Part shown: positions 1-51,765 of the stretch, one piece after another | How positions within the stretch are numbered: the stretch's first letter is position 1 | How the letters are laid out: each line of letters starts with the position of its first letter | DNA from: a virus | Reading direction: 5' to 3' (one strand) | IMG/VR virus record: IMGVR_UViG_3300025669_000044 | Coordinates: 1-51,765 of that record | DNA length: 51,765 bases | Program-made: the position numbers and the translations under genes | Notes under the pieces: generated by a model | The model's input: only the letters and a program-made list of their open reading frames with translations | Told to the model about the DNA's origin: nothing | Databases searched by the model: none

Positions 1-98
1 TCTCCTAATCCATCTATTTCTTCTGGATGTCTAAATGAATACAATTCTGAACAACTATGCCAATATTCTCCTATGATATGTTTGCATGACTTCTTCAT
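1..98 (-). CDS. Small Cys/His protein, 3' end outside the window
   Basis: The first 32 codons are visible and the frame is open to the window edge. The ATG is preceded by AGGAGTGAGGAT, the same ribosome-binding cassette used by the genes starting at 336 and 2321. Cysteines and histidines (Cys5, His7, His14, Cys16, His24) suggest a small metal-binding protein like its neighbours. Function unknown. Confidence 0.6.
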   Translation of the reverse strand, partial: MKKSCKHIIGEYWHSCSELYSFRHPEEIDGLG

Positions 99-102
99 AT
101 CC

Positions 103-336
103 TCACTCCTTAGTCAGTTTATCTTGGTTAGAGCAGATTGCTTTGGATAACTTAATTCTTAAATTCTTATATCCAGCCCACATTTCAAAGTTACTTATTT
201 TTTCTTCTACCTTCCCCTCATCTAAACGAGTGATTTTATAGACTGCTTTAGCAATTTTGTTATCACTTGGTAATTCTCCTTTGTTATTCTTTAAATCCCA
301 CAATACTAGTTCTATCTCTCTTATCTTCTCTATCAT
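103..336 (-). CDS. Small unknown protein, paralogue of the next gene
   Basis: 77 residues. It begins MIEKIREIE and ends QDKLTKE. The neighbouring gene at 341-559 begins MIEKIREIL and also ends KQDKLTKE, and a 26-base block covering the 3' end plus the following ribosome-binding site (101-126) is repeated exactly at 339-364. The middles share only a motif around TRLDE and scattered residues. This is a tandem gene duplication that has diverged. No domain recognised. Confidence 0.7.
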   Translation of the reverse strand: MIEKIREIELVLWDLKNNKGELPSDNKIAKAVYKITRLDEGKVEEKISNFEMWAGYKNLRIKLSKAICSNQDKLTKE

Positions 337-340
337 TTCC

Positions 341-559
341 TCACTCCTTAGTCAGTTTATCTTGTTTATCACAAAGTTCTCTTGCAATCCCATAAAAAGT
401 TCTCTCGTGGTTTGTTCCAAAATGATTACAGACTATCTTATTAATCTTTCTTTCATCTAACCGAGTGGCTTGGTGAAACAAATTAACATATTTCTCAATA
501 TCACAAGTGTCGGAAGATACTTCCATTTGTTTTAGAATCTCTCTTATCTTCTCTATCAT
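341..559 (-). CDS. Small unknown protein, paralogue of the previous gene
   Basis: 72 residues, with N- and C-terminal sequences shared with the 103-336 product (MIEKIREI, ATRLDE, KQDKLTKE). The start is supported by AAGGAGAGTGAGA upstream of ATG. Its start overlaps the end of the upstream zinc-ribbon gene by 4 bases, so the two are likely translated from one mRNA. Function unknown. Confidence 0.7.
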   Translation of the reverse strand: MIEKIREILKQMEVSSDTCDIEKYVNLFHQATRLDERKINKIVCNHFGTNHERTFYGIARELCDKQDKLTKE

Positions 560-741
560 TTCTCACTCTCCTTAGTTCTTGTATTCCATGCTTTGATGGC
601 TTCTTCTTCAGATTTAAAATACATTGGGCAATCATTTATACAGGAAACATACCATTCCCAATGCTCTCTATAATCACTCGACTCATCTAACAGAACCTCT
701 GCTTCTCCTCCACAAAACGGACATGGTTTAAGTTTATCCAT
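556..741 (-). CDS. Lar-like zinc-ribbon protein
   Basis: 61 residues starting MDKLKPCPFCGG. The pattern is CPFCGG near the N-terminus, a second Cys pair in the middle (SCINDC) and a C-terminal AWNTRT, which is the signature of the Lar/restriction-alleviation-like zinc-ribbon family common in phages. I chose the internal ATG at 741 because AGAGGTG lies just upstream. A longer frame to 777 has no such site. Actual anti-restriction activity is not shown by the sequence. Confidence 0.7.
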   Translation of the reverse strand: MDKLKPCPFCGGEAEVLLDESSDYREHWEWYVSCINDCPMYFKSEEEAIKAWNTRTKESEK

Positions 742-1072
742 TAGACACCTCTGCGTGTTTGATTGCTTGGTTAGCATTTTTTAATATTTCATTTTCAAGT
801 GAATTTGGGTATATTAATTTTGATAGTTGCTTATCTATTTCTCTCAACGCCTCCAACATCTTAGCCTTCACCTTATCTTCGGCTCTTGTGTTCCATGCTT
901 TGATGATTTCTTCTTTAGTGTCTCCATAGCCACATCCTGTTTCTGATACAGCGTGTCCACATTTACACCATATTAGCCAATTTGATTTATCACCACCAAG
1001 ACTTCCTAGCCTTGCTTTTTTCCCACAAAACGGACATGGTTTAAGTTTCATCTCTCTTATCTTATCTTTCAT
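734..1072 (-). CDS. Lar-like zinc-ribbon protein with helical C-terminal extension
   Basis: 112 residues. MKDKIREMK is followed by LKPCPFCGK, a CKCG motif and AWNTRAE, the same Lar-type zinc ribbon as the adjacent 556-741 product, then about 45 residues of predicted helix. The start has a strong GGGAGGGG site. The leading MKDKIREM resembles the MIEKIREI of the next two small genes, suggesting N-terminal module shuffling in this cluster. Confidence 0.7.
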   Translation of the reverse strand: MKDKIREMKLKPCPFCGKKARLGSLGGDKSNWLIWCKCGHAVSETGCGYGDTKEEIIKAWNTRAEDKVKAKMLEALREIDKQLSKLIYPNSLENEILKNANQAIKHAEVSNG

Positions 1073-1274
1073 ATTCCCCTCCCTTAATCTTAATAACAGA
1101 ATGTCTTATTCCATGAATATCTATCATTTCTTCTTTATTGTCTTCTATCCACTTCTCCCAAACATCACAGGATTGGTTGTGTCCTTTTTCATAACACCAC
1201 CCTTTGTCATATTTGCAATCATGGTCTTTCCACTCTCTATCTTTTGGTGCTTTCCACTTCTCAGGTCTTTTCAT
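1062..1274 (-). CDS. Small Cys-rich protein, paralogue of the 2022-2321 product
   Basis: 70 residues. It shares MxRP at the N-terminus and a NQ(S/A)CDxW(E/K)KW block with the 2022-2321 protein. Cysteines near 20, 28 and 36 with neighbouring His suggest zinc binding. The ATG follows GAGAGGACACA. The 17-base repeated motif lies 10-26 bases upstream of the start, overlapping the ribosome-binding region. Function unknown. Confidence 0.65.
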   Translation of the reverse strand: MKRPEKWKAPKDREWKDHDCKYDKGWCYEKGHNQSCDVWEKWIEDNKEEMIDIHGIRHSVIKIKGGEYER

Positions 1275-1283
1275 TGTGTCCTC

Positions 1284-1300
1284 TCAATATCATAAAATCT
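1284..1300 (-). promoter_or_regulatory. Copy 1 of a recurring 17-base motif
   Basis: Reads AGATTTTATGATATTGA on the minus strand. Copies occur at 19957-19973, 39511-39527, 48093-48109 and 51153-51169, all in the same orientation. Here it is directly upstream of the gene starting at 1274. Role unknown; see findings. Confidence 0.6.
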
Positions 1301-1336
1301 TAGATTCGCTATTCTTACATATAGCATATTTATTGT

Positions 1337-1951
1337 CTAGTTACTGTTGTTATGTCTCAACTTTGCATAGAATAATGTAGCCGAGTTGTGCGATAGTTGA
1401 AGTAAATCCTCTAAATAATCAGGTGAAATAATTTTCCAATTAACTATTGTCTTATTGCGATCTAAAAGTCTATAAGATGTAAATTTATGTAATGCCCATA
1501 CAATGAGCTGACTGCATACAGGAATATTAGAAATACCAAAAGTTTTTGTAAAGAAGAATATGGGAGCCTTTCTTCCGAAGAAAGATGTTATCTTAGTAGC
1601 TACAGCATCGAGAGCAAAAAGAGGTAACTTAAACCAACCATATGCACCGCCAATGCGTTTTTTAAGACCTTCGTGTAAACTTTGTCTATCTTCATCTGAT
1701 AAAGGTATTCTATAAACACTAATTTTTGTGTAAGTTTTTTTATCATATTTAGATATAGAATTTTCTCTTATTTTATCTACAGCTTCAACAATACGATTAT
1801 CATTAATACAAACGAATGAGTGAGAACATGTTGCTTTCTTTGTTTGCCAAGAAGTAAAGAATAGAATAATTTTTGATACAAAACTATTTGTGTAGCTAAG
1901 ACCAATATCGCCTGCTAAAAATGTTTCGCTATTAATTGATTTACTTGTCAT
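1337..1951 (-). CDS. YiiX-like permuted papain-fold hydrolase
   Basis: 204 residues. An N-terminal GDIGL (Gly14-Asp15), a SHSFVCINDNRIVEAV block with His44 and Glu56, and PVCSQLIVWAL with Cys146 match the YiiX/YaeF-type NlpC/P60 superfamily, where the catalytic order is His before Cys. In bacteria such enzymes cut peptides or acyl bonds at the cell wall or membrane. There is no signal peptide. The start has GAGGAGTAATA upstream. A role in cell-wall attack or lysis is possible but not shown. Confidence 0.6.
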   Translation of the reverse strand: MTSKSINSETFLAGDIGLSYTNSFVSKIILFFTSWQTKKATCSHSFVCINDNRIVEAVDKIRENSISKYDKKTYTKISVYRIPLSDEDRQSLHEGLKKRIGGAYGWFKLPLFALDAVATKITSFFGRKAPIFFFTKTFGISNIPVCSQLIVWALHKFTSYRLLDRNKTIVNWKIISPDYLEDLLQLSHNSATLFYAKLRHNNSN

Positions 1952-1969
1952 TATTACTCCTCGGTCATA

Positions 1970-2002
1970 AATGTCACATAAAGTCGTATATTTTGTGACA
2001 TT
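1970..2002. repeat. Inverted repeat with 9-base perfect arms
   Basis: Arms AATGTCACA (1970-1978) and TGTGACATT (1994-2002) flank 15 bases. It lies between the stop of the 2022-2321 gene and the ribosome-binding site of the hydrolase gene. There is no T-run, so a simple intrinsic terminator is unlikely. It could be an operator or an mRNA hairpin. Confidence 0.5.
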
Positions 2003-2018
2003 ATTACTGTACGGTAAT
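2003..2018. promoter_or_regulatory. Imperfect 16-base palindrome, possible operator
   Basis: ATTACTGTACGGTAAT differs from its reverse complement only at one symmetric pair. It directly abuts the 1970-2002 inverted repeat, so this 70-base gap contains two dyads. A regulator-binding site is plausible. Confidence 0.35.
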
Positions 2019-2021
2019 TAT

Positions 2022-2321
2022 TTATCTTTTTCTCTTTAATTTGTGTAGTATACGTTTTATTTTTAATGCAAAGTCGGCTGAATTAATAATTACTGCTTTA
2101 AGCTCTTCTTTATGCTTCGCTTTTAATTCTTCAATTTTTAAAATAGTTCTGGAAGCATATTCTGCCATTTCTTGTTCGTGATATTTTTTCCACTTATCAC
2201 AAGCTTGGTTGTATTTAGAAACACCACAAGTACAACCTATGTTGGCAAGTTTTTCTGTTTCAAAACATTTTCTAAAATATCCACAATAATCTTTATGTTC
2301 TTTCTTCTTAGGTCTATTCAT
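2022..2321 (-). CDS. Small Cys-rich protein with coiled-coil tail
   Basis: 99 residues. The first half has Cys-rich blocks (DYCGYFRKC, GCTCG, NQACDKWKKY) related to the 1062-1274 product. The second half is charged and helical. It shares the AAGGAGTGAGGAT start cassette with the genes at 98 and 336. Metal binding is inferred; function unknown. Confidence 0.65.
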   Translation of the reverse strand: MNRPKKKEHKDYCGYFRKCFETEKLANIGCTCGVSKYNQACDKWKKYHEQEMAEYASRTILKIEELKAKHKEELKAVIINSADFALKIKRILHKLKRKR

Positions 2322-2335
2322 ATCCTCACTCCTTA

Positions 2336-2770
2336 TTATTCTTCTAGCTTACTAAGTTGTTCTAATGTACCCTCAAACTGAGGGATTTCTTGTGTCTTGC
2401 CTACTCTTTCATAAACATCAGGTGCATCAGGATATATCTCCCACAGCATTCCACTTGCTCTTAATAGCTCAAATTCTTTCCTAGATAAACTCTGTAGTGT
2501 TCTTTTACGATTACTCACTATGTTTACGGCTCGTCTAATTGTCTTAGCCTTTCTTTTATTAACTTTTGCTACAGATTTATGTATTCTATTCTTAGGGCAA
2601 TCATCACACGCATATCCCTCATTACAAATATCATCACCAGTATGAGAACATACTTTCTTTTCAGATTCATAAAGAGTTCCATCTGGAAAACAGAAACTTT
2701 CAATTTTAAAATGTTTAAGTAAAAATCTAATGTAACTATCTCTTAATTTAATTTCATCAACTAATTTCAT
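2336..2770 (-). CDS. Unknown protein with a four-Cys cluster
   Basis: 144 residues. A central cluster VCSHTGDDIC...YACDDCPKNR (about residues 40-62) looks like a zinc site and is followed by a basic stretch rich in Lys and Arg. The ATG overlaps the TGA of the upstream M50 gene, so the two are translationally coupled. No family recognised. Confidence 0.65.
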   Translation of the reverse strand: MKLVDEIKLRDSYIRFLLKHFKIESFCFPDGTLYESEKKVCSHTGDDICNEGYACDDCPKNRIHKSVAKVNKRKAKTIRRAVNIVSNRKRTLQSLSRKEFELLRASGMLWEIYPDAPDVYERVGKTQEIPQFEGTLEQLSKLEE

Positions 2771-3495
2771 TTTAGCCTTCTTTCCTCTACATAATTCATA
2801 GTCTTAGCGAGCAATGTAATATATACAAAGTCTATTGATAATAATAGAATCATATTTACTGGTATTTTATTACCATACGCTGAGATAAACCATACTGCAA
2901 TAATCGCTACCTGAGCTATCATTAATGCCCAGAATGAGATACCAATTAAATACTTGTAAAATCTATCAGACATCTTTCTGCGTAATGGAAGTATCCAAAG
3001 ATAACCGCCATCAAGTGCAGGTATTGGTAACATATTAAATACGAATAATGTACTATTTAGAAATGCTGTATAGAATAATATTATGTTAAAGTTCTCTACA
3101 CGAACATAGCTAATAGCACCTGTAAAGAAATACGCACACATAGAATAATCTATATAAATACCTTTAAGAATAGAGCCATAGTGAATTAGATAGCATACAA
3201 AAGCGATTGATAGATTCATCGCAACACCAGCCATTAAAATAATACATTGTTTCCAATAAGCTATATTCGTCAAACTATTCATTACAGTTAAAGACTCCTC
3301 TATCTCGCAGTAACCGCCTAATGGTAATAAAGATAATCTCCAGTCAATCTTACCTATCTTCTTGTGTAGTAATACGGGACCGAAGCCTATCGAGAAAGCA
3401 CTCACAGGAACCTTAAAGTAGAGTGATGCTAAAAGATGACCCAATTCGTGTAAGATTACTGAACCCAAAAGTATTGCAACATATAGTATCCACAT
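2767..3495 (-). CDS. M50-type intramembrane metalloprotease
   Basis: 242 residues with about five or six hydrophobic segments. HELGH at 16-20 in the first membrane segment, SIGFGP at 35-40, LPLGGY near 57-62 and NMLPIPALDGG at 154-164 (Asp162 as third ligand) are the site-2 protease/RseP signatures. It is shorter than RseP and lacks a PDZ domain. Such enzymes cleave transmembrane segments, for example of anti-sigma factors. A phage copy could alter host envelope stress signalling or process a phage membrane protein. Confidence 0.85.
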   Translation of the reverse strand: MWILYVAILLGSVILHELGHLLASLYFKVPVSAFSIGFGPVLLHKKIGKIDWRLSLLPLGGYCEIEESLTVMNSLTNIAYWKQCIILMAGVAMNLSIAFVCYLIHYGSILKGIYIDYSMCAYFFTGAISYVRVENFNIILFYTAFLNSTLFVFNMLPIPALDGGYLWILPLRRKMSDRFYKYLIGISFWALMIAQVAIIAVWFISAYGNKIPVNMILLLSIDFVYITLLAKTMNYVEERRLK

Positions 3496-3498
3496 AAG

Positions 3499-3624
3499 TT
3501 AAATTCTCTCCTTTAGATGATTAAGTATATCTATAATTTTACATAGAGCCAATGGAACTGAGACTACTACTATAAAAGTTAAAATTTCTATGACCTTCAA
3601 CATGCTTATTTTAAAATTTTTCAT
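3499..3624 (-). CDS. Small single-pass membrane peptide
   Basis: 41 residues with one hydrophobic segment (about 12-29). The gene fills the gap between the zincin gene and the M50 protease gene on the same strand. The start at 3624 has no clear Shine-Dalgarno sequence, so confidence is moderate. It could be an accessory subunit or a substrate of the adjacent protease, but that is only positional inference. Confidence 0.5.
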   Translation of the reverse strand: MKNFKISMLKVIEILTFIVVVSVPLALCKIIDILNHLKERI

Positions 3625-3633
3625 AAGTGTATT

Positions 3634-4293
3634 CTATTTCGTAACACAGCGTTTATACAACGTATTTAACCACTCACTATTCTCTGAGAAATTATAATCT
3701 AAATTAGTCGGCATTAATGCGAGTATCATTTCATTATTATAGGGTTCTTTTCCTATGATATACCATTTACGATATTCTTTAATATAATTATAAAATAGTA
3801 CATATGCACCAGCTTCTTTACAGTATCTTTTAACATCAATAGGTAAATTATATTTTTTAATCTTCACTATTGCTCTTCTTTCACAGTCTAATTCTAAATC
3901 TCGAACTATCTCTGCATATTTAGCTATGACGTTTTTACTTCTTTTAATCTTCTTATTCTCTACCCAATTAAATAATAACGTGCAGGCATCACTTCTACCT
4001 ACAGTTAAAGCAGTCCAGTATTTACTCTTCTCTCTCCATTGGTCAAAATGACAAGATTCATGCACTAGAGTTCTTAACCACTTTTTACTGCCAAAAGCAC
4101 AAGCTAAAATACCTCTATTCTTTGTGCCACCTTCAAAGAAACCATTAGATTTACTTCCACTCCAATCAACGTACTTATCTAATGACATACGAAATAAAAC
4201 ATTATGCTCAAATAAAGTCTTTGATAAATCTTTAAGAAACTTATCTGTATTTTTATTGTGAGTTCTAATATTATATATTTGTGTTATTTTCAT
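3634..4293 (-). CDS. HExxH zincin-like protein
   Basis: 219 residues. LVHESCHFDQW contains His78-Glu79-xx-His82, the zinc and catalytic motif of zincin metallopeptidases. The surrounding sequence is helical, and a third ligand may be Glu or Asp near 130-140 (VRDLELDCERRA). No signal peptide. One of six small HExxH proteins in the window; substrate unknown. Confidence 0.7.
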   Translation of the reverse strand: MKITQIYNIRTHNKNTDKFLKDLSKTLFEHNVLFRMSLDKYVDWSGSKSNGFFEGGTKNRGILACAFGSKKWLRTLVHESCHFDQWREKSKYWTALTVGRSDACTLLFNWVENKKIKRSKNVIAKYAEIVRDLELDCERRAIVKIKKYNLPIDVKRYCKEAGAYVLFYNYIKEYRKWYIIGKEPYNNEMILALMPTNLDYNFSENSEWLNTLYKRCVTK

Positions 4294-4445
4294 TTTTTTA
4301 ATCTCTTTTTGACTGCTTTAGCTAATATCCCACCATATTCATAAATCATAAGCTTAACAATATATTTAACATCAGAGTCATTAATTGCCTTAACCATAAT
4401 TCTTTCAAGCTCTGCTTTACTAGGGTCTTTATACTTCTTTGTCAT
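4290..4445 (-). CDS. Small basic unknown protein
   Basis: 51 residues, mostly helical, ending in a Lys-rich tail. The start is supported by GTAAGGAAAATAA upstream. It overlaps the end of the preceding gene by 17 bases and ends ATGA-overlapped with the zincin start. Confidence 0.6.
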   Translation of the reverse strand: MTKKYKDPSKAELERIMVKAINDSDVKYIVKLMIYEYGGILAKAVKKRLKK

Positions 4446-4725
4446 TTATTTTCCTTACATTGTACCAAACAATATGTGTGAATTCCTTAGGCATTGCTAC
4501 TGTAGGAACTTTAACTTCTGTAAATGTATTTGTTTTATAATCATAGAGATTACTTTTTCCTGTTACATGATGAGTAAATACTGTGATATTTGACTCTTGC
4601 GTTTTTGTTGCAAAATGACCATATCCTTCGTTGTCTTTAAATATACCCTCTTTTGCAAACTGTTTCCATGTAGACAATTTTAGATGTAATCCTACTTTTG
4701 AAATTTCTGTTCCTATCCATTCCAT
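4429..4725 (-). CDS. Unknown protein
   Basis: 98 residues with no recognised domain. It alternates beta-like stretches (HFATKTQESNITVF, TEVKVPTVAMP). It sits in a run of short co-directional genes between the cupin and the zincin. Confidence 0.6.
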   Translation of the reverse strand: MEWIGTEISKVGLHLKLSTWKQFAKEGIFKDNEGYGHFATKTQESNITVFTHHVTGKSNLYDYKTNTFTEVKVPTVAMPKEFTHIVWYNVRKINDKEV

Positions 4726-4727
4726 AT

Positions 4728-4964
4728 CTAAGCCTTTCTTTCGTCAACATAATGTAAGTAATCATAAACAATCGAATCTAAAGTTGCCTCTGTTTGCTTA
4801 TGACATATAAGTAAATGCAATGCTGTATCAATCGAGTCTACCTGCAATATCAACTCATAAATTCTATCTGTCTCTACTAAGTTAAAATAGTAGTGTAATA
4901 CTTTAGAAATTTTATGAACATCTTTTTTCTTTAATGTATTTAATATTTGTCTTGGATATATCAT
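4728..4964 (-). CDS. Small helical unknown protein
   Basis: 78 residues, strongly helical, no recognised motif. The start overlaps the stop of the upstream 52-residue gene by four bases (ATGA), suggesting coupled translation. Confidence 0.6.
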   Translation of the reverse strand: MIYPRQILNTLKKKDVHKISKVLHYYFNLVETDRIYELILQVDSIDTALHLLICHKQTEATLDSIVYDYLHYVDERKA

Positions 4965-5119
4965 TTGTTTTTCATCTTTAGTAATGCTCTATAAAATAGA
5001 TTTCTCTTTCTGAAGCGTTCGATAGCATCAGAGATTGTCTCAATATATTTCAAGGTATCTTCTGAGCCGTCATCTGCAATTTGAATCATCATACTCTGTA
5101 AAGCTGTATAGTGTTCCAT
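4961..5119 (-). CDS. Small helical unknown protein
   Basis: 52 residues. The start follows GAGAGTAAATAAT immediately after the cupin stop codon, and the stop overlaps the next start. Likely a real short gene in the operon; function unknown. Confidence 0.55.
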   Translation of the reverse strand: MEHYTALQSMMIQIADDGSEDTLKYIETISDAIERFRKRNLFYRALLKMKNK

Positions 5120-5120
5120 A

Positions 5121-5510
5121 TTATTTACTCTCTAGTTTATATGCAGGTTGTAATTTAACATTATCATCGTCATCTGTTAGAGAAACTTCCATAATAATAC
5201 TTTGATGAGATAATGACTTAAATTTATGAATTGTTAAAGGATTAATTCTGAATTTATCTCCTGCACCTAAAACAGTTCTTTTGTTCTCAGTTGTCTCAGT
5301 AGCGTATTCAAGTTCTACTGTTCCTTGTAATATAATAAATGTTTCATCTTTTCTTTCGTGATAGTGCCAGCTGGAAGAGAAACCTCTATTTAATATCAAT
5401 AACTTATTGCAGTATAATTCGTTATTCTCTATCCAAAGTTCATATCCCCAGAGATGGTCGTATTTTTCTCCTTTAAATGTTGCTATGAAAGAGTTTATTT
5501 GTTTGCTCAT
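5121..5510 (-). CDS. Cupin-fold protein, sugar-isomerase type
   Basis: 129 residues forming one beta-barrel cupin. WHYHERKDE gives His49, His51 and Glu56, and TIHKF gives His95, the usual metal set. The surrounding pattern (FIILQGTVELEY, GAGDKFRINPLTIH) resembles the mannose-6-phosphate isomerase type II or WbuC-like cupins acting on sugar phosphates or sugar nucleotides. A heptose kinase gene lies 1.4 kb upstream in transcription order, so a shared role in surface-sugar metabolism is a reasonable guess. Confidence 0.7.
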   Translation of the reverse strand: MSKQINSFIATFKGEKYDHLWGYELWIENNELYCNKLLILNRGFSSSWHYHERKDETFIILQGTVELEYATETTENKRTVLGAGDKFRINPLTIHKFKSLSHQSIIMEVSLTDDDDNVKLQPAYKLESK

Positions 5511-5668
5511 TTTCCTCTACCTCCACACCAATCACAAACAGTACCTAATACAGAGTCCCATTCGTGATGACAACTATCGCAATGAAGTATTTGGGGTGTT
5601 ACTGATTGAACTGCGTGTAATCTTTTTATAATATCGTCTACAATTTTCTCTACTGATTCGTCGCTCAT
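5507..5668 (-). CDS. Small zinc-ribbon protein
   Basis: 53 residues. LHCDSCHHEWD followed by VCDWCGGRG forms two CxxC knuckles, the second DnaJ-like. ATGA overlaps at both ends place it in a tight cluster with the cupin gene and the 52-residue gene. Probably a nucleic-acid or protein-binding zinc ribbon. Confidence 0.65.
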   Translation of the reverse strand: MSDESVEKIVDDIIKRLHAVQSVTPQILHCDSCHHEWDSVLGTVCDWCGGRGK

Positions 5669-5823
5669 TTTATATCCTTTAATTGTGATTCTAAAACTAT
5701 CTGTTCTTTATCATTCTTATCTCTAACTAAATACATCTTCATATCAAGATGATAAATATAAGCAGATTCCTTTATTGTTACTGTTTCATTTGTCTCTATA
5801 AGACATGCTGGTTTATTTTTCAT
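5665..5823 (-). CDS. Small unknown protein
   Basis: 52 residues with a beta-rich pattern (CLIETNETVTIKES, AYIYHLDMKMYLVRD). It overlaps both neighbours by 4 to 11 bases. No domain recognised. Confidence 0.6.
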   Translation of the reverse strand: MKNKPACLIETNETVTIKESAYIYHLDMKMYLVRDKNDKEQIVLESQLKDIK

Positions 5824-5992
5824 TATTAACCTCGTTAGTGTTTTTAATGATTAATGTTGAGTGTTTGCATCTAGACCTTGTGCATATGTAAAAATAGATA
5901 TTACTAGAACCGTTTTTAAGATGGTCGTCTAGCTTTCGAGTTTTACTTCCACATTTAGAACAAAGAACATTATCGCTTTTCTTTTCTTTCAT
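5813..5992 (-). CDS. Small zinc-ribbon protein, probably leaderless
   Basis: 59 residues. VLCSKCGSKTRKLDD and YICTRSRCKHST give two Cys pairs with a nearby His, a typical small zinc ribbon. The ATG lies six bases after the -10 box of the promoter at 5999-6027, so the transcript should begin at the A of ATG with no Shine-Dalgarno sequence. Confidence 0.7.
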   Translation of the reverse strand: MKEKKSDNVLCSKCGSKTRKLDDHLKNGSSNIYFYICTRSRCKHSTLIIKNTNEVNNEK

Positions 5993-5998
5993 AGTCTA

Positions 5999-6027
5999 AG
6001 TATAGCACACTTTCAGCTATTTGTCAA
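5999..6027 (-). promoter_or_regulatory. Sigma70-type promoter (leaderless gene downstream)
   Basis: TTGACA at 6022-6027, 17-base spacer, TATACT at 5999-6004. It overlaps the stop region of the nuclease-like gene and drives the cluster from 5992 down to about the left end. Confidence 0.85.
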
Positions 6028-6556
6028 GTTTTATTTTTTCTTTTAAATCTTTTTGTCTCTTTGTAATGTATGCTGAAGTTAATCGTTTCACTATGACATC
6101 GTGTAACTTAGTCGACCTATGCTCTGTCAATTTTTTAGGTGTGCGTATTGTTTTAACTAAGCTCTCTAATTCATAGATATTATTCAGTTCACACATTTTA
6201 TTCCACTTATCCTCTTTAAAAACTAATATACCGTATTTTGAATTTGTTTGGTCTACCCATTTTTTAGCTTCTTCTAATAAAGATTCTGGAACACACATAA
6301 TAAAGTATGTTGCATTTAGATATGTTGCATTTAGATATGTATTACGTCTATTATAATGTTTTCTTTTTCTAGCCTCACCTTGCCATAAATCAGATTTACT
6401 AATTTTTATCTCTATGTCGTAGAAGCCTTTATCAGATTCAACCAAGACATCACTCCTACCATTATTACAGTAGGCCTCATCTACACATAGCATATGTCGT
6501 CTAAATCTATAATAAGATAATACTGCTGTTTTGATGATGTCTGCTGATAGTTTCAT
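6017..6556 (-). CDS. PD-(D/E)XK-like nuclease-fold protein
   Basis: 179 residues. SDVLVE (Asp36) followed by YDIEIKISKSD (Glu49-Ile-Lys51) fits the Asp...Glu-x-Lys core of restriction-endonuclease-like folds, about 13 residues apart. It contains an in-frame 15-base duplication giving YLNAT twice. The last residues KIKLDK are encoded by the promoter cassette that follows. Substrate unknown. Confidence 0.55.
   Translation of the reverse strand: MKLSADIIKTAVLSYYRFRRHMLCVDEAYCNNGRSDVLVESDKGFYDIEIKISKSDLWQGEARKRKHYNRRNTYLNATYLNATYFIMCVPESLLEEAKKWVDQTNSKYGILVFKEDKWNKMCELNNIYELESLVKTIRTPKKLTEHRSTKLHDVIVKRLTSAYITKRQKDLKEKIKLDK
6306..6340. repeat. In-frame 15-base tandem duplication
   Basis: TATGTTGCATTTAGA occurs twice back to back (6306-6320, 6321-6335) plus five bases of a third copy. 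It lies inside the nuclease-like gene and keeps the frame. Confidence 0.8.
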
Positions 6557-6849
6557 TACAGTCTATTTCTGAAGTCAAAGTCAGGCGGTTCTATATCCGG
6601 TTTATCCCCTTCATCAAATAACTCTTTCTCAAAATCTTCTTCTTTATAAAATGTTTCCTCTTCTTTTACAAACTGTTTTTCTTCTTCTATAGTTTTTAAT
6701 TTTGAGGTTATGGATATCATTGGCATCATTCCACCATCTATATTAATTGTTATTATGGAAGGCGTTAATCTACTAGAAATTAATTCATGTTTTCTCAAAA
6801 CTCGAATAATATCTTGCTCAAATAATAGTGTCTCATAATCTTTTTTCAT
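6556..6849 (-). CDS. Unknown protein with acidic C-terminus
   Basis: 97 residues. The first half is mixed, and the second half is strongly acidic (KEEETFYKEEDFEKELFDE). TAATG overlap links it to the downstream nuclease-like gene. No family recognised. Confidence 0.6.
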   Translation of the reverse strand: MKKDYETLLFEQDIIRVLRKHELISSRLTPSIITINIDGGMMPMISITSKLKTIEEEKQFVKEEETFYKEEDFEKELFDEGDKPDIEPPDFDFRNRL

Positions 6850-6862
6850 CTCTACCCTCTTT

Positions 6863-7804
6863 CTACAAATGACTATTTAGTTCGTCTAAAGAACAACTTT
6901 CTGCACCGGATTTTAAAGCTACGATTCCTGCGGCCACATTAGCGATACACGCACTTTCATGTAAGCTAAGACCATTTGCTAACGCTAAAGTAAATGTAGA
7001 TATAACGGTATCACCACAGCCTGTTACATCTACAATCTCTTTCTTCTCTGCTTTTAAATGAGTGCTATTAATATCGTCTGTATAGAATAACCCATTCTCA
7101 CTTAATGTTATAAGCACATTATTAAACTTGAACATTACTAATAACTCTTTAGCGAGTTCAAATGAATCCTTATAATCATATAGCTTAGTTTTAAAAATAT
7201 TCTCTAGCTCTTTTAAATTTGGTGTGATAGATGTATAATTAGAGAAGCAAGAAATATCTCTCTTCTTTGTGTCAACTGTGATAATCTTATCTTCTTTTAA
7301 AGCAAGTTTACCTATAAATACTGCTAGTTCTTCATTAATCATACCTTTATTGTAATCAGATACTATTATTGCATCAAAATATTTAACATGTCTTATTAAA
7401 TTTTCTTTTACTTCCTCTAGTTTAAAATTATTAAAACAAATATGTTCTCTGTCAACTCTTAATAGATGTTGATTATCTGCAATATATCTTGTCTTTTTTG
7501 TAGTGATAACCTTTTTATCTGCTATTAATAGATTTGTATTAATTTTATTTTCTTGTAATAACTTTATAACTTGAGTACCTGCAATATCTTTACCTATCTT
7601 TCCTATAATCCAAACATTAGAACCAAGAGCTGTTAGATTTTTAGCCACGTTAGCACACCCACCTAATTTATATTCACCTGATTGTTTATTTAATATAGGA
7701 ACAGGTGCTTCTGGAGAGATGCGTGATACTGAGCCTCTAACATACTTATCAAGCATTAAATCGCCTATGACAAGTATATTCTTTTTGTTTAGTTTATTTT
7801 TCAT
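6863..7804 (-). CDS. hldE: D-glycero-beta-D-manno-heptose-7-phosphate kinase (RfaE/HldE kinase domain)
   Basis: 313 residues, PfkB carbohydrate kinase. GDLMLDKY at 14-21 followed by SRISPEAPVPI is the diagnostic RfaE block, and VTGCGDT near 260-266 holds the catalytic Asp265. The length matches the kinase half of HldE; the nucleotidyltransferase half is absent. The reaction phosphorylates heptose-7-phosphate at C1 for ADP-heptose, the lipopolysaccharide inner-core precursor. It implies a Gram-negative host and possible phage remodelling of surface sugars or nucleotide-sugar pools. Confidence 0.9.
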   Translation of the reverse strand: MKNKLNKKNILVIGDLMLDKYVRGSVSRISPEAPVPILNKQSGEYKLGGCANVAKNLTALGSNVWIIGKIGKDIAGTQVIKLLQENKINTNLLIADKKVITTKKTRYIADNQHLLRVDREHICFNNFKLEEVKENLIRHVKYFDAIIVSDYNKGMINEELAVFIGKLALKEDKIITVDTKKRDISCFSNYTSITPNLKELENIFKTKLYDYKDSFELAKELLVMFKFNNVLITLSENGLFYTDDINSTHLKAEKKEIVDVTGCGDTVISTFTLALANGLSLHESACIANVAAGIVALKSGAESCSLDELNSHL

Positions 7805-7976
7805 TTTCCACGTATTTGATAATTGTTTTGTTAATTGTTTTTAGAATAAACATACAATAGAGATTGATCGCTCTCAACTTAGCAGAATCACTATCATTAG
7901 TTTTAATAATATTTACAATAGCAATCATCGGACTTTTAACTGCTTTAATAAGAATCTTCTTTACATTTTCTTGCAT
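7794..7976 (-). CDS. Small basic helical unknown protein
   Basis: 60 residues from the ATG at 7976, which has AGAAAGAATATT upstream. The frame could extend to a GTG at 8051 (85 residues), but no ribosome-binding site is visible there. The protein is Lys- and Ile-rich and helical. It overlaps the start of the heptose kinase gene by 11 bases. Confidence 0.5.
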   Translation of the reverse strand: MQENVKKILIKAVKSPMIAIVNIIKTNDSDSAKLRAINLYCMFILKTINKTIIKYVENEK

Positions 7977-8070
7977 AATATTCTTTCTGTTATAACTTAG
8001 CTTGGCAAGGATTTTTATAGTATGCCCCTTTAGTGCCCCTATCTCCGCCACAAGCTAAATATTAATTAAA

Positions 8071-10275
8071 CTATTCTTCCATATAAGTTAAGAATCCGCC
8101 ATCATTCAAAATGTCTGTTTCTCGCTCATTACATTCTGTAAGAGTATTATTAGCAAATCTAAACTTAAAGAATAATGAACCATGTAAAGCATCGCCCGTC
8201 TGATTCTTAGAAACAAAGAGTTCCATAATAGGATTGTATGCACCATTTTCATCTACCCAATGTAAATTACTATCTTGAATATTTTTTACTTGATGAAAGT
8301 TAGAATAAACACCACCAACGAATCTTGAGGCATACCACAAATCAATAGATTCTTTAATATCTTTACCACTAGGCTTAGCAGATGATGACTTTGGAACTTC
8401 TGCTGTAGATATAATAGGACAATTAATCTGCTGTGGCAATCTCTTTAAATAAGAGGCAACTCTTTGAGCATTTTGTGTGGCCTCTAAGTGCTTTCCACTA
8501 GCTTGTAAGTCATGTAGATTGTCAATTACTACTACAAATTTCTTACCTCTTTCCATAGCTATCGTAGAGTGAATCTTAACATAATTATCTAAATCGTCAA
8601 GAGTTCTAATATGAGAACCATCTTTAATAATAATATTATCTTTCATTTTCTTTAAGTTAGCCATACCGTCGAACCACTTATCATGTGTCTCACTATTAGG
8701 CTGTCTTACTTGCTTAGAGGTTAATCCTGAAGTGATACTCATTAATCGAGGTAGAATAGCTCTCTTAGCACCATCATCTAATGAATAGAAGGCGACAAGA
8801 GTATCCTCATTCATTGCTAACTTATAAACAAAGTTTAATAGAAATGTTGTTTTTCCCGTTTCTGGAAAGCCTGCTAATAGATAGAGCGTATCTTCAAAAC
8901 CACCAAATCTTTTATCGAATAAAGGAAAACCAGAAGGAATACCAGCAAAATTCTTATTCCATGCGAGTTCTGTAAAGTCCTCTAACAATTCATCGTAAGC
9001 ATCTTTCTCTTGCACATACTGAATCATGTTGAAAGAAGTTGAAGAATTAGACATATCATCTATTGATTTTGTAAGCTGTCTTTTACCAATTTTTAAAGAT
9101 TCTGCACATTCCGTAATGTAAGCTTCTTTTCTAATTAAGTTAGGACAACCTGCAATGAAGTCATAGATAATCTTTTCTTTAATTAATCCTTTTTCATAGT
9201 TCTCTATAAGATACTTTAAAGCAGAAAGTTTAGGTAAGTCTTTAAAATCATCTAGAGTATGCGTTTTCATATACTCATCGGGGTCTGGTTTAGCCTCGCC
9301 CTCTATAACAGGAATCTTGATAATAGAAATTTCAGAGTCTAGATTTTTCATTCTAACTACTGTTCTTAAAAAACCATCTCTTGCTGTTCCTTTGTATAAA
9401 TTATCTGGGTCTAAAGCTAAAAAGATTTTCTTAAATTCTATATTTGCTATCTTCTCTAAATTAGCATCATTGATAACATTTGTTAAACAACCAATAACAT
9501 TTTGATTTGGATGTAAAGCAATAGCATCAAAGGGCCCTTCTACAATAGTTAATGTATCATGTCCTCTAACACGCTCTATATTAAACAAATTACTTCCTTT
9601 AATACAGATTTTGATATACGGGTCATTATCTTCAGTATTAAACATACGAATAATTAGACCAGAGTATTGATTGTTTTCATTCAAAATAGGAATTACAAGA
9701 CCTTCTTTATGAAATACTGTAAGTAATCTATAATCGAATAAGCTTTTACATTCTTTATTTAATTCAGGCGTAATATCGTTTGGAGATAAGCAACCAATTT
9801 TCCATGTCTGAAGTTTCTCTTTATTAATGTTTCGTTGCCTATAGTATGGAACGCCCTTTTGCAAGTTTTTCTTTTGAATAGATAGCTTATGAATATTCTC
9901 TAAAAATTTTCTTTGTCTATTTAGTGCCTTCTCATTTGCAGAATACTCATATTCTTCCTCTACAGGAATACTGTATTTTCTAGCCAAAACTTTAACTGCC
10001 TCGAAAAAGCTTGAACCTTTTATTGATACATTATTCTTAATACCATAAACATCAAATATATCGAAAGAACGCTGTTCTACAAAACAATATATTAAGTGAT
10101 TCTTAGAGTCAGGTAAAAAGGCCGCTGATAATTTAGTTTCATCGTTATGGTCATGCGCCTCGGAATGCGGACATTGAACTTTCGTACCATTAGTTCTACA
10201 CCCTAACTCATTAAGATATTCAGGTAATTTAGATTTAATTAGCTCTTTAATCTTATCTAAATTTTTAATGTGCAT
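8071..10275 (-). CDS. Bifunctional DNA primase-helicase (T7 gp4-like)
   Basis: 734 residues. Domains in order: N-terminal zinc-binding motif (Cys26, Cys35, His37 region, Cys64); Toprim primase core with Glu246 in IVEGPFDAIAL and Asp289/Asp291 in LALDPDN; DnaB-type helicase with Walker A GFPETGKT at 469-476 and Walker B VVVIDNLHDL around Asp585. This is the replicative helicase that also lays primers at the fork and pairs with the family A polymerase at 32474-34927. The length is larger than T7 gp4 (566). Confidence 0.92.
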   Translation of the reverse strand: MHIKNLDKIKELIKSKLPEYLNELGCRTNGTKVQCPHSEAHDHNDETKLSAAFLPDSKNHLIYCFVEQRSFDIFDVYGIKNNVSIKGSSFFEAVKVLARKYSIPVEEEYEYSANEKALNRQRKFLENIHKLSIQKKNLQKGVPYYRQRNINKEKLQTWKIGCLSPNDITPELNKECKSLFDYRLLTVFHKEGLVIPILNENNQYSGLIIRMFNTEDNDPYIKICIKGSNLFNIERVRGHDTLTIVEGPFDAIALHPNQNVIGCLTNVINDANLEKIANIEFKKIFLALDPDNLYKGTARDGFLRTVVRMKNLDSEISIIKIPVIEGEAKPDPDEYMKTHTLDDFKDLPKLSALKYLIENYEKGLIKEKIIYDFIAGCPNLIRKEAYITECAESLKIGKRQLTKSIDDMSNSSTSFNMIQYVQEKDAYDELLEDFTELAWNKNFAGIPSGFPLFDKRFGGFEDTLYLLAGFPETGKTTFLLNFVYKLAMNEDTLVAFYSLDDGAKRAILPRLMSITSGLTSKQVRQPNSETHDKWFDGMANLKKMKDNIIIKDGSHIRTLDDLDNYVKIHSTIAMERGKKFVVVIDNLHDLQASGKHLEATQNAQRVASYLKRLPQQINCPIISTAEVPKSSSAKPSGKDIKESIDLWYASRFVGGVYSNFHQVKNIQDSNLHWVDENGAYNPIMELFVSKNQTGDALHGSLFFKFRFANNTLTECNERETDILNDGGFLTYMEE

Positions 10276-10704
10276 TTATCGCCTCTTCTTTCTTTTACTC
10301 TCTTTGGTCTCTCTTAGAAAGACTGTTGATTCTTCTCCAGCCTGTTTTTTCTCAGCACGTCTTTTAAAATAAGACTTCTTGGAAGGAGTTTCTACAACGG
10401 TTTCTGCAACTGTTTCTTCAATGTTCTCATTAATAGTTTCTTTTACTGGCTGAACTTTATCAACTTTCTTAATTTTTCTAGATTTTTCTGCTCTCTTTTT
10501 ATTAGGATTTCTCACTACTGCAACTTTACTGAGATGAGTAGCACTTTTAACTATAGCCTCTATAGTGGGCTTTAGATAAGATACACCACCTCGTAATAAA
10601 GTCTTGCACTTGTCGCAATACTCATAAGAAATTAAAACGATACCGTCATGTCGTGGCTCTCTTTTATATTTCTTTATTATATTTTTATGTTTACATTTAA
10701 ACAT
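10276..10704 (-). CDS. Zinc-knuckle protein with long basic/acidic tail
   Basis: 142 residues. CKHKNI near the start and YCDKCKTLLRGG form a short zinc ribbon. The rest is low-complexity, alternating Lys/Arg-rich and Glu-rich stretches, and ends ESKRKKRR. It abuts the primase-helicase gene with no spacer, so it may be a replication accessory or nucleic-acid-binding protein. Function unknown. Confidence 0.6.
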   Translation of the reverse strand: MFKCKHKNIIKKYKREPRHDGIVLISYEYCDKCKTLLRGGVSYLKPTIEAIVKSATHLSKVAVVRNPNKKRAEKSRKIKKVDKVQPVKETINENIEETVAETVVETPSKKSYFKRRAEKKQAGEESTVFLRETKESKRKKRR

Positions 10705-10717
10705 GATTTACTTTCTA

Positions 10718-11122
10718 TTATACTAGGATTCGAGACCAAGAATAAAACTCAATAGAAGTCTTTTCTTTAGTTTCTGTTTTATTATAAACTGATAATTTGT
10801 TTACTGCTTTAAGTGGCTTAGCTTTATAATCAACTGGACGAGCATCACTAGAGTATTTCTTGACAGCTATTGCTAGACCTTGCATCACTCTCTGAAATAA
10901 TACTTTAATATCCTTCTTCTCAAGAAGCATACAAGCTTTTGAGGATAGAGGAAGTGTTACTCCGTATGATGTAGCTTTATCAACTAATGTAATATGATAC
11001 TGATTATCTTTCCCTCTAAAAGGGTCCAAATAACAATATGTTCTATTACTATACTCAGAGTTGTCAAATATAATCTCCTTGAAGCATTGTCTGCAAAGTT
11101 CGTTCATATTCTCTGGATTCAT
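10718..11122 (-). CDS. Unknown protein
   Basis: 134 residues with no recognised domain. An N-terminal LCRQCFKE holds a Cys pair, and the middle is beta-rich. The ATG at 11122 follows AGGAGTAATTAAG. Confidence 0.6.
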   Translation of the reverse strand: MNPENMNELCRQCFKEIIFDNSEYSNRTYCYLDPFRGKDNQYHITLVDKATSYGVTLPLSSKACMLLEKKDIKVLFQRVMQGLAIAVKKYSSDARPVDYKAKPLKAVNKLSVYNKTETKEKTSIEFYSWSRILV

Positions 11123-11123
11123 C

Positions 11124-11522
11124 TTAATTACTCCTTTTTGCGTTTTGTCTTAATTCCATAAATCTACAATTCTCAAGCGTATAATTTTCACCACTATCTA
11201 TTCTATCAATACTAGGTTTTAGCATTAAGCCTGCATTATCTCTTAACCACAGCTCTTTTAATTCCTCTGCTGTAATCTTGACTTCAATACCTTTTGCCCC
11301 ATAGTATTTATAATCTTTAAGCTTTACGTTATAACATCTTTGTTTAATCTTTACAAGAACTCTTAGCCAAGGAAACTTTTCGTGCTTAATTCTGGCCTTT
11401 TCTTTTAATAGCCTTTTGTTTTCTTCTCTATATAACTTGGCATTAACTATCGCATCTTCTCTATGAGTTTTACGATATTGTATCTCACATTCTTTTTGTT
11501 TTTGTTTATCGTTATATGGCAT
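11124..11522 (-). CDS. HNH-like endonuclease-family protein
   Basis: 132 residues. A basic helical N-terminus is followed by KQRCYN, YYGAKGIEV, and the C-terminal block KPSIDRIDSGENYTLENCRF then RQNAKRSN. This pattern (RCYN, YYGxxGI, DRID, Y.xENCR) is typical of a phage HNH-like family often encoded by free-standing mobile genes. Lying between zinc-ribbon genes, it could be a homing-type insertion or a packaging helper nuclease. Confidence 0.65.
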   Translation of the reverse strand: MPYNDKQKQKECEIQYRKTHREDAIVNAKLYREENKRLLKEKARIKHEKFPWLRVLVKIKQRCYNVKLKDYKYYGAKGIEVKITAEELKELWLRDNAGLMLKPSIDRIDSGENYTLENCRFMELRQNAKRSN

Positions 11523-11716
11523 TATTTTGTGTCCTTTGGGTAATCGTTCTGATAGAATCCTTCACCTCTAAGAATGAAGTTCTTGGTACAACTAATAAGT
11601 CTAATCATAAGATTTTTACATTTAGAACATTCTCTAGCATCATCTCTTTTAGATATAGCTACAAAATCTTCCTCTTCATGACCACACTTCTCACATTTAA
11701 AGTCATACGTTGGCAT
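11522..11716 (-). CDS. FmdB-type zinc-ribbon protein
   Basis: 64 residues. MPTYDFKCEKCGHEEED and ARECSKCKNLMIRL give the paired CxxC of the FmdB/CxxC_CxxC family, with the usual MPxYxFxC start. Overlaps of one base with both neighbours indicate a tight operon. Biochemical role in phages is unknown. Confidence 0.8.
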   Translation of the reverse strand: MPTYDFKCEKCGHEEEDFVAISKRDDARECSKCKNLMIRLISCTKNFILRGEGFYQNDYPKDTK

Positions 11717-12183
11717 TATGCGTCTACCTCTGGATTATCAGATGTTTGAGATGCGAATTTTTGACTGTTAATAATGTTTCTACATGTTTTCATTACTTCA
11801 GTAGCACCATTTAGTGAGCCTAAAACCTTATCTCTTAACTTTCTTTCCGGAGCCGTATACAAGGCAGACTCTTTATCAGCCGAAGCAGATACAAATTTTG
11901 TATTCTCAGCTTCTAGTTTGTTTTTAAGATACATATAATAGGCTAGTTCTTTATTCTTTTTTAGAGATGCTATTTTTTGATACCATTCTTCTAGAATAAT
12001 ATAGTGGGCGTTTACATCTTTTTCTAATTCTTTTATTTGATTAATGTTATTCACATTTAATTTTAAAAGAATACTTTTTGTGCTGGTTATTGCTTTACAC
12101 GAACTGTCTACAATCTTCTTCACTTTTAGCAATGCTTTGGAGTCATCTTTTTTCAACTCATCAATTTGTTTTTCTAAAGACAT
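11716..12183 (-). CDS. Coiled-coil unknown protein
   Basis: 155 residues from ATG 12183, which has AAGGAGAAATACG upstream. A longer frame to 12204 lacks a site. It is mostly helical with heptad-like Leu/Ile spacing (KALLKVKKIVDS, NVNNINQIKELEKDV). It is the first gene after the promoter at 12221-12249, heading the primase-helicase operon. Confidence 0.65.
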   Translation of the reverse strand: MSLEKQIDELKKDDSKALLKVKKIVDSSCKAITSTKSILLKLNVNNINQIKELEKDVNAHYIILEEWYQKIASLKKNKELAYYMYLKNKLEAENTKFVSASADKESALYTAPERKLRDKVLGSLNGATEVMKTCRNIINSQKFASQTSDNPEVDA

Positions 12184-12220
12184 CGTATTTCTCCTTGTTA
12201 TCAATTTGTTTTATACAGTA

Positions 12221-12249
12221 AGTATAGCATACAAACTACACTTTGTCAA
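12221..12249 (-). promoter_or_regulatory. Sigma70-type promoter
   Basis: TTGACA at 12244-12249, 17-base spacer, TATACT at 12221-12226. The portal stop codon lies immediately before the -35 box. Drives 12183 downward, including primase-helicase. Confidence 0.85.
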
Positions 12250-12252
12250 GTT

Positions 12253-13524
12253 TTATTTTTTCTTTTTGTCTGTTTTCTTAGTTTTGCTATCCTTTGTTTT
12301 TTCTGCGGCCTCAACATCTGACTCAGACTTTGCAGGTAAATGAAAGAATAGACTTCTTGCTTCATCTATAGTTAGAATACCTTCTTCATTGCCCGTCAAT
12401 AGATTTGCAATTCTAGCTTTGTCATAATTAAGTCGTGTTCCTAGAAGATTGGAAACAACTGTAGTTTCTAGATTTTGAAAACCTAATCTGACCAAAACAT
12501 TATTATAAATAAAAGACTCATACTTGAGAATAGGCATTACAACATTCTCTAGAAATCGAGCCTTCTGTTCTCTTGCGTTTAATGAACCTGTACCTTGAGC
12601 TAGATTTAACATAAACGGTGGAACTTTATAAATAGATGCAACTTTAAGACCCATCCATTTCTGAATCTCAATAATATCTGAAGGTTCCCAATAAGGAATT
12701 GTCTTTAAATCAACTTCTTTATTGATACCCAACATCTTAGCACCTTCAACCATAAGTCCATTTAAATATTCTACAAATTCTTCTAATTCTTTCTTAGATA
12801 CAGAAGAACCTTTTTTAAATGAAACAAATGCAGGTTTATAAAAACCTCTTTTAACAAAATCAACCAATTTCTTAGCAGACTCTTTATCTGTTGTTATATC
12901 ATCATACCCTCTTTGAATAGAGCTAGTGCCTAATGTTGCATCACTATCTTTATTAATACAAAAGTGCATAACTTCTTTGTGCTTTAATAGAAGGTCTTTC
13001 TTTCCGTTCTTATCCTGCTTAAACTCAGAATTACTTCCTATTTTTAAAAACTTATACTTGGGTGGATTATCGTCTGTAATTCTTAGAGTATATCCCGGCA
13101 CAACTGTTAGCTGACTAGGTAATTTATTCTTATACTCAATAACACACGCACCATTTCCCCATCTAAGCATATCCTTTAAATACTGCTTTCTAATCATAAA
13201 TAGAGGTTCTACTAAAGAAGGATAATTTAGAAATCCTTGAATATCATCTACTTCTGACCGTGGGTCCGTATATAGGTCATACTTAACAACCTCGTCTACG
13301 ATTGTCTCAATACATGCTTCTGCCCATATCGTAGTCATAATAAGCTCTCTAAGCTGTGCTACAGATTGCCTTGCATATGGCTGATATATTACAGACTTTG
13401 TTCCGAAGCTTACAGACTCCAGTTTTCTATCTCTTACTTGTTGCGTAGGCTTTAATCTAACTGCCGATTTTCTTGGACGACCTACTGGGTTTTTTGTTAC
13501 TCTTTTATTTACTTTCTTAGACAT
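12253..13524 (-). CDS. Portal protein
   Basis: 423 residues. It has the HK97/SPP1-like portal layout: a basic N-terminus, a long mixed domain with MLRWGNGACVIEY, then VASIYKVPPFMLN followed by NAREQKARFLENVVMPIL, the usual portal clip/stem region that precedes the C-terminal helix. It directly follows terL in transcription order. The portal forms the dodecameric entry ring of the capsid. The second of two adjacent ATGs is preferred because AGGAGG lies five bases before it. Confidence 0.8.
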   Translation of the reverse strand: MSKKVNKRVTKNPVGRPRKSAVRLKPTQQVRDRKLESVSFGTKSVIYQPYARQSVAQLRELIMTTIWAEACIETIVDEVVKYDLYTDPRSEVDDIQGFLNYPSLVEPLFMIRKQYLKDMLRWGNGACVIEYKNKLPSQLTVVPGYTLRITDDNPPKYKFLKIGSNSEFKQDKNGKKDLLLKHKEVMHFCINKDSDATLGTSSIQRGYDDITTDKESAKKLVDFVKRGFYKPAFVSFKKGSSVSKKELEEFVEYLNGLMVEGAKMLGINKEVDLKTIPYWEPSDIIEIQKWMGLKVASIYKVPPFMLNLAQGTGSLNAREQKARFLENVVMPILKYESFIYNNVLVRLGFQNLETTVVSNLLGTRLNYDKARIANLLTGNEEGILTIDEARSLFFHLPAKSESDVEAAEKTKDSKTKKTDKKKK

Positions 13525-13543
13525 CATTTCCTCCTAATTAGGG

Positions 13544-15304
13544 TTATTTGCCAATTACAGCTAACGGTTCTCCGTCATCTTCTTCTACTATTGAAAATAC
13601 AAATCCTGCTAAACAATCTGAAACATCTTTTGAACCATGATTGATGCCCTCTTCTCTCATTCTCCATTTACTAGCTTTAGGGTGGTCAATCTTATTTTTA
13701 TCTGTAATAAGCAATTCTGTTAGCTCTCTTATTGCAGGTGGATAAAGATAATAATTAATATCTCTTTTATATATAAAATCTTTGAGTGTATCATAGGGAC
13801 CAGTATTTTTCTCTAAAGAAATAATCTTTGCACCTATTCCGTTTTTCTCGCAGATGTTTAAAAATAGTGCTGAGTTCCATCCATCAGCGGTTACTTTTAT
13901 AATAGGGAACTTCAACTTTTTAAATAACTTTGTAATAACAAATTCTAATATTTCGTTTAAATCAATCTCTTTAGACTTATCTTCAGATTGAGGAGAGCGT
14001 ATCTGTAACATTAAATCAACATAGATTTTGGTTTTATCTAATATGTGATAAGTGTGTCCCATAGAAAGTCCCGCACAATCAACTACGCCTCTAGAAAGGT
14101 CAATATGTACATAATACTGAGCGTTTGAGTGCTTTTCTTTCTCAAATTTAATTTTCTGTGCTAACTCTTCTGAAGGATTCTCTTCATAATCTCTTTCCAT
14201 TACTTCTATTTCGTGAGTATGATATGGTCTAAACCAATGTTCTAGTTCTTCGTCCATTATATTATGTGTCCAGAATCTATTTAACGCACTTTCATTATTG
14301 TTTTCTTCTAGTATAATAGGAGACTCTCGCTCATAGTTAATACAATCTGTAATTCTATCGGCTCTCTTAATAAAGTTATTCGCTCTATACTTCGGTATCT
14401 TACATTCATACATTAACATTGCTGTGGAAGGGTCCTCGTCGAACTCTTCTTTATAAGTTTCTTTGTGTACTGCGTATTTCTTTATTTCGGGTAAACAAGA
14501 TTTATCTGACCTAATATCCCAAGTGGCCGCTCTATCACAATAAGTCTTTGACATATGTCCATCTTCTGCTCTATCTAAAAGATAAGACATGTAATCATTC
14601 GGCGAAGTCAAATAAGAAATATAAAATAATTTATAATGTTTAGGACAACGTGTTCTTGCTGATGTTCTAATATGTTTTCTTATATTCTGTGCTTGGTCAA
14701 ATCTAAAAGTTCCAATCTCATCAAAGATTCCTAGAACAACATTCTTACCCTCAGATTTTGATTCTCTAGAGTTCATAGACCACGCTCTAATGTTCTTTGG
14801 AAATAAAATAGCATTACGAATAATATCTCTTTCAATATTCATGCCTAATTCTTCAAAGAAATTCTTTCCTGTAACAGGGTCTATTGTCTGACTAACCATT
14901 CTTACAAATTTCTCAAAAAATACAGATTTTGCTTGGTCAGCATCAAACGCAACATTAACAACGTCTATAGGTTCACCACTTTTAATGCCTAATGTTTCTT
15001 GCGGGTCATTTAGACAACATAACCAATAAATGGTATAACATAAAAGACAGGCAATAGTTAAATCTTTTCCTGAGCCTTTACCCCATGCTAATACAAATTC
15101 ATTAAACTTATCACTCAACATTGTATAGTCATTATTAAATGCGGCCGATACAGCTTTTTGCTGTCTAGGAAATAAAGGTGACTTTAGCCAATCTCTAAAG
15201 AATATCTCAGAGGATACAGGTTGAATAGCAAACTTTTTTGACTTGTTTACTACTTTCTGCTCTGCATCTTCCCAGAAATTTTCCCAATTCTTATTATCTG
15301 CCAT
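13544..15304 (-). CDS. terL: Terminase large subunit
   Basis: 586 residues. The ATPase domain has Walker A WGKGSGKD near 74-81 and Walker B LGIFDEIGTF with Asp195-Glu196. The RNase H-like nuclease domain has YVHIDLSRG (Asp402), TADGW (Asp474) and KDVSDCLAG (Asp560/Asp563). This is the DNA-packaging motor. It lies between the TerS-like gene and the portal gene, the classic packaging order. Confidence 0.93.
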   Translation of the reverse strand: MADNKNWENFWEDAEQKVVNKSKKFAIQPVSSEIFFRDWLKSPLFPRQQKAVSAAFNNDYTMLSDKFNEFVLAWGKGSGKDLTIACLLCYTIYWLCCLNDPQETLGIKSGEPIDVVNVAFDADQAKSVFFEKFVRMVSQTIDPVTGKNFFEELGMNIERDIIRNAILFPKNIRAWSMNSRESKSEGKNVVLGIFDEIGTFRFDQAQNIRKHIRTSARTRCPKHYKLFYISYLTSPNDYMSYLLDRAEDGHMSKTYCDRAATWDIRSDKSCLPEIKKYAVHKETYKEEFDEDPSTAMLMYECKIPKYRANNFIKRADRITDCINYERESPIILEENNNESALNRFWTHNIMDEELEHWFRPYHTHEIEVMERDYEENPSEELAQKIKFEKEKHSNAQYYVHIDLSRGVVDCAGLSMGHTYHILDKTKIYVDLMLQIRSPQSEDKSKEIDLNEILEFVITKLFKKLKFPIIKVTADGWNSALFLNICEKNGIGAKIISLEKNTGPYDTLKDFIYKRDINYYLYPPAIRELTELLITDKNKIDHPKASKWRMREEGINHGSKDVSDCLAGFVFSIVEEDDGEPLAVIGK

Positions 15305-16053
15305 TATACTCTATCCTTGTACTCAGCATCAATAACTTCTTCTGTATCGAGCGAGTCTAAATTAATTGTTCGTAAGCGTTTAAAAGCGTAACTTCTTTTA
15401 TCTTCAGGTATCAAATCTGTAATAATAGCTTTAAATACCTTCATAATACTTTGTAATACTTCTACAGATACATAATTTTTATCCATTAAAGATTGAGGAT
15501 TAAATAAACTTAATAACTTGGATTCTTTATCAACTCTATCTAAAATTGCCTTTAACGAATCTATTCTCGATGTAATGTAGGTTGGGTATTTAGGTTCGTC
15601 ATAGATAGCAATATATCTCTCTCTAAGCTCTCTGGCTTTAACTCTCTTCTCTTTATTAGTATCATCTGCCTTATACTCTGTCTCAGCAATATCAAGCTCT
15701 GCTTTAACTGTCTTTACTTCTCTTTTCCACTCAGCTAATTTCTGTTTATTTTCCTTTACTTTATCAGTAATTTCTTGATACAGATTCCAATATTCGGTTT
15801 TTAATAAACCAACTTCATCAATCAACTGCTCTACTCTTTGATATTGTTTCTTAGCTAACTGAGAATTTTTTACAATTAAACTTGAATATCTTGCTTGTAA
15901 GTATTTAATATCGTTTAATGTAGTAGTATAAGCAACTTGCAGAGATTTAGAGATTGCATTAGGAGATTTTCCTTTTAAAAACAATTCTCTTGTCTTTTCT
16001 CGTCGAGATACTATCATATCTTTTGATGGTCTACCGCCAGTATTTTTTGTCAT
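15304..16053 (-). CDS. Terminase small subunit-like protein
   Basis: 249 residues. The N-terminus contains GGRPSKD and a helix-turn-helix-like block (ELFLKGKSPNAISKSLQVAYTTTLNDI), followed by a long coiled coil (about 60-140) and a C-terminal helical part. Position directly before terL with a one-base overlap supports a DNA-recognition subunit of terminase. Identity is from context and architecture, not from a diagnostic motif. Confidence 0.6.
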   Translation of the reverse strand: MTKNTGGRPSKDMIVSRREKTRELFLKGKSPNAISKSLQVAYTTTLNDIKYLQARYSSLIVKNSQLAKKQYQRVEQLIDEVGLLKTEYWNLYQEITDKVKENKQKLAEWKREVKTVKAELDIAETEYKADDTNKEKRVKARELRERYIAIYDEPKYPTYITSRIDSLKAILDRVDKESKLLSLFNPQSLMDKNYVSVEVLQSIMKVFKAIITDLIPEDKRSYAFKRLRTINLDSLDTEEVIDAEYKDRV

Positions 16054-16378
16054 TTACAACACTCCTTGAGTTCATTTTTATTTGATGCTTTAAATCATTC
16101 CAGCCTTTTAAATAATCAGAGGAAGGAATTTTATCTGGAAAACATCTATTCTCTACCATATCATAAGTTGCGAGATTTCTACCTAAATTCATTAAATGTA
16201 AAATAATATCTTTTCGTGTATACTTAGTTACTTTAACCATTTCTTGAATCGTTAAATTAGAGCTTATACACTTTAACAGAAGAATCTGTTTCTTAGTCAA
16301 GAACTTTTTTAAATTAGTAGGTAAATCTAATTGAAGATTCTTTACTTTATTACTACTAAATCTTTCCCTTTTAGACAT
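16031..16378 (-). CDS. Sigma region 4-like helix-turn-helix protein
   Basis: 115 residues from ATG 16378 (GAGGTGATT upstream). LTKKQILLLKCISSNLTIQEMVKVTKYTRKDIILHL resembles the sigma-70 region 4 or LuxR-type helix-turn-helix: a helix, a turn at Asn-Leu-Thr, then a recognition helix. The gene overlaps the preceding sigma region 2-like gene by 8 bases. The two together could make a split sigma factor. Confidence 0.5.
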   Translation of the reverse strand: MSKRERFSSNKVKNLQLDLPTNLKKFLTKKQILLLKCISSNLTIQEMVKVTKYTRKDIILHLMNLGRNLATYDMVENRCFPDKIPSSDYLKGWNDLKHQIKMNSRSVVNDKKYWR

Positions 16379-16664
16379 AATCACCTCTCATCGCATTACC
16401 GACTATTTTAATCATGTATTTTTTTTCAATTTTGTAAGAGTCTAATTTATTAAGTAATCGACATTTAAAGAACATGAACCAATGATTTTTATTAGTAACA
16501 TCTTTTACTACGCCGGAATTTAAATTCTCTAAATAAAGAACAACTAAATCTTGATACAAGTCATCTTTATCATGTATTGAACTTCTTAGAGACCTTGAAA
16601 ACGTGAATGATAAATAACTCATAATTTCTTTGATTTCTGACGGAATCTTAATTTCTTTGCTCAT
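16371..16664 (-). CDS. Sigma region 2-like protein
   Basis: 97 residues from ATG 16664 (GGAAAGGCGTCAA upstream). SLRSSIHDKDDLYQDLVVLYLENL and WFMFFKCRLLNKLDSYKIEKK match the core-binding and -10-recognition helices of ECF-like sigma region 2 (DxxDLxQExxL ... FxxWLxxxxxNxxxDxxR). No region 4 is present in this protein, but the next gene supplies a candidate. Confidence 0.55.
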   Translation of the reverse strand: MSKEIKIPSEIKEIMSYLSFTFSRSLRSSIHDKDDLYQDLVVLYLENLNSGVVKDVTNKNHWFMFFKCRLLNKLDSYKIEKKYMIKIVGNAMRGDYV

Positions 16665-17391
16665 TTGACGCCTTTCCTTGAGTAACATTAAAATTTAACT
16701 TGGAACTTGTGCCGATGCGTTTAACACCTAAATCTATTAATAGTTTGGATTGTTGTTCTGTTCTTATTCCTCCGGAGGCCTTGATTGGCAAAATAAGATC
16801 GTTTTCTTTCATAATCTGTTGTGTTTGCTGAATTGATTGAGCTAACGTATTGAAGTCTTGAGACAAAAGACCTGTATTTGTTTTAAAGAAATCTATATTA
16901 CTATCCTTTAAAATAGCTATAATTTCATATAATGCTATATAGTTTTTAAATACAGTTCCCAATTCAACGATAACTTTCATAGGCTTCTTATAGCGATCTT
17001 TCAATCCTTTGAATAGCTTGTGTATCTTCATAAAACTTCCCTTGGTATACCAATAAATAGGGAATACTAAATCAATTTCGTCCGCAATGCCCTCATCTAT
17101 TACTCTCTTAATACTGTCTACTTCCTTACTGGTATATAGACCTAGATATATAGGCATTCTTTTTATATGTTTTGATTCTTTGAAATGATGAAACATTCTC
17201 ATTGGAGGAAAACCACCTACTGTAATAATCTTTAAATCTTCACCAGCATATTTTTTAGCTATATCTAAACATGATCTGTCTAAACATACACCATAGTATT
17301 TATTCTTATTAGCAGTTTCTACAAATTCTTTTAATTCTTTTTTACTAGGTGATTTAAGATTGGTATATTCAACATGCTTATTTAAATTCAT
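16648..17391 (-). CDS. deoC: Deoxyribose-phosphate aldolase-like protein
   Basis: 247 residues from ATG 17391. The TIM-barrel hallmarks are DEIDLVFPI (equivalent to EIDMV), DFFKTNTG with the Schiff-base Lys, and PIKASGGIRT with the second catalytic Lys. DeoC cleaves 2-deoxyribose-5-phosphate to glyceraldehyde-3-phosphate and acetaldehyde. With the deoxyribosyltransferase-like genes at 27-28 kb it suggests turnover of host deoxynucleosides. ATGA overlap with the membrane-peptide gene upstream. Confidence 0.85.
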   Translation of the reverse strand: MNLNKHVEYTNLKSPSKKELKEFVETANKNKYYGVCLDRSCLDIAKKYAGEDLKIITVGGFPPMRMFHHFKESKHIKRMPIYLGLYTSKEVDSIKRVIDEGIADEIDLVFPIYWYTKGSFMKIHKLFKGLKDRYKKPMKVIVELGTVFKNYIALYEIIAILKDSNIDFFKTNTGLLSQDFNTLAQSIQQTQQIMKENDLILPIKASGGIRTEQQSKLLIDLGVKRIGTSSKLNFNVTQGKASNEQRN

Positions 17392-17546
17392 ATTCTGGCT
17401 CCAATGTTTAATAGAAGTATCGCACCTCTTATAATCCAAATTACTATCTGTATTAATGCAATTACTATTAACAATATTGGTATTGCGGGTAAAGCAACTA
17501 TTGTAATAAGTATTGCGTTTAGAATTGTTTTTAGTTTATTTTTCAT
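17388..17546 (-). CDS. Small hydrophobic membrane peptide, probably leaderless
   Basis: 52 residues, hydrophobic from about residue 8 to 48 with one charged break near 40, so one or two membrane passes. The ATG lies six bases after the -10 box of the promoter at 17553-17581, so the mRNA should be leaderless. Its stop overlaps the deoC start (ATGA). Confidence 0.65.
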   Translation of the reverse strand: MKNKLKTILNAILITIVALPAIPILLIVIALIQIVIWIIRGAILLLNIGARI

Positions 17547-17552
17547 AATATA

Positions 17553-17581
17553 AGTATAGCATACTTTCTACTGATTGTCAA
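17553..17581 (-). promoter_or_regulatory. Sigma70-type promoter (leaderless gene downstream)
   Basis: TTGACA at 17576-17581, 17-base spacer, TATACT at 17553-17558. It overlaps the 3' end of the 54-residue gene. Drives the membrane peptide, deoC, the sigma-like pair, terminase and portal. Confidence 0.85.
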
Positions 17582-17732
17582 GGTCTTTTTTAAATTCTCT
17601 TTTAATTCTTGCTCTTCCTTTTTTCTTCTTATCCTTATCGACAATTCTACTGACTGGTGCGAAACCCCAAAGCTTTCTTAATCGTCGATAAGTTTCTAAA
17701 AATGTATCTGGTTTCTTTCTCTTTCTTTTCAT
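17568..17732 (-). CDS. Small highly basic unknown protein
   Basis: 54 residues, rich in Lys and Arg (MKRKRKKPD, KDKKKKGRARIKREFKK). The last residues, DLDNQ, are read through the -35 region of the downstream promoter. TAATG overlap with the phosphoesterase gene and GGAAATAAATA upstream support the start. Likely nucleic-acid binding. Confidence 0.55.
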   Translation of the reverse strand: MKRKRKKPDTFLETYRRLRKLWGFAPVSRIVDKDKKKKGRARIKREFKKDLDNQ

Positions 17733-18766
17733 TATTTATTTCCGTCATAAATCTTTCCATTAACAATGAACTTTCCCTGTACGATTCTAACTAACTGCAC
17801 GTCAAAGTATCCGTTAGGAAAGAAATAACCTATTGCAAAACCATGTGTCCAACTGTTTGGTCGTTTTCTCATAAAATCTGGAGATAAATCGCATACTGCA
17901 CCAATATTATAACCTGCAAATGCAATCTCTCTAGCTATTGATGAAGATAATCTCATGCCTAATGTATGTGTATGACCGAATAAGATATTTACTTTAAGTT
18001 CGTCTAGATGCTTCTTGATAGGATTGGCACCTGCATAGATACCGTGAGTTACATACAATCTACCTAACTTCAATAACTCATTATATTTATGTGTTTGATA
18101 ACCTCTTTTTTCTAAATGAAGTTGACTCGTAGGTTCAATCATACCTTCTAATGAAGGCATTTCTTCTAATAAATCTAATGCCCATTCTTCATGGTTACCA
18201 TCTAGATAATGCTTCTCACACTTCTTAGGTAATCTTGAATCAATTTCATCTAATAAAGCGTTGCCTAAAATATAATCATTCTTTAATCTCTTTAGCTCAA
18301 GAGTTCTATGTTTGTTTCTATCCCAATGACCAATACAACCTAAGTCCATAAAGTCTCCAATAATGGCCATAATATCAAACTGCTCATCATTCATCAATTT
18401 CAGTATAGCTTTACAAGAAGGCTCGTTTTGATGAGGGATATGTGTATCAGGCCAAAACAGAGCTTTTTTAATTTTCGTATTTTTACTTCCTAGAACTTTA
18501 GATTTTTTAATCTTCCACTTTAAAATAGCTTTCTCTTTAGCCTCTGCAAAAGCCTCGTCATCTAACTCTTCTAAATTTATAGAGTCAATAAACTTTTTTG
18601 TAGAAGCTTTTTGCACATGATGCTCTCTTAAATCATATCTATTAATAGCACCCGTTATAGCATCAAGAGAAGTGTCAAACTTCTTAGCTATTTCTTTGTT
18701 AGAGATTCCCTTTCTTAGATAAGTAATTAGAATTTCTATTTTATCGTCTGTCCAAAATTTTAACAT
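17732..18766 (-). CDS. Calcineurin-like phosphoesterase with N-terminal helix-turn-helix
   Basis: 344 residues. An N-terminal HTH-like region (KGISNKEIAKKFDTSLDAITGAI, 19-41) precedes a metallophosphoesterase domain: PDTHIPH (Asp107, His109), GDFMDLG (Asp138), GNHEEW (Asn191, His192), VTHGIY and GHTHTLG. All metal ligands are present. The HTH plus phosphoesterase arrangement occurs in phages; the substrate is unknown. Confidence 0.82.
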   Translation of the reverse strand: MLKFWTDDKIEILITYLRKGISNKEIAKKFDTSLDAITGAINRYDLREHHVQKASTKKFIDSINLEELDDEAFAEAKEKAILKWKIKKSKVLGSKNTKIKKALFWPDTHIPHQNEPSCKAILKLMNDEQFDIMAIIGDFMDLGCIGHWDRNKHRTLELKRLKNDYILGNALLDEIDSRLPKKCEKHYLDGNHEEWALDLLEEMPSLEGMIEPTSQLHLEKRGYQTHKYNELLKLGRLYVTHGIYAGANPIKKHLDELKVNILFGHTHTLGMRLSSSIAREIAFAGYNIGAVCDLSPDFMRKRPNSWTHGFAIGYFFPNGYFDVQLVRIVQGKFIVNGKIYDGNK

Positions 18767-18777
18767 AACAATCTCCT

Positions 18778-18969
18778 TTATTTTCCTGCACTATCAACAC
18801 TAAAGGCAATTTTTTGACCGTTAGGTTGTTGTGCAACTAATATATAACTATCTTCAATCCATTTGCCTGTTCCCTTACAGGTAGGACATTTTTTAGTTTT
18901 CTTTTCTTCGTATCCTTTACCATCACATCTATAACATTTTGATTTAACTGAAGTATTAATTATTGACAT
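18778..18969 (-). CDS. DnaJ-type zinc-finger protein
   Basis: 63 residues. CYRCDGKGYEEKKTKKCPTCKGTG is truncated here as two repeats, CYRCDGKG and CPTCKGTG, each the CxxCxGxG of DnaJ-type zinc fingers. The C-terminus has a short beta-like part. Possibly a chaperone-like or redox adaptor. Confidence 0.75.
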   Translation of the reverse strand: MSIINTSVKSKCYRCDGKGYEEKKTKKCPTCKGTGKWIEDSYILVAQQPNGQKIAFSVDSAGK

Positions 18970-19108
18970 TTTTATTCCCTTTTTTATTTATCGTCATATT
19001 TAAAAGATAATCACTAAAGCTTACAGATTTACTTTGAGAAAGCTCTATTTGTAATTTTTCATTTCGTTCAAGTCTACGCTTAATAGCTTTTAGTAATCCA
19101 ACATACAT
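18956..19108 (-). CDS. Small helical unknown protein
   Basis: 50 residues, helical basic N-terminal half. ATG 19108 follows AAGGAGATAAGAG and is the first start after the promoter at 19131-19159. It overlaps the zinc-finger gene by 14 bases. Confidence 0.6.
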   Translation of the reverse strand: MYVGLLKAIKRRLERNEKLQIELSQSKSVSFSDYLLNMTINKKGNKNVNN

Positions 19109-19130
19109 CTCTTATCTCCTTGTTACTCTA

Positions 19131-19159
19131 AGTATAGCACATAAATAGCTGTTTGTCAA
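19131..19159 (-). promoter_or_regulatory. Sigma70-type promoter
   Basis: TTGACA at 19154-19159, 17-base spacer, TATACT at 19131-19136. The stop codon of the upstream 45-residue gene sits four bases before the -35 box. Confidence 0.85.
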
Positions 19160-19162
19160 GTT

Positions 19163-19300
19163 TTATTTGTATACTTCGGCATAATACTTTTGTTCCCAAA
19201 TAAAGCTAGGATAGAATTTACAGTCATCACAAAAGAAATCATAAATATCCTCTAATTTCCAACAGACAAGCATCATAGCACCATAAAATAATTTCTTCAT
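19163..19300 (-). CDS. Small aromatic/Cys-rich unknown protein
   Basis: 45 residues with Cys13, Cys24 and Cys27 (FFCDDCKFY) and many aromatics. ATG 19300 has AAAGGAGATATT upstream. The stop codon forms part of the following promoter cassette. Confidence 0.55.
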   Translation of the reverse strand: MKKLFYGAMMLVCWKLEDIYDFFCDDCKFYPSFIWEQKYYAEVYK

Positions 19301-19310
19301 AATATCTCCT

Positions 19311-20006
19311 TTATACTAAATCTAATTCTTTTAAATCTATTAACATATAAAATAGTTCACTAAGAATTTTAAATATGCGTAAATAAATCTTTTCTTCGTC
19401 TTGTGTATTAATGTATACGTCCCATTTTTTAGGTTTATCTCTAGGAATTAATAATACACCTGATTTCATCGTCGAGGAGTCTATTTTATTTAATTTACAA
19501 TATAGTTCTTTATATATACATGATTGAATTTTATGTGATAGTCTAACTGCTTTAGATGTTTTTATATCAAACAATATAGGTATATGAGAACTCTTACCTA
19601 CAAGGTCAACTGTACCTGCTGTCTTATACTCATCTTTATCCCAAACAACTAACTCAGAGTGTTCACACTTAAAGTCATACTGTTTCTCAAACTCTTTATA
19701 TCTTGTTAAAGCATTATGGTCATTATCTTTTTGTTTTGTAACGTAATCTTCAATAATTTTATGAATATTCGTACCTTCTTTAGCCAATGAGTTTAATAGC
19801 TGTTTGTGAAATACAAAACCTAAAGAGGTTGATGTCTTTGAGAGGTCTCCTCTTTCTTTTAAGAACTTGATTGTCTGCATAACTGCCCACAGAACAATCT
19901 TGGGCTTAGGAAGAATACCAATTATAGTTGTTACAGAAGGAAAATCTCCGATATTCTCAATATCATAAAATCTGTAACTACCTTTGTTTCTAACATTTAT
20001 GTTCAT
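19311..20006 (-). CDS. PD-(D/E)XK exonuclease, RecB/Cas4-like
   Basis: 231 residues from ATG 20006 (GGAAAGAAGAA upstream, ATGA overlap with the zincin gene). PSVTTIIGILPKP, EGTNIHKIIEDY, then AGTVDLVG, PILFDIKTSKAV and a final SHKIQSCIYKEL give the His...Asp...Asp-x-Lys...Gln-xxx-Tyr pattern of RecB-family nucleases. It probably works with RecA, SbcCD and the RuvC-like protein in recombination or DNA processing. It contains one copy of the 17-base motif inside its coding sequence. Confidence 0.8.
   Translation of the reverse strand: MNINVRNKGSYRFYDIENIGDFPSVTTIIGILPKPKIVLWAVMQTIKFLKERGDLSKTSTSLGFVFHKQLLNSLAKEGTNIHKIIEDYVTKQKDNDHNALTRYKEFEKQYDFKCEHSELVVWDKDEYKTAGTVDLVGKSSHIPILFDIKTSKAVRLSHKIQSCIYKELYCKLNKIDSSTMKSGVLLIPRDKPKKWDVYINTQDEEKIYLRIFKILSELFYMLIDLKELDLV
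19956..19973 (-). promoter_or_regulatory. Copy 2 of the recurring motif, inside a coding sequence
   Basis: The 17-base motif lies within codons for RFYDIE near the start of the nuclease gene, in the same strand orientation as the other copies. An intergenic promoter role alone does not explain this copy. Confidence 0.5.
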
Positions 20007-20434
20007 TTCTTCTTTCCTTTTTTCTCGCATTGTCTTTCTATGTTTCTTATGATACGAGTAAACTTTCTTACTAATCTTTCTTCTTCATTTTTAAGTAATT
20101 TTCTCTGCTTCTTTACATTAATAGATTTCTTATTCTTTACCCTATCTAAAATGTTATCCATTCTACTTGTCAAAGAAGTCAATAGTACATGCCAAAATTC
20201 ATGTATAATAGAATCTCGTAAAGATGCTACAGACTTATTCATTTTACTATTTACATTGACATTAAAATCTCTACCATCAAACTCATAGACAACCTCAGCA
20301 TAAGTATCTTTCTTATTGACTACCTTAACATTGATAGACCAATTCTTATTTAGACGCATCTTATTCTTATACTCAACGAATAACTCGTCTAGAACTTTCT
20401 TGAAAAATTCTCTGCTGTCCTTATGTTTACTCAT
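20003..20434 (-). CDS. HExxH zincin-like protein
   Basis: 143 residues. DSIIHEFWHVLL holds His78-Glu79-xx-His82. A conserved Arg/Glu-rich helix follows (EEERLVRKFTRIIRNIE) and may carry the third ligand. No export signal. It lies between the M16 peptidase and the nuclease gene with ATGA overlaps. Confidence 0.65.
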   Translation of the reverse strand: MSKHKDSREFFKKVLDELFVEYKNKMRLNKNWSINVKVVNKKDTYAEVVYEFDGRDFNVNVNSKMNKSVASLRDSIIHEFWHVLLTSLTSRMDNILDRVKNKKSINVKKQRKLLKNEEERLVRKFTRIIRNIERQCEKKGKKK

Positions 20435-21588
20435 TTTTTCTTTCTTGGTAGAATTGCAACTAACTTACTATTGTTGAAGTTTATTCTTTTAATAAAGCTG
20501 TTTACTTCTTCTAGAGAAATATCGTTAATAGACTTCTCATAATCTCTTAGATAAACATTATAATCTAAATTGCTTAAAGAACAGTCAATTAAAATTCTAG
20601 CAATATTAGACGGCTTATCAATACTTAATTCATGTCCACCTAATAGTTTGCCTCTTGCAAAATCTAATTCTTCTTTAGATACAGTCTTTGTTAATTGTTC
20701 TAGCATAAGCTTTTTTGCAAACTGAACTTTTTCTGGTTTTAAACCTGCAAAGCCACAGTATTGAACAGTTCCACAACTATGTTCCTGCATATATAAAGTA
20801 GTATTATATACTAAATTATTTTGTTCTCTAATAACTTCAAAGAATCTCCCACAAAAACCATTAATTACAGAGGAAAATAAATCCATAATCAATCGCTCTT
20901 TCATAGTATTAATATAAAATAGACCTGTTAATACCATGTTGGCTTGACTAATATCATTTCTATACTCTATGACATCTTTCTTATCATAAGTGATAGGCTC
21001 TTGTGCAAATCTAGAGGTAATATAAACTCTGTTTCGTGCCTCTTCTGCTGAACCACCAATCTCTAGCTTAATAGCGTTCTTATAATATTTATTATAATAT
21101 TCAATCAATACATCTCTTGTAATACCTGTAACACTTTCTCTAGTTCCAATAATAGGAATGTGAAGATTCGAGCCATCAGCAAAGATTTTACTCTGAGCTA
21201 ATTCAAATACTGCTGACTGAGGATTATCTTGATACATTTCTAATTCCTGCAAAACTACTTGTTTTTCTTTTTCAAGTTCTTCTGCTGGAAATATAGAATT
21301 TTCTACCATATCATCTATAATCTTTCGTGCCTCAGATACATATTTATTGCTAATAACAACATAGAAAAATGTATGTTCTTCTGAAGTCCAAGCATTAAAC
21401 ACAGCACCATATTTATCTATAGCTTGTTTAATCTCTGTCATGTTGCGAGTCTTAGTTCCTTTAAATAACATGTGTTCTAGAAAATGCGAGATACCTTTAA
21501 TATCATCGGGCTCATTACGAGAACCTACAGGAATAAATGTACCTACGATTGTTGATTTGCCTTCTACTCTAATCTTAATGTTAGCCAT
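20431..21588 (-). CDS. M16-family zinc peptidase
   Basis: 385 residues. GISHFLEHMLFKGT at about 33-46 contains the inverted zinc motif His35-xx-Glu38-His39, and a downstream Glu near 115 (VVLQELEMYQDNP) is the third ligand. The PVGSRNEPDD and FNAWTSEEHTFF blocks are also typical of YmxG/PqqL/mitochondrial-processing-peptidase relatives. The protein covers one M16 unit pair (about 400 residues). No signal peptide, so it should act in the cytoplasm. M16 enzymes are rare in phages; the target is unknown. Confidence 0.85.
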   Translation of the reverse strand: MANIKIRVEGKSTIVGTFIPVGSRNEPDDIKGISHFLEHMLFKGTKTRNMTEIKQAIDKYGAVFNAWTSEEHTFFYVVISNKYVSEARKIIDDMVENSIFPAEELEKEKQVVLQELEMYQDNPQSAVFELAQSKIFADGSNLHIPIIGTRESVTGITRDVLIEYYNKYYKNAIKLEIGGSAEEARNRVYITSRFAQEPITYDKKDVIEYRNDISQANMVLTGLFYINTMKERLIMDLFSSVINGFCGRFFEVIREQNNLVYNTTLYMQEHSCGTVQYCGFAGLKPEKVQFAKKLMLEQLTKTVSKEELDFARGKLLGGHELSIDKPSNIARILIDCSLSNLDYNVYLRDYEKSINDISLEEVNSFIKRINFNNSKLVAILPRKKK

Positions 21589-23015
21589 TACGGTCTCCTT
21601 AATTCAATGTAGTTAATATTTTCTTGTTGTTTAAGAATATCTTTATGTGTAACAATTATAATCTGATTTAAAAAATTTAATTTAAAAAAGTAATTAAATA
21701 ATTGTATTAATTTTATTGAGTTCTCATTATCAATCTTCTCAAGACCTTCATCAATCAACATGAAATCAATTTCTGTTTTACACAGTTGCTTGAAGATAGA
21801 TATAACACCTAGTCTAAAGCATAGATTGACCAATACTCTTTCAGAACCAGATAAGTCTTTCATCTCTAAAGTTTCTTTACCTCTCTTAATAAAAGGTTTG
21901 AAATCAGGTCTATTCGATTCTGCTCTTTCTGTTCGTATATCTACAGTAGTATCTTTGAATATTAATCTCAGCAACTTATTAGCCGTATTAATAATAACAG
22001 GAATGTATGCCTGTAATAGATATGACGGAAATGCTTTAGGACTAAATACTGATAATACAGATTTAATCTCAGCAATTCTTTTTTCGTTTCTAAGCTCTGT
22101 CTTTTTATTCGCCTGTTCTTTAATAATAGTTAGAACTCTATTACATCTAGAAATCTTATCGTCAACTTTATTAATAGCTCTCTGATACTTAGCTTCTTTT
22201 AATTTTGTTTCGTTTAATACTGTGATTAATTTTGATTCTTTTGTTTTCATCAATAAGATAGCTTCATTTAATTTCGTTAAACCCTGTTTCACATCTGTAG
22301 AAGAATATTCTCTTTCACACTTAGAGCATTTACCTTCTTTTAATAAATTTGCTTTTCGTTGTATTTCACTAAATTTCTGTTCTATCTTTCCTTTACTACT
22401 ATATAAAGTATTAACATCAGTTCTAATGTTAGATAAGCCTGTTTTATATTTATTGACTTTTTCTTCTTGTGTAATTTTATAATTCTTTATTCTTAAATAT
22501 CTTTTCTTTAATAATTCTTTATTGACCTTAGCTATCTCTGTATTAATTTGTGTTAGCGTATTTAATTCTACATTTAATCTTTGATAGACAGTTGAGTATT
22601 CATTTAAATTAAATAACTCAATAAGAAAATTTCTAAGATAAGAAGCATCAAATAAATTCTGTTGTTCGTGCGAAGAAATATAAAAGATACTTAAAAACTC
22701 CTTATAGTTTATGTTCAATAAATTATCTAACTCTATCTTCTTAATTTTATTTAATGATGATGTTGCTTTTGTTCTGTCTCTTTGCACAATAGTATCATTA
22801 AGATTTATTTCGGATATAGCTTTGTCTGCATCGAAGTTGATAATCTTTTCTAATTTTGAGTTCTGTGTTTTACCGAATAAAGCATAGCAGACACTTTCCA
22901 TTATCTGAGTTTTACCCGCTGTGTTCTCTCCTATAATAGCATTGAGCCCTTCTTTAAATGTAATATCTAAAGAGTTATGAATACCGAAATTAGTTAGCTT
23001 AACATTTTTTAACAT
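21588..23015 (-). CDS. SbcC/Rad50-like ATPase (phage gp46 type)
   Basis: 475 residues. Walker A GENTAGKT at 29-36, a coiled coil with zinc hook CSKCE (Cys230, Cys233), signature KDLSGSERVLVNL, and Walker B FMLIDEGLEKID near the C-terminus. It is short compared with bacterial SbcC (about 1,000), like T4 gp46. It forms a nuclease complex with the SbcD-like protein at 24090-24989 for end processing in recombination. Confidence 0.9.
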   Translation of the reverse strand: MLKNVKLTNFGIHNSLDITFKEGLNAIIGENTAGKTQIMESVCYALFGKTQNSKLEKIINFDADKAISEINLNDTIVQRDRTKATSSLNKIKKIELDNLLNINYKEFLSIFYISSHEQQNLFDASYLRNFLIELFNLNEYSTVYQRLNVELNTLTQINTEIAKVNKELLKKRYLRIKNYKITQEEKVNKYKTGLSNIRTDVNTLYSSKGKIEQKFSEIQRKANLLKEGKCSKCEREYSSTDVKQGLTKLNEAILLMKTKESKLITVLNETKLKEAKYQRAINKVDDKISRCNRVLTIIKEQANKKTELRNEKRIAEIKSVLSVFSPKAFPSYLLQAYIPVIINTANKLLRLIFKDTTVDIRTERAESNRPDFKPFIKRGKETLEMKDLSGSERVLVNLCFRLGVISIFKQLCKTEIDFMLIDEGLEKIDNENSIKLIQLFNYFFKLNFLNQIIIVTHKDILKQQENINYIELRRP

Positions 23016-23451
23016 TGTATGTTATTACTCCCATTTTTTGTAGTGCGAATAAATATCCGTAATAATGTTCCTGCTCTGTTTCTCTCAGGTCCCAATTACT
23101 TAAAAAGTCTAAACCATAATCAACTGCATGAGTATAAGTTTCAGGATAATATGATTTCAATACTTTATATGTTAGATGAATAATTCTTTTTTCTTGTAAG
23201 TATCTGTCATCATTATACTTATAGTAGTACCAGAAATGACATAGTTCATGTATTACTACCATTATCAAATCATTATTAGACTGTATTCTATCTGTATTTA
23301 ACATGATTGTTTCATTCTCACAATCTATACAGGCTTTCATTGACTCTTCACAATCACTTTCTTTAACATAAACTACTTTCAAACAAGGTAACTTCATTAT
23401 TGTTGTCCACATTGCTACAAAATTCTCTGTATGTTTTAAATAATTTTTCAT
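22999..23451 (-). CDS. HExxH zincin-like protein
   Basis: 150 residues. MVVIHELCHFWYYY contains His68-Glu69-xx-His72. A third ligand may be His or Glu around 100-135 (THAVDYGLDF, ETEQEHYYGYL). It sits between the RuvC-like and SbcC genes. Overall layout resembles SprT-like or Wss1-like small zincins, but the match is only motif-level. Confidence 0.65.
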   Translation of the reverse strand: MKNYLKHTENFVAMWTTIMKLPCLKVVYVKESDCEESMKACIDCENETIMLNTDRIQSNNDLIMVVIHELCHFWYYYKYNDDRYLQEKRIIHLTYKVLKSYYPETYTHAVDYGLDFLSNWDLRETEQEHYYGYLFALQKMGVITYNVKKC

Positions 23452-23452
23452 A

Positions 23453-24088
23453 TTACTCTTTCTCTATTAGACCGGATAATGCTAACATAAAAGCATCTGA
23501 AAGATTATCGTCTGTTATTTCTAAGTTAAACTTCTTATCAATGAAATCAATAATTTGTTGCTTCAGATTAATAGGTTTTCTATCCCAAATCTTTTTTCTT
23601 TTCTTCTTTCCCTTAATCATTACTTGCTCAAAATGAAATGCACCCGTATCTGCTGAAAAACCGACCTTTGCTCTAACGGAAACTGGTTGAATAGGTTCTG
23701 GAATATTGTGTGTCCATTTAAACATTGTAAAGAAACTTATTGTAGCATACTTAGCTAATACCTTCAATGTCCAAACATTCAATCCGAAAAAACAATCCTC
23801 TATAATAACTTTTCTATCATACTTCTTATCATAATCAGGAAGCTCTGCTCTAAAATCTTTAAACTTCTGAAAGTATTCAATTAACTTTGTATGCAAATTA
23901 TTTTTACAAATACCTTTCATTTCAATACCATAAAAATCTTCCACATAAAATTTATCCTTTGTTGTTCTTAAAATACATAGACCTGTGTGTTTTGTCGCAC
24001 CATCTACTCCGACGCAAACTGTATTGGTCTTTATCTCTTTGTTAAGTATATCACACACTTCAGCGATTGTCAAGGTTAATTGTGCCAT
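23453..24088 (-). CDS. RuvC-like Holliday junction resolvase
   Basis: 211 residues. CVGVDGATKHTGLCIL (Asp29), VIIEDCFFG (Glu97) and TDDNLSDAFMLAL (Asp193/194 and Asp198) give the four acidic residues of the RNase H-like RuvC fold. The first 25 residues are encoded by a complete sigma70 promoter. No alternative start lies between there and the catalytic core, so the promoter seems to be translated. ATG 24088 has GGAGAAAAAATAAA upstream. Confidence 0.8.
   Translation of the reverse strand: MAQLTLTIAEVCDILNKEIKTNTVCVGVDGATKHTGLCILRTTKDKFYVEDFYGIEMKGICKNNLHTKLIEYFQKFKDFRAELPDYDKKYDRKVIIEDCFFGLNVWTLKVLAKYATISFFTMFKWTHNIPEPIQPVSVRAKVGFSADTGAFHFEQVMIKGKKKRKKIWDRKPINLKQQIIDFIDKKFNLEITDDNLSDAFMLALSGLIEKE
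24045..24073 (-). promoter_or_regulatory. Sigma70-type promoter inside the RuvC-like gene
   Basis: TTGACA at 24068-24073, 17-base spacer, ATATAC-type -10 (TATACT at 24045-24050). It lies fully within the 5' coding region of the resolvase gene, which no other promoter here does. It should drive the downstream zincin, SbcC and M16 genes. Confidence 0.7.
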
Positions 24089-24089
24089 T

Positions 24090-24989
24090 TTATTTTTTCT
24101 CCAGTTCTAAAGTAATCAAATCGTAATTAATATTCTTTTCTTTACAATACTTTTTAAGAAGCTTCTCTCTATCAAGATACTCAGGCACTTCTTGTTTCTC
24201 GCTCAATAATTGTAAGTCTTCCTTATAGTATTCTACATTATATTTCTTCTTGAGTTTTTGAATAAAAGAATATACTGCTGAAATAGAAACATCATCTGAA
24301 ATAACTTGAATCTTTAAATCAATATCTTTGTCTTTACTTTCTAATAAAGTTTTGATATTAGAACTCTTAATTTTATTATTAATTGCTTTTAAGTTTACTT
24401 TATACATCGGTCTTGTTTCAATATCAATAAAGGAAAGCTTATCATTCTCTATGACAGCTATTCTTTTTACATCTTCTTCTTCTGATAAAGATACTTTATA
24501 TATTGAACCCACATAGTGAACATTATCAAAAGAACATCGTGGACTATGCACATGCCCTAGAACATATATTAAATCTTTATTCACTTCTTTTTTACTATCA
24601 GATAAATAACCATTTATATATTTAGTTCCCTTAACCTCGTAATGACCAAACACATATTTACCTAATGTTAATTCGTCATGTTGATAGAAGTCTGGACATA
24701 AAGTCATCCAATCTTTTTCATGTATTGCATTATTTTCAAATGTATGTTTACCATTACCAATAATGAAATCAAATCTCTTAGTGTGTTTTCTTAGTTTCAA
24801 TATAAACTGAGCTAGTAATTCTCTCACACTTGCTGTTGGTTTAGTATGAAATAAATCTCCTAATAAAATAATTCTATCAAATTGTTGTCCTTTTATTTTG
24901 TTCAATATGCTATCTTCTGCAAAATGAATCGCCTCTACTCTACTATCTTGATAGTGTAAATCACCGATTATTAAGATTTTTTCTGACAT
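24090..24989 (-). CDS. SbcD/Mre11-like nuclease (phage gp47 type)
   Basis: 299 residues from ATG 24989. GDLHYQD (Asp10, His12), LLGDLFHTK (Asp45), and LGHVHSPR are Mre11 metallophosphoesterase motifs. The usual GNHD is replaced by GNGKHTFENN near 78-87, an insertion or change at the Asn-His pair. Partner of the SbcC-like ATPase. The start overlaps the MgtC-like gene by 19 bases; a longer frame to 25016 lacks a good site. Confidence 0.85.
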   Translation of the reverse strand: MSEKILIIGDLHYQDSRVEAIHFAEDSILNKIKGQQFDRIILLGDLFHTKPTASVRELLAQFILKLRKHTKRFDFIIGNGKHTFENNAIHEKDWMTLCPDFYQHDELTLGKYVFGHYEVKGTKYINGYLSDSKKEVNKDLIYVLGHVHSPRCSFDNVHYVGSIYKVSLSEEEDVKRIAVIENDKLSFIDIETRPMYKVNLKAINNKIKSSNIKTLLESKDKDIDLKIQVISDDVSISAVYSFIQKLKKKYNVEYYKEDLQLLSEKQEVPEYLDREKLLKKYCKEKNINYDLITLELEKK

Positions 24990-25387
24990 CTTCTTCGCTT
25001 TCTTTTTATTAACCAATATTTAGATTCTAATATAATAAATACTAATATAGCACTTAGAATACCATAGAAGAAATAGCCTAAACCTATACAGAAACCTATT
25101 GGAACAGATATCCATATTAAAGATGCTGTTGTAATACCCTCGATACTATTTCCTTTTTGATGAATAACAGCAGAGCCTAGAAAACCAATGCCTGCTAAAC
25201 TATAAGAGAACATTCTAACAAAATCGAATTGCACACCTGTCTTTTGAAGCTCTAGAGTTAAAATAGCTAACATACAAGTTGACAATGTAATTAAGGCCAT
25301 AGTTCTTGAACCACCAGACTTATCCTTAGCCTTGCGTTCTTTACCTAAAAAGTATCCTATTAAAATAGCTAAAATTAAACGAAACAT
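24971..25387 (-). CDS. MgtC/SapB-like membrane protein
   Basis: 138 residues with four or five hydrophobic segments. LILAILIGYFLGKERKAKDKSGGSRTMALITL and AGIGFLGSAVIHQKG plus IEGITTASLIW match in shorter blocks the MgtC family (GxExRExxxxxGxRTxxLV; AGIGFLGAGxI; GLTTAAxxW). MgtC inhibits the host F1Fo ATP synthase and supports growth in low magnesium. A phage copy placed in a recombination operon is unusual. Confidence 0.82.
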   Translation of the reverse strand: MFRLILAILIGYFLGKERKAKDKSGGSRTMALITLSTCMLAILTLELQKTGVQFDFVRMFSYSLAGIGFLGSAVIHQKGNSIEGITTASLIWISVPIGFCIGLGYFFYGILSAILVFIILESKYWLIKRKRRRCQKKS

Positions 25388-25396
25388 CAGTTTCTC

Positions 25397-25528
25397 CTAT
25401 CGCCAAAATATAAGTGCGTTCACTAATAAGCATAATATACCTATTGCCTTTGCTTTTAAATCTGCACCTGTAACACTTAAATAACCAAAGCTCAATAACA
25501 TTACGACATAAACAATATGATATTTCAC
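25397..25528 (-). CDS. Small membrane peptide with GTG start
   Basis: 43 residues from a GTG at 25528 that follows AAGGAGACATGTA and overlaps the upstream TAG. Two hydrophobic stretches (IVYVVMLLSFGYLSV, GILCLLVNALIFW). It fills the gap upstream of the MgtC-like gene and could be a membrane partner. Confidence 0.55.
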   Translation of the reverse strand: MKYHIVYVVMLLSFGYLSVTGADLKAKAIGILCLLVNALIFWR

Positions 25529-25833
25529 TACATGTCTCCTTTACGTTGAACATGACATACAACATAATACTTTGGCATATCTAAAATTAATATTGATTTT
25601 TCCTTATTCATTACTAAAGCATCTTTACATAATTTATCACACATATCTTCCGTTACTCTAATGGAATGTTTATCTGTACTTTTATTATCTAATACACAAT
25701 CTTCTGTGCTGAAATCGCCTTTGAAAGATAATGCACCAGAAACAAGATGTTTAAAAACTGTATCCTCTTTTCTATTAGCTTTCTTTTTAATAGACTCGTC
25801 ACCTTTATTATACCAAGCAGGATACTTACTCAT
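25528..25833 (-). CDS. Possible resolvase-like PD-(D/E)XK protein
   Basis: 101 residues. SGALSFKGDFSTEDCVLDNKSTDKHSI followed in shorter form by a helix with KLCKDAL and a final SILILDM...YYVV strand resembles small phage Holliday-junction-resolvase-like nucleases (KGD ... ExKT ... A). Asp40 and Asp49-Asn-Lys51 would be the core, with Glu replaced. Moderate-to-low certainty. Confidence 0.45.
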   Translation of the reverse strand: MSKYPAWYNKGDESIKKKANRKEDTVFKHLVSGALSFKGDFSTEDCVLDNKSTDKHSIRVTEDMCDKLCKDALVMNKEKSILILDMPKYYVVCHVQRKGDM

Positions 25834-26243
25834 TTTGTTCCTCTATCTGTAAATAAAATCCCGTCCCAATGGTCGAGTTCATGTTGAACAATAACGGCAA
25901 GTATATCACTAAATCTATATAATTTATTGTCGCCATTTCTAACTGTAATGTATTTATTTCTTCGTGTATTTTCCCATACATCTGGAATAGATAAACAACC
26001 CTCTTTAAAAATAATAGTTTCTTTTGAACGCTTTACAATACGAGCATTATATAGTTTACAATGTACTTTACAATACTTTACAATACATGCTCTTAAAGGT
26101 ATATTTATTTGAATAGCACTTAATCCTACACCTGATGTACTATCTAATTCTCTGTTTAAGCTCTGCCAAACAGCTTCTAAGCTACTTTCATCAGTTACTT
26201 CACTACTTCTCTGTCTTAAAATATTTACATCTGTAATAATCAT
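25830..26243 (-). CDS. def: Peptide deformylase
   Basis: 137 residues. All three family motifs are present: GVGLSAIQI (38-46), EGCLSIP (81-87) and HELDH (121-125) with the metal His pair and catalytic Glu. It removes N-formyl groups from new proteins. Phage deformylases are small like this one and lack the C-terminal extension. Short overlap (ATGA) with the downstream gene. Confidence 0.93.
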   Translation of the reverse strand: MIITDVNILRQRSSEVTDESSLEAVWQSLNRELDSTSGVGLSAIQINIPLRACIVKYCKVHCKLYNARIVKRSKETIIFKEGCLSIPDVWENTRRNKYITVRNGDNKLYRFSDILAVIVQHELDHWDGILFTDRGTK

Positions 26244-26244
26244 T

Positions 26245-26676
26245 TTAGAGCTTCTTTTCTGTGTAAGGTTTTACTGCATTAGGATACTTCTCAATAATCT
26301 CTTCTGCTTTTTTATTTAATCTCTGTACCCAATCTATATCTACAGTTTTTGGTGGTCTATCATCTACAATATTTTTTTGAAGCATACTATCTCGTATAAT
26401 AATCAAACATGCTATTGCCTTTACAATATGACTTAATCCTGAATCTTTATCAATATCTTCACCATTCCACCAAGCACCTAAATGTCTGCGTAGAGCATCT
26501 ACATAAACACTAGCTCGAACTCCTGCAATTCTCCAATTAGAGGCGCCGTATTTTCTTGCACCTTCAAGGAAAGCTAAACTTACTTCTCCTAACACATTTT
26601 CTGGTATTAAAGTAAAAGGAACTTTTTTTGTGCCTACCGCATCTTTTGGATTCGTGTCCTTTACTTCTTTAGTCAT
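26245..26676 (-). CDS. dATP/dGTP diphosphohydrolase-like protein (DUF5664 type)
   Basis: 143 residues. NPKDAVGTKKVPFTLIP, EGARKYGASNWR, and LRRHLGAWWNGEDID plus SHIVKAIACLIIIRD are the conserved blocks of the phage family named dATP/dGTP diphosphohydrolase N-terminal (DUF5664). The His, Glu and Asp residues suggest a MazG-like all-alpha nucleotide hydrolase. Together with the deoxyribosyltransferase-like genes next door it points to control of deoxynucleotide pools. Confidence 0.75.
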   Translation of the reverse strand: MTKEVKDTNPKDAVGTKKVPFTLIPENVLGEVSLAFLEGARKYGASNWRIAGVRASVYVDALRRHLGAWWNGEDIDKDSGLSHIVKAIACLIIIRDSMLQKNIVDDRPPKTVDIDWVQRLNKKAEEIIEKYPNAVKPYTEKKL

Positions 26677-26953
26677 TTTGCTCTCCTTTTTTCTTTTTTC
26701 TGTGTTTAGCTTTAGTCTTTATCTTATAAATCTTATCTACCATTTCCTTTAATTCTTTGGATTTTAGTTTCTTGTATTTGAAAATATCTTTAACTACCTT
26801 TAAACAAGAATCACATATTTCAAACGTATCTTTTTTTGGTGCCATTCTAGCTGAAGTAAAATCATCTTTGATAACATTATCCTCAAAGATAACTATAATA
26901 TGTTTTTTCTCTTTTAATACAGTATCACAGATGTCGCAATAAGTTACCTGCAT
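26669..26953 (-). CDS. Small zinc-binding unknown protein
   Basis: 94 residues. TYCDICDTVL near the start and EICDSCLKVV in the middle form two CxxC pairs, followed by a Lys-rich tail. The start overlaps nothing; its 3' end overlaps the nucleotide hydrolase gene by 8 bases. Confidence 0.65.
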   Translation of the reverse strand: MQVTYCDICDTVLKEKKHIIVIFEDNVIKDDFTSARMAPKKDTFEICDSCLKVVKDIFKYKKLKSKELKEMVDKIYKIKTKAKHRKKKKGEQND

Positions 26954-26955
26954 GG

Positions 26956-27567
26956 TTACTCCTTTACAGAAATGTCTTTTAAATTATATTTTTTCTTTAG
27001 AAATTCTATTAACTCATTATCAGAATTAAAAAAACCTCCCTTTGAAGCAAATACTGCATGGCAAAAACTACCTTTATATTCTGTTCTAGGCATTGTCTGT
27101 AAAACATAGATCGGAATATTATGTTCTAAAGCAATACCGCATTCCATAAATGTTCCGCATGGTGAATCACCTTTATCCATACGAGCAATTAAGAACTGAG
27201 AATTTACAACATAATCAACATCACCAAGAACTTTAATTAATCTTGCTTGTCCCTGCTCTGTTCTCTCTAAGTAAGTTTTACCTTTCCAAATTAATGAAGC
27301 GTATTCTTCTACTAACTCATTATTACCACCTGCTAACCAGCCTTTTATCTTAGCATGTAATGTTTCTGCTTCCATACCAGTCTTATTTTGTTCTTCAAGA
27401 GTTGGATCAAAAATATATACAGAGTTACCTTTTTTATCTCTTAACTTGTTTAGCTTTGTAGAGATAGAAGTTCTCCAACCTCGACCACCATCTTTCTTTT
27501 CAACATTTTCCATGGGACCGATTAGATATGTTTTTAACCACTCATTTATAATATTTTCATTATTCAT
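26956..27567 (-). CDS. Nucleoside 2-deoxyribosyltransferase-like protein
   Basis: 203 residues. TYLIGPMENVEKKDGGRGW, DPTLEE, and DSPCGTFMECGIALEHNIPIY fit in parts the Rossmann-like deoxyribosyltransferase fold, where GTxxExG provides the catalytic Glu (here MEC). Such enzymes exchange bases on deoxyribosides. The next upstream gene is a distant paralogue. Confidence 0.72.
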   Translation of the reverse strand: MNNENIINEWLKTYLIGPMENVEKKDGGRGWRTSISTKLNKLRDKKGNSVYIFDPTLEEQNKTGMEAETLHAKIKGWLAGGNNELVEEYASLIWKGKTYLERTEQGQARLIKVLGDVDYVVNSQFLIARMDKGDSPCGTFMECGIALEHNIPIYVLQTMPRTEYKGSFCHAVFASKGGFFNSDNELIEFLKKKYNLKDISVKE

Positions 27568-28108
27568 ATACGGCTCCTGCCATTCGTCTATAGAAAGTTT
27601 CTAGAATTTTCTTCTCTAGTAATTCTTCTACACTAGCAACTATCCAAGAAGCTTGTCCAGTAAATGGATGATGTATGTAATTCGCATCGTCTGTTATTAA
27701 AATAAAAGGTTTTTTCATTTGCCACGCCCAAGCTAATTCCCATAGAGTTCCAGTCATAGGTCTTGAACCGCCAAATGTACTCATATTCGCAATTACTATA
27801 TCTGCTTTACTTACTGACATATAATCACCATCGACAATAGCATTTGCTGGTATATGAGATGTTAGACCTTTCTTATCTATAGTAGCAAACTCCTTACCAT
27901 TATACGGGTCTAAACATGCGATAGGAAAAGCAGAATAATTTTTAGCATCTATCTTTTCCCAATAACGATAATGCTTTCTAATATTCTTTCTCCAAGAAAT
28001 CGTTTCTTGTAATTTCTCTCCTGACATATATCCTGCCAAATATACATACATAATTGGTAAGTCTATGCCTTTTGAGTTTGCAAAAGTAATTTTAGGATTA
28101 ACATTCAT
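27560..28108 (-). CDS. Nucleoside 2-deoxyribosyltransferase-like protein
   Basis: 182 residues. VYLAGYMSGEK, DIVIANMSTFGGSRPMTGT and WELAWAWQMKKPFILI carry the family pattern: a first strand with AG, Asp in the middle, and GTxWELAxA with the catalytic Glu. Overlaps the second copy by 8 bases. Confidence 0.75.
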   Translation of the reverse strand: MNVNPKITFANSKGIDLPIMYVYLAGYMSGEKLQETISWRKNIRKHYRYWEKIDAKNYSAFPIACLDPYNGKEFATIDKKGLTSHIPANAIVDGDYMSVSKADIVIANMSTFGGSRPMTGTLWELAWAWQMKKPFILITDDANYIHHPFTGQASWIVASVEELLEKKILETFYRRMAGAVYE

Positions 28109-28132
28109 TATCGTTTATTCTCTCTTTCTTTA

Positions 28133-28294
28133 TTAGTTAGTGCATATTCGTTTACAATACGTTATGTCACCGTCATAGTCCATGCAATTCATAAAACATG
28201 TGCTGTCTAATTGACCATAAGATAGAGCGTAAACCTTTGGCATACATAATAGCAACAACATCAATGTAAGTATTAGATAATAGGATTTTCTCAT
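28133..28294 (-). CDS. Small secreted Cys-rich protein
   Basis: 53 residues. A signal peptide of about 24 residues (MRKSYYLILTLMLLLLCM, then PKVYA before the likely cut) is followed by a short mature part with five Cys (STCFMNCMD, TYCKRIC). Start has AGGAG upstream and TAATG overlap with the lipoprotein gene. Probably periplasmic or surface-exposed; possibly exclusion or lysis related. Confidence 0.6.
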   Translation of the reverse strand: MRKSYYLILTLMLLLLCMPKVYALSYGQLDSTCFMNCMDYDGDITYCKRICTN

Positions 28295-28827
28295 TATTTT
28301 ATTTTCTCCTGTTTCTTTAATTTTGCAATGTATGCTTTAACATCAGCATCTTGTTCCGCAGATAAAGTGTCATTCAAATCTTTGCCTGTCTTTCTTGTTT
28401 TCTGAACAGCACTAACTACTGACTTTAATGCTTTACCTGTAATTCCTATAGTTCCCTCGATTATTCTTCCGATTAATCCACCTGCTAATCCGGGCACTAA
28501 TATAACTAAGAGAAGTAAACCCCAGAATCCCCAACCCATTAGGCTGTTGATAAAAGATTTTATTCTTTCTACTATAGTCATTTTTCTTTCTACTTTTTGA
28601 TAGCCTTCTGCATATGAATAATACCCTTTAGAGCAATAAGTCATATCTCCGACCTCATTAAACTTAGCTTCACCTTTACATACAGCTTTTGCCTTTGACT
28701 TATCAACACTTTGTGGTACTGTGTTTGGAGTGTCAAATGTTACTCTGGGCAATAAAGAACAACCTGTAAGCATAAGAGTCATTAATAGCATAAGCACTAG
28801 ATTTCGTATTACAATTTTCTTCTTCAT
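28294..28827 (-). CDS. Lipoprotein with internal membrane segment
   Basis: 177 residues. A lipoprotein signal peptide ends in LTGCSLL (lipobox Cys23). The mature part has two more Cys, a strong hydrophobic segment (WGFWGLLLLVILVPGLAGG, about 99-117) and a charged helical C-terminus. It is first after the promoter at 28851. Two-Cys lipoproteins of phages can block receptors; function here is not determined. Confidence 0.68.
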   Translation of the reverse strand: MKKKIVIRNLVLMLLMTLMLTGCSLLPRVTFDTPNTVPQSVDKSKAKAVCKGEAKFNEVGDMTYCSKGYYSYAEGYQKVERKMTIVERIKSFINSLMGWGFWGLLLLVILVPGLAGGLIGRIIEGTIGITGKALKSVVSAVQKTRKTGKDLNDTLSAEQDADVKAYIAKLKKQEKIK

Positions 28828-28850
28828 TTTCTTTTTTTCTCCTTTTTATA

Positions 28851-28879
28851 AGTATAGCATATTAAATTCGTTTTGTCAA
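28851..28879 (-). promoter_or_regulatory. Sigma70-type promoter
   Basis: TTGACA at 28874-28879, 17-base spacer, TATACT at 28851-28856. The upstream kinase stop codon precedes the -35 box. Drives the lipoprotein gene and probably the nucleotide/MgtC genes. Confidence 0.85.
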
Positions 28880-28882
28880 GTT

Positions 28883-29500
28883 TTATTCCTGAAAAGATAA
28901 TACAATATCAGCGTATCTTTTTAACTGCGATACTACATTATATTCCTTCTGAACTACTTGCGTTCTAAACTCGTCCGTCTCATCTTCTTTACCTCTCAAC
29001 TCTCTAAATGCTAAAGTCTGAGCGGGACTTCCCTCAAGAAATATTGATAAGTTCTCTGAGAAAATTTTCTTTATATAATTCGCATATAGTCCTTCTATAA
29101 TTAAATAGTCTATATGTTTACTTGATATAGTATTAAATTCAATGTTATCTAAAAATCTATGAGTGCGTTTAAAATGTATCTGTTTCTCGTTATTAAAATC
29201 TTTATACATACGATTAATAAGTTCCCATTCTATTTCACAAATACCTACATAATCTAAACCTTTTTTCTTTCTATACTCTGCTCTAACCGTAGCATGTGTT
29301 TTATAATAATCATCTAACGAAATAACAAAACTGGACTTTCTTTTATCCCATAATAATCTTTGAACAGAGTAAGCACATTCAGATTTAGATGTGCCTGAAC
29401 CTCCACCAATAAGTATAATCTTGTTCTTCGCCACAGTCTTTAAAATATCTTTAGCGTTTTTAAAATCTTTAGCTGAAATTTGTAATGGGTCACCTATCAT
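28883..29500 (-). CDS. Uridine kinase-like P-loop kinase
   Basis: 205 residues. Walker A GGGSGTSKS at 32-40, then VISLDDYYK and a YLIIEGLYAN strand, the layout of the uridine kinase/phosphoribulokinase family, where SxDDxY binds substrate. Could phosphorylate nucleosides or another small molecule. It follows a 45-residue gene with an ATGA overlap. Confidence 0.75.
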   Translation of the reverse strand: MIGDPLQISAKDFKNAKDILKTVAKNKIILIGGGSGTSKSECAYSVQRLLWDKRKSSFVISLDDYYKTHATVRAEYRKKKGLDYVGICEIEWELINRMYKDFNNEKQIHFKRTHRFLDNIEFNTISSKHIDYLIIEGLYANYIKKIFSENLSIFLEGSPAQTLAFRELRGKEDETDEFRTQVVQKEYNVVSQLKRYADIVLSFQE

Positions 29501-29634
29501 CTTCTATACCTTTTCTTTAATTTCTTTAATAATAGTTTTGCTAATTCCCAATTCTGCTCAGAACTTCTACACTTATCTTTTAAACTATAATGATAGGACA
29601 AGTGTAGTAAAGCTCTAAAATCTCTATTAATCAT
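29497..29634 (-). CDS. Small basic unknown protein
   Basis: 45 residues, helical, ending KKLKKRYRR. Overlaps both neighbours (8 bases and ATGA). Likely a real operon member; function unknown. Confidence 0.55.
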   Translation of the reverse strand: MINRDFRALLHLSYHYSLKDKCRSSEQNWELAKLLLKKLKKRYRR

Positions 29635-29815
29635 TTACTACTAATTCTTCGCCAGCTCTTCCTGCAAAATCAACCTGCTCTAGAGTCGCTTTATTATAAT
29701 AGTAAATTTTACCTGAAGTTACACAAGCATACTTCAAAAAAGTTTCGGGTCGTGTTACTCCACTATAATTAACTGTTACTTCAGCAATGAATTTCTTTTT
29801 ACAATTACATGCCAT
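29627..29815 (-). CDS. Small beta-rich unknown protein
   Basis: 62 residues starting MACNCKKKF, beta-rich (AEVTVNYSG, GKIYYYN, EELVVND). No domain recognised. Confidence 0.55.
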   Translation of the reverse strand: MACNCKKKFIAEVTVNYSGVTRPETFLKYACVTSGKIYYYNKATLEQVDFAGRAGEELVVND

Positions 29816-29835
29816 GATATATTTATCTCCGTTTA

Positions 29836-30564
29836 TTACTTGATTAAACTCTTATTCATATATAGAAACATCTTAATATCCCAAGTGTTAATACATAATA
29901 ATTTTGCCGTTTCTATCTGAAAAGGAAACTTAATCCAATTACCTGCAAATACTACAGCAACTAATTCCCCTTCTACATTAAAAACACCTGAACCACTACA
30001 GCCACCTGCACCCGGCATATTCATAACAAAGTTATTCTTTCTATCATATCCTGCCATTGTGCCTTGTGTATAAATATAATTATATCCTAAATACATACCA
30101 ACACTATAGACGTTATTACTATAATCAATTTGACCAATCTTTTTAATTTTAGTCTTACCTTCTATTTTTCCGTCTATTCTTATTAAAGATAGGTCTGCAA
30201 AGAAACAATTACCTAATACTGTCGCTTTTGTTTTATTACTATATTCATCAATTATATAAACACCTTCTGTTGTCATTGGTGCTACATGTTTATTTGTTAG
30301 AATATAAGTATACTCATCTGTAATTTCTATGATTGAACCTGTTCCAATAAATGCACCTTTTTCAGTCTTTTGAATAATTCTGACTGTAACACTTTTTAAG
30401 TAAGCATAAGAAGGTCTTTTTATCATTTGATTAACTTGCTTCATAATACTAGACGAGTAGACAACTGCTTTATAGGCAACTGCACCTCCTACTATCGAAA
30501 CACTCGCAATCATCAAAGCAATAATGATTGATTTAATCCATGTCTTAACTGACTTACTAACCAT
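29836..30564 (-). CDS. Membrane-anchored trypsin-like serine protease
   Basis: 242 residues. An N-terminal transmembrane anchor (about 12-36) precedes a chymotrypsin-fold domain: GTGSIIEI and ILTNKHVA (His93), FADLSLIRID (Asp124), GAGGCSGSGVF (Ser190). All three catalytic residues are in place. The domain is expected to face the periplasm, like DegP-type proteases but without PDZ. The gene lies directly after recA. It may cut host envelope proteins or phage virion proteins. Confidence 0.83.
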   Translation of the reverse strand: MVSKSVKTWIKSIIIALMIASVSIVGGAVAYKAVVYSSSIMKQVNQMIKRPSYAYLKSVTVRIIQKTEKGAFIGTGSIIEITDEYTYILTNKHVAPMTTEGVYIIDEYSNKTKATVLGNCFFADLSLIRIDGKIEGKTKIKKIGQIDYSNNVYSVGMYLGYNYIYTQGTMAGYDRKNNFVMNMPGAGGCSGSGVFNVEGELVAVVFAGNWIKFPFQIETAKLLCINTWDIKMFLYMNKSLIK

Positions 30565-30566
30565 GA

Positions 30567-31700
30567 TTAATTCTCCTCTCCGAATTTGTAAATTAACTTC
30601 TTCTTAATTTCTTGTAAAAACTTATTCTCTTTTAATTGCATTAGTAATTCTTTCTGTCCCATTACCTTTAGGTCTTTGTATGTATACCACGCACCACCTC
30701 TTTGAATAATGCCATACTGAATAGCATAAGTCATCAATACCTTTGCGTTATTTAATCGTGGAGGTGAAAAATAAAACTCATTAATACCTGACACTAGAGG
30801 AACAGAGAACTTAGCTTTCTCAATTTTAATCTTAATTTCTATTCCTACAATTTCCTCTTTCTTCTTTAGTTTTGCACCAGAACGAAATCTAATAATATAA
30901 GCAGAGTGATGTTTTAAAGCATGTCCGCCCGGAATAGTATCTGGAGAACCATACATTACACCAACCTTTTCTCTTAAATGAGCAATTAAAACTACAGCAG
31001 TATTGTTATAAGATGTCGGGTCTAAAAGATTTGCAGGCTGTAAACCAGAAGTAATCTTCTGAACAAGCTTACTGTTTCTTCGTGCCTGTAAAGCCATCTG
31101 GTCTTTCTCACTCTTTTTATTCAATGACTCTCTTGGAACGCCTGCTGTAACACTATCAAAGATTACTAGACCAAATTTACCGCTTCTAATTGAGACATCA
31201 GCTAAGTCGATAGCCTTCTCTAAATCATCTGGTCTAGCTATCATAAAATACTTTAAATCATTACCTAACTTTTTAATCCAAGTCTTATCCACATCGCCCT
31301 CAGCACATATATAGAGAACTGGTACTTTATTAGATGTAAATACCGAAGCTAGTAATAGAGATTGAGCTGTCTTGCCAGAACTCTCTGCACCATAGAATAA
31401 GGATATAGAACCTTTGGGTAGTCCACCTTCTGTTAATATATCTAATAGAAGATTCTTTGTAGGAACTTTTTCAACATCTAATATATCTTCTGCTGAAGCT
31501 ATTGCACCTACACCAAATTCCTTTTCCATAATAGCAAGAGTCTTTTTAAAATCCTTCTCTTGGTCTTTAGACATAGCATCTAATTTAATCTTGTCATCTA
31601 GAGCCATATTCTCGTCTATTTTTTCTTCTTCTACCGGAGTCTCTACAACTTCTTCAGGCGTTACTTCTTCGGTTTTTTCTATTTTCTTTTTCTTAGGCAT
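30567..31700 (-). CDS. RecA-like recombinase
   Basis: 377 residues. An acidic/basic N-terminal extension of about 50 residues precedes the RecA core: FYGAESSGKTAQ (Walker A 104-111), VLYICAEGDVDKTW, FGLVIFDSVTAGVP (Walker B), and TAVVLIAHLREKVG. Closer to phage UvsX-like/RecA hybrids than to bacterial RecA by look. It follows the SSB-like gene. Confidence 0.9.
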   Translation of the reverse strand: MPKKKKIEKTEEVTPEEVVETPVEEEKIDENMALDDKIKLDAMSKDQEKDFKKTLAIMEKEFGVGAIASAEDILDVEKVPTKNLLLDILTEGGLPKGSISLFYGAESSGKTAQSLLLASVFTSNKVPVLYICAEGDVDKTWIKKLGNDLKYFMIARPDDLEKAIDLADVSIRSGKFGLVIFDSVTAGVPRESLNKKSEKDQMALQARRNSKLVQKITSGLQPANLLDPTSYNNTAVVLIAHLREKVGVMYGSPDTIPGGHALKHHSAYIIRFRSGAKLKKKEEIVGIEIKIKIEKAKFSVPLVSGINEFYFSPPRLNNAKVLMTYAIQYGIIQRGGAWYTYKDLKVMGQKELLMQLKENKFLQEIKKKLIYKFGEEN

Positions 31701-31727
31701 TGCTTCTCCTTAATTAAATAGCGAAAT

Positions 31728-32348
31728 TTAAATAGGTATATCTTCACAATCAAAATCAAATTCTGCATCTACTTCTTTTACTTCTTCCTTCTTTTCTACA
31801 ACTACCGGTTCCTTTACATCTTCCGGCTCATCTATTGAGTCATCAGTATCAATTAAATTCGTATCTACAACGTCTCTTGATACTTCCTGCGTAGCCACAT
31901 CTGAATGTTTAGCTAGAAATTTATCTACAGAGTCTTTCATAGCATCTAAACAAACTTCGTATAATTCAGAGAATTCCTTGCTAGTGGTAATCTTTCTAGC
32001 TTTGGCTAAACAAATCGCAACATCTTTTGCCCATGCAACTTGCATACCCAAAGGAATGTTCTCATTATATGCCTTATAAGGTGAGCCTGACTTAGCCATA
32101 GATGTTTGACCAGAAGATGCTTTACCAGAAACTTCTTGATACTTAACTCCCAATTCCTTTACTTCATCTGCTTGTAGCCAAACAGCGTTAGGTGTGCCAT
32201 TTGTACCTATAGTACAACCCACATCTTTACATTTTAAATCAGGTGCTTTAGGATTTTTCTTTTTTAGTCTATTATCCCACATCTCGGAACCACATACACA
32301 AGTAAACTTCAAATACTTCCCGTTTTTTGATACTGAATACTTTGCCAT
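31728..32348 (-). CDS. Candidate ssDNA-binding protein with N-terminal zinc site
   Basis: 206 residues. The N-terminus has CVCG (Cys17, Cys19) and CKDVGC (Cys40, Cys45), a likely zinc ribbon. The middle is helical (QVAWAKDVAICLAKARK), and the C-terminus is long and acidic, ending FDCEDIPI, which closely resembles the acidic tip of SSB proteins (DDDIPF). It is first in an operon with recA, fitting a single-strand-binding or recombination-mediator role. Confidence 0.55.
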   Translation of the reverse strand: MAKYSVSKNGKYLKFTCVCGSEMWDNRLKKKNPKAPDLKCKDVGCTIGTNGTPNAVWLQADEVKELGVKYQEVSGKASSGQTSMAKSGSPYKAYNENIPLGMQVAWAKDVAICLAKARKITTSKEFSELYEVCLDAMKDSVDKFLAKHSDVATQEVSRDVVDTNLIDTDDSIDEPEDVKEPVVVEKKEEVKEVDAEFDFDCEDIPI

Positions 32349-32385
32349 TTTGTTTCTCCTTTGTTATTTTAATTATATATTTTTA

Positions 32386-32406
32386 ATAGAGAGATAATCT
32401 CTCTAT
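32386..32406. promoter_or_regulatory. Perfect 10-base-arm palindrome in the 5' untranslated region
   Basis: ATAGAGAGAT, one base, ATCTCTCTAT. It lies about 15-36 bases after the expected transcription start of the SSB-like/recA operon. It could be an operator for self-regulation or a stabilising mRNA hairpin. No T-run follows, so it is not a standard terminator. Confidence 0.55.
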
Positions 32407-32428
32407 GATTCTTCGACCTTATACACTA

Positions 32429-32457
32429 AGTATAGCACATAAAATCATGTTTGTCAA
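32429..32457 (-). promoter_or_regulatory. Sigma70-type promoter
   Basis: TTGACA at 32452-32457, 17-base spacer, TATACT at 32429-32434. Drives the SSB-like, RecA, protease and kinase genes. Upstream gene is the DNA polymerase. Confidence 0.87.
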
Positions 32458-32473
32458 GTTTTATTTTTTCTTT

Positions 32474-34927
32474 TTATGCAATCTCTGCCCAAGTCTTACC
32501 TACTTTCATATCAACTGTTAAAGGAACTCGCAATTTCTTATATGGTGATTGAGCATATTCTAAAATTATTTCTCTGACCTTTTCAACATCACAGTCTTTA
32601 ACTTCAAGAATACCTGCATCATGTATTTGATGAACATATTTTGCATCTAAGTTATTTTCTTTTACTTTTCGCCATACTTTACACATACCTATAAACACCA
32701 TTTCTACTGCCCAGCTCTGTACAATAAATGACTTTGCCTGTCTAACAATTTCATCTCTTTGTCTGCCCTGTAATAATTCAATATCTGGAAATAATCTTAC
32801 TGTTCCAAAAGGTGTGAATAATTTTTTATCTGCAAATACTTTTTGTTCAATTTGTTTTAACCACATCCACCCTTCTCTACATAAGTTGAAAAACATCATC
32901 TGAATTTGAGAAGCTTCCTCCTTTGACCCGCCATGAGCGGCCACAATACCTTCAGGACTTCTGCCATACATTGAACCATAAACAATAGCTTTGACCATAT
33001 TTCTTTTCTCTTGATTTTCTTTATTAGACTTATCTAAAAAATCAGCCTCAGGTTTCTTATAGAATTGACTGGCAATCAGAGCATGAATATCTCTACCCGC
33101 ATTTACAAAATTTATACCTTTTTTATCATTAGATAGATGAAGCCATACACGAAACTCAATCTGCGAATAATCATAATAGACAAAAGAGTAACCCTCTCTA
33201 GCTACAAATATTTCTTTGATTCTACTATTTCTAGGAACATTCTGAATATTAGGCCTTGAACTCATTAATCTAGATGAATCAGGAGAGAATAAATTAAAGT
33301 TACCATGAATACGTCCATCAGATTTAATAGTTTTTTGATAGCCTTTTAATTTTTCTATATGACCTTTAACTGTTCTATACTCTAATAACCCTTTCAATGC
33401 AGGTCTTTTACTTGCTAATTTAGTAATAGCCTCAACATTGCAAGAAGGCTTATCTGATTTAGTAGTAATTGAAATAGGTAATCCTAAATCTTCATAAAGT
33501 AGTTTGCCTAATTGTTTAGATGAGTTTAAATTAAAAGTATCCTCTAACTTAAATCTTTTCTTAAACTTCAACTCACACTTATCTTTTTCTGCCTGATAAA
33601 ATTCAATCAATTCAAAAACTTTATTCTCGTCAATCTTTATACCTGTAAATGTTAAATCTGAAGAAATTATTTTTAACATTCCTGTCAAAATTTTATTTGA
33701 CTCTAAACTATTTTGTTTCTTTAATACTTTATATAATTTAACAAATAACTTACCTGTATAATAGACATCTTCACCACAATAATGTTTTCTATCTTCTACT
33801 GACATATTTAAAATAGTCTTTCGTTCAATATATTCCTTGTAAGCTATACCAAAATATAACTGAATTAAAAAGCCTAAGCTTGTGCCTCCCAAAGGATTAA
33901 CCAAGAATTGCATTAGTCTTGTGTCTGCTACTAAATTATCGCACAGATTAAATTTCTTTGATAAGAAGAACTCTAAGTCAAATTCTGCATTATGAAAGAT
34001 TAATTTTTTATTCTTTAATTCATTATAGATATAGGGTAAGACTTCACTATAAAATTTATTGCTTTTATAATTTGCTTTAAATAATTTTCCCTGTCCCTTA
34101 CATTTTTCGCATACAATCTCTTTGCTCTCTACTGTGATTAAACCATTGTTACACTCACACTTATCAAACGTATCGTAATCTTCTGCATCTATTGAAAAAA
34201 TCTTTTGTGTTTTTACATCCATTAAACCCACCGTAACAATCTCATCACTAAAACAATCTAATCCAGATGTTTCTAAATCGCATACAACGTACTCATTAAA
34301 TGTTTTTAATTCCTTTACATCAGAAGTATAAGTCAATTTTTTATTCGCCTCTTCGGAATCTTGCTCTAGAATAGCTTTTACTCTAGCAAAACCAAGCTCT
34401 GTTTGTCTAATCTGTTTTGAGCGAGAAGTAAAATTAGATAAATAAAACATATCATAAATAGGAACTATATTACACTTATAATCTGGATTGTAAAATTTCT
34501 GACCTACAACTTGCTTTAAAGGAAATCTATTATTAACTGCCGGTATTAACCATTGAGTTATCATCTTGCCTATAATAATAATTACTTTGGGTTTTACTGT
34601 TCTAATTTCATTATCTAAATATAAATCAAAACATTTTTTCTTCATTACTTTTGTAGGCTTCTTAGACTTATCAGAAATAAAACATTTGCAAAAGCACGTA
34701 ACATAAGTTGTATCTAAAGAAAGACCTATTTTTCCTAAATAGTTATTTAAATAATCGTTATATTCTTTACTTGATGCAATAGACTGAGACTGCAAATCAT
34801 TTATAAAAGGTGAATCAAAAACAATCATTACATCAGCATCCTTATTTCCTCTGCCTGTAATAAAATTTGTTTCTATAAAACCTCTAGATGATTGCTTGTG
34901 ATAGGTACATTCCATACATTTTATCAT
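32474..34927 (-). CDS. Family A DNA polymerase with UDG-like N-terminal domain
   Basis: 817 residues. N-terminal UDG-superfamily-like domain (1-185: CxxC start, DADVMIVFDSP, TYVTCFCKC, KPKVIIIIG). 3'-5' exonuclease with DLETSG (Asp217, Glu219), HNAEFD (Asp317) and a zinc-ribbon insertion (Cys257, Cys259, Cys273, Cys276). Polymerase: DYSQIE (586-591), KRNMVKAIVYGSMYG (641-655), QIHD (767-770). SPO1-type phage polymerases have a similar UDG-like start. Replicative polymerase of this phage. Confidence 0.92.
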   Translation of the reverse strand: MIKCMECTYHKQSSRGFIETNFITGRGNKDADVMIVFDSPFINDLQSQSIASSKEYNDYLNNYLGKIGLSLDTTYVTCFCKCFISDKSKKPTKVMKKKCFDLYLDNEIRTVKPKVIIIIGKMITQWLIPAVNNRFPLKQVVGQKFYNPDYKCNIVPIYDMFYLSNFTSRSKQIRQTELGFARVKAILEQDSEEANKKLTYTSDVKELKTFNEYVVCDLETSGLDCFSDEIVTVGLMDVKTQKIFSIDAEDYDTFDKCECNNGLITVESKEIVCEKCKGQGKLFKANYKSNKFYSEVLPYIYNELKNKKLIFHNAEFDLEFFLSKKFNLCDNLVADTRLMQFLVNPLGGTSLGFLIQLYFGIAYKEYIERKTILNMSVEDRKHYCGEDVYYTGKLFVKLYKVLKKQNSLESNKILTGMLKIISSDLTFTGIKIDENKVFELIEFYQAEKDKCELKFKKRFKLEDTFNLNSSKQLGKLLYEDLGLPISITTKSDKPSCNVEAITKLASKRPALKGLLEYRTVKGHIEKLKGYQKTIKSDGRIHGNFNLFSPDSSRLMSSRPNIQNVPRNSRIKEIFVAREGYSFVYYDYSQIEFRVWLHLSNDKKGINFVNAGRDIHALIASQFYKKPEADFLDKSNKENQEKRNMVKAIVYGSMYGRSPEGIVAAHGGSKEEASQIQMMFFNLCREGWMWLKQIEQKVFADKKLFTPFGTVRLFPDIELLQGRQRDEIVRQAKSFIVQSWAVEMVFIGMCKVWRKVKENNLDAKYVHQIHDAGILEVKDCDVEKVREIILEYAQSPYKKLRVPLTVDMKVGKTWAEIA

Positions 34928-36327
34928 TATTTTTCCTTTTTGTTTTCAAGAATCCAATACCATGTATCAGCTCGTTTAATCTCTTTCATTATAGTAAATA
35001 AACTTTCATTAACTATTTCATCAATAGATTTCTTTTTAGAAAAGAGTTTAGATACTGCACCTTTATATTTGTTTAATATATTCTTAATGATTATCTTAAC
35101 TTCTGTTTGTTGAGTTTCGTCTAATTTATTATAGACGGTTTCGTTATATGTTGAGCTAGAAATTAAATCAGTATTAAAATTATATGCTTCTAATTGTTTT
35201 ACTAATAAACTTCTTTTCTTATCTTGAACAGTTTCTACATGAGTCATTCCAGCTTTCGCAAAGAATGGAGAGTATTTACTCATTACTGCAACTGTCTCAA
35301 TGTAGGGACAATCACTTAACTTAAAGTATTCTCTTAGAAAATAATGTGCTAGACCAATTCCTCGATACTGTGGATGTAAAATAACCCTAGAGATACATTC
35401 AAACTGTTTATTAATTTCTGTGCATATCTCTTTGGTCATCTTAGCATATTTCTTATTAGTGTAAATGTTTCTTCCCTTTAATGCTAGATGTGGGTAAGTG
35501 ATGGCCATGACACCAATTACTGTATCTTTATGTAATAGTCTGTAATAATTCTTTACTGCACCTAATCGAGATTGTCTGTAATGAAACTTAGATAATTTTT
35601 TATAATCTTCTTTGTCTCCTTTTTCTACTCTGACATCTGTATAAATTTCTTTAATTCTTTTTGGATAATCGTCTAAAGTTTTTCTGTAACTCTCTACTTC
35701 ATCTTCAAAGCCTTTCTTTATAATTAAACTAGGTTTTAATGAATCTATTAAATCTTCGTGTGTTGTAGCACAAACTACACATTTATTTAATTGTCTAGCA
35801 ATCTTCTGTAAATTATAAGCTACGATCTTAGCTGTTGTTCTGTCTAGCTTTGCACCAAATTCATCTAGAATCCACACTTTAGCATCTAAGTCAATGAACT
35901 TTGCTATTGCATATCTATACTTTTGCCCATCAGATAATTGATTATACTTTCTTAAATATAAAAACGCATCTCCAAGACCTGCTAGATTTAATTTCTTAAT
36001 AGCATCATTCAAATCTTTTCCAACACCTTCAATTAAAATCTCATTATCATCTATTTTAATATCATCTATTGATAAACTATTTTTAAATTTACTAAATATA
36101 TTTTTTAATAACCAAGATTTACCTGAGCCACTAGAGCCTGTAATGTATACTACATCATTTGAGCATAAGTCAAATTTAAAGTTATCATAAATTTTAAATT
36201 CTTTTTCATCATCTATCCCTAGACCAAAAGCATCTGCAACCAATACAGAGCGTTCTGTTATTTCTCCTTTAGTTTTAAATGAATGAGATACACAGAAATC
36301 TTTCTTTTGTATTTTATATTCGCTCAT
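34927..36327 (-). CDS. ABC ATPase fused to a GNAT acetyltransferase domain
   Basis: 466 residues. ATPase half: Walker A GSSGSGKS (64-71), signature NQLSDGQKYR (129-138), Walker B WILDEFGA (Asp155-Glu156), His-switch TTHED. GNAT half from about 240: SKFHYRQSRLG, then RVILHPQYRGIGLAHYFL (acetyl-CoA loop) and SPFFAKAGM. There are no membrane segments, so it is not a transporter. The HYR motif before the GNAT core recalls Mom-like or other nucleic-acid-modifying GNATs. Target unknown. Confidence 0.8.
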   Translation of the reverse strand: MSEYKIQKKDFCVSHSFKTKGEITERSVLVADAFGLGIDDEKEFKIYDNFKFDLCSNDVVYITGSSGSGKSWLLKNIFSKFKNSLSIDDIKIDDNEILIEGVGKDLNDAIKKLNLAGLGDAFLYLRKYNQLSDGQKYRYAIAKFIDLDAKVWILDEFGAKLDRTTAKIVAYNLQKIARQLNKCVVCATTHEDLIDSLKPSLIIKKGFEDEVESYRKTLDDYPKRIKEIYTDVRVEKGDKEDYKKLSKFHYRQSRLGAVKNYYRLLHKDTVIGVMAITYPHLALKGRNIYTNKKYAKMTKEICTEINKQFECISRVILHPQYRGIGLAHYFLREYFKLSDCPYIETVAVMSKYSPFFAKAGMTHVETVQDKKRSLLVKQLEAYNFNTDLISSSTYNETVYNKLDETQQTEVKIIIKNILNKYKGAVSKLFSKKKSIDEIVNESLFTIMKEIKRADTWYWILENKKEK

Positions 36328-36524
36328 AATTCAATGCTCACTATTGTATTGTAACCCGCAATGATTACAGTATCGTTAAATTTTTCTTTAGCCGGAATAC
36401 CTTCTACTAATACACCTGACACCTGAAGTTTTGTTTTTGTATTGAACTCTTTAATTAATTTTTCAATATCTGTTTTTAAATCTTTAACTTCTTCAGGTAA
36501 TTTATCTGTTGTAATTTTACTCAT
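36324..36524 (-). CDS. Small unknown protein
   Basis: 66 residues from ATG 36524 (GAGGAGACAGAAT upstream). Helical first half, then beta-like VSGVLVEGIPAKEKFN. ATGA overlap with the ABC-GNAT gene suggests a functional link; a longer frame to 36539 is less likely. Confidence 0.6.
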   Translation of the reverse strand: MSKITTDKLPEEVKDLKTDIEKLIKEFNTKTKLQVSGVLVEGIPAKEKFNDTVIIAGYNTIVSIEL

Positions 36525-36753
36525 ATTCTGTCTCCTCAATTAAATGTTTAAACGAACATCTTTTACATTTCTTTTCTATTGCTTTTTTAATTTCATATTT
36601 ATGCCATATTTTTATAGATTTAGCAATTTCTATTGCTTGTTTTCTCTCTAGACCTTTCCATGCTTGATATTTAATACCTTGCAATTCTCTGACTGGAGGA
36701 TTACTCATTACTTCTAGAATTGATTCCAATAATTTATCTCGTTTAATTCTCAT
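36517..36753 (-). CDS. Small helical protein with C-terminal Cys pair, probably leaderless
   Basis: 78 residues, helical, with KKCKRCSFKH near the end. The ATG is six bases after the -10 box of the promoter at 36760-36788, so translation should start at the first transcribed base. An internal ATG at 36708 is the alternative. First gene of the ABC-GNAT/polymerase operon. Confidence 0.6.
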   Translation of the reverse strand: MRIKRDKLLESILEVMSNPPVRELQGIKYQAWKGLERKQAIEIAKSIKIWHKYEIKKAIEKKCKRCSFKHLIEETEYE

Positions 36754-36756
36754 ACG

Positions 36757-37980
36757 TCAAGTATAGCACACTTTCTCTGCTTTGTCAAGTTTTATTTTTC
36801 CCTCTAATTTTAAATGTGGTATAAAAAATAAACAAGCAAATGTAAATATCGCTGATATAATAACTAGAGTATTAAAACCAATCATATCATAGAGCAAACC
36901 CCCTATATAGCCTGAGCCCATTGCACCTAAGTTTAGTACAGAGCATAACATAGCAAATACGATAGCTTCATAGCCTTTTGGTGTAGTCTTTGCAACATAA
37001 GCTAATAACACTAGATGAGATACTGCGCCTACTGTTCCCAATATAATACTATAAGCTAATAGCCACCATTGATTCGGAATCCACAAATACCATAATGTTG
37101 ATATACCACCAAAGATTACAGAGAAATATAATAATTTTTTCATATTACATTTATGAAATTTAAAGAAGTATAATATATAACCAAGTATACCAAAGACTGT
37201 ACCTGTTGCGCCTAGTAAGCCAATCATCATCTTATCCATGTGCATAGTCTCTCGCATTGTAACCATAAGCGGTGTTCCAAAAGACGGTGATAGATAATAA
37301 AAGAATAAAAATGCTACAGGTATCGCTAACTGTTTATTAAATACTACTTTAACAAATTTTAGTAGTTGAGCTTTATCTAATTTCTTTCCCTTTGCATCGG
37401 GTTCTTCATATTTTGTTATAAGAAATATAACCATAAATAAAGGAAAGATAGCACAAATTAAAAATGCTAATCTATAATCAAAGTATTTTGAAATCCATGC
37501 ACCACCCAATGATGTAATAAGACCTGCTAACGAAATCGCTGTCCAAGATATTGCCTGAAGCTTACCCTGTAAATTATGTTTTTTCTCTAATACACAGACT
37601 AAACCATCTGCTCCAACATCTGAAAATGCAAAAGCTAATCCTGTTAAAAAGCCTGTCAAAATTAATGTATGAACTGTCAATCCAAATATTGCTACTAACA
37701 TGCTTATAACAAATATGATGGAGTAATTTAATATCAACCAATATTTACATTTCTTTTTTAATAATGGAAATGAATCAACAATAATACCAAATAAAGGTTT
37801 GATTGTCCAAGGAATTGTTATGATACAACCAATTAATGCTATGTTGGCTACTGACAAATGCCATACTTCTCTTTGAAGATAATATAACGGAGCAGACTTC
37901 AATCCCCATATACCTTGTAAGAAGTATACAAAAGCAAAAAATATATATGTTGTTATTGGTATTGCTTTATTCTTTAACAT
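36757..37980 (-). CDS. BT1-type folate/pteridine transporter (major facilitator)
   Basis: 407 residues with about 12 transmembrane segments. ITIPWTIKPLFGIIVDSFPL and FAFSDVGADGLVCVLE match the BT1/folate-biopterin family signatures (PWxIKPLxGxxxD; DvxaDalvve). An inner-membrane carrier; the likely substrate is folate or a pterin, but other small molecules are possible. The C-terminal 13 residues are encoded by a promoter cassette. Transporters are very rare in phages. Confidence 0.78.
   Translation of the reverse strand: MLKNKAIPITTYIFFAFVYFLQGIWGLKSAPLYYLQREVWHLSVANIALIGCIITIPWTIKPLFGIIVDSFPLLKKKCKYWLILNYSIIFVISMLVAIFGLTVHTLILTGFLTGLAFAFSDVGADGLVCVLEKKHNLQGKLQAISWTAISLAGLITSLGGAWISKYFDYRLAFLICAIFPLFMVIFLITKYEEPDAKGKKLDKAQLLKFVKVVFNKQLAIPVAFLFFYYLSPSFGTPLMVTMRETMHMDKMMIGLLGATGTVFGILGYILYFFKFHKCNMKKLLYFSVIFGGISTLWYLWIPNQWWLLAYSIILGTVGAVSHLVLLAYVAKTTPKGYEAIVFAMLCSVLNLGAMGSGYIGGLLYDMIGFNTLVIISAIFTFACLFFIPHLKLEGKIKLDKAEKVCYT
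36760..36788 (-). promoter_or_regulatory. Sigma70-type promoter (leaderless gene downstream)
   Basis: TTGACA at 36783-36788, 17-base spacer, TATACT at 36760-36765. The whole promoter also encodes the last residues of the transporter upstream (KIKLDKAEKVCYT). Confidence 0.87.
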
Positions 37981-37981
37981 C

Positions 37982-38164
37982 TTATCCTTTATAAACTTTC
38001 GGAGTTTTATACTTAATAATAATTCTCTCTACTTCAACTTCTTTGTGCTTACTAAAAGTCTTGTAAACATTATTCGTATCTAGACCTCTGCTATGATTTG
38101 CTTTAACATATTCTAAACCATTTACTTTAAATTTGTTTCCTTCTGGAACTGCACTTAATTTCAT
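37982..38164 (-). CDS. Small unknown protein
   Basis: 60 residues, basic, no recognised domain (KFKVNGLEYVKANHSRGL). Lies between the phosphoesterase and transporter genes with one-base spacers. Confidence 0.55.
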   Translation of the reverse strand: MKLSAVPEGNKFKVNGLEYVKANHSRGLDTNNVYKTFSKHKEVEVERIIIKYKTPKVYKG

Positions 38165-38165
38165 T

Positions 38166-38684
38166 TTATTTCTCCTTTTTTAATTTAGCTAATGCTTCTT
38201 GAAATTTAATTGGTCTAAAATTATTTACATCAACACCAACATTAATCAAACTTACATTCTGAATTTTTCTTACTGACCATTTCTCATGCACATGTCCTAC
38301 AAAATTAATATCATAGTTAGAGTTATAATGTTCGGGTTTATGCACACAATAGACTGACCTCTTACAATACTTTATTAATAGACCTTCTATGATAGTCTTA
38401 GTTGAGTTATTTCTATCGTGATTACCTCTAACATGAATTATCAAACCATTAAGTTTTTCTTCCCATTGTTTTGCTGTTACTCTAACACCTTCGCCTCTTA
38501 CATCAGAAGAATTTTTAAAACAGAAATCTCCTAAATGAAATACTGTGTCCTCTGGTCTGACTCGCATATTATGATTTTTAATAATTGTTTCATTCATATG
38601 CTCTAGAGATTTAAAAGGTCTATTACAATACTTTATAATATTTTTATGACCTAAATGATAATCAGAAGTAAACCAGAAATTCAT
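38166..38684 (-). CDS. Calcineurin-like phosphoesterase
   Basis: 172 residues. FTSDYHLGHKNII (Asp8, His10), HLGDFCF, VRGNHDRNN and FVGHVHEKW are the metal-binding motifs of a compact metallophosphoesterase, similar in size to YfcE/phage phosphoesterases. Placed next to the RNA ligase with a 2-base gap, it could prepare RNA ends (removing 2',3'-cyclic or terminal phosphate), by inference from position. Confidence 0.8.
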   Translation of the reverse strand: MNFWFTSDYHLGHKNIIKYCNRPFKSLEHMNETIIKNHNMRVRPEDTVFHLGDFCFKNSSDVRGEGVRVTAKQWEEKLNGLIIHVRGNHDRNNSTKTIIEGLLIKYCKRSVYCVHKPEHYNSNYDINFVGHVHEKWSVRKIQNVSLINVGVDVNNFRPIKFQEALAKLKKEK

Positions 38685-38686
38685 TG

Positions 38687-39373
38687 TTATCCTTTTGGTT
38701 TTGAATCGTTATCTATTGTCTTTTTAAATAATTTACCGGAAGCTGAATGATAAATAACAATGCCTTCAGGTCGCATAAAATCAGAAACAGCCTTACTTCC
38801 ATTAATTCTAAGCGATTCTAAAACAGACTCTATTCGGATAGTATCAAATACGCCGGTATATAAAACAGGAACTACTGAGCAACACTCTGGACAATAGTTT
38901 CTTTTATCTGTAACTTCTAGAGGAATATCTCTATTAGACCATCTACCTGAATTAAACAAAGCAAATCTTTTTTCATCTAAATCATAGTTTCTTTGAATAC
39001 CATTTCCATACCATTCGCCATAGTGTCTGCCTTCGCCTAACTCCAATAATTTATCTGCATTAGCTTTAACCCATTTTGCAAAACCGTAATTATCACCTTT
39101 AGAGGAGCAGTCAAGCCATCGTTTTCTTGAGCCTGCAAACATAAATAAAATATCATCTTCATCTGTAATAGCAAGAGTTTTATATACACAATACCTCTCT
39201 ACAAAATCGTACATTTCTTCTATTGCTGATTTATCTTTCTCAAATTTAAAATTAGTAAATAAATCCTTATAACTAATAATACAAACTTGAGCATTAGTTC
39301 CGTCAATTTTTTCTGTAATTACTGTATCTCTACTAAGTCTAGGTATTTTATCAAATTTTTGAAACTCGAGCAT
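38687..39373 (-). CDS. RNA ligase (T4 Rnl2-like / adenylyltransferase)
   Basis: 228 residues. ITEKIDGTNAQV gives the adenylated Lys22 (KxDGTN), followed by HYGEWYGNG, RFALFN and RPEGIVIYH plus LFKKTIDND, matching motifs I, III, IIIa, IV and V of nucleotidyltransferase RNA ligases. It is short, lacking a C-terminal domain. Works on RNA nicks; RtcB is encoded next. Confidence 0.82.
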   Translation of the reverse strand: MLEFQKFDKIPRLSRDTVITEKIDGTNAQVCIISYKDLFTNFKFEKDKSAIEEMYDFVERYCVYKTLAITDEDDILFMFAGSRKRWLDCSSKGDNYGFAKWVKANADKLLELGEGRHYGEWYGNGIQRNYDLDEKRFALFNSGRWSNRDIPLEVTDKRNYCPECCSVVPVLYTGVFDTIRIESVLESLRINGSKAVSDFMRPEGIVIYHSASGKLFKKTIDNDSKPKG

Positions 39374-39376
39374 AAT

Positions 39377-39490
39377 TTATTCTCCTTCATCTTTTTGTTT
39401 GTCTATCTGTTCTTTAATAGAAGCTAAGATTGCTTGTATCATCGGTTTATTACAAGGATTTGTTAATATAACAATTTTATTCTTATTCAT
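39377..39490 (-). CDS. Small unknown protein
   Basis: 37 residues from ATG 39490. The frame continues upstream to an ATG at 39520 that lies inside the recurring motif and has GGGAG six bases before it (47 residues). No domain recognised. First gene of the RNA-ligase group. Confidence 0.45.
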   Translation of the reverse strand: MNKNKIVILTNPCNKPMIQAILASIKEQIDKQKDEGE

Positions 39491-39507
39491 ATTCTCTGCT
39501 GTCTCCA

Positions 39508-39527
39508 CTCTCAATATCATAAAATCT
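39508..39527 (-). promoter_or_regulatory. Copy 3 of the recurring motif
   Basis: Shares 20 bases with the copy at 1281-1300. A TATAAT at 39537-39542 sits just upstream with a weak -35 (TTTAAA, 18 bases away), so the motif may start at about +3 of an RNA. The rest of the 39491-39614 gap is AT-rich with a repeated ACTATTTTAAAT and no gene. Confidence 0.5.
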
Positions 39528-39614
39528 CCCATAATTATTATACCCTTTACTGAATGATTATTTAAAATAGTAATTTAAAATAGCGAACTGTTAGTCTTTT
39601 ATACCCGATAAGTA

Positions 39615-40871
39615 TTACCCTTTTACTACAGCTAAAGGTTTTAATTCTACGACAATATCAACCAAATCTTCTTGCTCTTTCATTACAACATCAATATCTT
39701 TATAAGCACCTGAGGCTTCATCTAAATTAGACTTATCTCTAATAGCATGAATGATACCTTGCTTATCTAATTTTTTTACTTCTTCTTTTAAATTTAATTC
39801 GTTTCTAGCTTTTGTTCTACTCATTTGTCTACCTGCACCATGCGAACAGGATTTAAATGATTCCGGATTTCCTTTGCCTTTAACGATATAAGAAGCTGTT
39901 CCCTGACTGCCCGGAATTATCCCTAGCTGACCTTCTTTGGCAGACGTTGCCCCTTTTCTATGTATCCAAACATTATTACCAAAATGATTTTCTAAATTAA
40001 CATAGTTATGATGAATATTAATTTCTGTAGCAAATTCTAATATCTTAGATTTATTAAAATCATGCACAATTTCTATTGTATTAAAGCTAGTTTCAACCTT
40101 TAACGCTTTTTGAAAAGAACTCTTAATTCTTTCTAACATTAATTTTCTATTTGCATAAGCAAACTTTAAACAATAGTTCATTTCTCTTAAATAATTTTGA
40201 CCTTCTTCGGTATCTATTGGTAAAAAAGCTAATCCGTCTTCACCTTTAAACTCTGGAATATTTGAATACCATTTTTTACATAAATCTTGAGAAACTTTAT
40301 TATAGTGTTTGGCAACTTTGAATCCTAAATTTCTACTTCCACTATGAATCATAATCCAAATATAACCATCATCTCCTTTTTGAATTTCTATAAAATGATT
40401 TCCACCGCCTAAAGTTCCTAATTGTTTTAGTGCTGATTGATATTCTTGTCCTACTATTGGGTATCTATATCTAAAATCATTGGCAGTTTCTTGATAGAAG
40501 CCCATTTTTTCAGGCATTAAATCTTCGCTCTGTCTATTACTGTGATGATTTCTTCCTACTGGAATAGTTTCTCTGATATGACCTAGAATTTCTTTTAACT
40601 GCTCTACTGATAGATATTTTATAGAAGTTTTCATTGCACACATTCCACAACCAATATCAACACCTACAGCATTAGGTATCACTACATCTTTTGTAGCGAT
40701 TACTCCTCCAATAGGCATACCGTATCCTTGATGAGTGTCGGGCATTAATGCAACATGCTTAAATAAAAAAGGTAAAGATGCCAAATTTCTAGCTTGATTT
40801 ACTGCGCCTTCTTCTGGATTATTACACCAAGATTTTATTAAAGCTTTATTTTCTTCATTAATAATTTTCAT
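39615..40871 (-). CDS. rtcB: RtcB RNA ligase
   Basis: 418 residues. MPDTHQGYGMPIGGVIA, VGVDIGCGMCA, GTLGGGNHFIEI and CSHGAGRQMSR are in shortened form the RtcB signature blocks, with metal ligands and the guanylated His in HGAGR. RtcB joins 2',3'-cyclic-phosphate ends to 5'-OH ends, the ends left by many anticodon and mRNA-cleaving toxins. Near the second RNA ligase and phosphoesterase it suggests RNA repair against host defence. Confidence 0.93.
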   Translation of the reverse strand: MKIINEENKALIKSWCNNPEEGAVNQARNLASLPFLFKHVALMPDTHQGYGMPIGGVIATKDVVIPNAVGVDIGCGMCAMKTSIKYLSVEQLKEILGHIRETIPVGRNHHSNRQSEDLMPEKMGFYQETANDFRYRYPIVGQEYQSALKQLGTLGGGNHFIEIQKGDDGYIWIMIHSGSRNLGFKVAKHYNKVSQDLCKKWYSNIPEFKGEDGLAFLPIDTEEGQNYLREMNYCLKFAYANRKLMLERIKSSFQKALKVETSFNTIEIVHDFNKSKILEFATEINIHHNYVNLENHFGNNVWIHRKGATSAKEGQLGIIPGSQGTASYIVKGKGNPESFKSCSHGAGRQMSRTKARNELNLKEEVKKLDKQGIIHAIRDKSNLDEASGAYKDIDVVMKEQEDLVDIVVELKPLAVVKG

Positions 40872-40880
40872 CTAATTACC

Positions 40881-41099
40881 CTACCTTAATTTATTATTTT
40901 TTAAGTTAGCAATCATTACTTGTATCATTCGAGTATCAACTGCTTTACTATCTTTATAGTAATCTGGTGCAACTAACTTGGATTTATATTTACTTCGCTG
41001 ACTTTTCTTTGAAAAATACCAATCAGCATTAACCCATATACTAATTATAGTTAATAGAGTCGCACATACAAAGAAGATAATTACCAATAAATTTATCAT
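40881..41099 (-). CDS. Small membrane protein
   Basis: 72 residues with one N-terminal transmembrane segment (about 3-25) and a basic cytoplasmic tail. ATGA overlap with the upstream gene. Function unknown. Confidence 0.6.
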   Translation of the reverse strand: MINLLVIIFFVCATLLTIISIWVNADWYFSKKSQRSKYKSKLVAPDYYKDSKAVDTRMIQVMIANLKNNKLR

Positions 41100-41284
41100 G
41101 CTAATAGACCTGCAATACAGGGTGGCTTATAGCTTAGATAATAACCTTCCGATATTTTTTTCTGAGCATACTTTGTAGTTTCTTCAACACTTGTAGATGA
41201 AAAAATTACAGTATCTTTATAAGACATTTCATAAATTTTTGCTCTTCCATTTTTAATAATCTTTAATACAATAGGTTTTATCAT
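41096..41284 (-). CDS. Small unknown protein
   Basis: 62 residues from ATG 41284. A longer frame to 41347 reads through the promoter at 41309-41337 and is rejected. Pattern resembles small beta-alpha phage proteins (VLKIIKNGRAKIYEMSYKD). Confidence 0.6.
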   Translation of the reverse strand: MIKPIVLKIIKNGRAKIYEMSYKDTVIFSSTSVEETTKYAQKKISEGYYLSYKPPCIAGLLA

Positions 41285-41308
41285 AATGTTTTCTCTTTTC
41301 TTTTCACA

Positions 41309-41337
41309 AGTATAGCACATTAAATTGTGTTTGTCAA
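41309..41337 (-). promoter_or_regulatory. Sigma70-type promoter
   Basis: TTGACA at 41332-41337, 17-base spacer, TATACT at 41309-41314. The DNA ligase stop (TGA) overlaps the -35 box. Drives 41284 downward including rtcB. Confidence 0.86.
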
Positions 41338-42251
41338 GCCTTATCATCTCTCATGCGTAAATATACTGGATGCCTAGGCAAGTCTTTTGCACCAACCATT
41401 AAACCTTTATACTCTATATATCTTCCAATGTATGATTCTTTATTTTTCCAAACTTCTTTTTTCTCCTCATCAGTCATAGCAATCATTACCTTTAATTCAG
41501 CCTCGCCTTCGTGCATCACAACAAAATCGCATGCCTTGTCAATTAAAATTCTATCTTCTTTTTTCTTTGATGTAACACTTCTTCCCAATTCATTTATTTT
41601 CTTTTCTGCGTTTGGGTTAACCTTAGTTGATTGAATGACATCTATAATCTTAGCATCAAATGTTAAATAAGGTTTCATCTTATAAATAATACCCTCGTTT
41701 ATTGTTCCTCTACCGCACTTATATTTTCCGTCTAAGCTATGAAGTATTAAACCATCACAGCCAAAATCTAATGCTTCTTGAAAGTATTCTTCTACTTGTT
41801 CTGAAGTATGCACTAATTTTTGTTCTACAATTTTAATTAAATCAGGATACATTAAGCCTAGTTTATTTAACTGCTCTGTTCTAAGTATAAATTTTGTATC
41901 ATACTGCTCATTAATTACTGAGTCAAACAAATAGAAATACATATCTTCTGGTAGCTCTCTGTCTGAAGCTCTTACTGTACCACTCAGAGCATTAAAAGGC
42001 ATACTTCTAGCTAATAGCTCACCATCTAATATAGGTTTCAAATGCGCCTCATTTATAGTAAACTGTTTTAACTGCTTAAACTTCTCATGTAGCTTAACAT
42101 TATTAATAGGTTTCAAACTTCTGCTACACATTTCTCCATCTTTAATAATACATCTAATACCATCAAGTTTAAATGATGCTAATAATGGATACGTTAATTC
42201 TTTTATATCTATAATTTTATTCGGTGCTAAAAAAGGTTTGAATTTTTTCAT
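41334..42251 (-). CDS. ATP-dependent DNA ligase
   Basis: 305 residues from ATG 42251 (GGAGGAAAGTATCA upstream). SFKLDGIRC places the adenylated Lys28 in KxDGxR; DGELLAR, FYLFDSV, GCDGLILHS and YKMKPY cover motifs III-V of the covalent nucleotidyltransferase core, followed by an OB-fold-like C-terminus. Compact size is like T7/small viral ligases. Seals nicks in replication and recombination. Confidence 0.88.
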   Translation of the reverse strand: MKKFKPFLAPNKIIDIKELTYPLLASFKLDGIRCIIKDGEMCSRSLKPINNVKLHEKFKQLKQFTINEAHLKPILDGELLARSMPFNALSGTVRASDRELPEDMYFYLFDSVINEQYDTKFILRTEQLNKLGLMYPDLIKIVEQKLVHTSEQVEEYFQEALDFGCDGLILHSLDGKYKCGRGTINEGIIYKMKPYLTFDAKIIDVIQSTKVNPNAEKKINELGRSVTSKKKEDRILIDKACDFVVMHEGEAELKVMIAMTDEEKKEVWKNKESYIGRYIEYKGLMVGAKDLPRHPVYLRMRDDKA

Positions 42252-42502
42252 TGATACTTTCCTCCATTTTTTAACGGACACCAATTAGGAATACCTTTAG
42301 CTACTCTAACAGTTCTATTCCAAGTATCGTAGTATTCATTAGTGTAGGGAATAACTCTTTTAAAGCAATCAGTACCTTTTTTATTTACAGTATCTCTGTG
42401 GTTACAGCAAGGTTTTGCTCCGCCTTTTGTTAATCGCCCTGTATGACTTGAATGTTTACAGTCATCACAACTGTTTATATTAATCGCTATATTTATTGAC
42501 AT
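42248..42502 (-). CDS. Cys/His-rich small protein
   Basis: 84 residues with CDDCKHSSH, KPCCNHRD, TDCFKR and NWCPL, at least seven Cys and several His, implying one or two zinc sites. Overlaps the ligase start by 4 bases. Function unknown. Confidence 0.62.
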   Translation of the reverse strand: MSINIAININSCDDCKHSSHTGRLTKGGAKPCCNHRDTVNKKGTDCFKRVIPYTNEYYDTWNRTVRVAKGIPNWCPLKNGGKYQ

Positions 42503-42504
42503 AA

Positions 42505-42693
42505 TTATTTATCCTTCTTAGGGTCTTTGTTTACAATCATCTTCTGATAATGTTTACAATAACGATTAAAGAATCTTGTCATTTCTTCTCTGATATTTTT
42601 ACCCCAATAACTTTTAACAAAGCCTTGATATATTAAAAAAGATATTATATTTGCCAGACCTGTTGCTAATGCTGTAAGTAAAAATGATTTCAT
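42505..42693 (-). CDS. Small membrane protein
   Basis: 62 residues, one N-terminal hydrophobic segment (about 3-25) followed by a basic helical tail. Overlaps the zincin gene by four bases. Confidence 0.6.
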   Translation of the reverse strand: MKSFLLTALATGLANIISFLIYQGFVKSYWGKNIREEMTRFFNRYCKHYQKMIVNKDPKKDK

Positions 42694-43349
42694 TTTACAT
42701 CCTTTTTAAATTTCTCAAATGTATCTTTAAATTTTTTAATTATTATCTTATTGCTTTTGTGTCTAGATAGAGGTATGAAGCTGTACTTTATCTTATCTGT
42801 TGAGAGATAAGCCTGAGCTTCATCATCTAAAAACTTCTTACAATAACCACAATTCAATAATTTTATCCTCAGTTTTTTCATCATTGCACAATTACTGACC
42901 TCTTTAATTAATTTAGTCATACTCTTTTTATATTCAGGATACAAATAATAAAAGCCGTGTGCAATCTCATGGTCAATATCTGCATCATCATGCGTAGCAA
43001 TTAAATAATAGTTGCTCTGTTTCTTAGCTGAAATTTTAAGCACTTTATGAAATAGTTTAAATTCTTTTTTAGTTAAATCATTATGCTCATTAAAGACTCT
43101 AAAGAATAAGTTTACTATATTGCCGGGCACATTGAAACCCGACCATTTTGTATAGTAATCGAATAGACCATATTCTTTAACATATCTATCTTCGTAATCT
43201 TCTCTGGTAAAATATTTATTTCTTATTGTATTAAAAGGACTCTCGTAAAATTCTTGTAGTCGCATAAATGTTGATGCCTCTGTATACTGCGTATCAAATT
43301 TTATATGAAACAGGCCTTTATATAATTCTTTTACTGTCATATTTTTCAT
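42690..43349 (-). CDS. HExxH zincin-like protein
   Basis: 219 residues. DIDHEIAHGFYYLYPEY has His127-Glu128-xx-His131, and DDEAQAYLS near 175-183 supplies a plausible third ligand (Glu177), a gluzincin-like arrangement. No signal peptide. The best-supported of the small zincins here after the SprT-like one. Confidence 0.75.
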   Translation of the reverse strand: MKNMTVKELYKGLFHIKFDTQYTEASTFMRLQEFYESPFNTIRNKYFTREDYEDRYVKEYGLFDYYTKWSGFNVPGNIVNLFFRVFNEHNDLTKKEFKLFHKVLKISAKKQSNYYLIATHDDADIDHEIAHGFYYLYPEYKKSMTKLIKEVSNCAMMKKLRIKLLNCGYCKKFLDDEAQAYLSTDKIKYSFIPLSRHKSNKIIIKKFKDTFEKFKKDVK

Positions 43350-43353
43350 AAAT

Positions 43354-43608
43354 TTATTCCCAACCTTTGCTAAATTCTAATCTCAATGTCCATTTTTTAC
43401 CTAACTTAAAGAAAGAAAATCTGAAAATACCTATAGTAAATTCTTTATGAGTATAAGCGTATCTTTGTAATTCGTGCAATGTATAGATTCCAATTTTCTT
43501 ATTCTGCCATATAACTCTATATTTAAAAACAGAGTGTTCATAGATAGCTATTATTTTTCCTTTTAAATTCTTCTCTTTATGTCTAACCCAATCATTTACT
43601 TTAAGCAT
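43354..43608 (-). CDS. Small SH3/KOW-like beta protein
   Basis: 84 residues. NDWVRHKEKNLKGKIIAI and YRVIWQNKKIG look like two strands of a small beta barrel (SH3- or KOW-like), but no catalytic motif is present. Confidence 0.55.
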   Translation of the reverse strand: MLKVNDWVRHKEKNLKGKIIAIYEHSVFKYRVIWQNKKIGIYTLHELQRYAYTHKEFTIGIFRFSFFKLGKKWTLRLEFSKGWE

Positions 43609-43618
43609 TTTAATACCC

Positions 43619-44053
43619 TCATTTATAAAAAGATACGTTTTTAATTTTAACTGTCAACTCTTTATGCCATGCTCTGACAGATTCATTGTCTAGTCTAAAA
43701 TATAATGCACCATGAGTAATGTCTGTTAGCTGTTCTATGTTAGTCGCAAGATATAGAGCTGTCTTTCTACATTCTATATTTTTAAATATCTTATTCTTAT
43801 TCTTATTTGTATAACCATAATACTGATTCTTTTTTGTTACAATCTCGTATGCACTTTTATCATATACATTCATACGATTATTAATTGTATTAGCAACACC
43901 TTGCATCAACAAAGAACCTTCTGAACACATCTCAGCACAAATAACTTTGGCTACTTCTACTGTCTGTATTTTTTTCTTAGCATACTCAGCAAGAAGAAAT
44001 AGCACAATAAATATTGCACTATAAGTTATGCCCATTTTTATTGTTCCATTCAT
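43619..44053 (-). CDS. SleB-like cell-wall hydrolase with membrane anchor
   Basis: 144 residues. A single N-terminal hydrophobic segment (about 8-25) precedes a SleB/Hydrolase_2-like domain: VICAEMCSEGSLLMQGVANTI in parts, NNRMNVYDKSAYEIV, QYYGY, HGALYF. The Glu in CAE or CSEG would be catalytic. Likely a signal-anchor endolysin or peptidoglycan hydrolase acting in the periplasm. Confidence 0.72.
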   Translation of the reverse strand: MNGTIKMGITYSAIFIVLFLLAEYAKKKIQTVEVAKVICAEMCSEGSLLMQGVANTINNRMNVYDKSAYEIVTKKNQYYGYTNKNKNKIFKNIECRKTALYLATNIEQLTDITHGALYFRLDNESVRAWHKELTVKIKNVSFYK

Positions 44054-44210
44054 TTACAATATCCTTTATGTCGTCTAAAGCTCTTTGAGCCGATAGCACG
44101 TTATTGTTATATGAGTTTAATGTCCCAGCAACCCAACCGAAATACTCGTGGATACTATCTCCATTTACTACTAACTTTTCTCTCTTATTCTTTAAATTTA
44201 GTATAGGCAT
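44019..44210 (-). CDS. Small helical unknown protein
   Basis: 63 residues. Overlaps the hydrolase gene by 35 bases and the upstream gene by 26, which is unusual but both frames keep phage-like composition. Function unknown. Confidence 0.55.
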   Translation of the reverse strand: MPILNLKNKREKLVVNGDSIHEYFGWVAGTLNSYNNNVLSAQRALDDIKDIVNEWNNKNGHNL

Positions 44211-44427
44211 CTTCTACTCTTTTCGTTAGTTCTTCTCCGTTGAGTTCTAAATATTTATCATTATTTTGTTTCTTTAAGCACGTTAATACACTTCTTAAAC
44301 TTTTAATCTGTCTCTCTGCACCTCTTTCTAAGAAGGCTTTAAAATCCTTTTCATTGGCCAATACAAATAGCCAATAATAATAATTCGAGGGTAGCTTTCC
44401 CATATATATATAATTTCTTTTTGTCAT
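44185..44427 (-). CDS. Small helical unknown protein
   Basis: 80 residues, helical and charged (SNYYYWLFVLANEKDFKAFL). One-base overlap with the upstream gene stop. Confidence 0.58.
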   Translation of the reverse strand: MTKRNYIYMGKLPSNYYYWLFVLANEKDFKAFLERGAERQIKSLRSVLTCLKKQNNDKYLELNGEELTKRVEDAYTKFKE

Positions 44428-44639
44428 TATTTAGTCCAATCTACTATAAATTTTTCCTTTGTTTCTTTGTTTAAGATAATAGACTTATTAATATCTACGG
44501 CCATACTTAAAACAAATTCTTCACACGCCTCTTTTGTTTTAAAGTTGCGAGAAATTACATCACCATTACTGTTCAATATCGCTGTTCTCCACATCATTTT
44601 AAAGTTGCGAGAAATTACATCACCATTACTGTTCCACAT
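44427..44639 (-). CDS. Small unknown protein with a duplicated segment
   Basis: 70 residues from the ATG at 44639, which has TGGAG seven bases upstream; the frame stays open to an ATG at 44696. The block NSNGDVISRNFK occurs twice, 20 residues apart, owing to a 60-base tandem duplication. The sequence resembles small phage proteins of the form W-N-x-NGxVI-x-R-xF-KTKEA. Function unknown. Confidence 0.6.
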   Translation of the reverse strand: MWNSNGDVISRNFKMMWRTAILNSNGDVISRNFKTKEACEEFVLSMAVDINKSIILNKETKEKFIVDWTK

Positions 44640-44656
44640 CATCATTCTCCAGTTCT
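44537..44656. repeat. 60-base tandem duplication
   Basis: Copies at 44537-44596 and 44597-44656 are identical over the first 38 bases and match at 51 of 60 overall. The unit keeps the frame of the 44427-44639 gene, and the second copy also carries the stop codon of the upstream gene. Confidence 0.85.
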
Positions 44657-44763
44657 GAACACCATTCAATATTTTCAATGCTCTCTTGTAATTCATCACA
44701 GATACAATTACCCTGATGGTCTACTCTGAACATTGAACAGTTTTCACAATCTTTTTTTTGCAT
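44626..44763 (-). CDS. Small Cys-rich protein
   Basis: 45 residues with five Cys (KDCENCSMF, GNCICDE, EWCSEL). Start has TTGAGGAGAACGTA upstream. First gene after the promoter at 44789-44817. Probably zinc-binding. Confidence 0.62.
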   Translation of the reverse strand: MQKKDCENCSMFRVDHQGNCICDELQESIENIEWCSELENDDVEQ

Positions 44764-44788
44764 TACGTTCTCCTCAATTTCTACGTCA

Positions 44789-44817
44789 AGTATAGCACAT
44801 CAAATGATGTTTGTCAA
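44789..44817 (-). promoter_or_regulatory. Sigma70-type promoter
   Basis: TTGACA at 44812-44817, 17-base spacer, TATACT at 44789-44794. The TAA of the upstream gene is four bases before the -35. Confidence 0.87.
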
Positions 44818-44820
44818 GTT

Positions 44821-44985
44821 TTACAATAAATTAAATTGCAAAATAACATAGCCTGTAATGCCTACTGCTTGATAAAAAAGATTGACAGTAGGTACACTTG
44901 CCTTATTATAACATCTTACAGTATTAATTAAGGTAAACCATATTGCTAAAAATAAACATATACATTTTGTATATTTATTAAGCAT
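44821..44985 (-). CDS. Small membrane protein
   Basis: 54 residues with a hydrophobic N-terminal segment (CICLFLAIWFTLI) and a second near the C-terminus. TAATG overlap with the adhesin-like gene. Function unknown. Confidence 0.55.
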   Translation of the reverse strand: MLNKYTKCICLFLAIWFTLINTVRCYNKASVPTVNLFYQAVGITGYVILQFNLL

Positions 44986-45950
44986 TATAATTTACTTTCT
45001 AATTCCTTAATCTTATTAGTTAATTTATCAAACTCTGTTTCTTGCCAAGATTTGCCGAACTTGTATGTAAATCTAATGCCTGTTCTATCAATCATCTGTC
45101 TGTTAGTTGAATAGTCTGCAAATAATTCTACATTCCATTTCTTACTGTCTACAATTCTAATTGCACCACCAATGATATACTGTGTTTCTTCTAATTTATT
45201 TACTCTAGTATCTAAGTCATTGATTCTATTAGAGTTGGAAGAAATGTTGTTTGTATTGTTAGTTATATTATTGGCATTCTTTTTAATACTTTTCTTGTTA
45301 GTCTTAATGCCTGTCTTGTTTGTGTTAATTTTTTTGTCTTGTTTGTTATTCCAATTAGTCTGTTTTTTATCTACTCTTTTAATTTCCTTTTTATTAATCT
45401 TGATATTCTTTTTGTTTACATTAATGTTTTTCTTATTTACACTTATGTTTTTCTTATTTGTTTTTATATTTGTTTTGTTTGTAGCGATATGCTTTTTGTT
45501 CGTTTTGATATTTTTCTTATTTGTTGTAATATTCCCTTTGTTATTACTGATGTTAGTTTTGTTTTTATCAATTCTAATATCTTGATACTGCGAGGAATAT
45601 TTTTCATATTCTTTTCTTAATACATAGTCCGCATCATAACTGCGAGGGTCGCCTCTTACTCCCATATAACCGACCTCTACTAAGTCTAAGCTCACATCAG
45701 CATAATCAAACACGCTGGTATAGCCTTGATTATACAAGTCATTCTTAAAAGCATTTTCTGGAATATAATCATTGAAACCTAAGTCTAAGCCATTATGCTC
45801 AAATTTACTCTCTACTGTCTGGTCACCTAAAGAATTTACTATAAGAATATTATCTACATTTTCATATGTATCGGAACCAAAATTAAATCCTGCATAACTT
45901 GATGTTGTAAAAAATAATACAATTACTGCTGTTAAAAAATATTTTCTCAT
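44985..45950 (-). CDS. Secreted heptad-repeat surface protein, trimeric-adhesin-like
   Basis: 321 residues. Signal peptide of about 20 residues with a cut after SSYA. Then a globular region to about 125, a long run of seven-residue repeats (NKKNI-x-T type, about 128-240) as in stalks of trimeric autotransporters, and a beta-rich C-terminal segment (YIIGGAIRIVDSKKW, VELFADYS, GIRFTYKFG) that could be a membrane anchor, ending in a short coiled coil. An exported phage protein that may coat the host surface. Confidence 0.65.
   Translation of the reverse strand: MRKYFLTAVIVLFFTTSSYAGFNFGSDTYENVDNILIVNSLGDQTVESKFEHNGLDLGFNDYIPENAFKNDLYNQGYTSVFDYADVSLDLVEVGYMGVRGDPRSYDADYVLRKEYEKYSSQYQDIRIDKNKTNISNNKGNITTNKKNIKTNKKHIATNKTNIKTNKKNISVNKKNINVNKKNIKINKKEIKRVDKKQTNWNNKQDKKINTNKTGIKTNKKSIKKNANNITNNTNNISSNSNRINDLDTRVNKLEETQYIIGGAIRIVDSKKWNVELFADYSTNRQMIDRTGIRFTYKFGKSWQETEFDKLTNKIKELESKL
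45250..45580. repeat. Degenerate 21-base repeats coding for the heptads
   Basis: Runs of TTTTTCTTATTTGTTTTTAT-like units recur about every 21 bases, matching the seven-residue stalk repeats of the encoded protein. Such arrays expand and contract easily. Confidence 0.75.
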
Positions 45951-45951
45951 T

Positions 45952-46314
45952 TTATTTCTCCTTTTTATATACTGTTTTATTTAATTTAGAATTATATAAT
46001 TCTTTAATATACGCTTTGTTGTAAATTGGAACTAAATCATATCTTTTTAATAATTGTTTTTCTATACTTTTAAATTCTTTACCATGTACTTTTATTCTAT
46101 ATTTAAATACCTTCTGCACTATATGATGCGAAATTTCATGCAATACATAGTATAATGAATAAGCTTGTCCTTGTTTTAAACTCCACTTAGGAATTGTTAC
46201 GCTTGTTTGTAAACATCTACCTCGCTGAACATCTTTATACTTAATGGCAATATCATTTATGCTAAACTCTTTCAAAATATTTTTACCTATTTGTTTCAAT
46301 TTTTTTTGAGTCAT
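45952..46314 (-). CDS. SprT-like zincin
   Basis: 120 residues. LHEISHHIVQK (His59-Glu60-xx-His63, His64) followed by KVHGKEFKSIEKQLLKRY and PIYNKAYIK is the SprT/SprT-like pattern. Unlike full SprT there is no C-terminal zinc ribbon. SprT-like proteases in eukaryotes clear DNA-protein crosslinks; a role on DNA is possible. Confidence 0.75.
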   Translation of the reverse strand: MTQKKLKQIGKNILKEFSINDIAIKYKDVQRGRCLQTSVTIPKWSLKQGQAYSLYYVLHEISHHIVQKVFKYRIKVHGKEFKSIEKQLLKRYDLVPIYNKAYIKELYNSKLNKTVYKKEK

Positions 46315-46337
46315 TTGTTCCCCTTTCGCTTTTTACA

Positions 46338-46366
46338 AGTATAGCATATTTTTTTTCGTTTGTCAA
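46338..46366 (-). promoter_or_regulatory. Sigma70-type promoter with GCGAAAGGGG leader
   Basis: TTGACA at 46361-46366, 17-base spacer, TATACT at 46338-46343. The leader carries AAAGCGAAAGGGG before the start at 46314, shared with four other promoters in this end. Confidence 0.85.
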
Positions 46367-46370
46367 GTTT

Positions 46371-46484
46371 TTAGACAAAAGAAATTGCGTATATACAACT
46401 TAAATAATACATAGTTAAAAAAAGATTATATATAAAGAATAACATTAAACCTAAACAAATAAGTGATATTAAAATTCTTTTCAT
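46371..46484 (-). CDS. Tiny membrane peptide
   Basis: 37 residues, hydrophobic throughout. ATG 46484 follows AGAGGATAGATA. The stop codon lies in the promoter cassette. Confidence 0.5.
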   Translation of the reverse strand: MKRILISLICLGLMLFFIYNLFLTMYYLSCIYAISFV

Positions 46485-46487
46485 TAT

Positions 46488-46652
46488 CTATCCTCTCAAT
46501 AACTGATTATATATTTTCATATGATATTCATAACAAGAATTAAATTTACTCTTACATATCAATTTTAATTTTTCCTCTGTTCTCTCTATACCATAAATTC
46601 TAAACATTCTCTGTATGGCCTTAGTCGCTCTTTTCTTTTTATTATCTATCAT
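46488..46652 (-). CDS. Small basic unknown protein
   Basis: 54 residues, helical, two Cys. ATG 46652 follows TAGGAGATATTA. Sandwiched by short membrane-protein genes. Confidence 0.55.
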   Translation of the reverse strand: MIDNKKKRATKAIQRMFRIYGIERTEEKLKLICKSKFNSCYEYHMKIYNQLLRG

Positions 46653-46831
46653 TAATATCTCCTAGACTGTCTTTCCCAATTTCTGCATGAAAATAAAAAC
46701 TCACCAAATTTAATCAATCCTGTTAATACGAATAGAAATATAATCGCATAGTGTATCTTAAAAAATTTAAAGCATATAAATAAAATTACTATTGTTAATA
46801 AAATTTCAAGTATTTTAACGAAGTAATTCAT
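46652..46831 (-). CDS. Small membrane protein
   Basis: 59 residues with two hydrophobic segments (about 5-22 and 28-46) and a charged tail. ATG 46831 follows AAAGGAGAGAT. Confidence 0.58.
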   Translation of the reverse strand: MNYFVKILEILLTIVILFICFKFFKIHYAIIFLFVLTGLIKFGEFLFSCRNWERQSRRY

Positions 46832-46848
46832 ATCTCTCCTTTGAAATA

Positions 46849-46912
46849 GGGCGAGGACGGTATAGCGAAAGGTTGAGCTGTTGGGGGTTTAGCTCGAAGA
46901 ATACCGCCCTCT
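46849..46912. ncRNA. GC-rich nested inverted repeat, possible structured RNA
   Basis: Outer arms at 46855-46863 and 46901-46909 (nine pairs with one wobble on the minus-strand RNA) enclose inner arms at 46873-46879 and 46891-46897 (seven pairs with one wobble on the plus-strand RNA) and a loop with five G or C in a row. It is far richer in GC than its surroundings and lies in an 86-base gap with no gene. Not a match to an RNA family I recognise. Confidence 0.45.
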
Positions 46913-46917
46913 TAAAT

Positions 46918-47136
46918 TTATATTAAAGTAAATGCGTAATAAACTGATAAAAGCATCATGGCTAAAAAACCTGCTAATAAACCTAGACCGATCATAGAAC
47001 ATAACAACATAGGAATCATTAAAATTACTTGAATAACAAGCATTACACATTTCATCATTACTGAGACTAGAAATTCAATAATTCTTGCAATATTATTAAG
47101 ACTACCTTTTACTAAACAAATTGTGGTATCAGTCAT
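46918..47136 (-). CDS. Small membrane protein
   Basis: 72 residues with two strong hydrophobic segments (about 20-45 and 48-70). Met-rich. Start overlaps the upstream gene by 8 bases. Confidence 0.6.
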   Translation of the reverse strand: MTDTTICLVKGSLNNIARIIEFLVSVMMKCVMLVIQVILMIPMLLCSMIGLGLLAGFLAMMLLSVYYAFTLI

Positions 47137-47299
47137 TTTTTAACCTTTGTTTAATGTTTGCTAACATAGCATTTCTTACTTCAGGCATACAAGTATAAAC
47201 TTCTTCAATAACTTGCATTGCACCTTCGATTCCATAATGCTTAATAGCTTTCATTACCGCATCATCAATTAAAATTTTTACTAAAGTTTCATCTGGCAT
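47129..47299 (-). CDS. Small acidic helical protein
   Basis: 56 residues. Two ATGs in a row follow TTAGGAGATA; the second (47299) has the better spacing. Helical, acidic in the middle (IEEVYTCMPEV). Function unknown. Confidence 0.55.
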   Translation of the reverse strand: MPDETLVKILIDDAVMKAIKHYGIEGAMQVIEEVYTCMPEVRNAMLANIKQRLKND

Positions 47300-47308
47300 C
47301 ATTATCTC

Positions 47309-47518
47309 CTAAGAGTAAAATAATTTTTCTGGATTTCGTTTTACATATTCGATATACTGTTTATATCTTCTGACTTCACTTTCTAAATTTTCCTTCTCTT
47401 TAATCAAAAACTTTTCTTTACTGCATTTTAAAAAATATTCTCTTTCTAAATTTGAATAAAGATTATAAAATACTATTACAACTGTGCATATACTAGCTAG
47501 AGTTATAAAAATTATCAT
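47309..47518 (-). CDS. Membrane-anchored coiled-coil protein
   Basis: 69 residues: one N-terminal transmembrane segment (1-20) and a coiled-coil-like charged tail. ATGA overlap with the upstream coiled-coil gene, so the pair could form a complex (spanin-like in layout, but no lipobox). Confidence 0.58.
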   Translation of the reverse strand: MIIFITLASICTVVIVFYNLYSNLEREYFLKCSKEKFLIKEKENLESEVRRYKQYIEYVKRNPEKLFYS

Positions 47519-47703
47519 ACTAAATCCTTTTGTTTAATTAAATCTAAATATTTATCTAATAGATTATCAATAGAATACTTTATTAATTTAATCTTTTTCT
47601 CACATTCTTTTCTTTCATCGTAATTAAAAGTATTCTGTTTTTGATTTTCTAGACTTTCAATTTGTAAACATAATTTTATAAAAGTGTTTTTATATTCTAT
47701 CAT
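47515..47703 (-). CDS. Small coiled-coil protein
   Basis: 62 residues, helical with heptad-like hydrophobics. ATG 47703 follows CGAAAGGGGATAAA, the leader shared by right-end promoters. Confidence 0.6.
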   Translation of the reverse strand: MIEYKNTFIKLCLQIESLENQKQNTFNYDERKECEKKIKLIKYSIDNLLDKYLDLIKQKDLV

Positions 47704-47726
47704 TTTATCCCCTTTCGCTTTTCATA

Positions 47727-47755
47727 AGTATAGCACATCAAATCGTGTTTGTCAA
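47727..47755 (-). promoter_or_regulatory. Sigma70-type promoter with GCGAAAGGGG leader
   Basis: TTGACA at 47750-47755, 17-base spacer, TATACT at 47727-47732. Confidence 0.86.
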
Positions 47756-47758
47756 GTT

Positions 47759-48067
47759 TTATTTTTCCTCTAACTTAAATATTATAGGTAATGTTATAAA
47801 CACTATAAGCATACAACCTATTAATGTTCCAAAAGCCATCTGCCAGTCAACACACCAACCACCTGCGAAGTCGCTGATCGCATTTCCAATTCCTGCACCT
47901 AATAAAGCGCCTGATAATCCTTTGACTCTCGTTCTTAATCTATATTTTGTTTTCTTTAATAGATATTCTAACTGATTATTAATTAAATCCTCTATAGAAA
48001 AACCTACTATAGCGCCACCTACTAATATACCATTATCAATTAAACCAAAACCAATTTCATTGAGCAT
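47759..48067 (-). CDS. Gly-rich membrane protein
   Basis: 102 residues. Several Gly-rich hydrophobic segments (GILVGGAIVGFS, GLSGALLGAGIGNAISDFAGG, FGTLIGCMLIVFITLP). Possibly holin-like or an inner-membrane assembly; no diagnostic motif. Preceded by AAAAGGAGAATAAA. Confidence 0.58.
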   Translation of the reverse strand: MLNEIGFGLIDNGILVGGAIVGFSIEDLINNQLEYLLKKTKYRLRTRVKGLSGALLGAGIGNAISDFAGGWCVDWQMAFGTLIGCMLIVFITLPIIFKLEEK

Positions 48068-48087
48068 TTTTATTCTCCTTTTAATCT

Positions 48088-48113
48088 CTCTATCAATATC
48101 ATAAAATCTATTT
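48088..48113 (-). promoter_or_regulatory. Copy 4 of the recurring motif (26 bases shared with copy 5)
   Basis: Identical over 26 bases to 51148-51173, extending the 17-base core at both sides. Lies 21 bases upstream of the membrane-protein start. Confidence 0.6.
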
Positions 48114-48136
48114 TATTCTGCCATAATGTAATGTTG

Positions 48137-48166
48137 CTAGTCTGCTATAACTCGATATTAGACTAG
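48137..48166. repeat. Inverted repeat with 7-base arms
   Basis: CTAGTCT (48137-48143) and AGACTAG (48160-48166) flank 16 bases that can pair partly again. It follows the stop of the 34-residue gene. No T-run; operator or mRNA hairpin. Confidence 0.45.
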
Positions 48167-48167
48167 A

Positions 48168-48272
48168 TCATTTTACTAAATTAAGTTTATTTACTTCCTT
48201 ATCAAATTCTTTTAACTTTAAATCATCTAGCAATTTATGTAGTCTAGCTCTTGTCAACGCATTTATTTGCAT
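48168..48272 (-). CDS. Tiny helical unknown protein
   Basis: 34 residues, charged helix. ATG 48272 has AGAAAGAC upstream. Low-to-moderate support because of its length. Confidence 0.42.
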   Translation of the reverse strand: MQINALTRARLHKLLDDLKLKEFDKEVNKLNLVK

Positions 48273-48284
48273 TTTATGTCTTTC

Positions 48285-48665
48285 TTATTTATTTAATCTT
48301 CTTATTGTGTAAGCATCATAATCATCTGAGTATTCCGACAAAACACCTTCTAAATTTGTGTACGCACTATTTGCTACACCCATTTTATGCCAATAATAAT
48401 CTTTACTGATACAAATAGCTGTATGCATCAACGCTTCATATTTATATAAACATAAAATATCTCCTTTGTCCTGACATTCTTCATCAATTATACTTGTATT
48501 ATCAGCTAGAAAATTTGTCATTTCTGTTTGATTTACCCACTCTAATTCTTTTTTATTATCAAGAGCAAATAATGTTCCGCCCCAGCAATTAAATTCACGA
48601 GTATGTCTTGCGCCTGCTTTACTGTGTGCTAAATCTATATTAGTCTTATTTAAAATAGCCTGCAT
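48285..48665 (-). CDS. NlpC/P60-like papain-fold protein
   Basis: 126 residues. NCWGGTLFAL (Cys27), GDILCLYKYEALMHTAICI (His81) and YYWHKMG (His93) fit the Cys...His order of NlpC/P60 or a related phage family. No signal peptide. Preceded by AAAGGGGGATTTAATT. Confidence 0.55.
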   Translation of the reverse strand: MQAILNKTNIDLAHSKAGARHTREFNCWGGTLFALDNKKELEWVNQTEMTNFLADNTSIIDEECQDKGDILCLYKYEALMHTAICISKDYYWHKMGVANSAYTNLEGVLSEYSDDYDAYTIRRLNK

Positions 48666-48683
48666 AATTAAATCCCCCTTTAT

Positions 48684-48740
48684 TTAATTACAGTTATTAA
48701 ATTTTGTATGCTCTATAATCTCCCCAATTACTCGTTTCAT
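48684..48740 (-). CDS. Possible mini-protein (18 residues)
   Basis: Opens with a strong GAGGAGATTTTAAA site and encodes 18 residues (MKRVIGEIIEHTKFNNCN). Its stop is close to the next gene's ribosome-binding site, so it could be a leader that couples translation. Length makes it uncertain. Confidence 0.3.
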   Translation of the reverse strand: MKRVIGEIIEHTKFNNCN

Positions 48741-48763
48741 TTTAAAATCTCCTCATATTATTA

Positions 48764-48940
48764 TTAATAGTTACTGTCTTTAGTTTTACCTATTATATTA
48801 TTATTAGCATCTAACAAATTTCCCCATATATCAATATGATTATTATATCTATCTATTAGCTGACCTGTACCTTGCTCGTATATACCAATACCATCTTTAC
48901 CGTGAACACGTCGGACTTGCTCTTTATCTATTTCAAACAT
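48764..48940 (-). CDS. Small unknown protein
   Basis: 58 residues, no domain recognised (EIDKEQVRRVHGKDGIGIYE in part). Start lies just after the stop of the previous gene with a weak site. Confidence 0.52.
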   Translation of the reverse strand: MFEIDKEQVRRVHGKDGIGIYEQGTGQLIDRYNNHIDIWGNLLDANNNIIGKTKDSNY

Positions 48941-48942
48941 AA

Positions 48943-49398
48943 TTATACCGTCGCTTTCTCAAATACTGCCTCACCATTACTGAATGTCCCTAATTTACTT
49001 AATACAGTACACCCCAGATTATTTAATATCTTTACTAGAGATTTTTCAATCTGTTTAGCATGATGCTTTGCAAAGTTTAGCCTATTATCATCTGCATAAT
49101 AATCTTGCTCTATAGCTCTAACTGATAAAGAATAGAGACCGCAATATTCTGAGATAGCAATTTGACATAAATCATTTTCTAAAAATATACTGATCTCATT
49201 ATGGTCCCATTTTTCGCATTTAACATATGACTTTAATTTACTTTTAATATCTTCCTTTAAGTTATAATAAAAATCGTCCCAATTTAATTGTGCCTCATCT
49301 GCATTAAAATTTCCATCTGCATCAAAACCGCTCATAGCATCATCTGAAAAATAAATCACTACTTCTGCACCTGATAAATAATTTACTGACCTTCCCAT
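48943..49398 (-). CDS. Unknown phage protein
   Basis: 151 residues from ATG 49398 (GGGGGATAAAATT upstream; a longer frame to 49425 lacks a site). MGRSVNYLSGAEVVIYF, then an acidic Trp-Asp-Asp stretch, and a C-terminal HHAKQIEKSLVKILNNL. Looks like a conserved small-phage protein but no function is known to me. Confidence 0.65.
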   Translation of the reverse strand: MGRSVNYLSGAEVVIYFSDDAMSGFDADGNFNADEAQLNWDDFYYNLKEDIKSKLKSYVKCEKWDHNEISIFLENDLCQIAISEYCGLYSLSVRAIEQDYYADDNRLNFAKHHAKQIEKSLVKILNNLGCTVLSKLGTFSNGEAVFEKATV

Positions 49399-49415
49399 AA
49401 TTTTATCCCCCTTTA

Positions 49416-49601
49416 TTAATAACAATTCATATGATGGAAAACATTTTCTTTTATTCCATCATCTACATAAGATTCTTCTGATGTTATTTTTTTTCCACAA
49501 GTATAACAAACTAATTCTTTATATTTTCCTATGCTCATTAAAGGAATTTGTTTAACAATCTCGCCTGTTTCTTTATGTATGAATAATGTATTCGCTATCA
49601 T
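49416..49601 (-). CDS. Small zinc-binding protein
   Basis: 61 residues from ATG 49601. VCYTCGKKI and FHHMNCY give a CxxC...HxxxC zinc site. A longer in-frame start reads the promoter and is rejected. Shared AAAGCGAAAGGGG leader. Confidence 0.65.
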   Translation of the reverse strand: MIANTLFIHKETGEIVKQIPLMSIGKYKELVCYTCGKKITSEESYVDDGIKENVFHHMNCY

Positions 49602-49626
49602 TTTATTTCCCCTTTCGCTTTTCTCA

Positions 49627-49655
49627 AGTATAACATACAATTTCTCATTTGTCAA
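49627..49655 (-). promoter_or_regulatory. Sigma70-type promoter with GCGAAAGGGG leader
   Basis: TTGACA at 49650-49655, 17-base spacer, TATACT at 49627-49632 (preceded by TGTT rather than TGTGC). Confidence 0.83.
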
Positions 49656-49682
49656 GCTCTGTCAAAAAATAACTCGCTGTTA

Positions 49683-49961
49683 CTAGACTAATTTAACTTT
49701 AACATACCAATGAGATTGATTGGCTACAGATGCGCCTCCTTTAAAAGATTTCCAAATCTCTCCTTGGTCTATAATTTCACAAGGTATATTTAGCTCTTGT
49801 AGCTTGTTACTGATAGACTCGGCATATTGTCCTTCATCATAATTATTTCTATAGAAAAATCCTTTGCGAAATAATATTGTGCCATCTTTTTTAAAGCATA
49901 CTTGACTACAATATATATTGTCTATAATTTTTCCTTTTACAGCTCTGGATATAGTTTTCAT
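49683..49961 (-). CDS. Small unknown protein
   Basis: 92 residues, alpha/beta mix (DGTILFRKGFFYR, SISNKLQELNIPCEIID, HWYVKVKLV). Leader AAAAGCGAAAGGGAAACAAA from the promoter at 49986-50014. Confidence 0.63.
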   Translation of the reverse strand: MKTISRAVKGKIIDNIYCSQVCFKKDGTILFRKGFFYRNNYDEGQYAESISNKLQELNIPCEIIDQGEIWKSFKGGASVANQSHWYVKVKLV

Positions 49962-49985
49962 TTTGTTTCCCTTTCGCTTTTCTCA

Positions 49986-50014
49986 AGTATAGCATATGTT
50001 TCCGCATTTGTCAA
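49986..50014 (-). promoter_or_regulatory. Sigma70-type promoter with GCGAAAGGGG-like leader
   Basis: TTGACA at 50009-50014, 17-base spacer, TATACT at 49986-49991. The TAA of the 50019-50420 gene sits just before the -35. Confidence 0.85.
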
Positions 50015-50018
50015 GTTT

Positions 50019-50420
50019 TTATTTTTGTAAAATCCACCAACCGTAATAATAACCTTTTCCTCCTCTGTACTTAATAGCTAGACTGGCATCATTCATTCGT
50101 TTTTTGCTTTCTTCTATATCTTGTCGCCACGTGGATAATTCCTCCAAGTTCTTACCATCAAAGGGGTTACTGTAAAATTTTTCAATTAATTCAATCTGAT
50201 TATCTGATAATTCAATATCGTTATAATTCTGTAAAATTATCTCTCCATCAACTTCAACACAATTAATTGTTTCACCTTTAACTAAAATATAATCACAGTC
50301 ATACCAAAAATCTCCCTGATAATAACTATCTTTTAAATCTTCATTCTCAAAATCTGCATCACTATTAAATAAATTACTTTCATAAATCTCGGTGACTTTC
50401 GCATGTATAACTTTACTCAT
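50019..50420 (-). CDS. Unknown protein
   Basis: 133 residues, acidic (NSDADFENEDLKDSYYQGDF) with a beta-rich middle and a C-terminal GKGYYYGWWILQK. No domain recognised. Confidence 0.6.
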   Translation of the reverse strand: MSKVIHAKVTEIYESNLFNSDADFENEDLKDSYYQGDFWYDCDYILVKGETINCVEVDGEIILQNYNDIELSDNQIELIEKFYSNPFDGKNLEELSTWRQDIEESKKRMNDASLAIKYRGGKGYYYGWWILQK

Positions 50421-50430
50421 TACTGCCCCC

Positions 50431-50631
50431 TTATCTTTGATTCTGATTGATATATTCTGCTAGTAATTGATAGATATTTGCCTTTATTACGTCCAATTTT
50501 GAACTCTGATTCGGTGTTATATCTCCCGTTTTTAACTTAAATTTTTCTGAGGTCTCTATAAATATATTTTCTATATTACTGTTGACCGCATCTTCCAATT
50601 TTTTTACTTTACAGAAAATTTGTTTTTTCAT
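50431..50631 (-). CDS. Small helical unknown protein
   Basis: 66 residues, helical, overlapping the upstream gene stop by four bases. Function unknown. Confidence 0.58.
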   Translation of the reverse strand: MKKQIFCKVKKLEDAVNSNIENIFIETSEKFKLKTGDITPNQSSKLDVIKANIYQLLAEYINQNQR

Positions 50632-51056
50632 TTTTCAATTCTCTCCTTATTATGTAATTTAATAGCTCTTTTTAAAATTCTAGGCTCAATCTCTTTTGGG
50701 TCAATTCCTAGAGATTCCAAAGCATTCGTTACATCGCCAGTATAACTGTACTCGTGATTGAATAACTCATAACATATAGCTTGAACTAACAATTTTTCAT
50801 TTTTTCTAAACTCTTTTCGCTCTGCTGTATGTCTTTTAAACATATTTATTAAATCTTTTGCCTTATCTTTTCTGACATAACCTCCCATGCCTATTGAAAC
50901 AATTTTATTTGTATCATCTTCAGTTAAACCTATCTTTATTAAACCCTTCTCTAATTGGCCTGTATTAAATGCCCAAAATAGGCCGGTAAATTCTGATACA
51001 TCATTACTGTGTTGTTTTTTAATCTGTGAATAACTTGTATATTTTGTTTTTTGCAT
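50628..51056 (-). CDS. Unknown helical protein
   Basis: 142 residues from ATG 51056. Mostly helical with basic stretches (HTAERKEFRKNEKL) and a final RILKRAIKLHNK. A longer in-frame start would read the promoter and is rejected. Confidence 0.62.
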   Translation of the reverse strand: MQKTKYTSYSQIKKQHSNDVSEFTGLFWAFNTGQLEKGLIKIGLTEDDTNKIVSIGMGGYVRKDKAKDLINMFKRHTAERKEFRKNEKLLVQAICYELFNHEYSYTGDVTNALESLGIDPKEIEPRILKRAIKLHNKERIEK

Positions 51057-51081
51057 TTTGTTTCCCCTTTCGCTTTTGTCA

Positions 51082-51110
51082 AGTATAGCATAATTTTTTT
51101 CGTTTGTCAA
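51082..51110 (-). promoter_or_regulatory. Sigma70-type promoter with GCGAAAGGGG leader
   Basis: TTGACA at 51105-51110, 17-base spacer, TATACT at 51082-51087. Drives 51056 downward. The 51057-51413 stretch holds this promoter, motif copy 5, a second promoter and the GC-rich array, but no gene I can support. Confidence 0.86.
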
Positions 51111-51147
51111 ATTTTATTTTTTCTTTCTCAATTCCCTGTGTAATGTC

Positions 51148-51173
51148 CTCTATCAATATCATAAAATCTATTT
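51148..51173 (-). promoter_or_regulatory. Copy 5 of the recurring motif
   Basis: Contains the 17-base core at 51153-51169 and matches copy 4 over 26 bases. It lies between the two promoters at 51082 and 51243, with no clear gene of its own; a 27-codon frame starts inside it and runs into the promoter at 51082. Confidence 0.6.
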
Positions 51174-51242
51174 AAGTTTATCGCATGGGTCCCCTCTCTA
51201 TTACTGTCCAAATTCCACAAGGTATCTTGTTTGCTTTTTACA

Positions 51243-51271
51243 AGTATAGCACATCAAATTCGTTTTGTCAA
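51243..51271 (-). promoter_or_regulatory. Sigma70-type promoter without an obvious gene
   Basis: TTGACA at 51266-51271, 17-base spacer, TATACT at 51243-51248. The first 130 bases downstream hold no gene of normal length, so it may make a leader RNA or feed the next promoter region. Confidence 0.84.
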
Positions 51272-51318
51272 GTGCCCTGCAAAAGATAATTTATGGCTGT
51301 GTTGCTCCTCATTGTTTT

Positions 51319-51392
51319 CCTGCGCCTGCGTGCCTGCGTGCCTGTGCCTGCGTGCCTGCGCCTGCGTGCCTGCGTGCCTGCCTAGGCCTGCG
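51319..51392. repeat. GC-rich minisatellite (CCTGCGTG / CCTGCG units)
   Basis: Units run CCTGCG, then CCTGCGTG twice, CCTGTG, CCTGCGTG, CCTGCG, CCTGCGTG twice, CCTG, CCTAGG, CCTGCG. About 70% GC in a genome near one third GC, immediately followed by an AT-dinucleotide run. Neither strand encodes a convincing protein. Confidence 0.9.
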
Positions 51393-51457
51393 AGATATTA
51401 TATATATATGCAATTATTTTATATGCTTAAAATATACTTTTTTGTGATATCTTTTCA

Positions 51458-51616
51458 TTATTTATTATCCTTATAATCGGCATACCATAAAGCCAATTGA
51501 AAAGCATTTATATTATAGCATTTTGCTATATAATCAATAGCATCTATTAAAATGTATTCTTTTGAAAGTAAAACATCAATATCTGAAAACGCATCATTTT
51601 TTTCTATGCCTGTCAT
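51458..51616 (-). CDS. Small unknown protein
   Basis: 52 residues with ATG 51616 after AAAAAAGGAGCTTTAAT. Acidic helical (SDIDVLLSKEYILIDAIDYI). A 14-codon frame overlaps its stop by TAATG but is too short to call. Confidence 0.55.
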   Translation of the reverse strand: MTGIEKNDAFSDIDVLLSKEYILIDAIDYIAKCYNINAFQLALWYADYKDNK

Positions 51617-51617
51617 A

Positions 51618-51765
51618 TTAAAGCTCCTTTTTTATATACTCTAAGCCCTTGATATCGCTTGTTTTTAAGATATCACATTGACCATTGAAAAATTTTTCGA
51701 TTCGTGTTTCAATTGTATTTTTTACCTTTAAAACATCCATAACATCTAAACTTTTATATTGCATG
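51618..51765 (-). CDS. Small unknown protein, may begin outside the window
   Basis: 48 residues are readable from an ATG at 51764; the true start may lie upstream of the window. Helical and charged (MQYKSLDVMDVLKVKNTIET in part). No domain recognised. Confidence 0.5.
   Translation of the reverse strand, partial: MQYKSLDVMDVLKVKNTIETRIEKFFNGQCDILKTSDIKGLEYIKKEL

Follow-up and report, generated by a model that had tools for sequence, protein, structure and literature searches.

What is a short tract of strongly GC-rich tandem repeats doing in the genome of an AT-rich tailed phage, and how did it arise? The tract occupies positions 51319-51392 of the window, by which we mean the whole 51765-base virus record analysed, a sequence without end repeats. 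A first-pass annotation had offered four readings (a replication origin, a packaging or terminal site, a protein-binding array, a recently gained foreign tract), and this interpretation was partly supported. The array is real and recurrent: similar intergenic arrays of GC-rich 6-8-bp units occur in unrelated phages. The explanation that we favour, with about an even chance of being right, is that of a slippage-born minisatellite kept in the spacer upstream of a promoter, possibly as a supercoil-sensitive or protein-binding upstream element.

The array and its surroundings

The window encodes a PolA-type polymerase, a DnaB-like primase-helicase, a UvsX-like recombinase, TerL, a portal protein and an RtcB ligase, and nearly all of its genes are directed leftward. 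No named phage is close; the closest DNA polymerase matches in named phages have approximately 25% identity. A DNA search of the array locus against named phages gave no match, and neither did a search of the array against plasmids, where the low-complexity filter of BLAST may hide one. No relatives were found through the nearest protein (DUF7659). The phage also carries cargo that is unusual at its size, a BT1/MFS transporter (36757-37980), a PfkB-type carbohydrate kinase (6863-7804) and an M16 peptidase (20431-21588). These genes, together with a sub-threshold GcrA match, do not settle the host.

The coordinates given by the first-pass annotation proved exact. The 74-nt array (CCTGCGCCTGCGTGCCTGCGTGCCTGTGCCTGCGTGCCTGCGCCTGCGTGCCTGCGTGCCTGCCTAGGCCTGCG) is built of CCTGCG and CCTGCGTG units, which read CGCAGG and CACGCAGG in the sense of transcription. 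CCTGCG cores start at eight positions (51319, 51325, 51333, 51347, 51355, 51361, 51369 and 51387), with variant cores inside the array at 51341 (CCTGTG) and 51377 (CCTGCC). All five copies of CCTGCGTG present in the window are within the array. Unit steps of 8+8+6 result in a higher-order period of 22 bp, and the 22-mer of the array had no match in 100 dinucleotide shuffles of the window. Short units thus follow each other head to tail beyond chance, as in a minisatellite. The GC content, described previously as about 70%, was computed to be 75.7%, compared with 30.5% for the whole window; the array is 7.7 SD above the mean of 74-mers, and the next GC-richest 74-mer has 52.7%.

The array is located in a 347-nt spacer (51111-51457), the longest of the window without a minus-strand ORF of at least 40 aa. 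The claim that this is the longest gene-free stretch holds at that cut-off but not at 30 aa. Upstream of the array lies a 52-aa ORF (51458-51616, minus strand), and no terminator was found between the two. The annotated alternating AT run (TATATATATAT, 11 nt) was found to adjoin the array at 51399-51409; the window contains one other run of this length, at 44402. The two promoters noted beside the array were also found, both on the minus strand. The strong leftward promoter at 51243-51271 (TTGACA-N17-TATACT) is separated from the array by 48 nt, the array being upstream. The second promoter (51082-51110), of the same type, precedes the DUF7659 gene (Pfam PF24692; 50628-51059, minus strand), which is downstream of both. 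Each matches the consensus at 11/12 positions and has an extended -10 element. The DUF7659 ORF as listed reaches a TTG at 51110, but translation more likely starts at the ATG at 51059. About 16 near-identical leftward TTGACA-N17-TATACT promoters with extended -10 (TG) and a common transcript start are distributed across the window, including those at 51271, 51110, 50014, 49655, 47755, 46366, 44817, 41337, 36788, 32457 and 28879.

A coding repeat was rejected, since there is no plausible ORF at the array on the gene strand; the plus-strand ORFs that cover it (51231-51476 and 51265-51447) are open mainly because the array has no stop codons. The array RNA did not fold better than shuffled sequences (z between -0.76 and -1.30) and had no match in Rfam. 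With no terminator either, an RNA hairpin or terminator was likewise rejected.

GC-rich repeats adjoining an AT-rich stretch in the longest spacer, next to a promoter, could also represent an iteron-like replication origin, in which an initiator would bind the repeats, the AT-rich stretch would unwind and the promoter would be activating. The direct repeats beside an AT-rich stretch are indeed there, in both this phage and the sister phage described below. However, no initiator was recognised nearby (among the five nearest proteins tested only DUF7659 was recognised, and other small genes are unassigned), the repeat units have not been conserved between phages of approximately 85% identity, and the unit size differs from that of classical iterons. 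We consider an origin very unlikely.

The position of the array, 373 nt from the contig end, with the sister array likewise near the end of its contig, would fit a packaging or terminal site. Such sites are expected close to the terminase genes or where the genome physically ends, but terL (13544-15304) and the portal gene lie at a distance of approximately 36 kb, and each of the two contigs ends within a gene and lacks terminal repeats. The right ends of the two contigs cut through genes or their start signals, therefore closeness to the contig end does not mean closeness to the genome end; the physical end may lie beyond the contig. This reading is not supported and is highly improbable.

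A homologous array in a sister phage

The first-pass annotation had proposed a search of relatives. One relative is G001 (IMGVR 3300025362_000013), a sister phage of 48157 bases that is syntenic with the window, with aligned blocks mostly 73-89% identical. The last well-conserved block ends at window position 47739, and beyond it gene content differs. The counterpart of the 51271 promoter was nevertheless identified in the sister at L139 6960, and the promoter flank TTGTCAAGKGCNCNGCAAAAGAT was found in no IMG/VR contig other than that of the sister. Upstream of this matching promoter, at L139 7371-7430, the sister has a GC-rich array of its own (CACCTGCGCCTGCCTGCGTGTGTGCGTGTGCGTACCGGCGTGCCTGCGTGTGCG). 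Alignment of the two arrays gave a score of 55, whereas 1000 dinucleotide shuffles of the array averaged 30 and reached at most 54, and both arrays have the same left boundary, CTCA[TA]TGTTT. The units of the homologous array are different. The most likely history, as judged from the sequences, is that the array was present in the common ancestor of the two phages and that its units have since turned over. The distance from array to promoter also changed, being 48 nt in the window and 410 nt in the sister.

Because the sister contig was assembled from another metagenome and carries a homologous, diverged array at the matching locus, an assembly or adapter artefact, the case that the first-pass annotation had named as refuting, was ruled out, and a recent foreign gain was rejected on the same evidence. 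The extreme base composition had spoken for a foreign tract, and so did the comparison with bacteria: the 21-mer GCCTGCGTGCCTGCGTGCCTG was found at 89 places among 84,980 genomes of bacteria and archaea, and at none of these places (0/89) do the flanks have less than 47% GC, which makes the GC contrast in the window exceptional. In view of the sister array, a foreign tract or an artefact has a practically negligible probability. Taken together, the readings as an origin, a packaging site or a foreign tract have weak support or are contradicted.

In both arrays the alternation of purines and pyrimidines exceeded that in all of 5000 shuffles; the sister array contains an uninterrupted alternation of 21. 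Such alternation is a property of Z-prone DNA.

Two further relatives contributed little to this comparison. G002 is 99.98% identical to the window and covers only 8099-34149, which does not include the array locus. G023 (70 kb; DNA polymerase 62% identical) lacks a CCTGCG array, but since the window beyond 35 kb is almost without counterpart there, it says little on the array locus.

Other features of the sister region were observed as well. In its long spacer (L139 7100-7640), AATAGTAATAG-like repeats with many stop codons abound, and there is a second small GC patch (GTGCCTGCACAGGCGTACCTAGGCG, L139 7267-7291). The gene transcribed from the matching promoter (L139 5966-6878) encodes an anti-restriction protein of the ArdC type, with ArdcN and zincin domains, and is absent at the corresponding place in the window. 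Elsewhere, the two phages share a conserved 5'-leader-like element, GAGGGCGGTATTCTTCGAGCTAAACCCCCAACAGCTCAACCTTTCGCTATACCGTCCTC (window 46850-46915 and L139 4470-4535, both minus strand), which folds better than shuffled sequences in both (z about -2.5). One pair shows a compensatory change (C-G to U-A type) from one phage to the other, and Rfam gave no match. The element looks like an undescribed structured RNA.

Similar arrays in other phages and in bacteria

IMG/VR was scanned for three CCTGCG with 0-2-nt spacers. Among the matches listed there were many coding repeats, but also many intergenic arrays in contigs of moderate GC content. In all 20 array contigs examined among these matches, every copy within a contig has the same strand orientation; the copies typically cluster in a short stretch, and the backward-read motif is nearly absent. 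In related phages with CCTGCG arrays the core hexamer is constant and the spacers vary, although this constancy was partly built in, CCTGCG being the scan pattern. When 29 array contigs (among the matches listed) were compared, 25 formed one protein-linked lineage and three another, with one standing alone. The window phage is not a member of the 25-contig lineage, as tblastx of the window phage against the 29 contigs gave no match. One member of that lineage, L204, has distant DNA matches to the Pelagibacter phages HTVC023P and HTVC027P and to Phage DSL-LC04. The genes near the arrays of this lineage, recognised from translations, are presumably terS-like and VRR-NUC nuclease-like genes.

The surroundings of these arrays are polarised. 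Just downstream in the G-rich direction, a sigma70-like promoter with at least 9/12 matches was found for 12 of 38 non-redundant arrays (scanned contigs, among the matches listed), compared with 2.3 +/- 1.3 expected from shuffles and none on the opposite side. In the clearest of these cases the array abuts the -35 element. TATAT or ATATA is commoner on the far side (22 vs 11 of 46), where terminator-like hairpins were also seen by eye. In the 25-contig lineage (CGCAGG)n is often directly upstream of predicted promoters with fixed polarity, which within one lineage may be inherited. The Z-DNA alternation is not typical of its arrays (for example CCTGCGACCTGCG).

The contigs L014, L204, L221, L168, L182, L163 and others represent a phage lineage with several strand-fixed CCTGCG arrays in each contig, beside promoters and close to the terS-like and VRR-NUC-like genes. 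The repeat seems to extend into the 3' end of the nuclease gene in both L204 and L221. GC-rich repeats of another motif, resembling CACGGGCC and CCAGGGAG and with 78-85% GC, lie between terL and the next gene in Phage DSL-LC04 (L265 14541-14991), and an array of nearly 1 kb composed of CCTGCGTG, CCTGCTG, CCTGTCTG and CCTGCCCA is located at 33.1-34.0 kb of a 68.8-kb IMG/VR contig (L114).

In a control scan with the reversed motif GCGTCC, 20/120 loci were outside long open frames, compared with 29/119 for CCTGCG (among the matches listed in each case). The control yielded intergenic 7-8-bp arrays, including TTGCGTCC units in AT-rich contigs, and L334, a contig of the main lineage, uses CCTTGCGT. 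This indicates that the general phenomenon is that of GC-rich 6-8-bp arrays, not of CCTGCG alone.

These results bear on two further explanations. Each CGCAGG core could be bound by a regulator, of the phage or of the host, or by a nucleoid protein acting on the 51271 promoter, with copy number setting the strength. The constant core with variable spacers, arrays touching the -35 element in several related phages and a 22-bp period near two helical turns all speak for such binding. On the other hand, the core hexamer belonged to the search pattern, no candidate regulator was identified, the units of the sister are eroded (TGCGTGTG) and the promoter distance changes. The protein-binding array of the first-pass annotation thus gained from the similar arrays directly upstream of promoters in unrelated phages and lost by the erosion in the sister; we regard it as possible but improbable.

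Alternatively, the array may be a functionless product of slippage, found beside promoters only since compact phage genomes have their spacers there. Fast turnover of the units, motifs that differ between phages and the sporadic CCTGCGTG arrays in bacterial genomes are consistent with a neutral minisatellite. The fixed polarity to promoters in the other lineage, with no promoters on the other side, argues against neutrality, as does the persistence of the array in both sisters despite their compact genomes. A purely neutral array therefore appears unlikely.

Possible role and likeness to known systems

A slippage-born minisatellite retained upstream of the promoter would have originated from a CCTGCG-containing seed that expanded by replication slippage or unequal recombination; as no copy-number variation was observable within one population, we infer the slippage. 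The array would then have persisted because the spacer that separates a small gene from a strong leftward promoter tolerates or uses it. If it is functional, it would most likely act as an upstream cis element of the promoter, G-rich when read in the sense direction. As supercoil-sensitive (Z-prone) DNA, it might insulate the promoter from the preceding unit, both from its transcription and from its supercoils. Such a cis effect, by insulation of this kind or by protein binding, is plausible. The minisatellite with a possible cis role is preferred because of the 22-bp tandem period, the rearranged homologue at the matching promoter of the sister, the excess of alternation in both arrays, the same-polarity promoters at unrelated arrays and the absence of an RNA fold, terminator or coding role. 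Counting against it are the promoter distance, which was not kept, the motif-selected scans, the arrays obtained with the control motif, the possibly inherited polarity, and the Z-DNA alternation, which is not a feature of the other lineage's arrays.

A bolder version can be imagined, in which CGCAGG-type arrays form a promoter-upstream regulatory class that arose more than once (in AT-rich and in marine-type lineages), is read by a conserved host factor or by supercoiling and tunes the promoter by copy number. We think this distinctly unlikely.

Little has been described of intergenic minisatellites upstream of promoters in phages, whose genomes are compact; the open-access literature searched, of incomplete coverage, yielded no published description of such arrays. 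Because similar arrays recur beside promoters in unrelated phages, they can be tested as a class and are not an isolated curiosity. Should they tune or insulate promoters, phages could quickly adjust gene expression through changes in repeat number. If they are neutral, they would mark slippage-tolerant spacers, and base composition alone would not identify foreign DNA.

Among known systems, the bacterial and viral minisatellites (short sequence repeats) resemble the window array in their short GC-rich tandem units, higher-order period and fast turnover. Bacterial arrays of the CCTGCGTG octamer differ in lying in GC-richer flanks, whereas the window array is in 30% GC DNA; unlike the bacterial copies, it is also upstream of a phage promoter and has a homologue in a sister phage. 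Theta-type iteron origins resemble the window array in combining direct repeats with an adjacent AT-rich stretch and a promoter, but their units are about 17-22 bp, in contrast to units of 6-8 bp here that are not kept in the sister and have no initiator found with them.

The marine-type CGCAGG arrays (L014, L204, L221, L163 and related) share with the window array the core hexamer with 0-2-nt spacers, a promoter in the CGCAGG-sense direction and AT-rich TATATA on the far side. Those phages have several arrays per genome, often at the -35 element, and terminator-like hairpins beyond them. In contrast, the window has one array, no terminator-like hairpin was found on its far side, and this array lies farther than about 25 nt from the -35 element, as does that of the sister. 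Perfect tandem repeats, abundant in each genome and concentrated in intergenic DNA, have been described in Borg elements and giant viruses (PMC12660748). The window array is likewise an intergenic tandem repeat, but it is single and imperfect.
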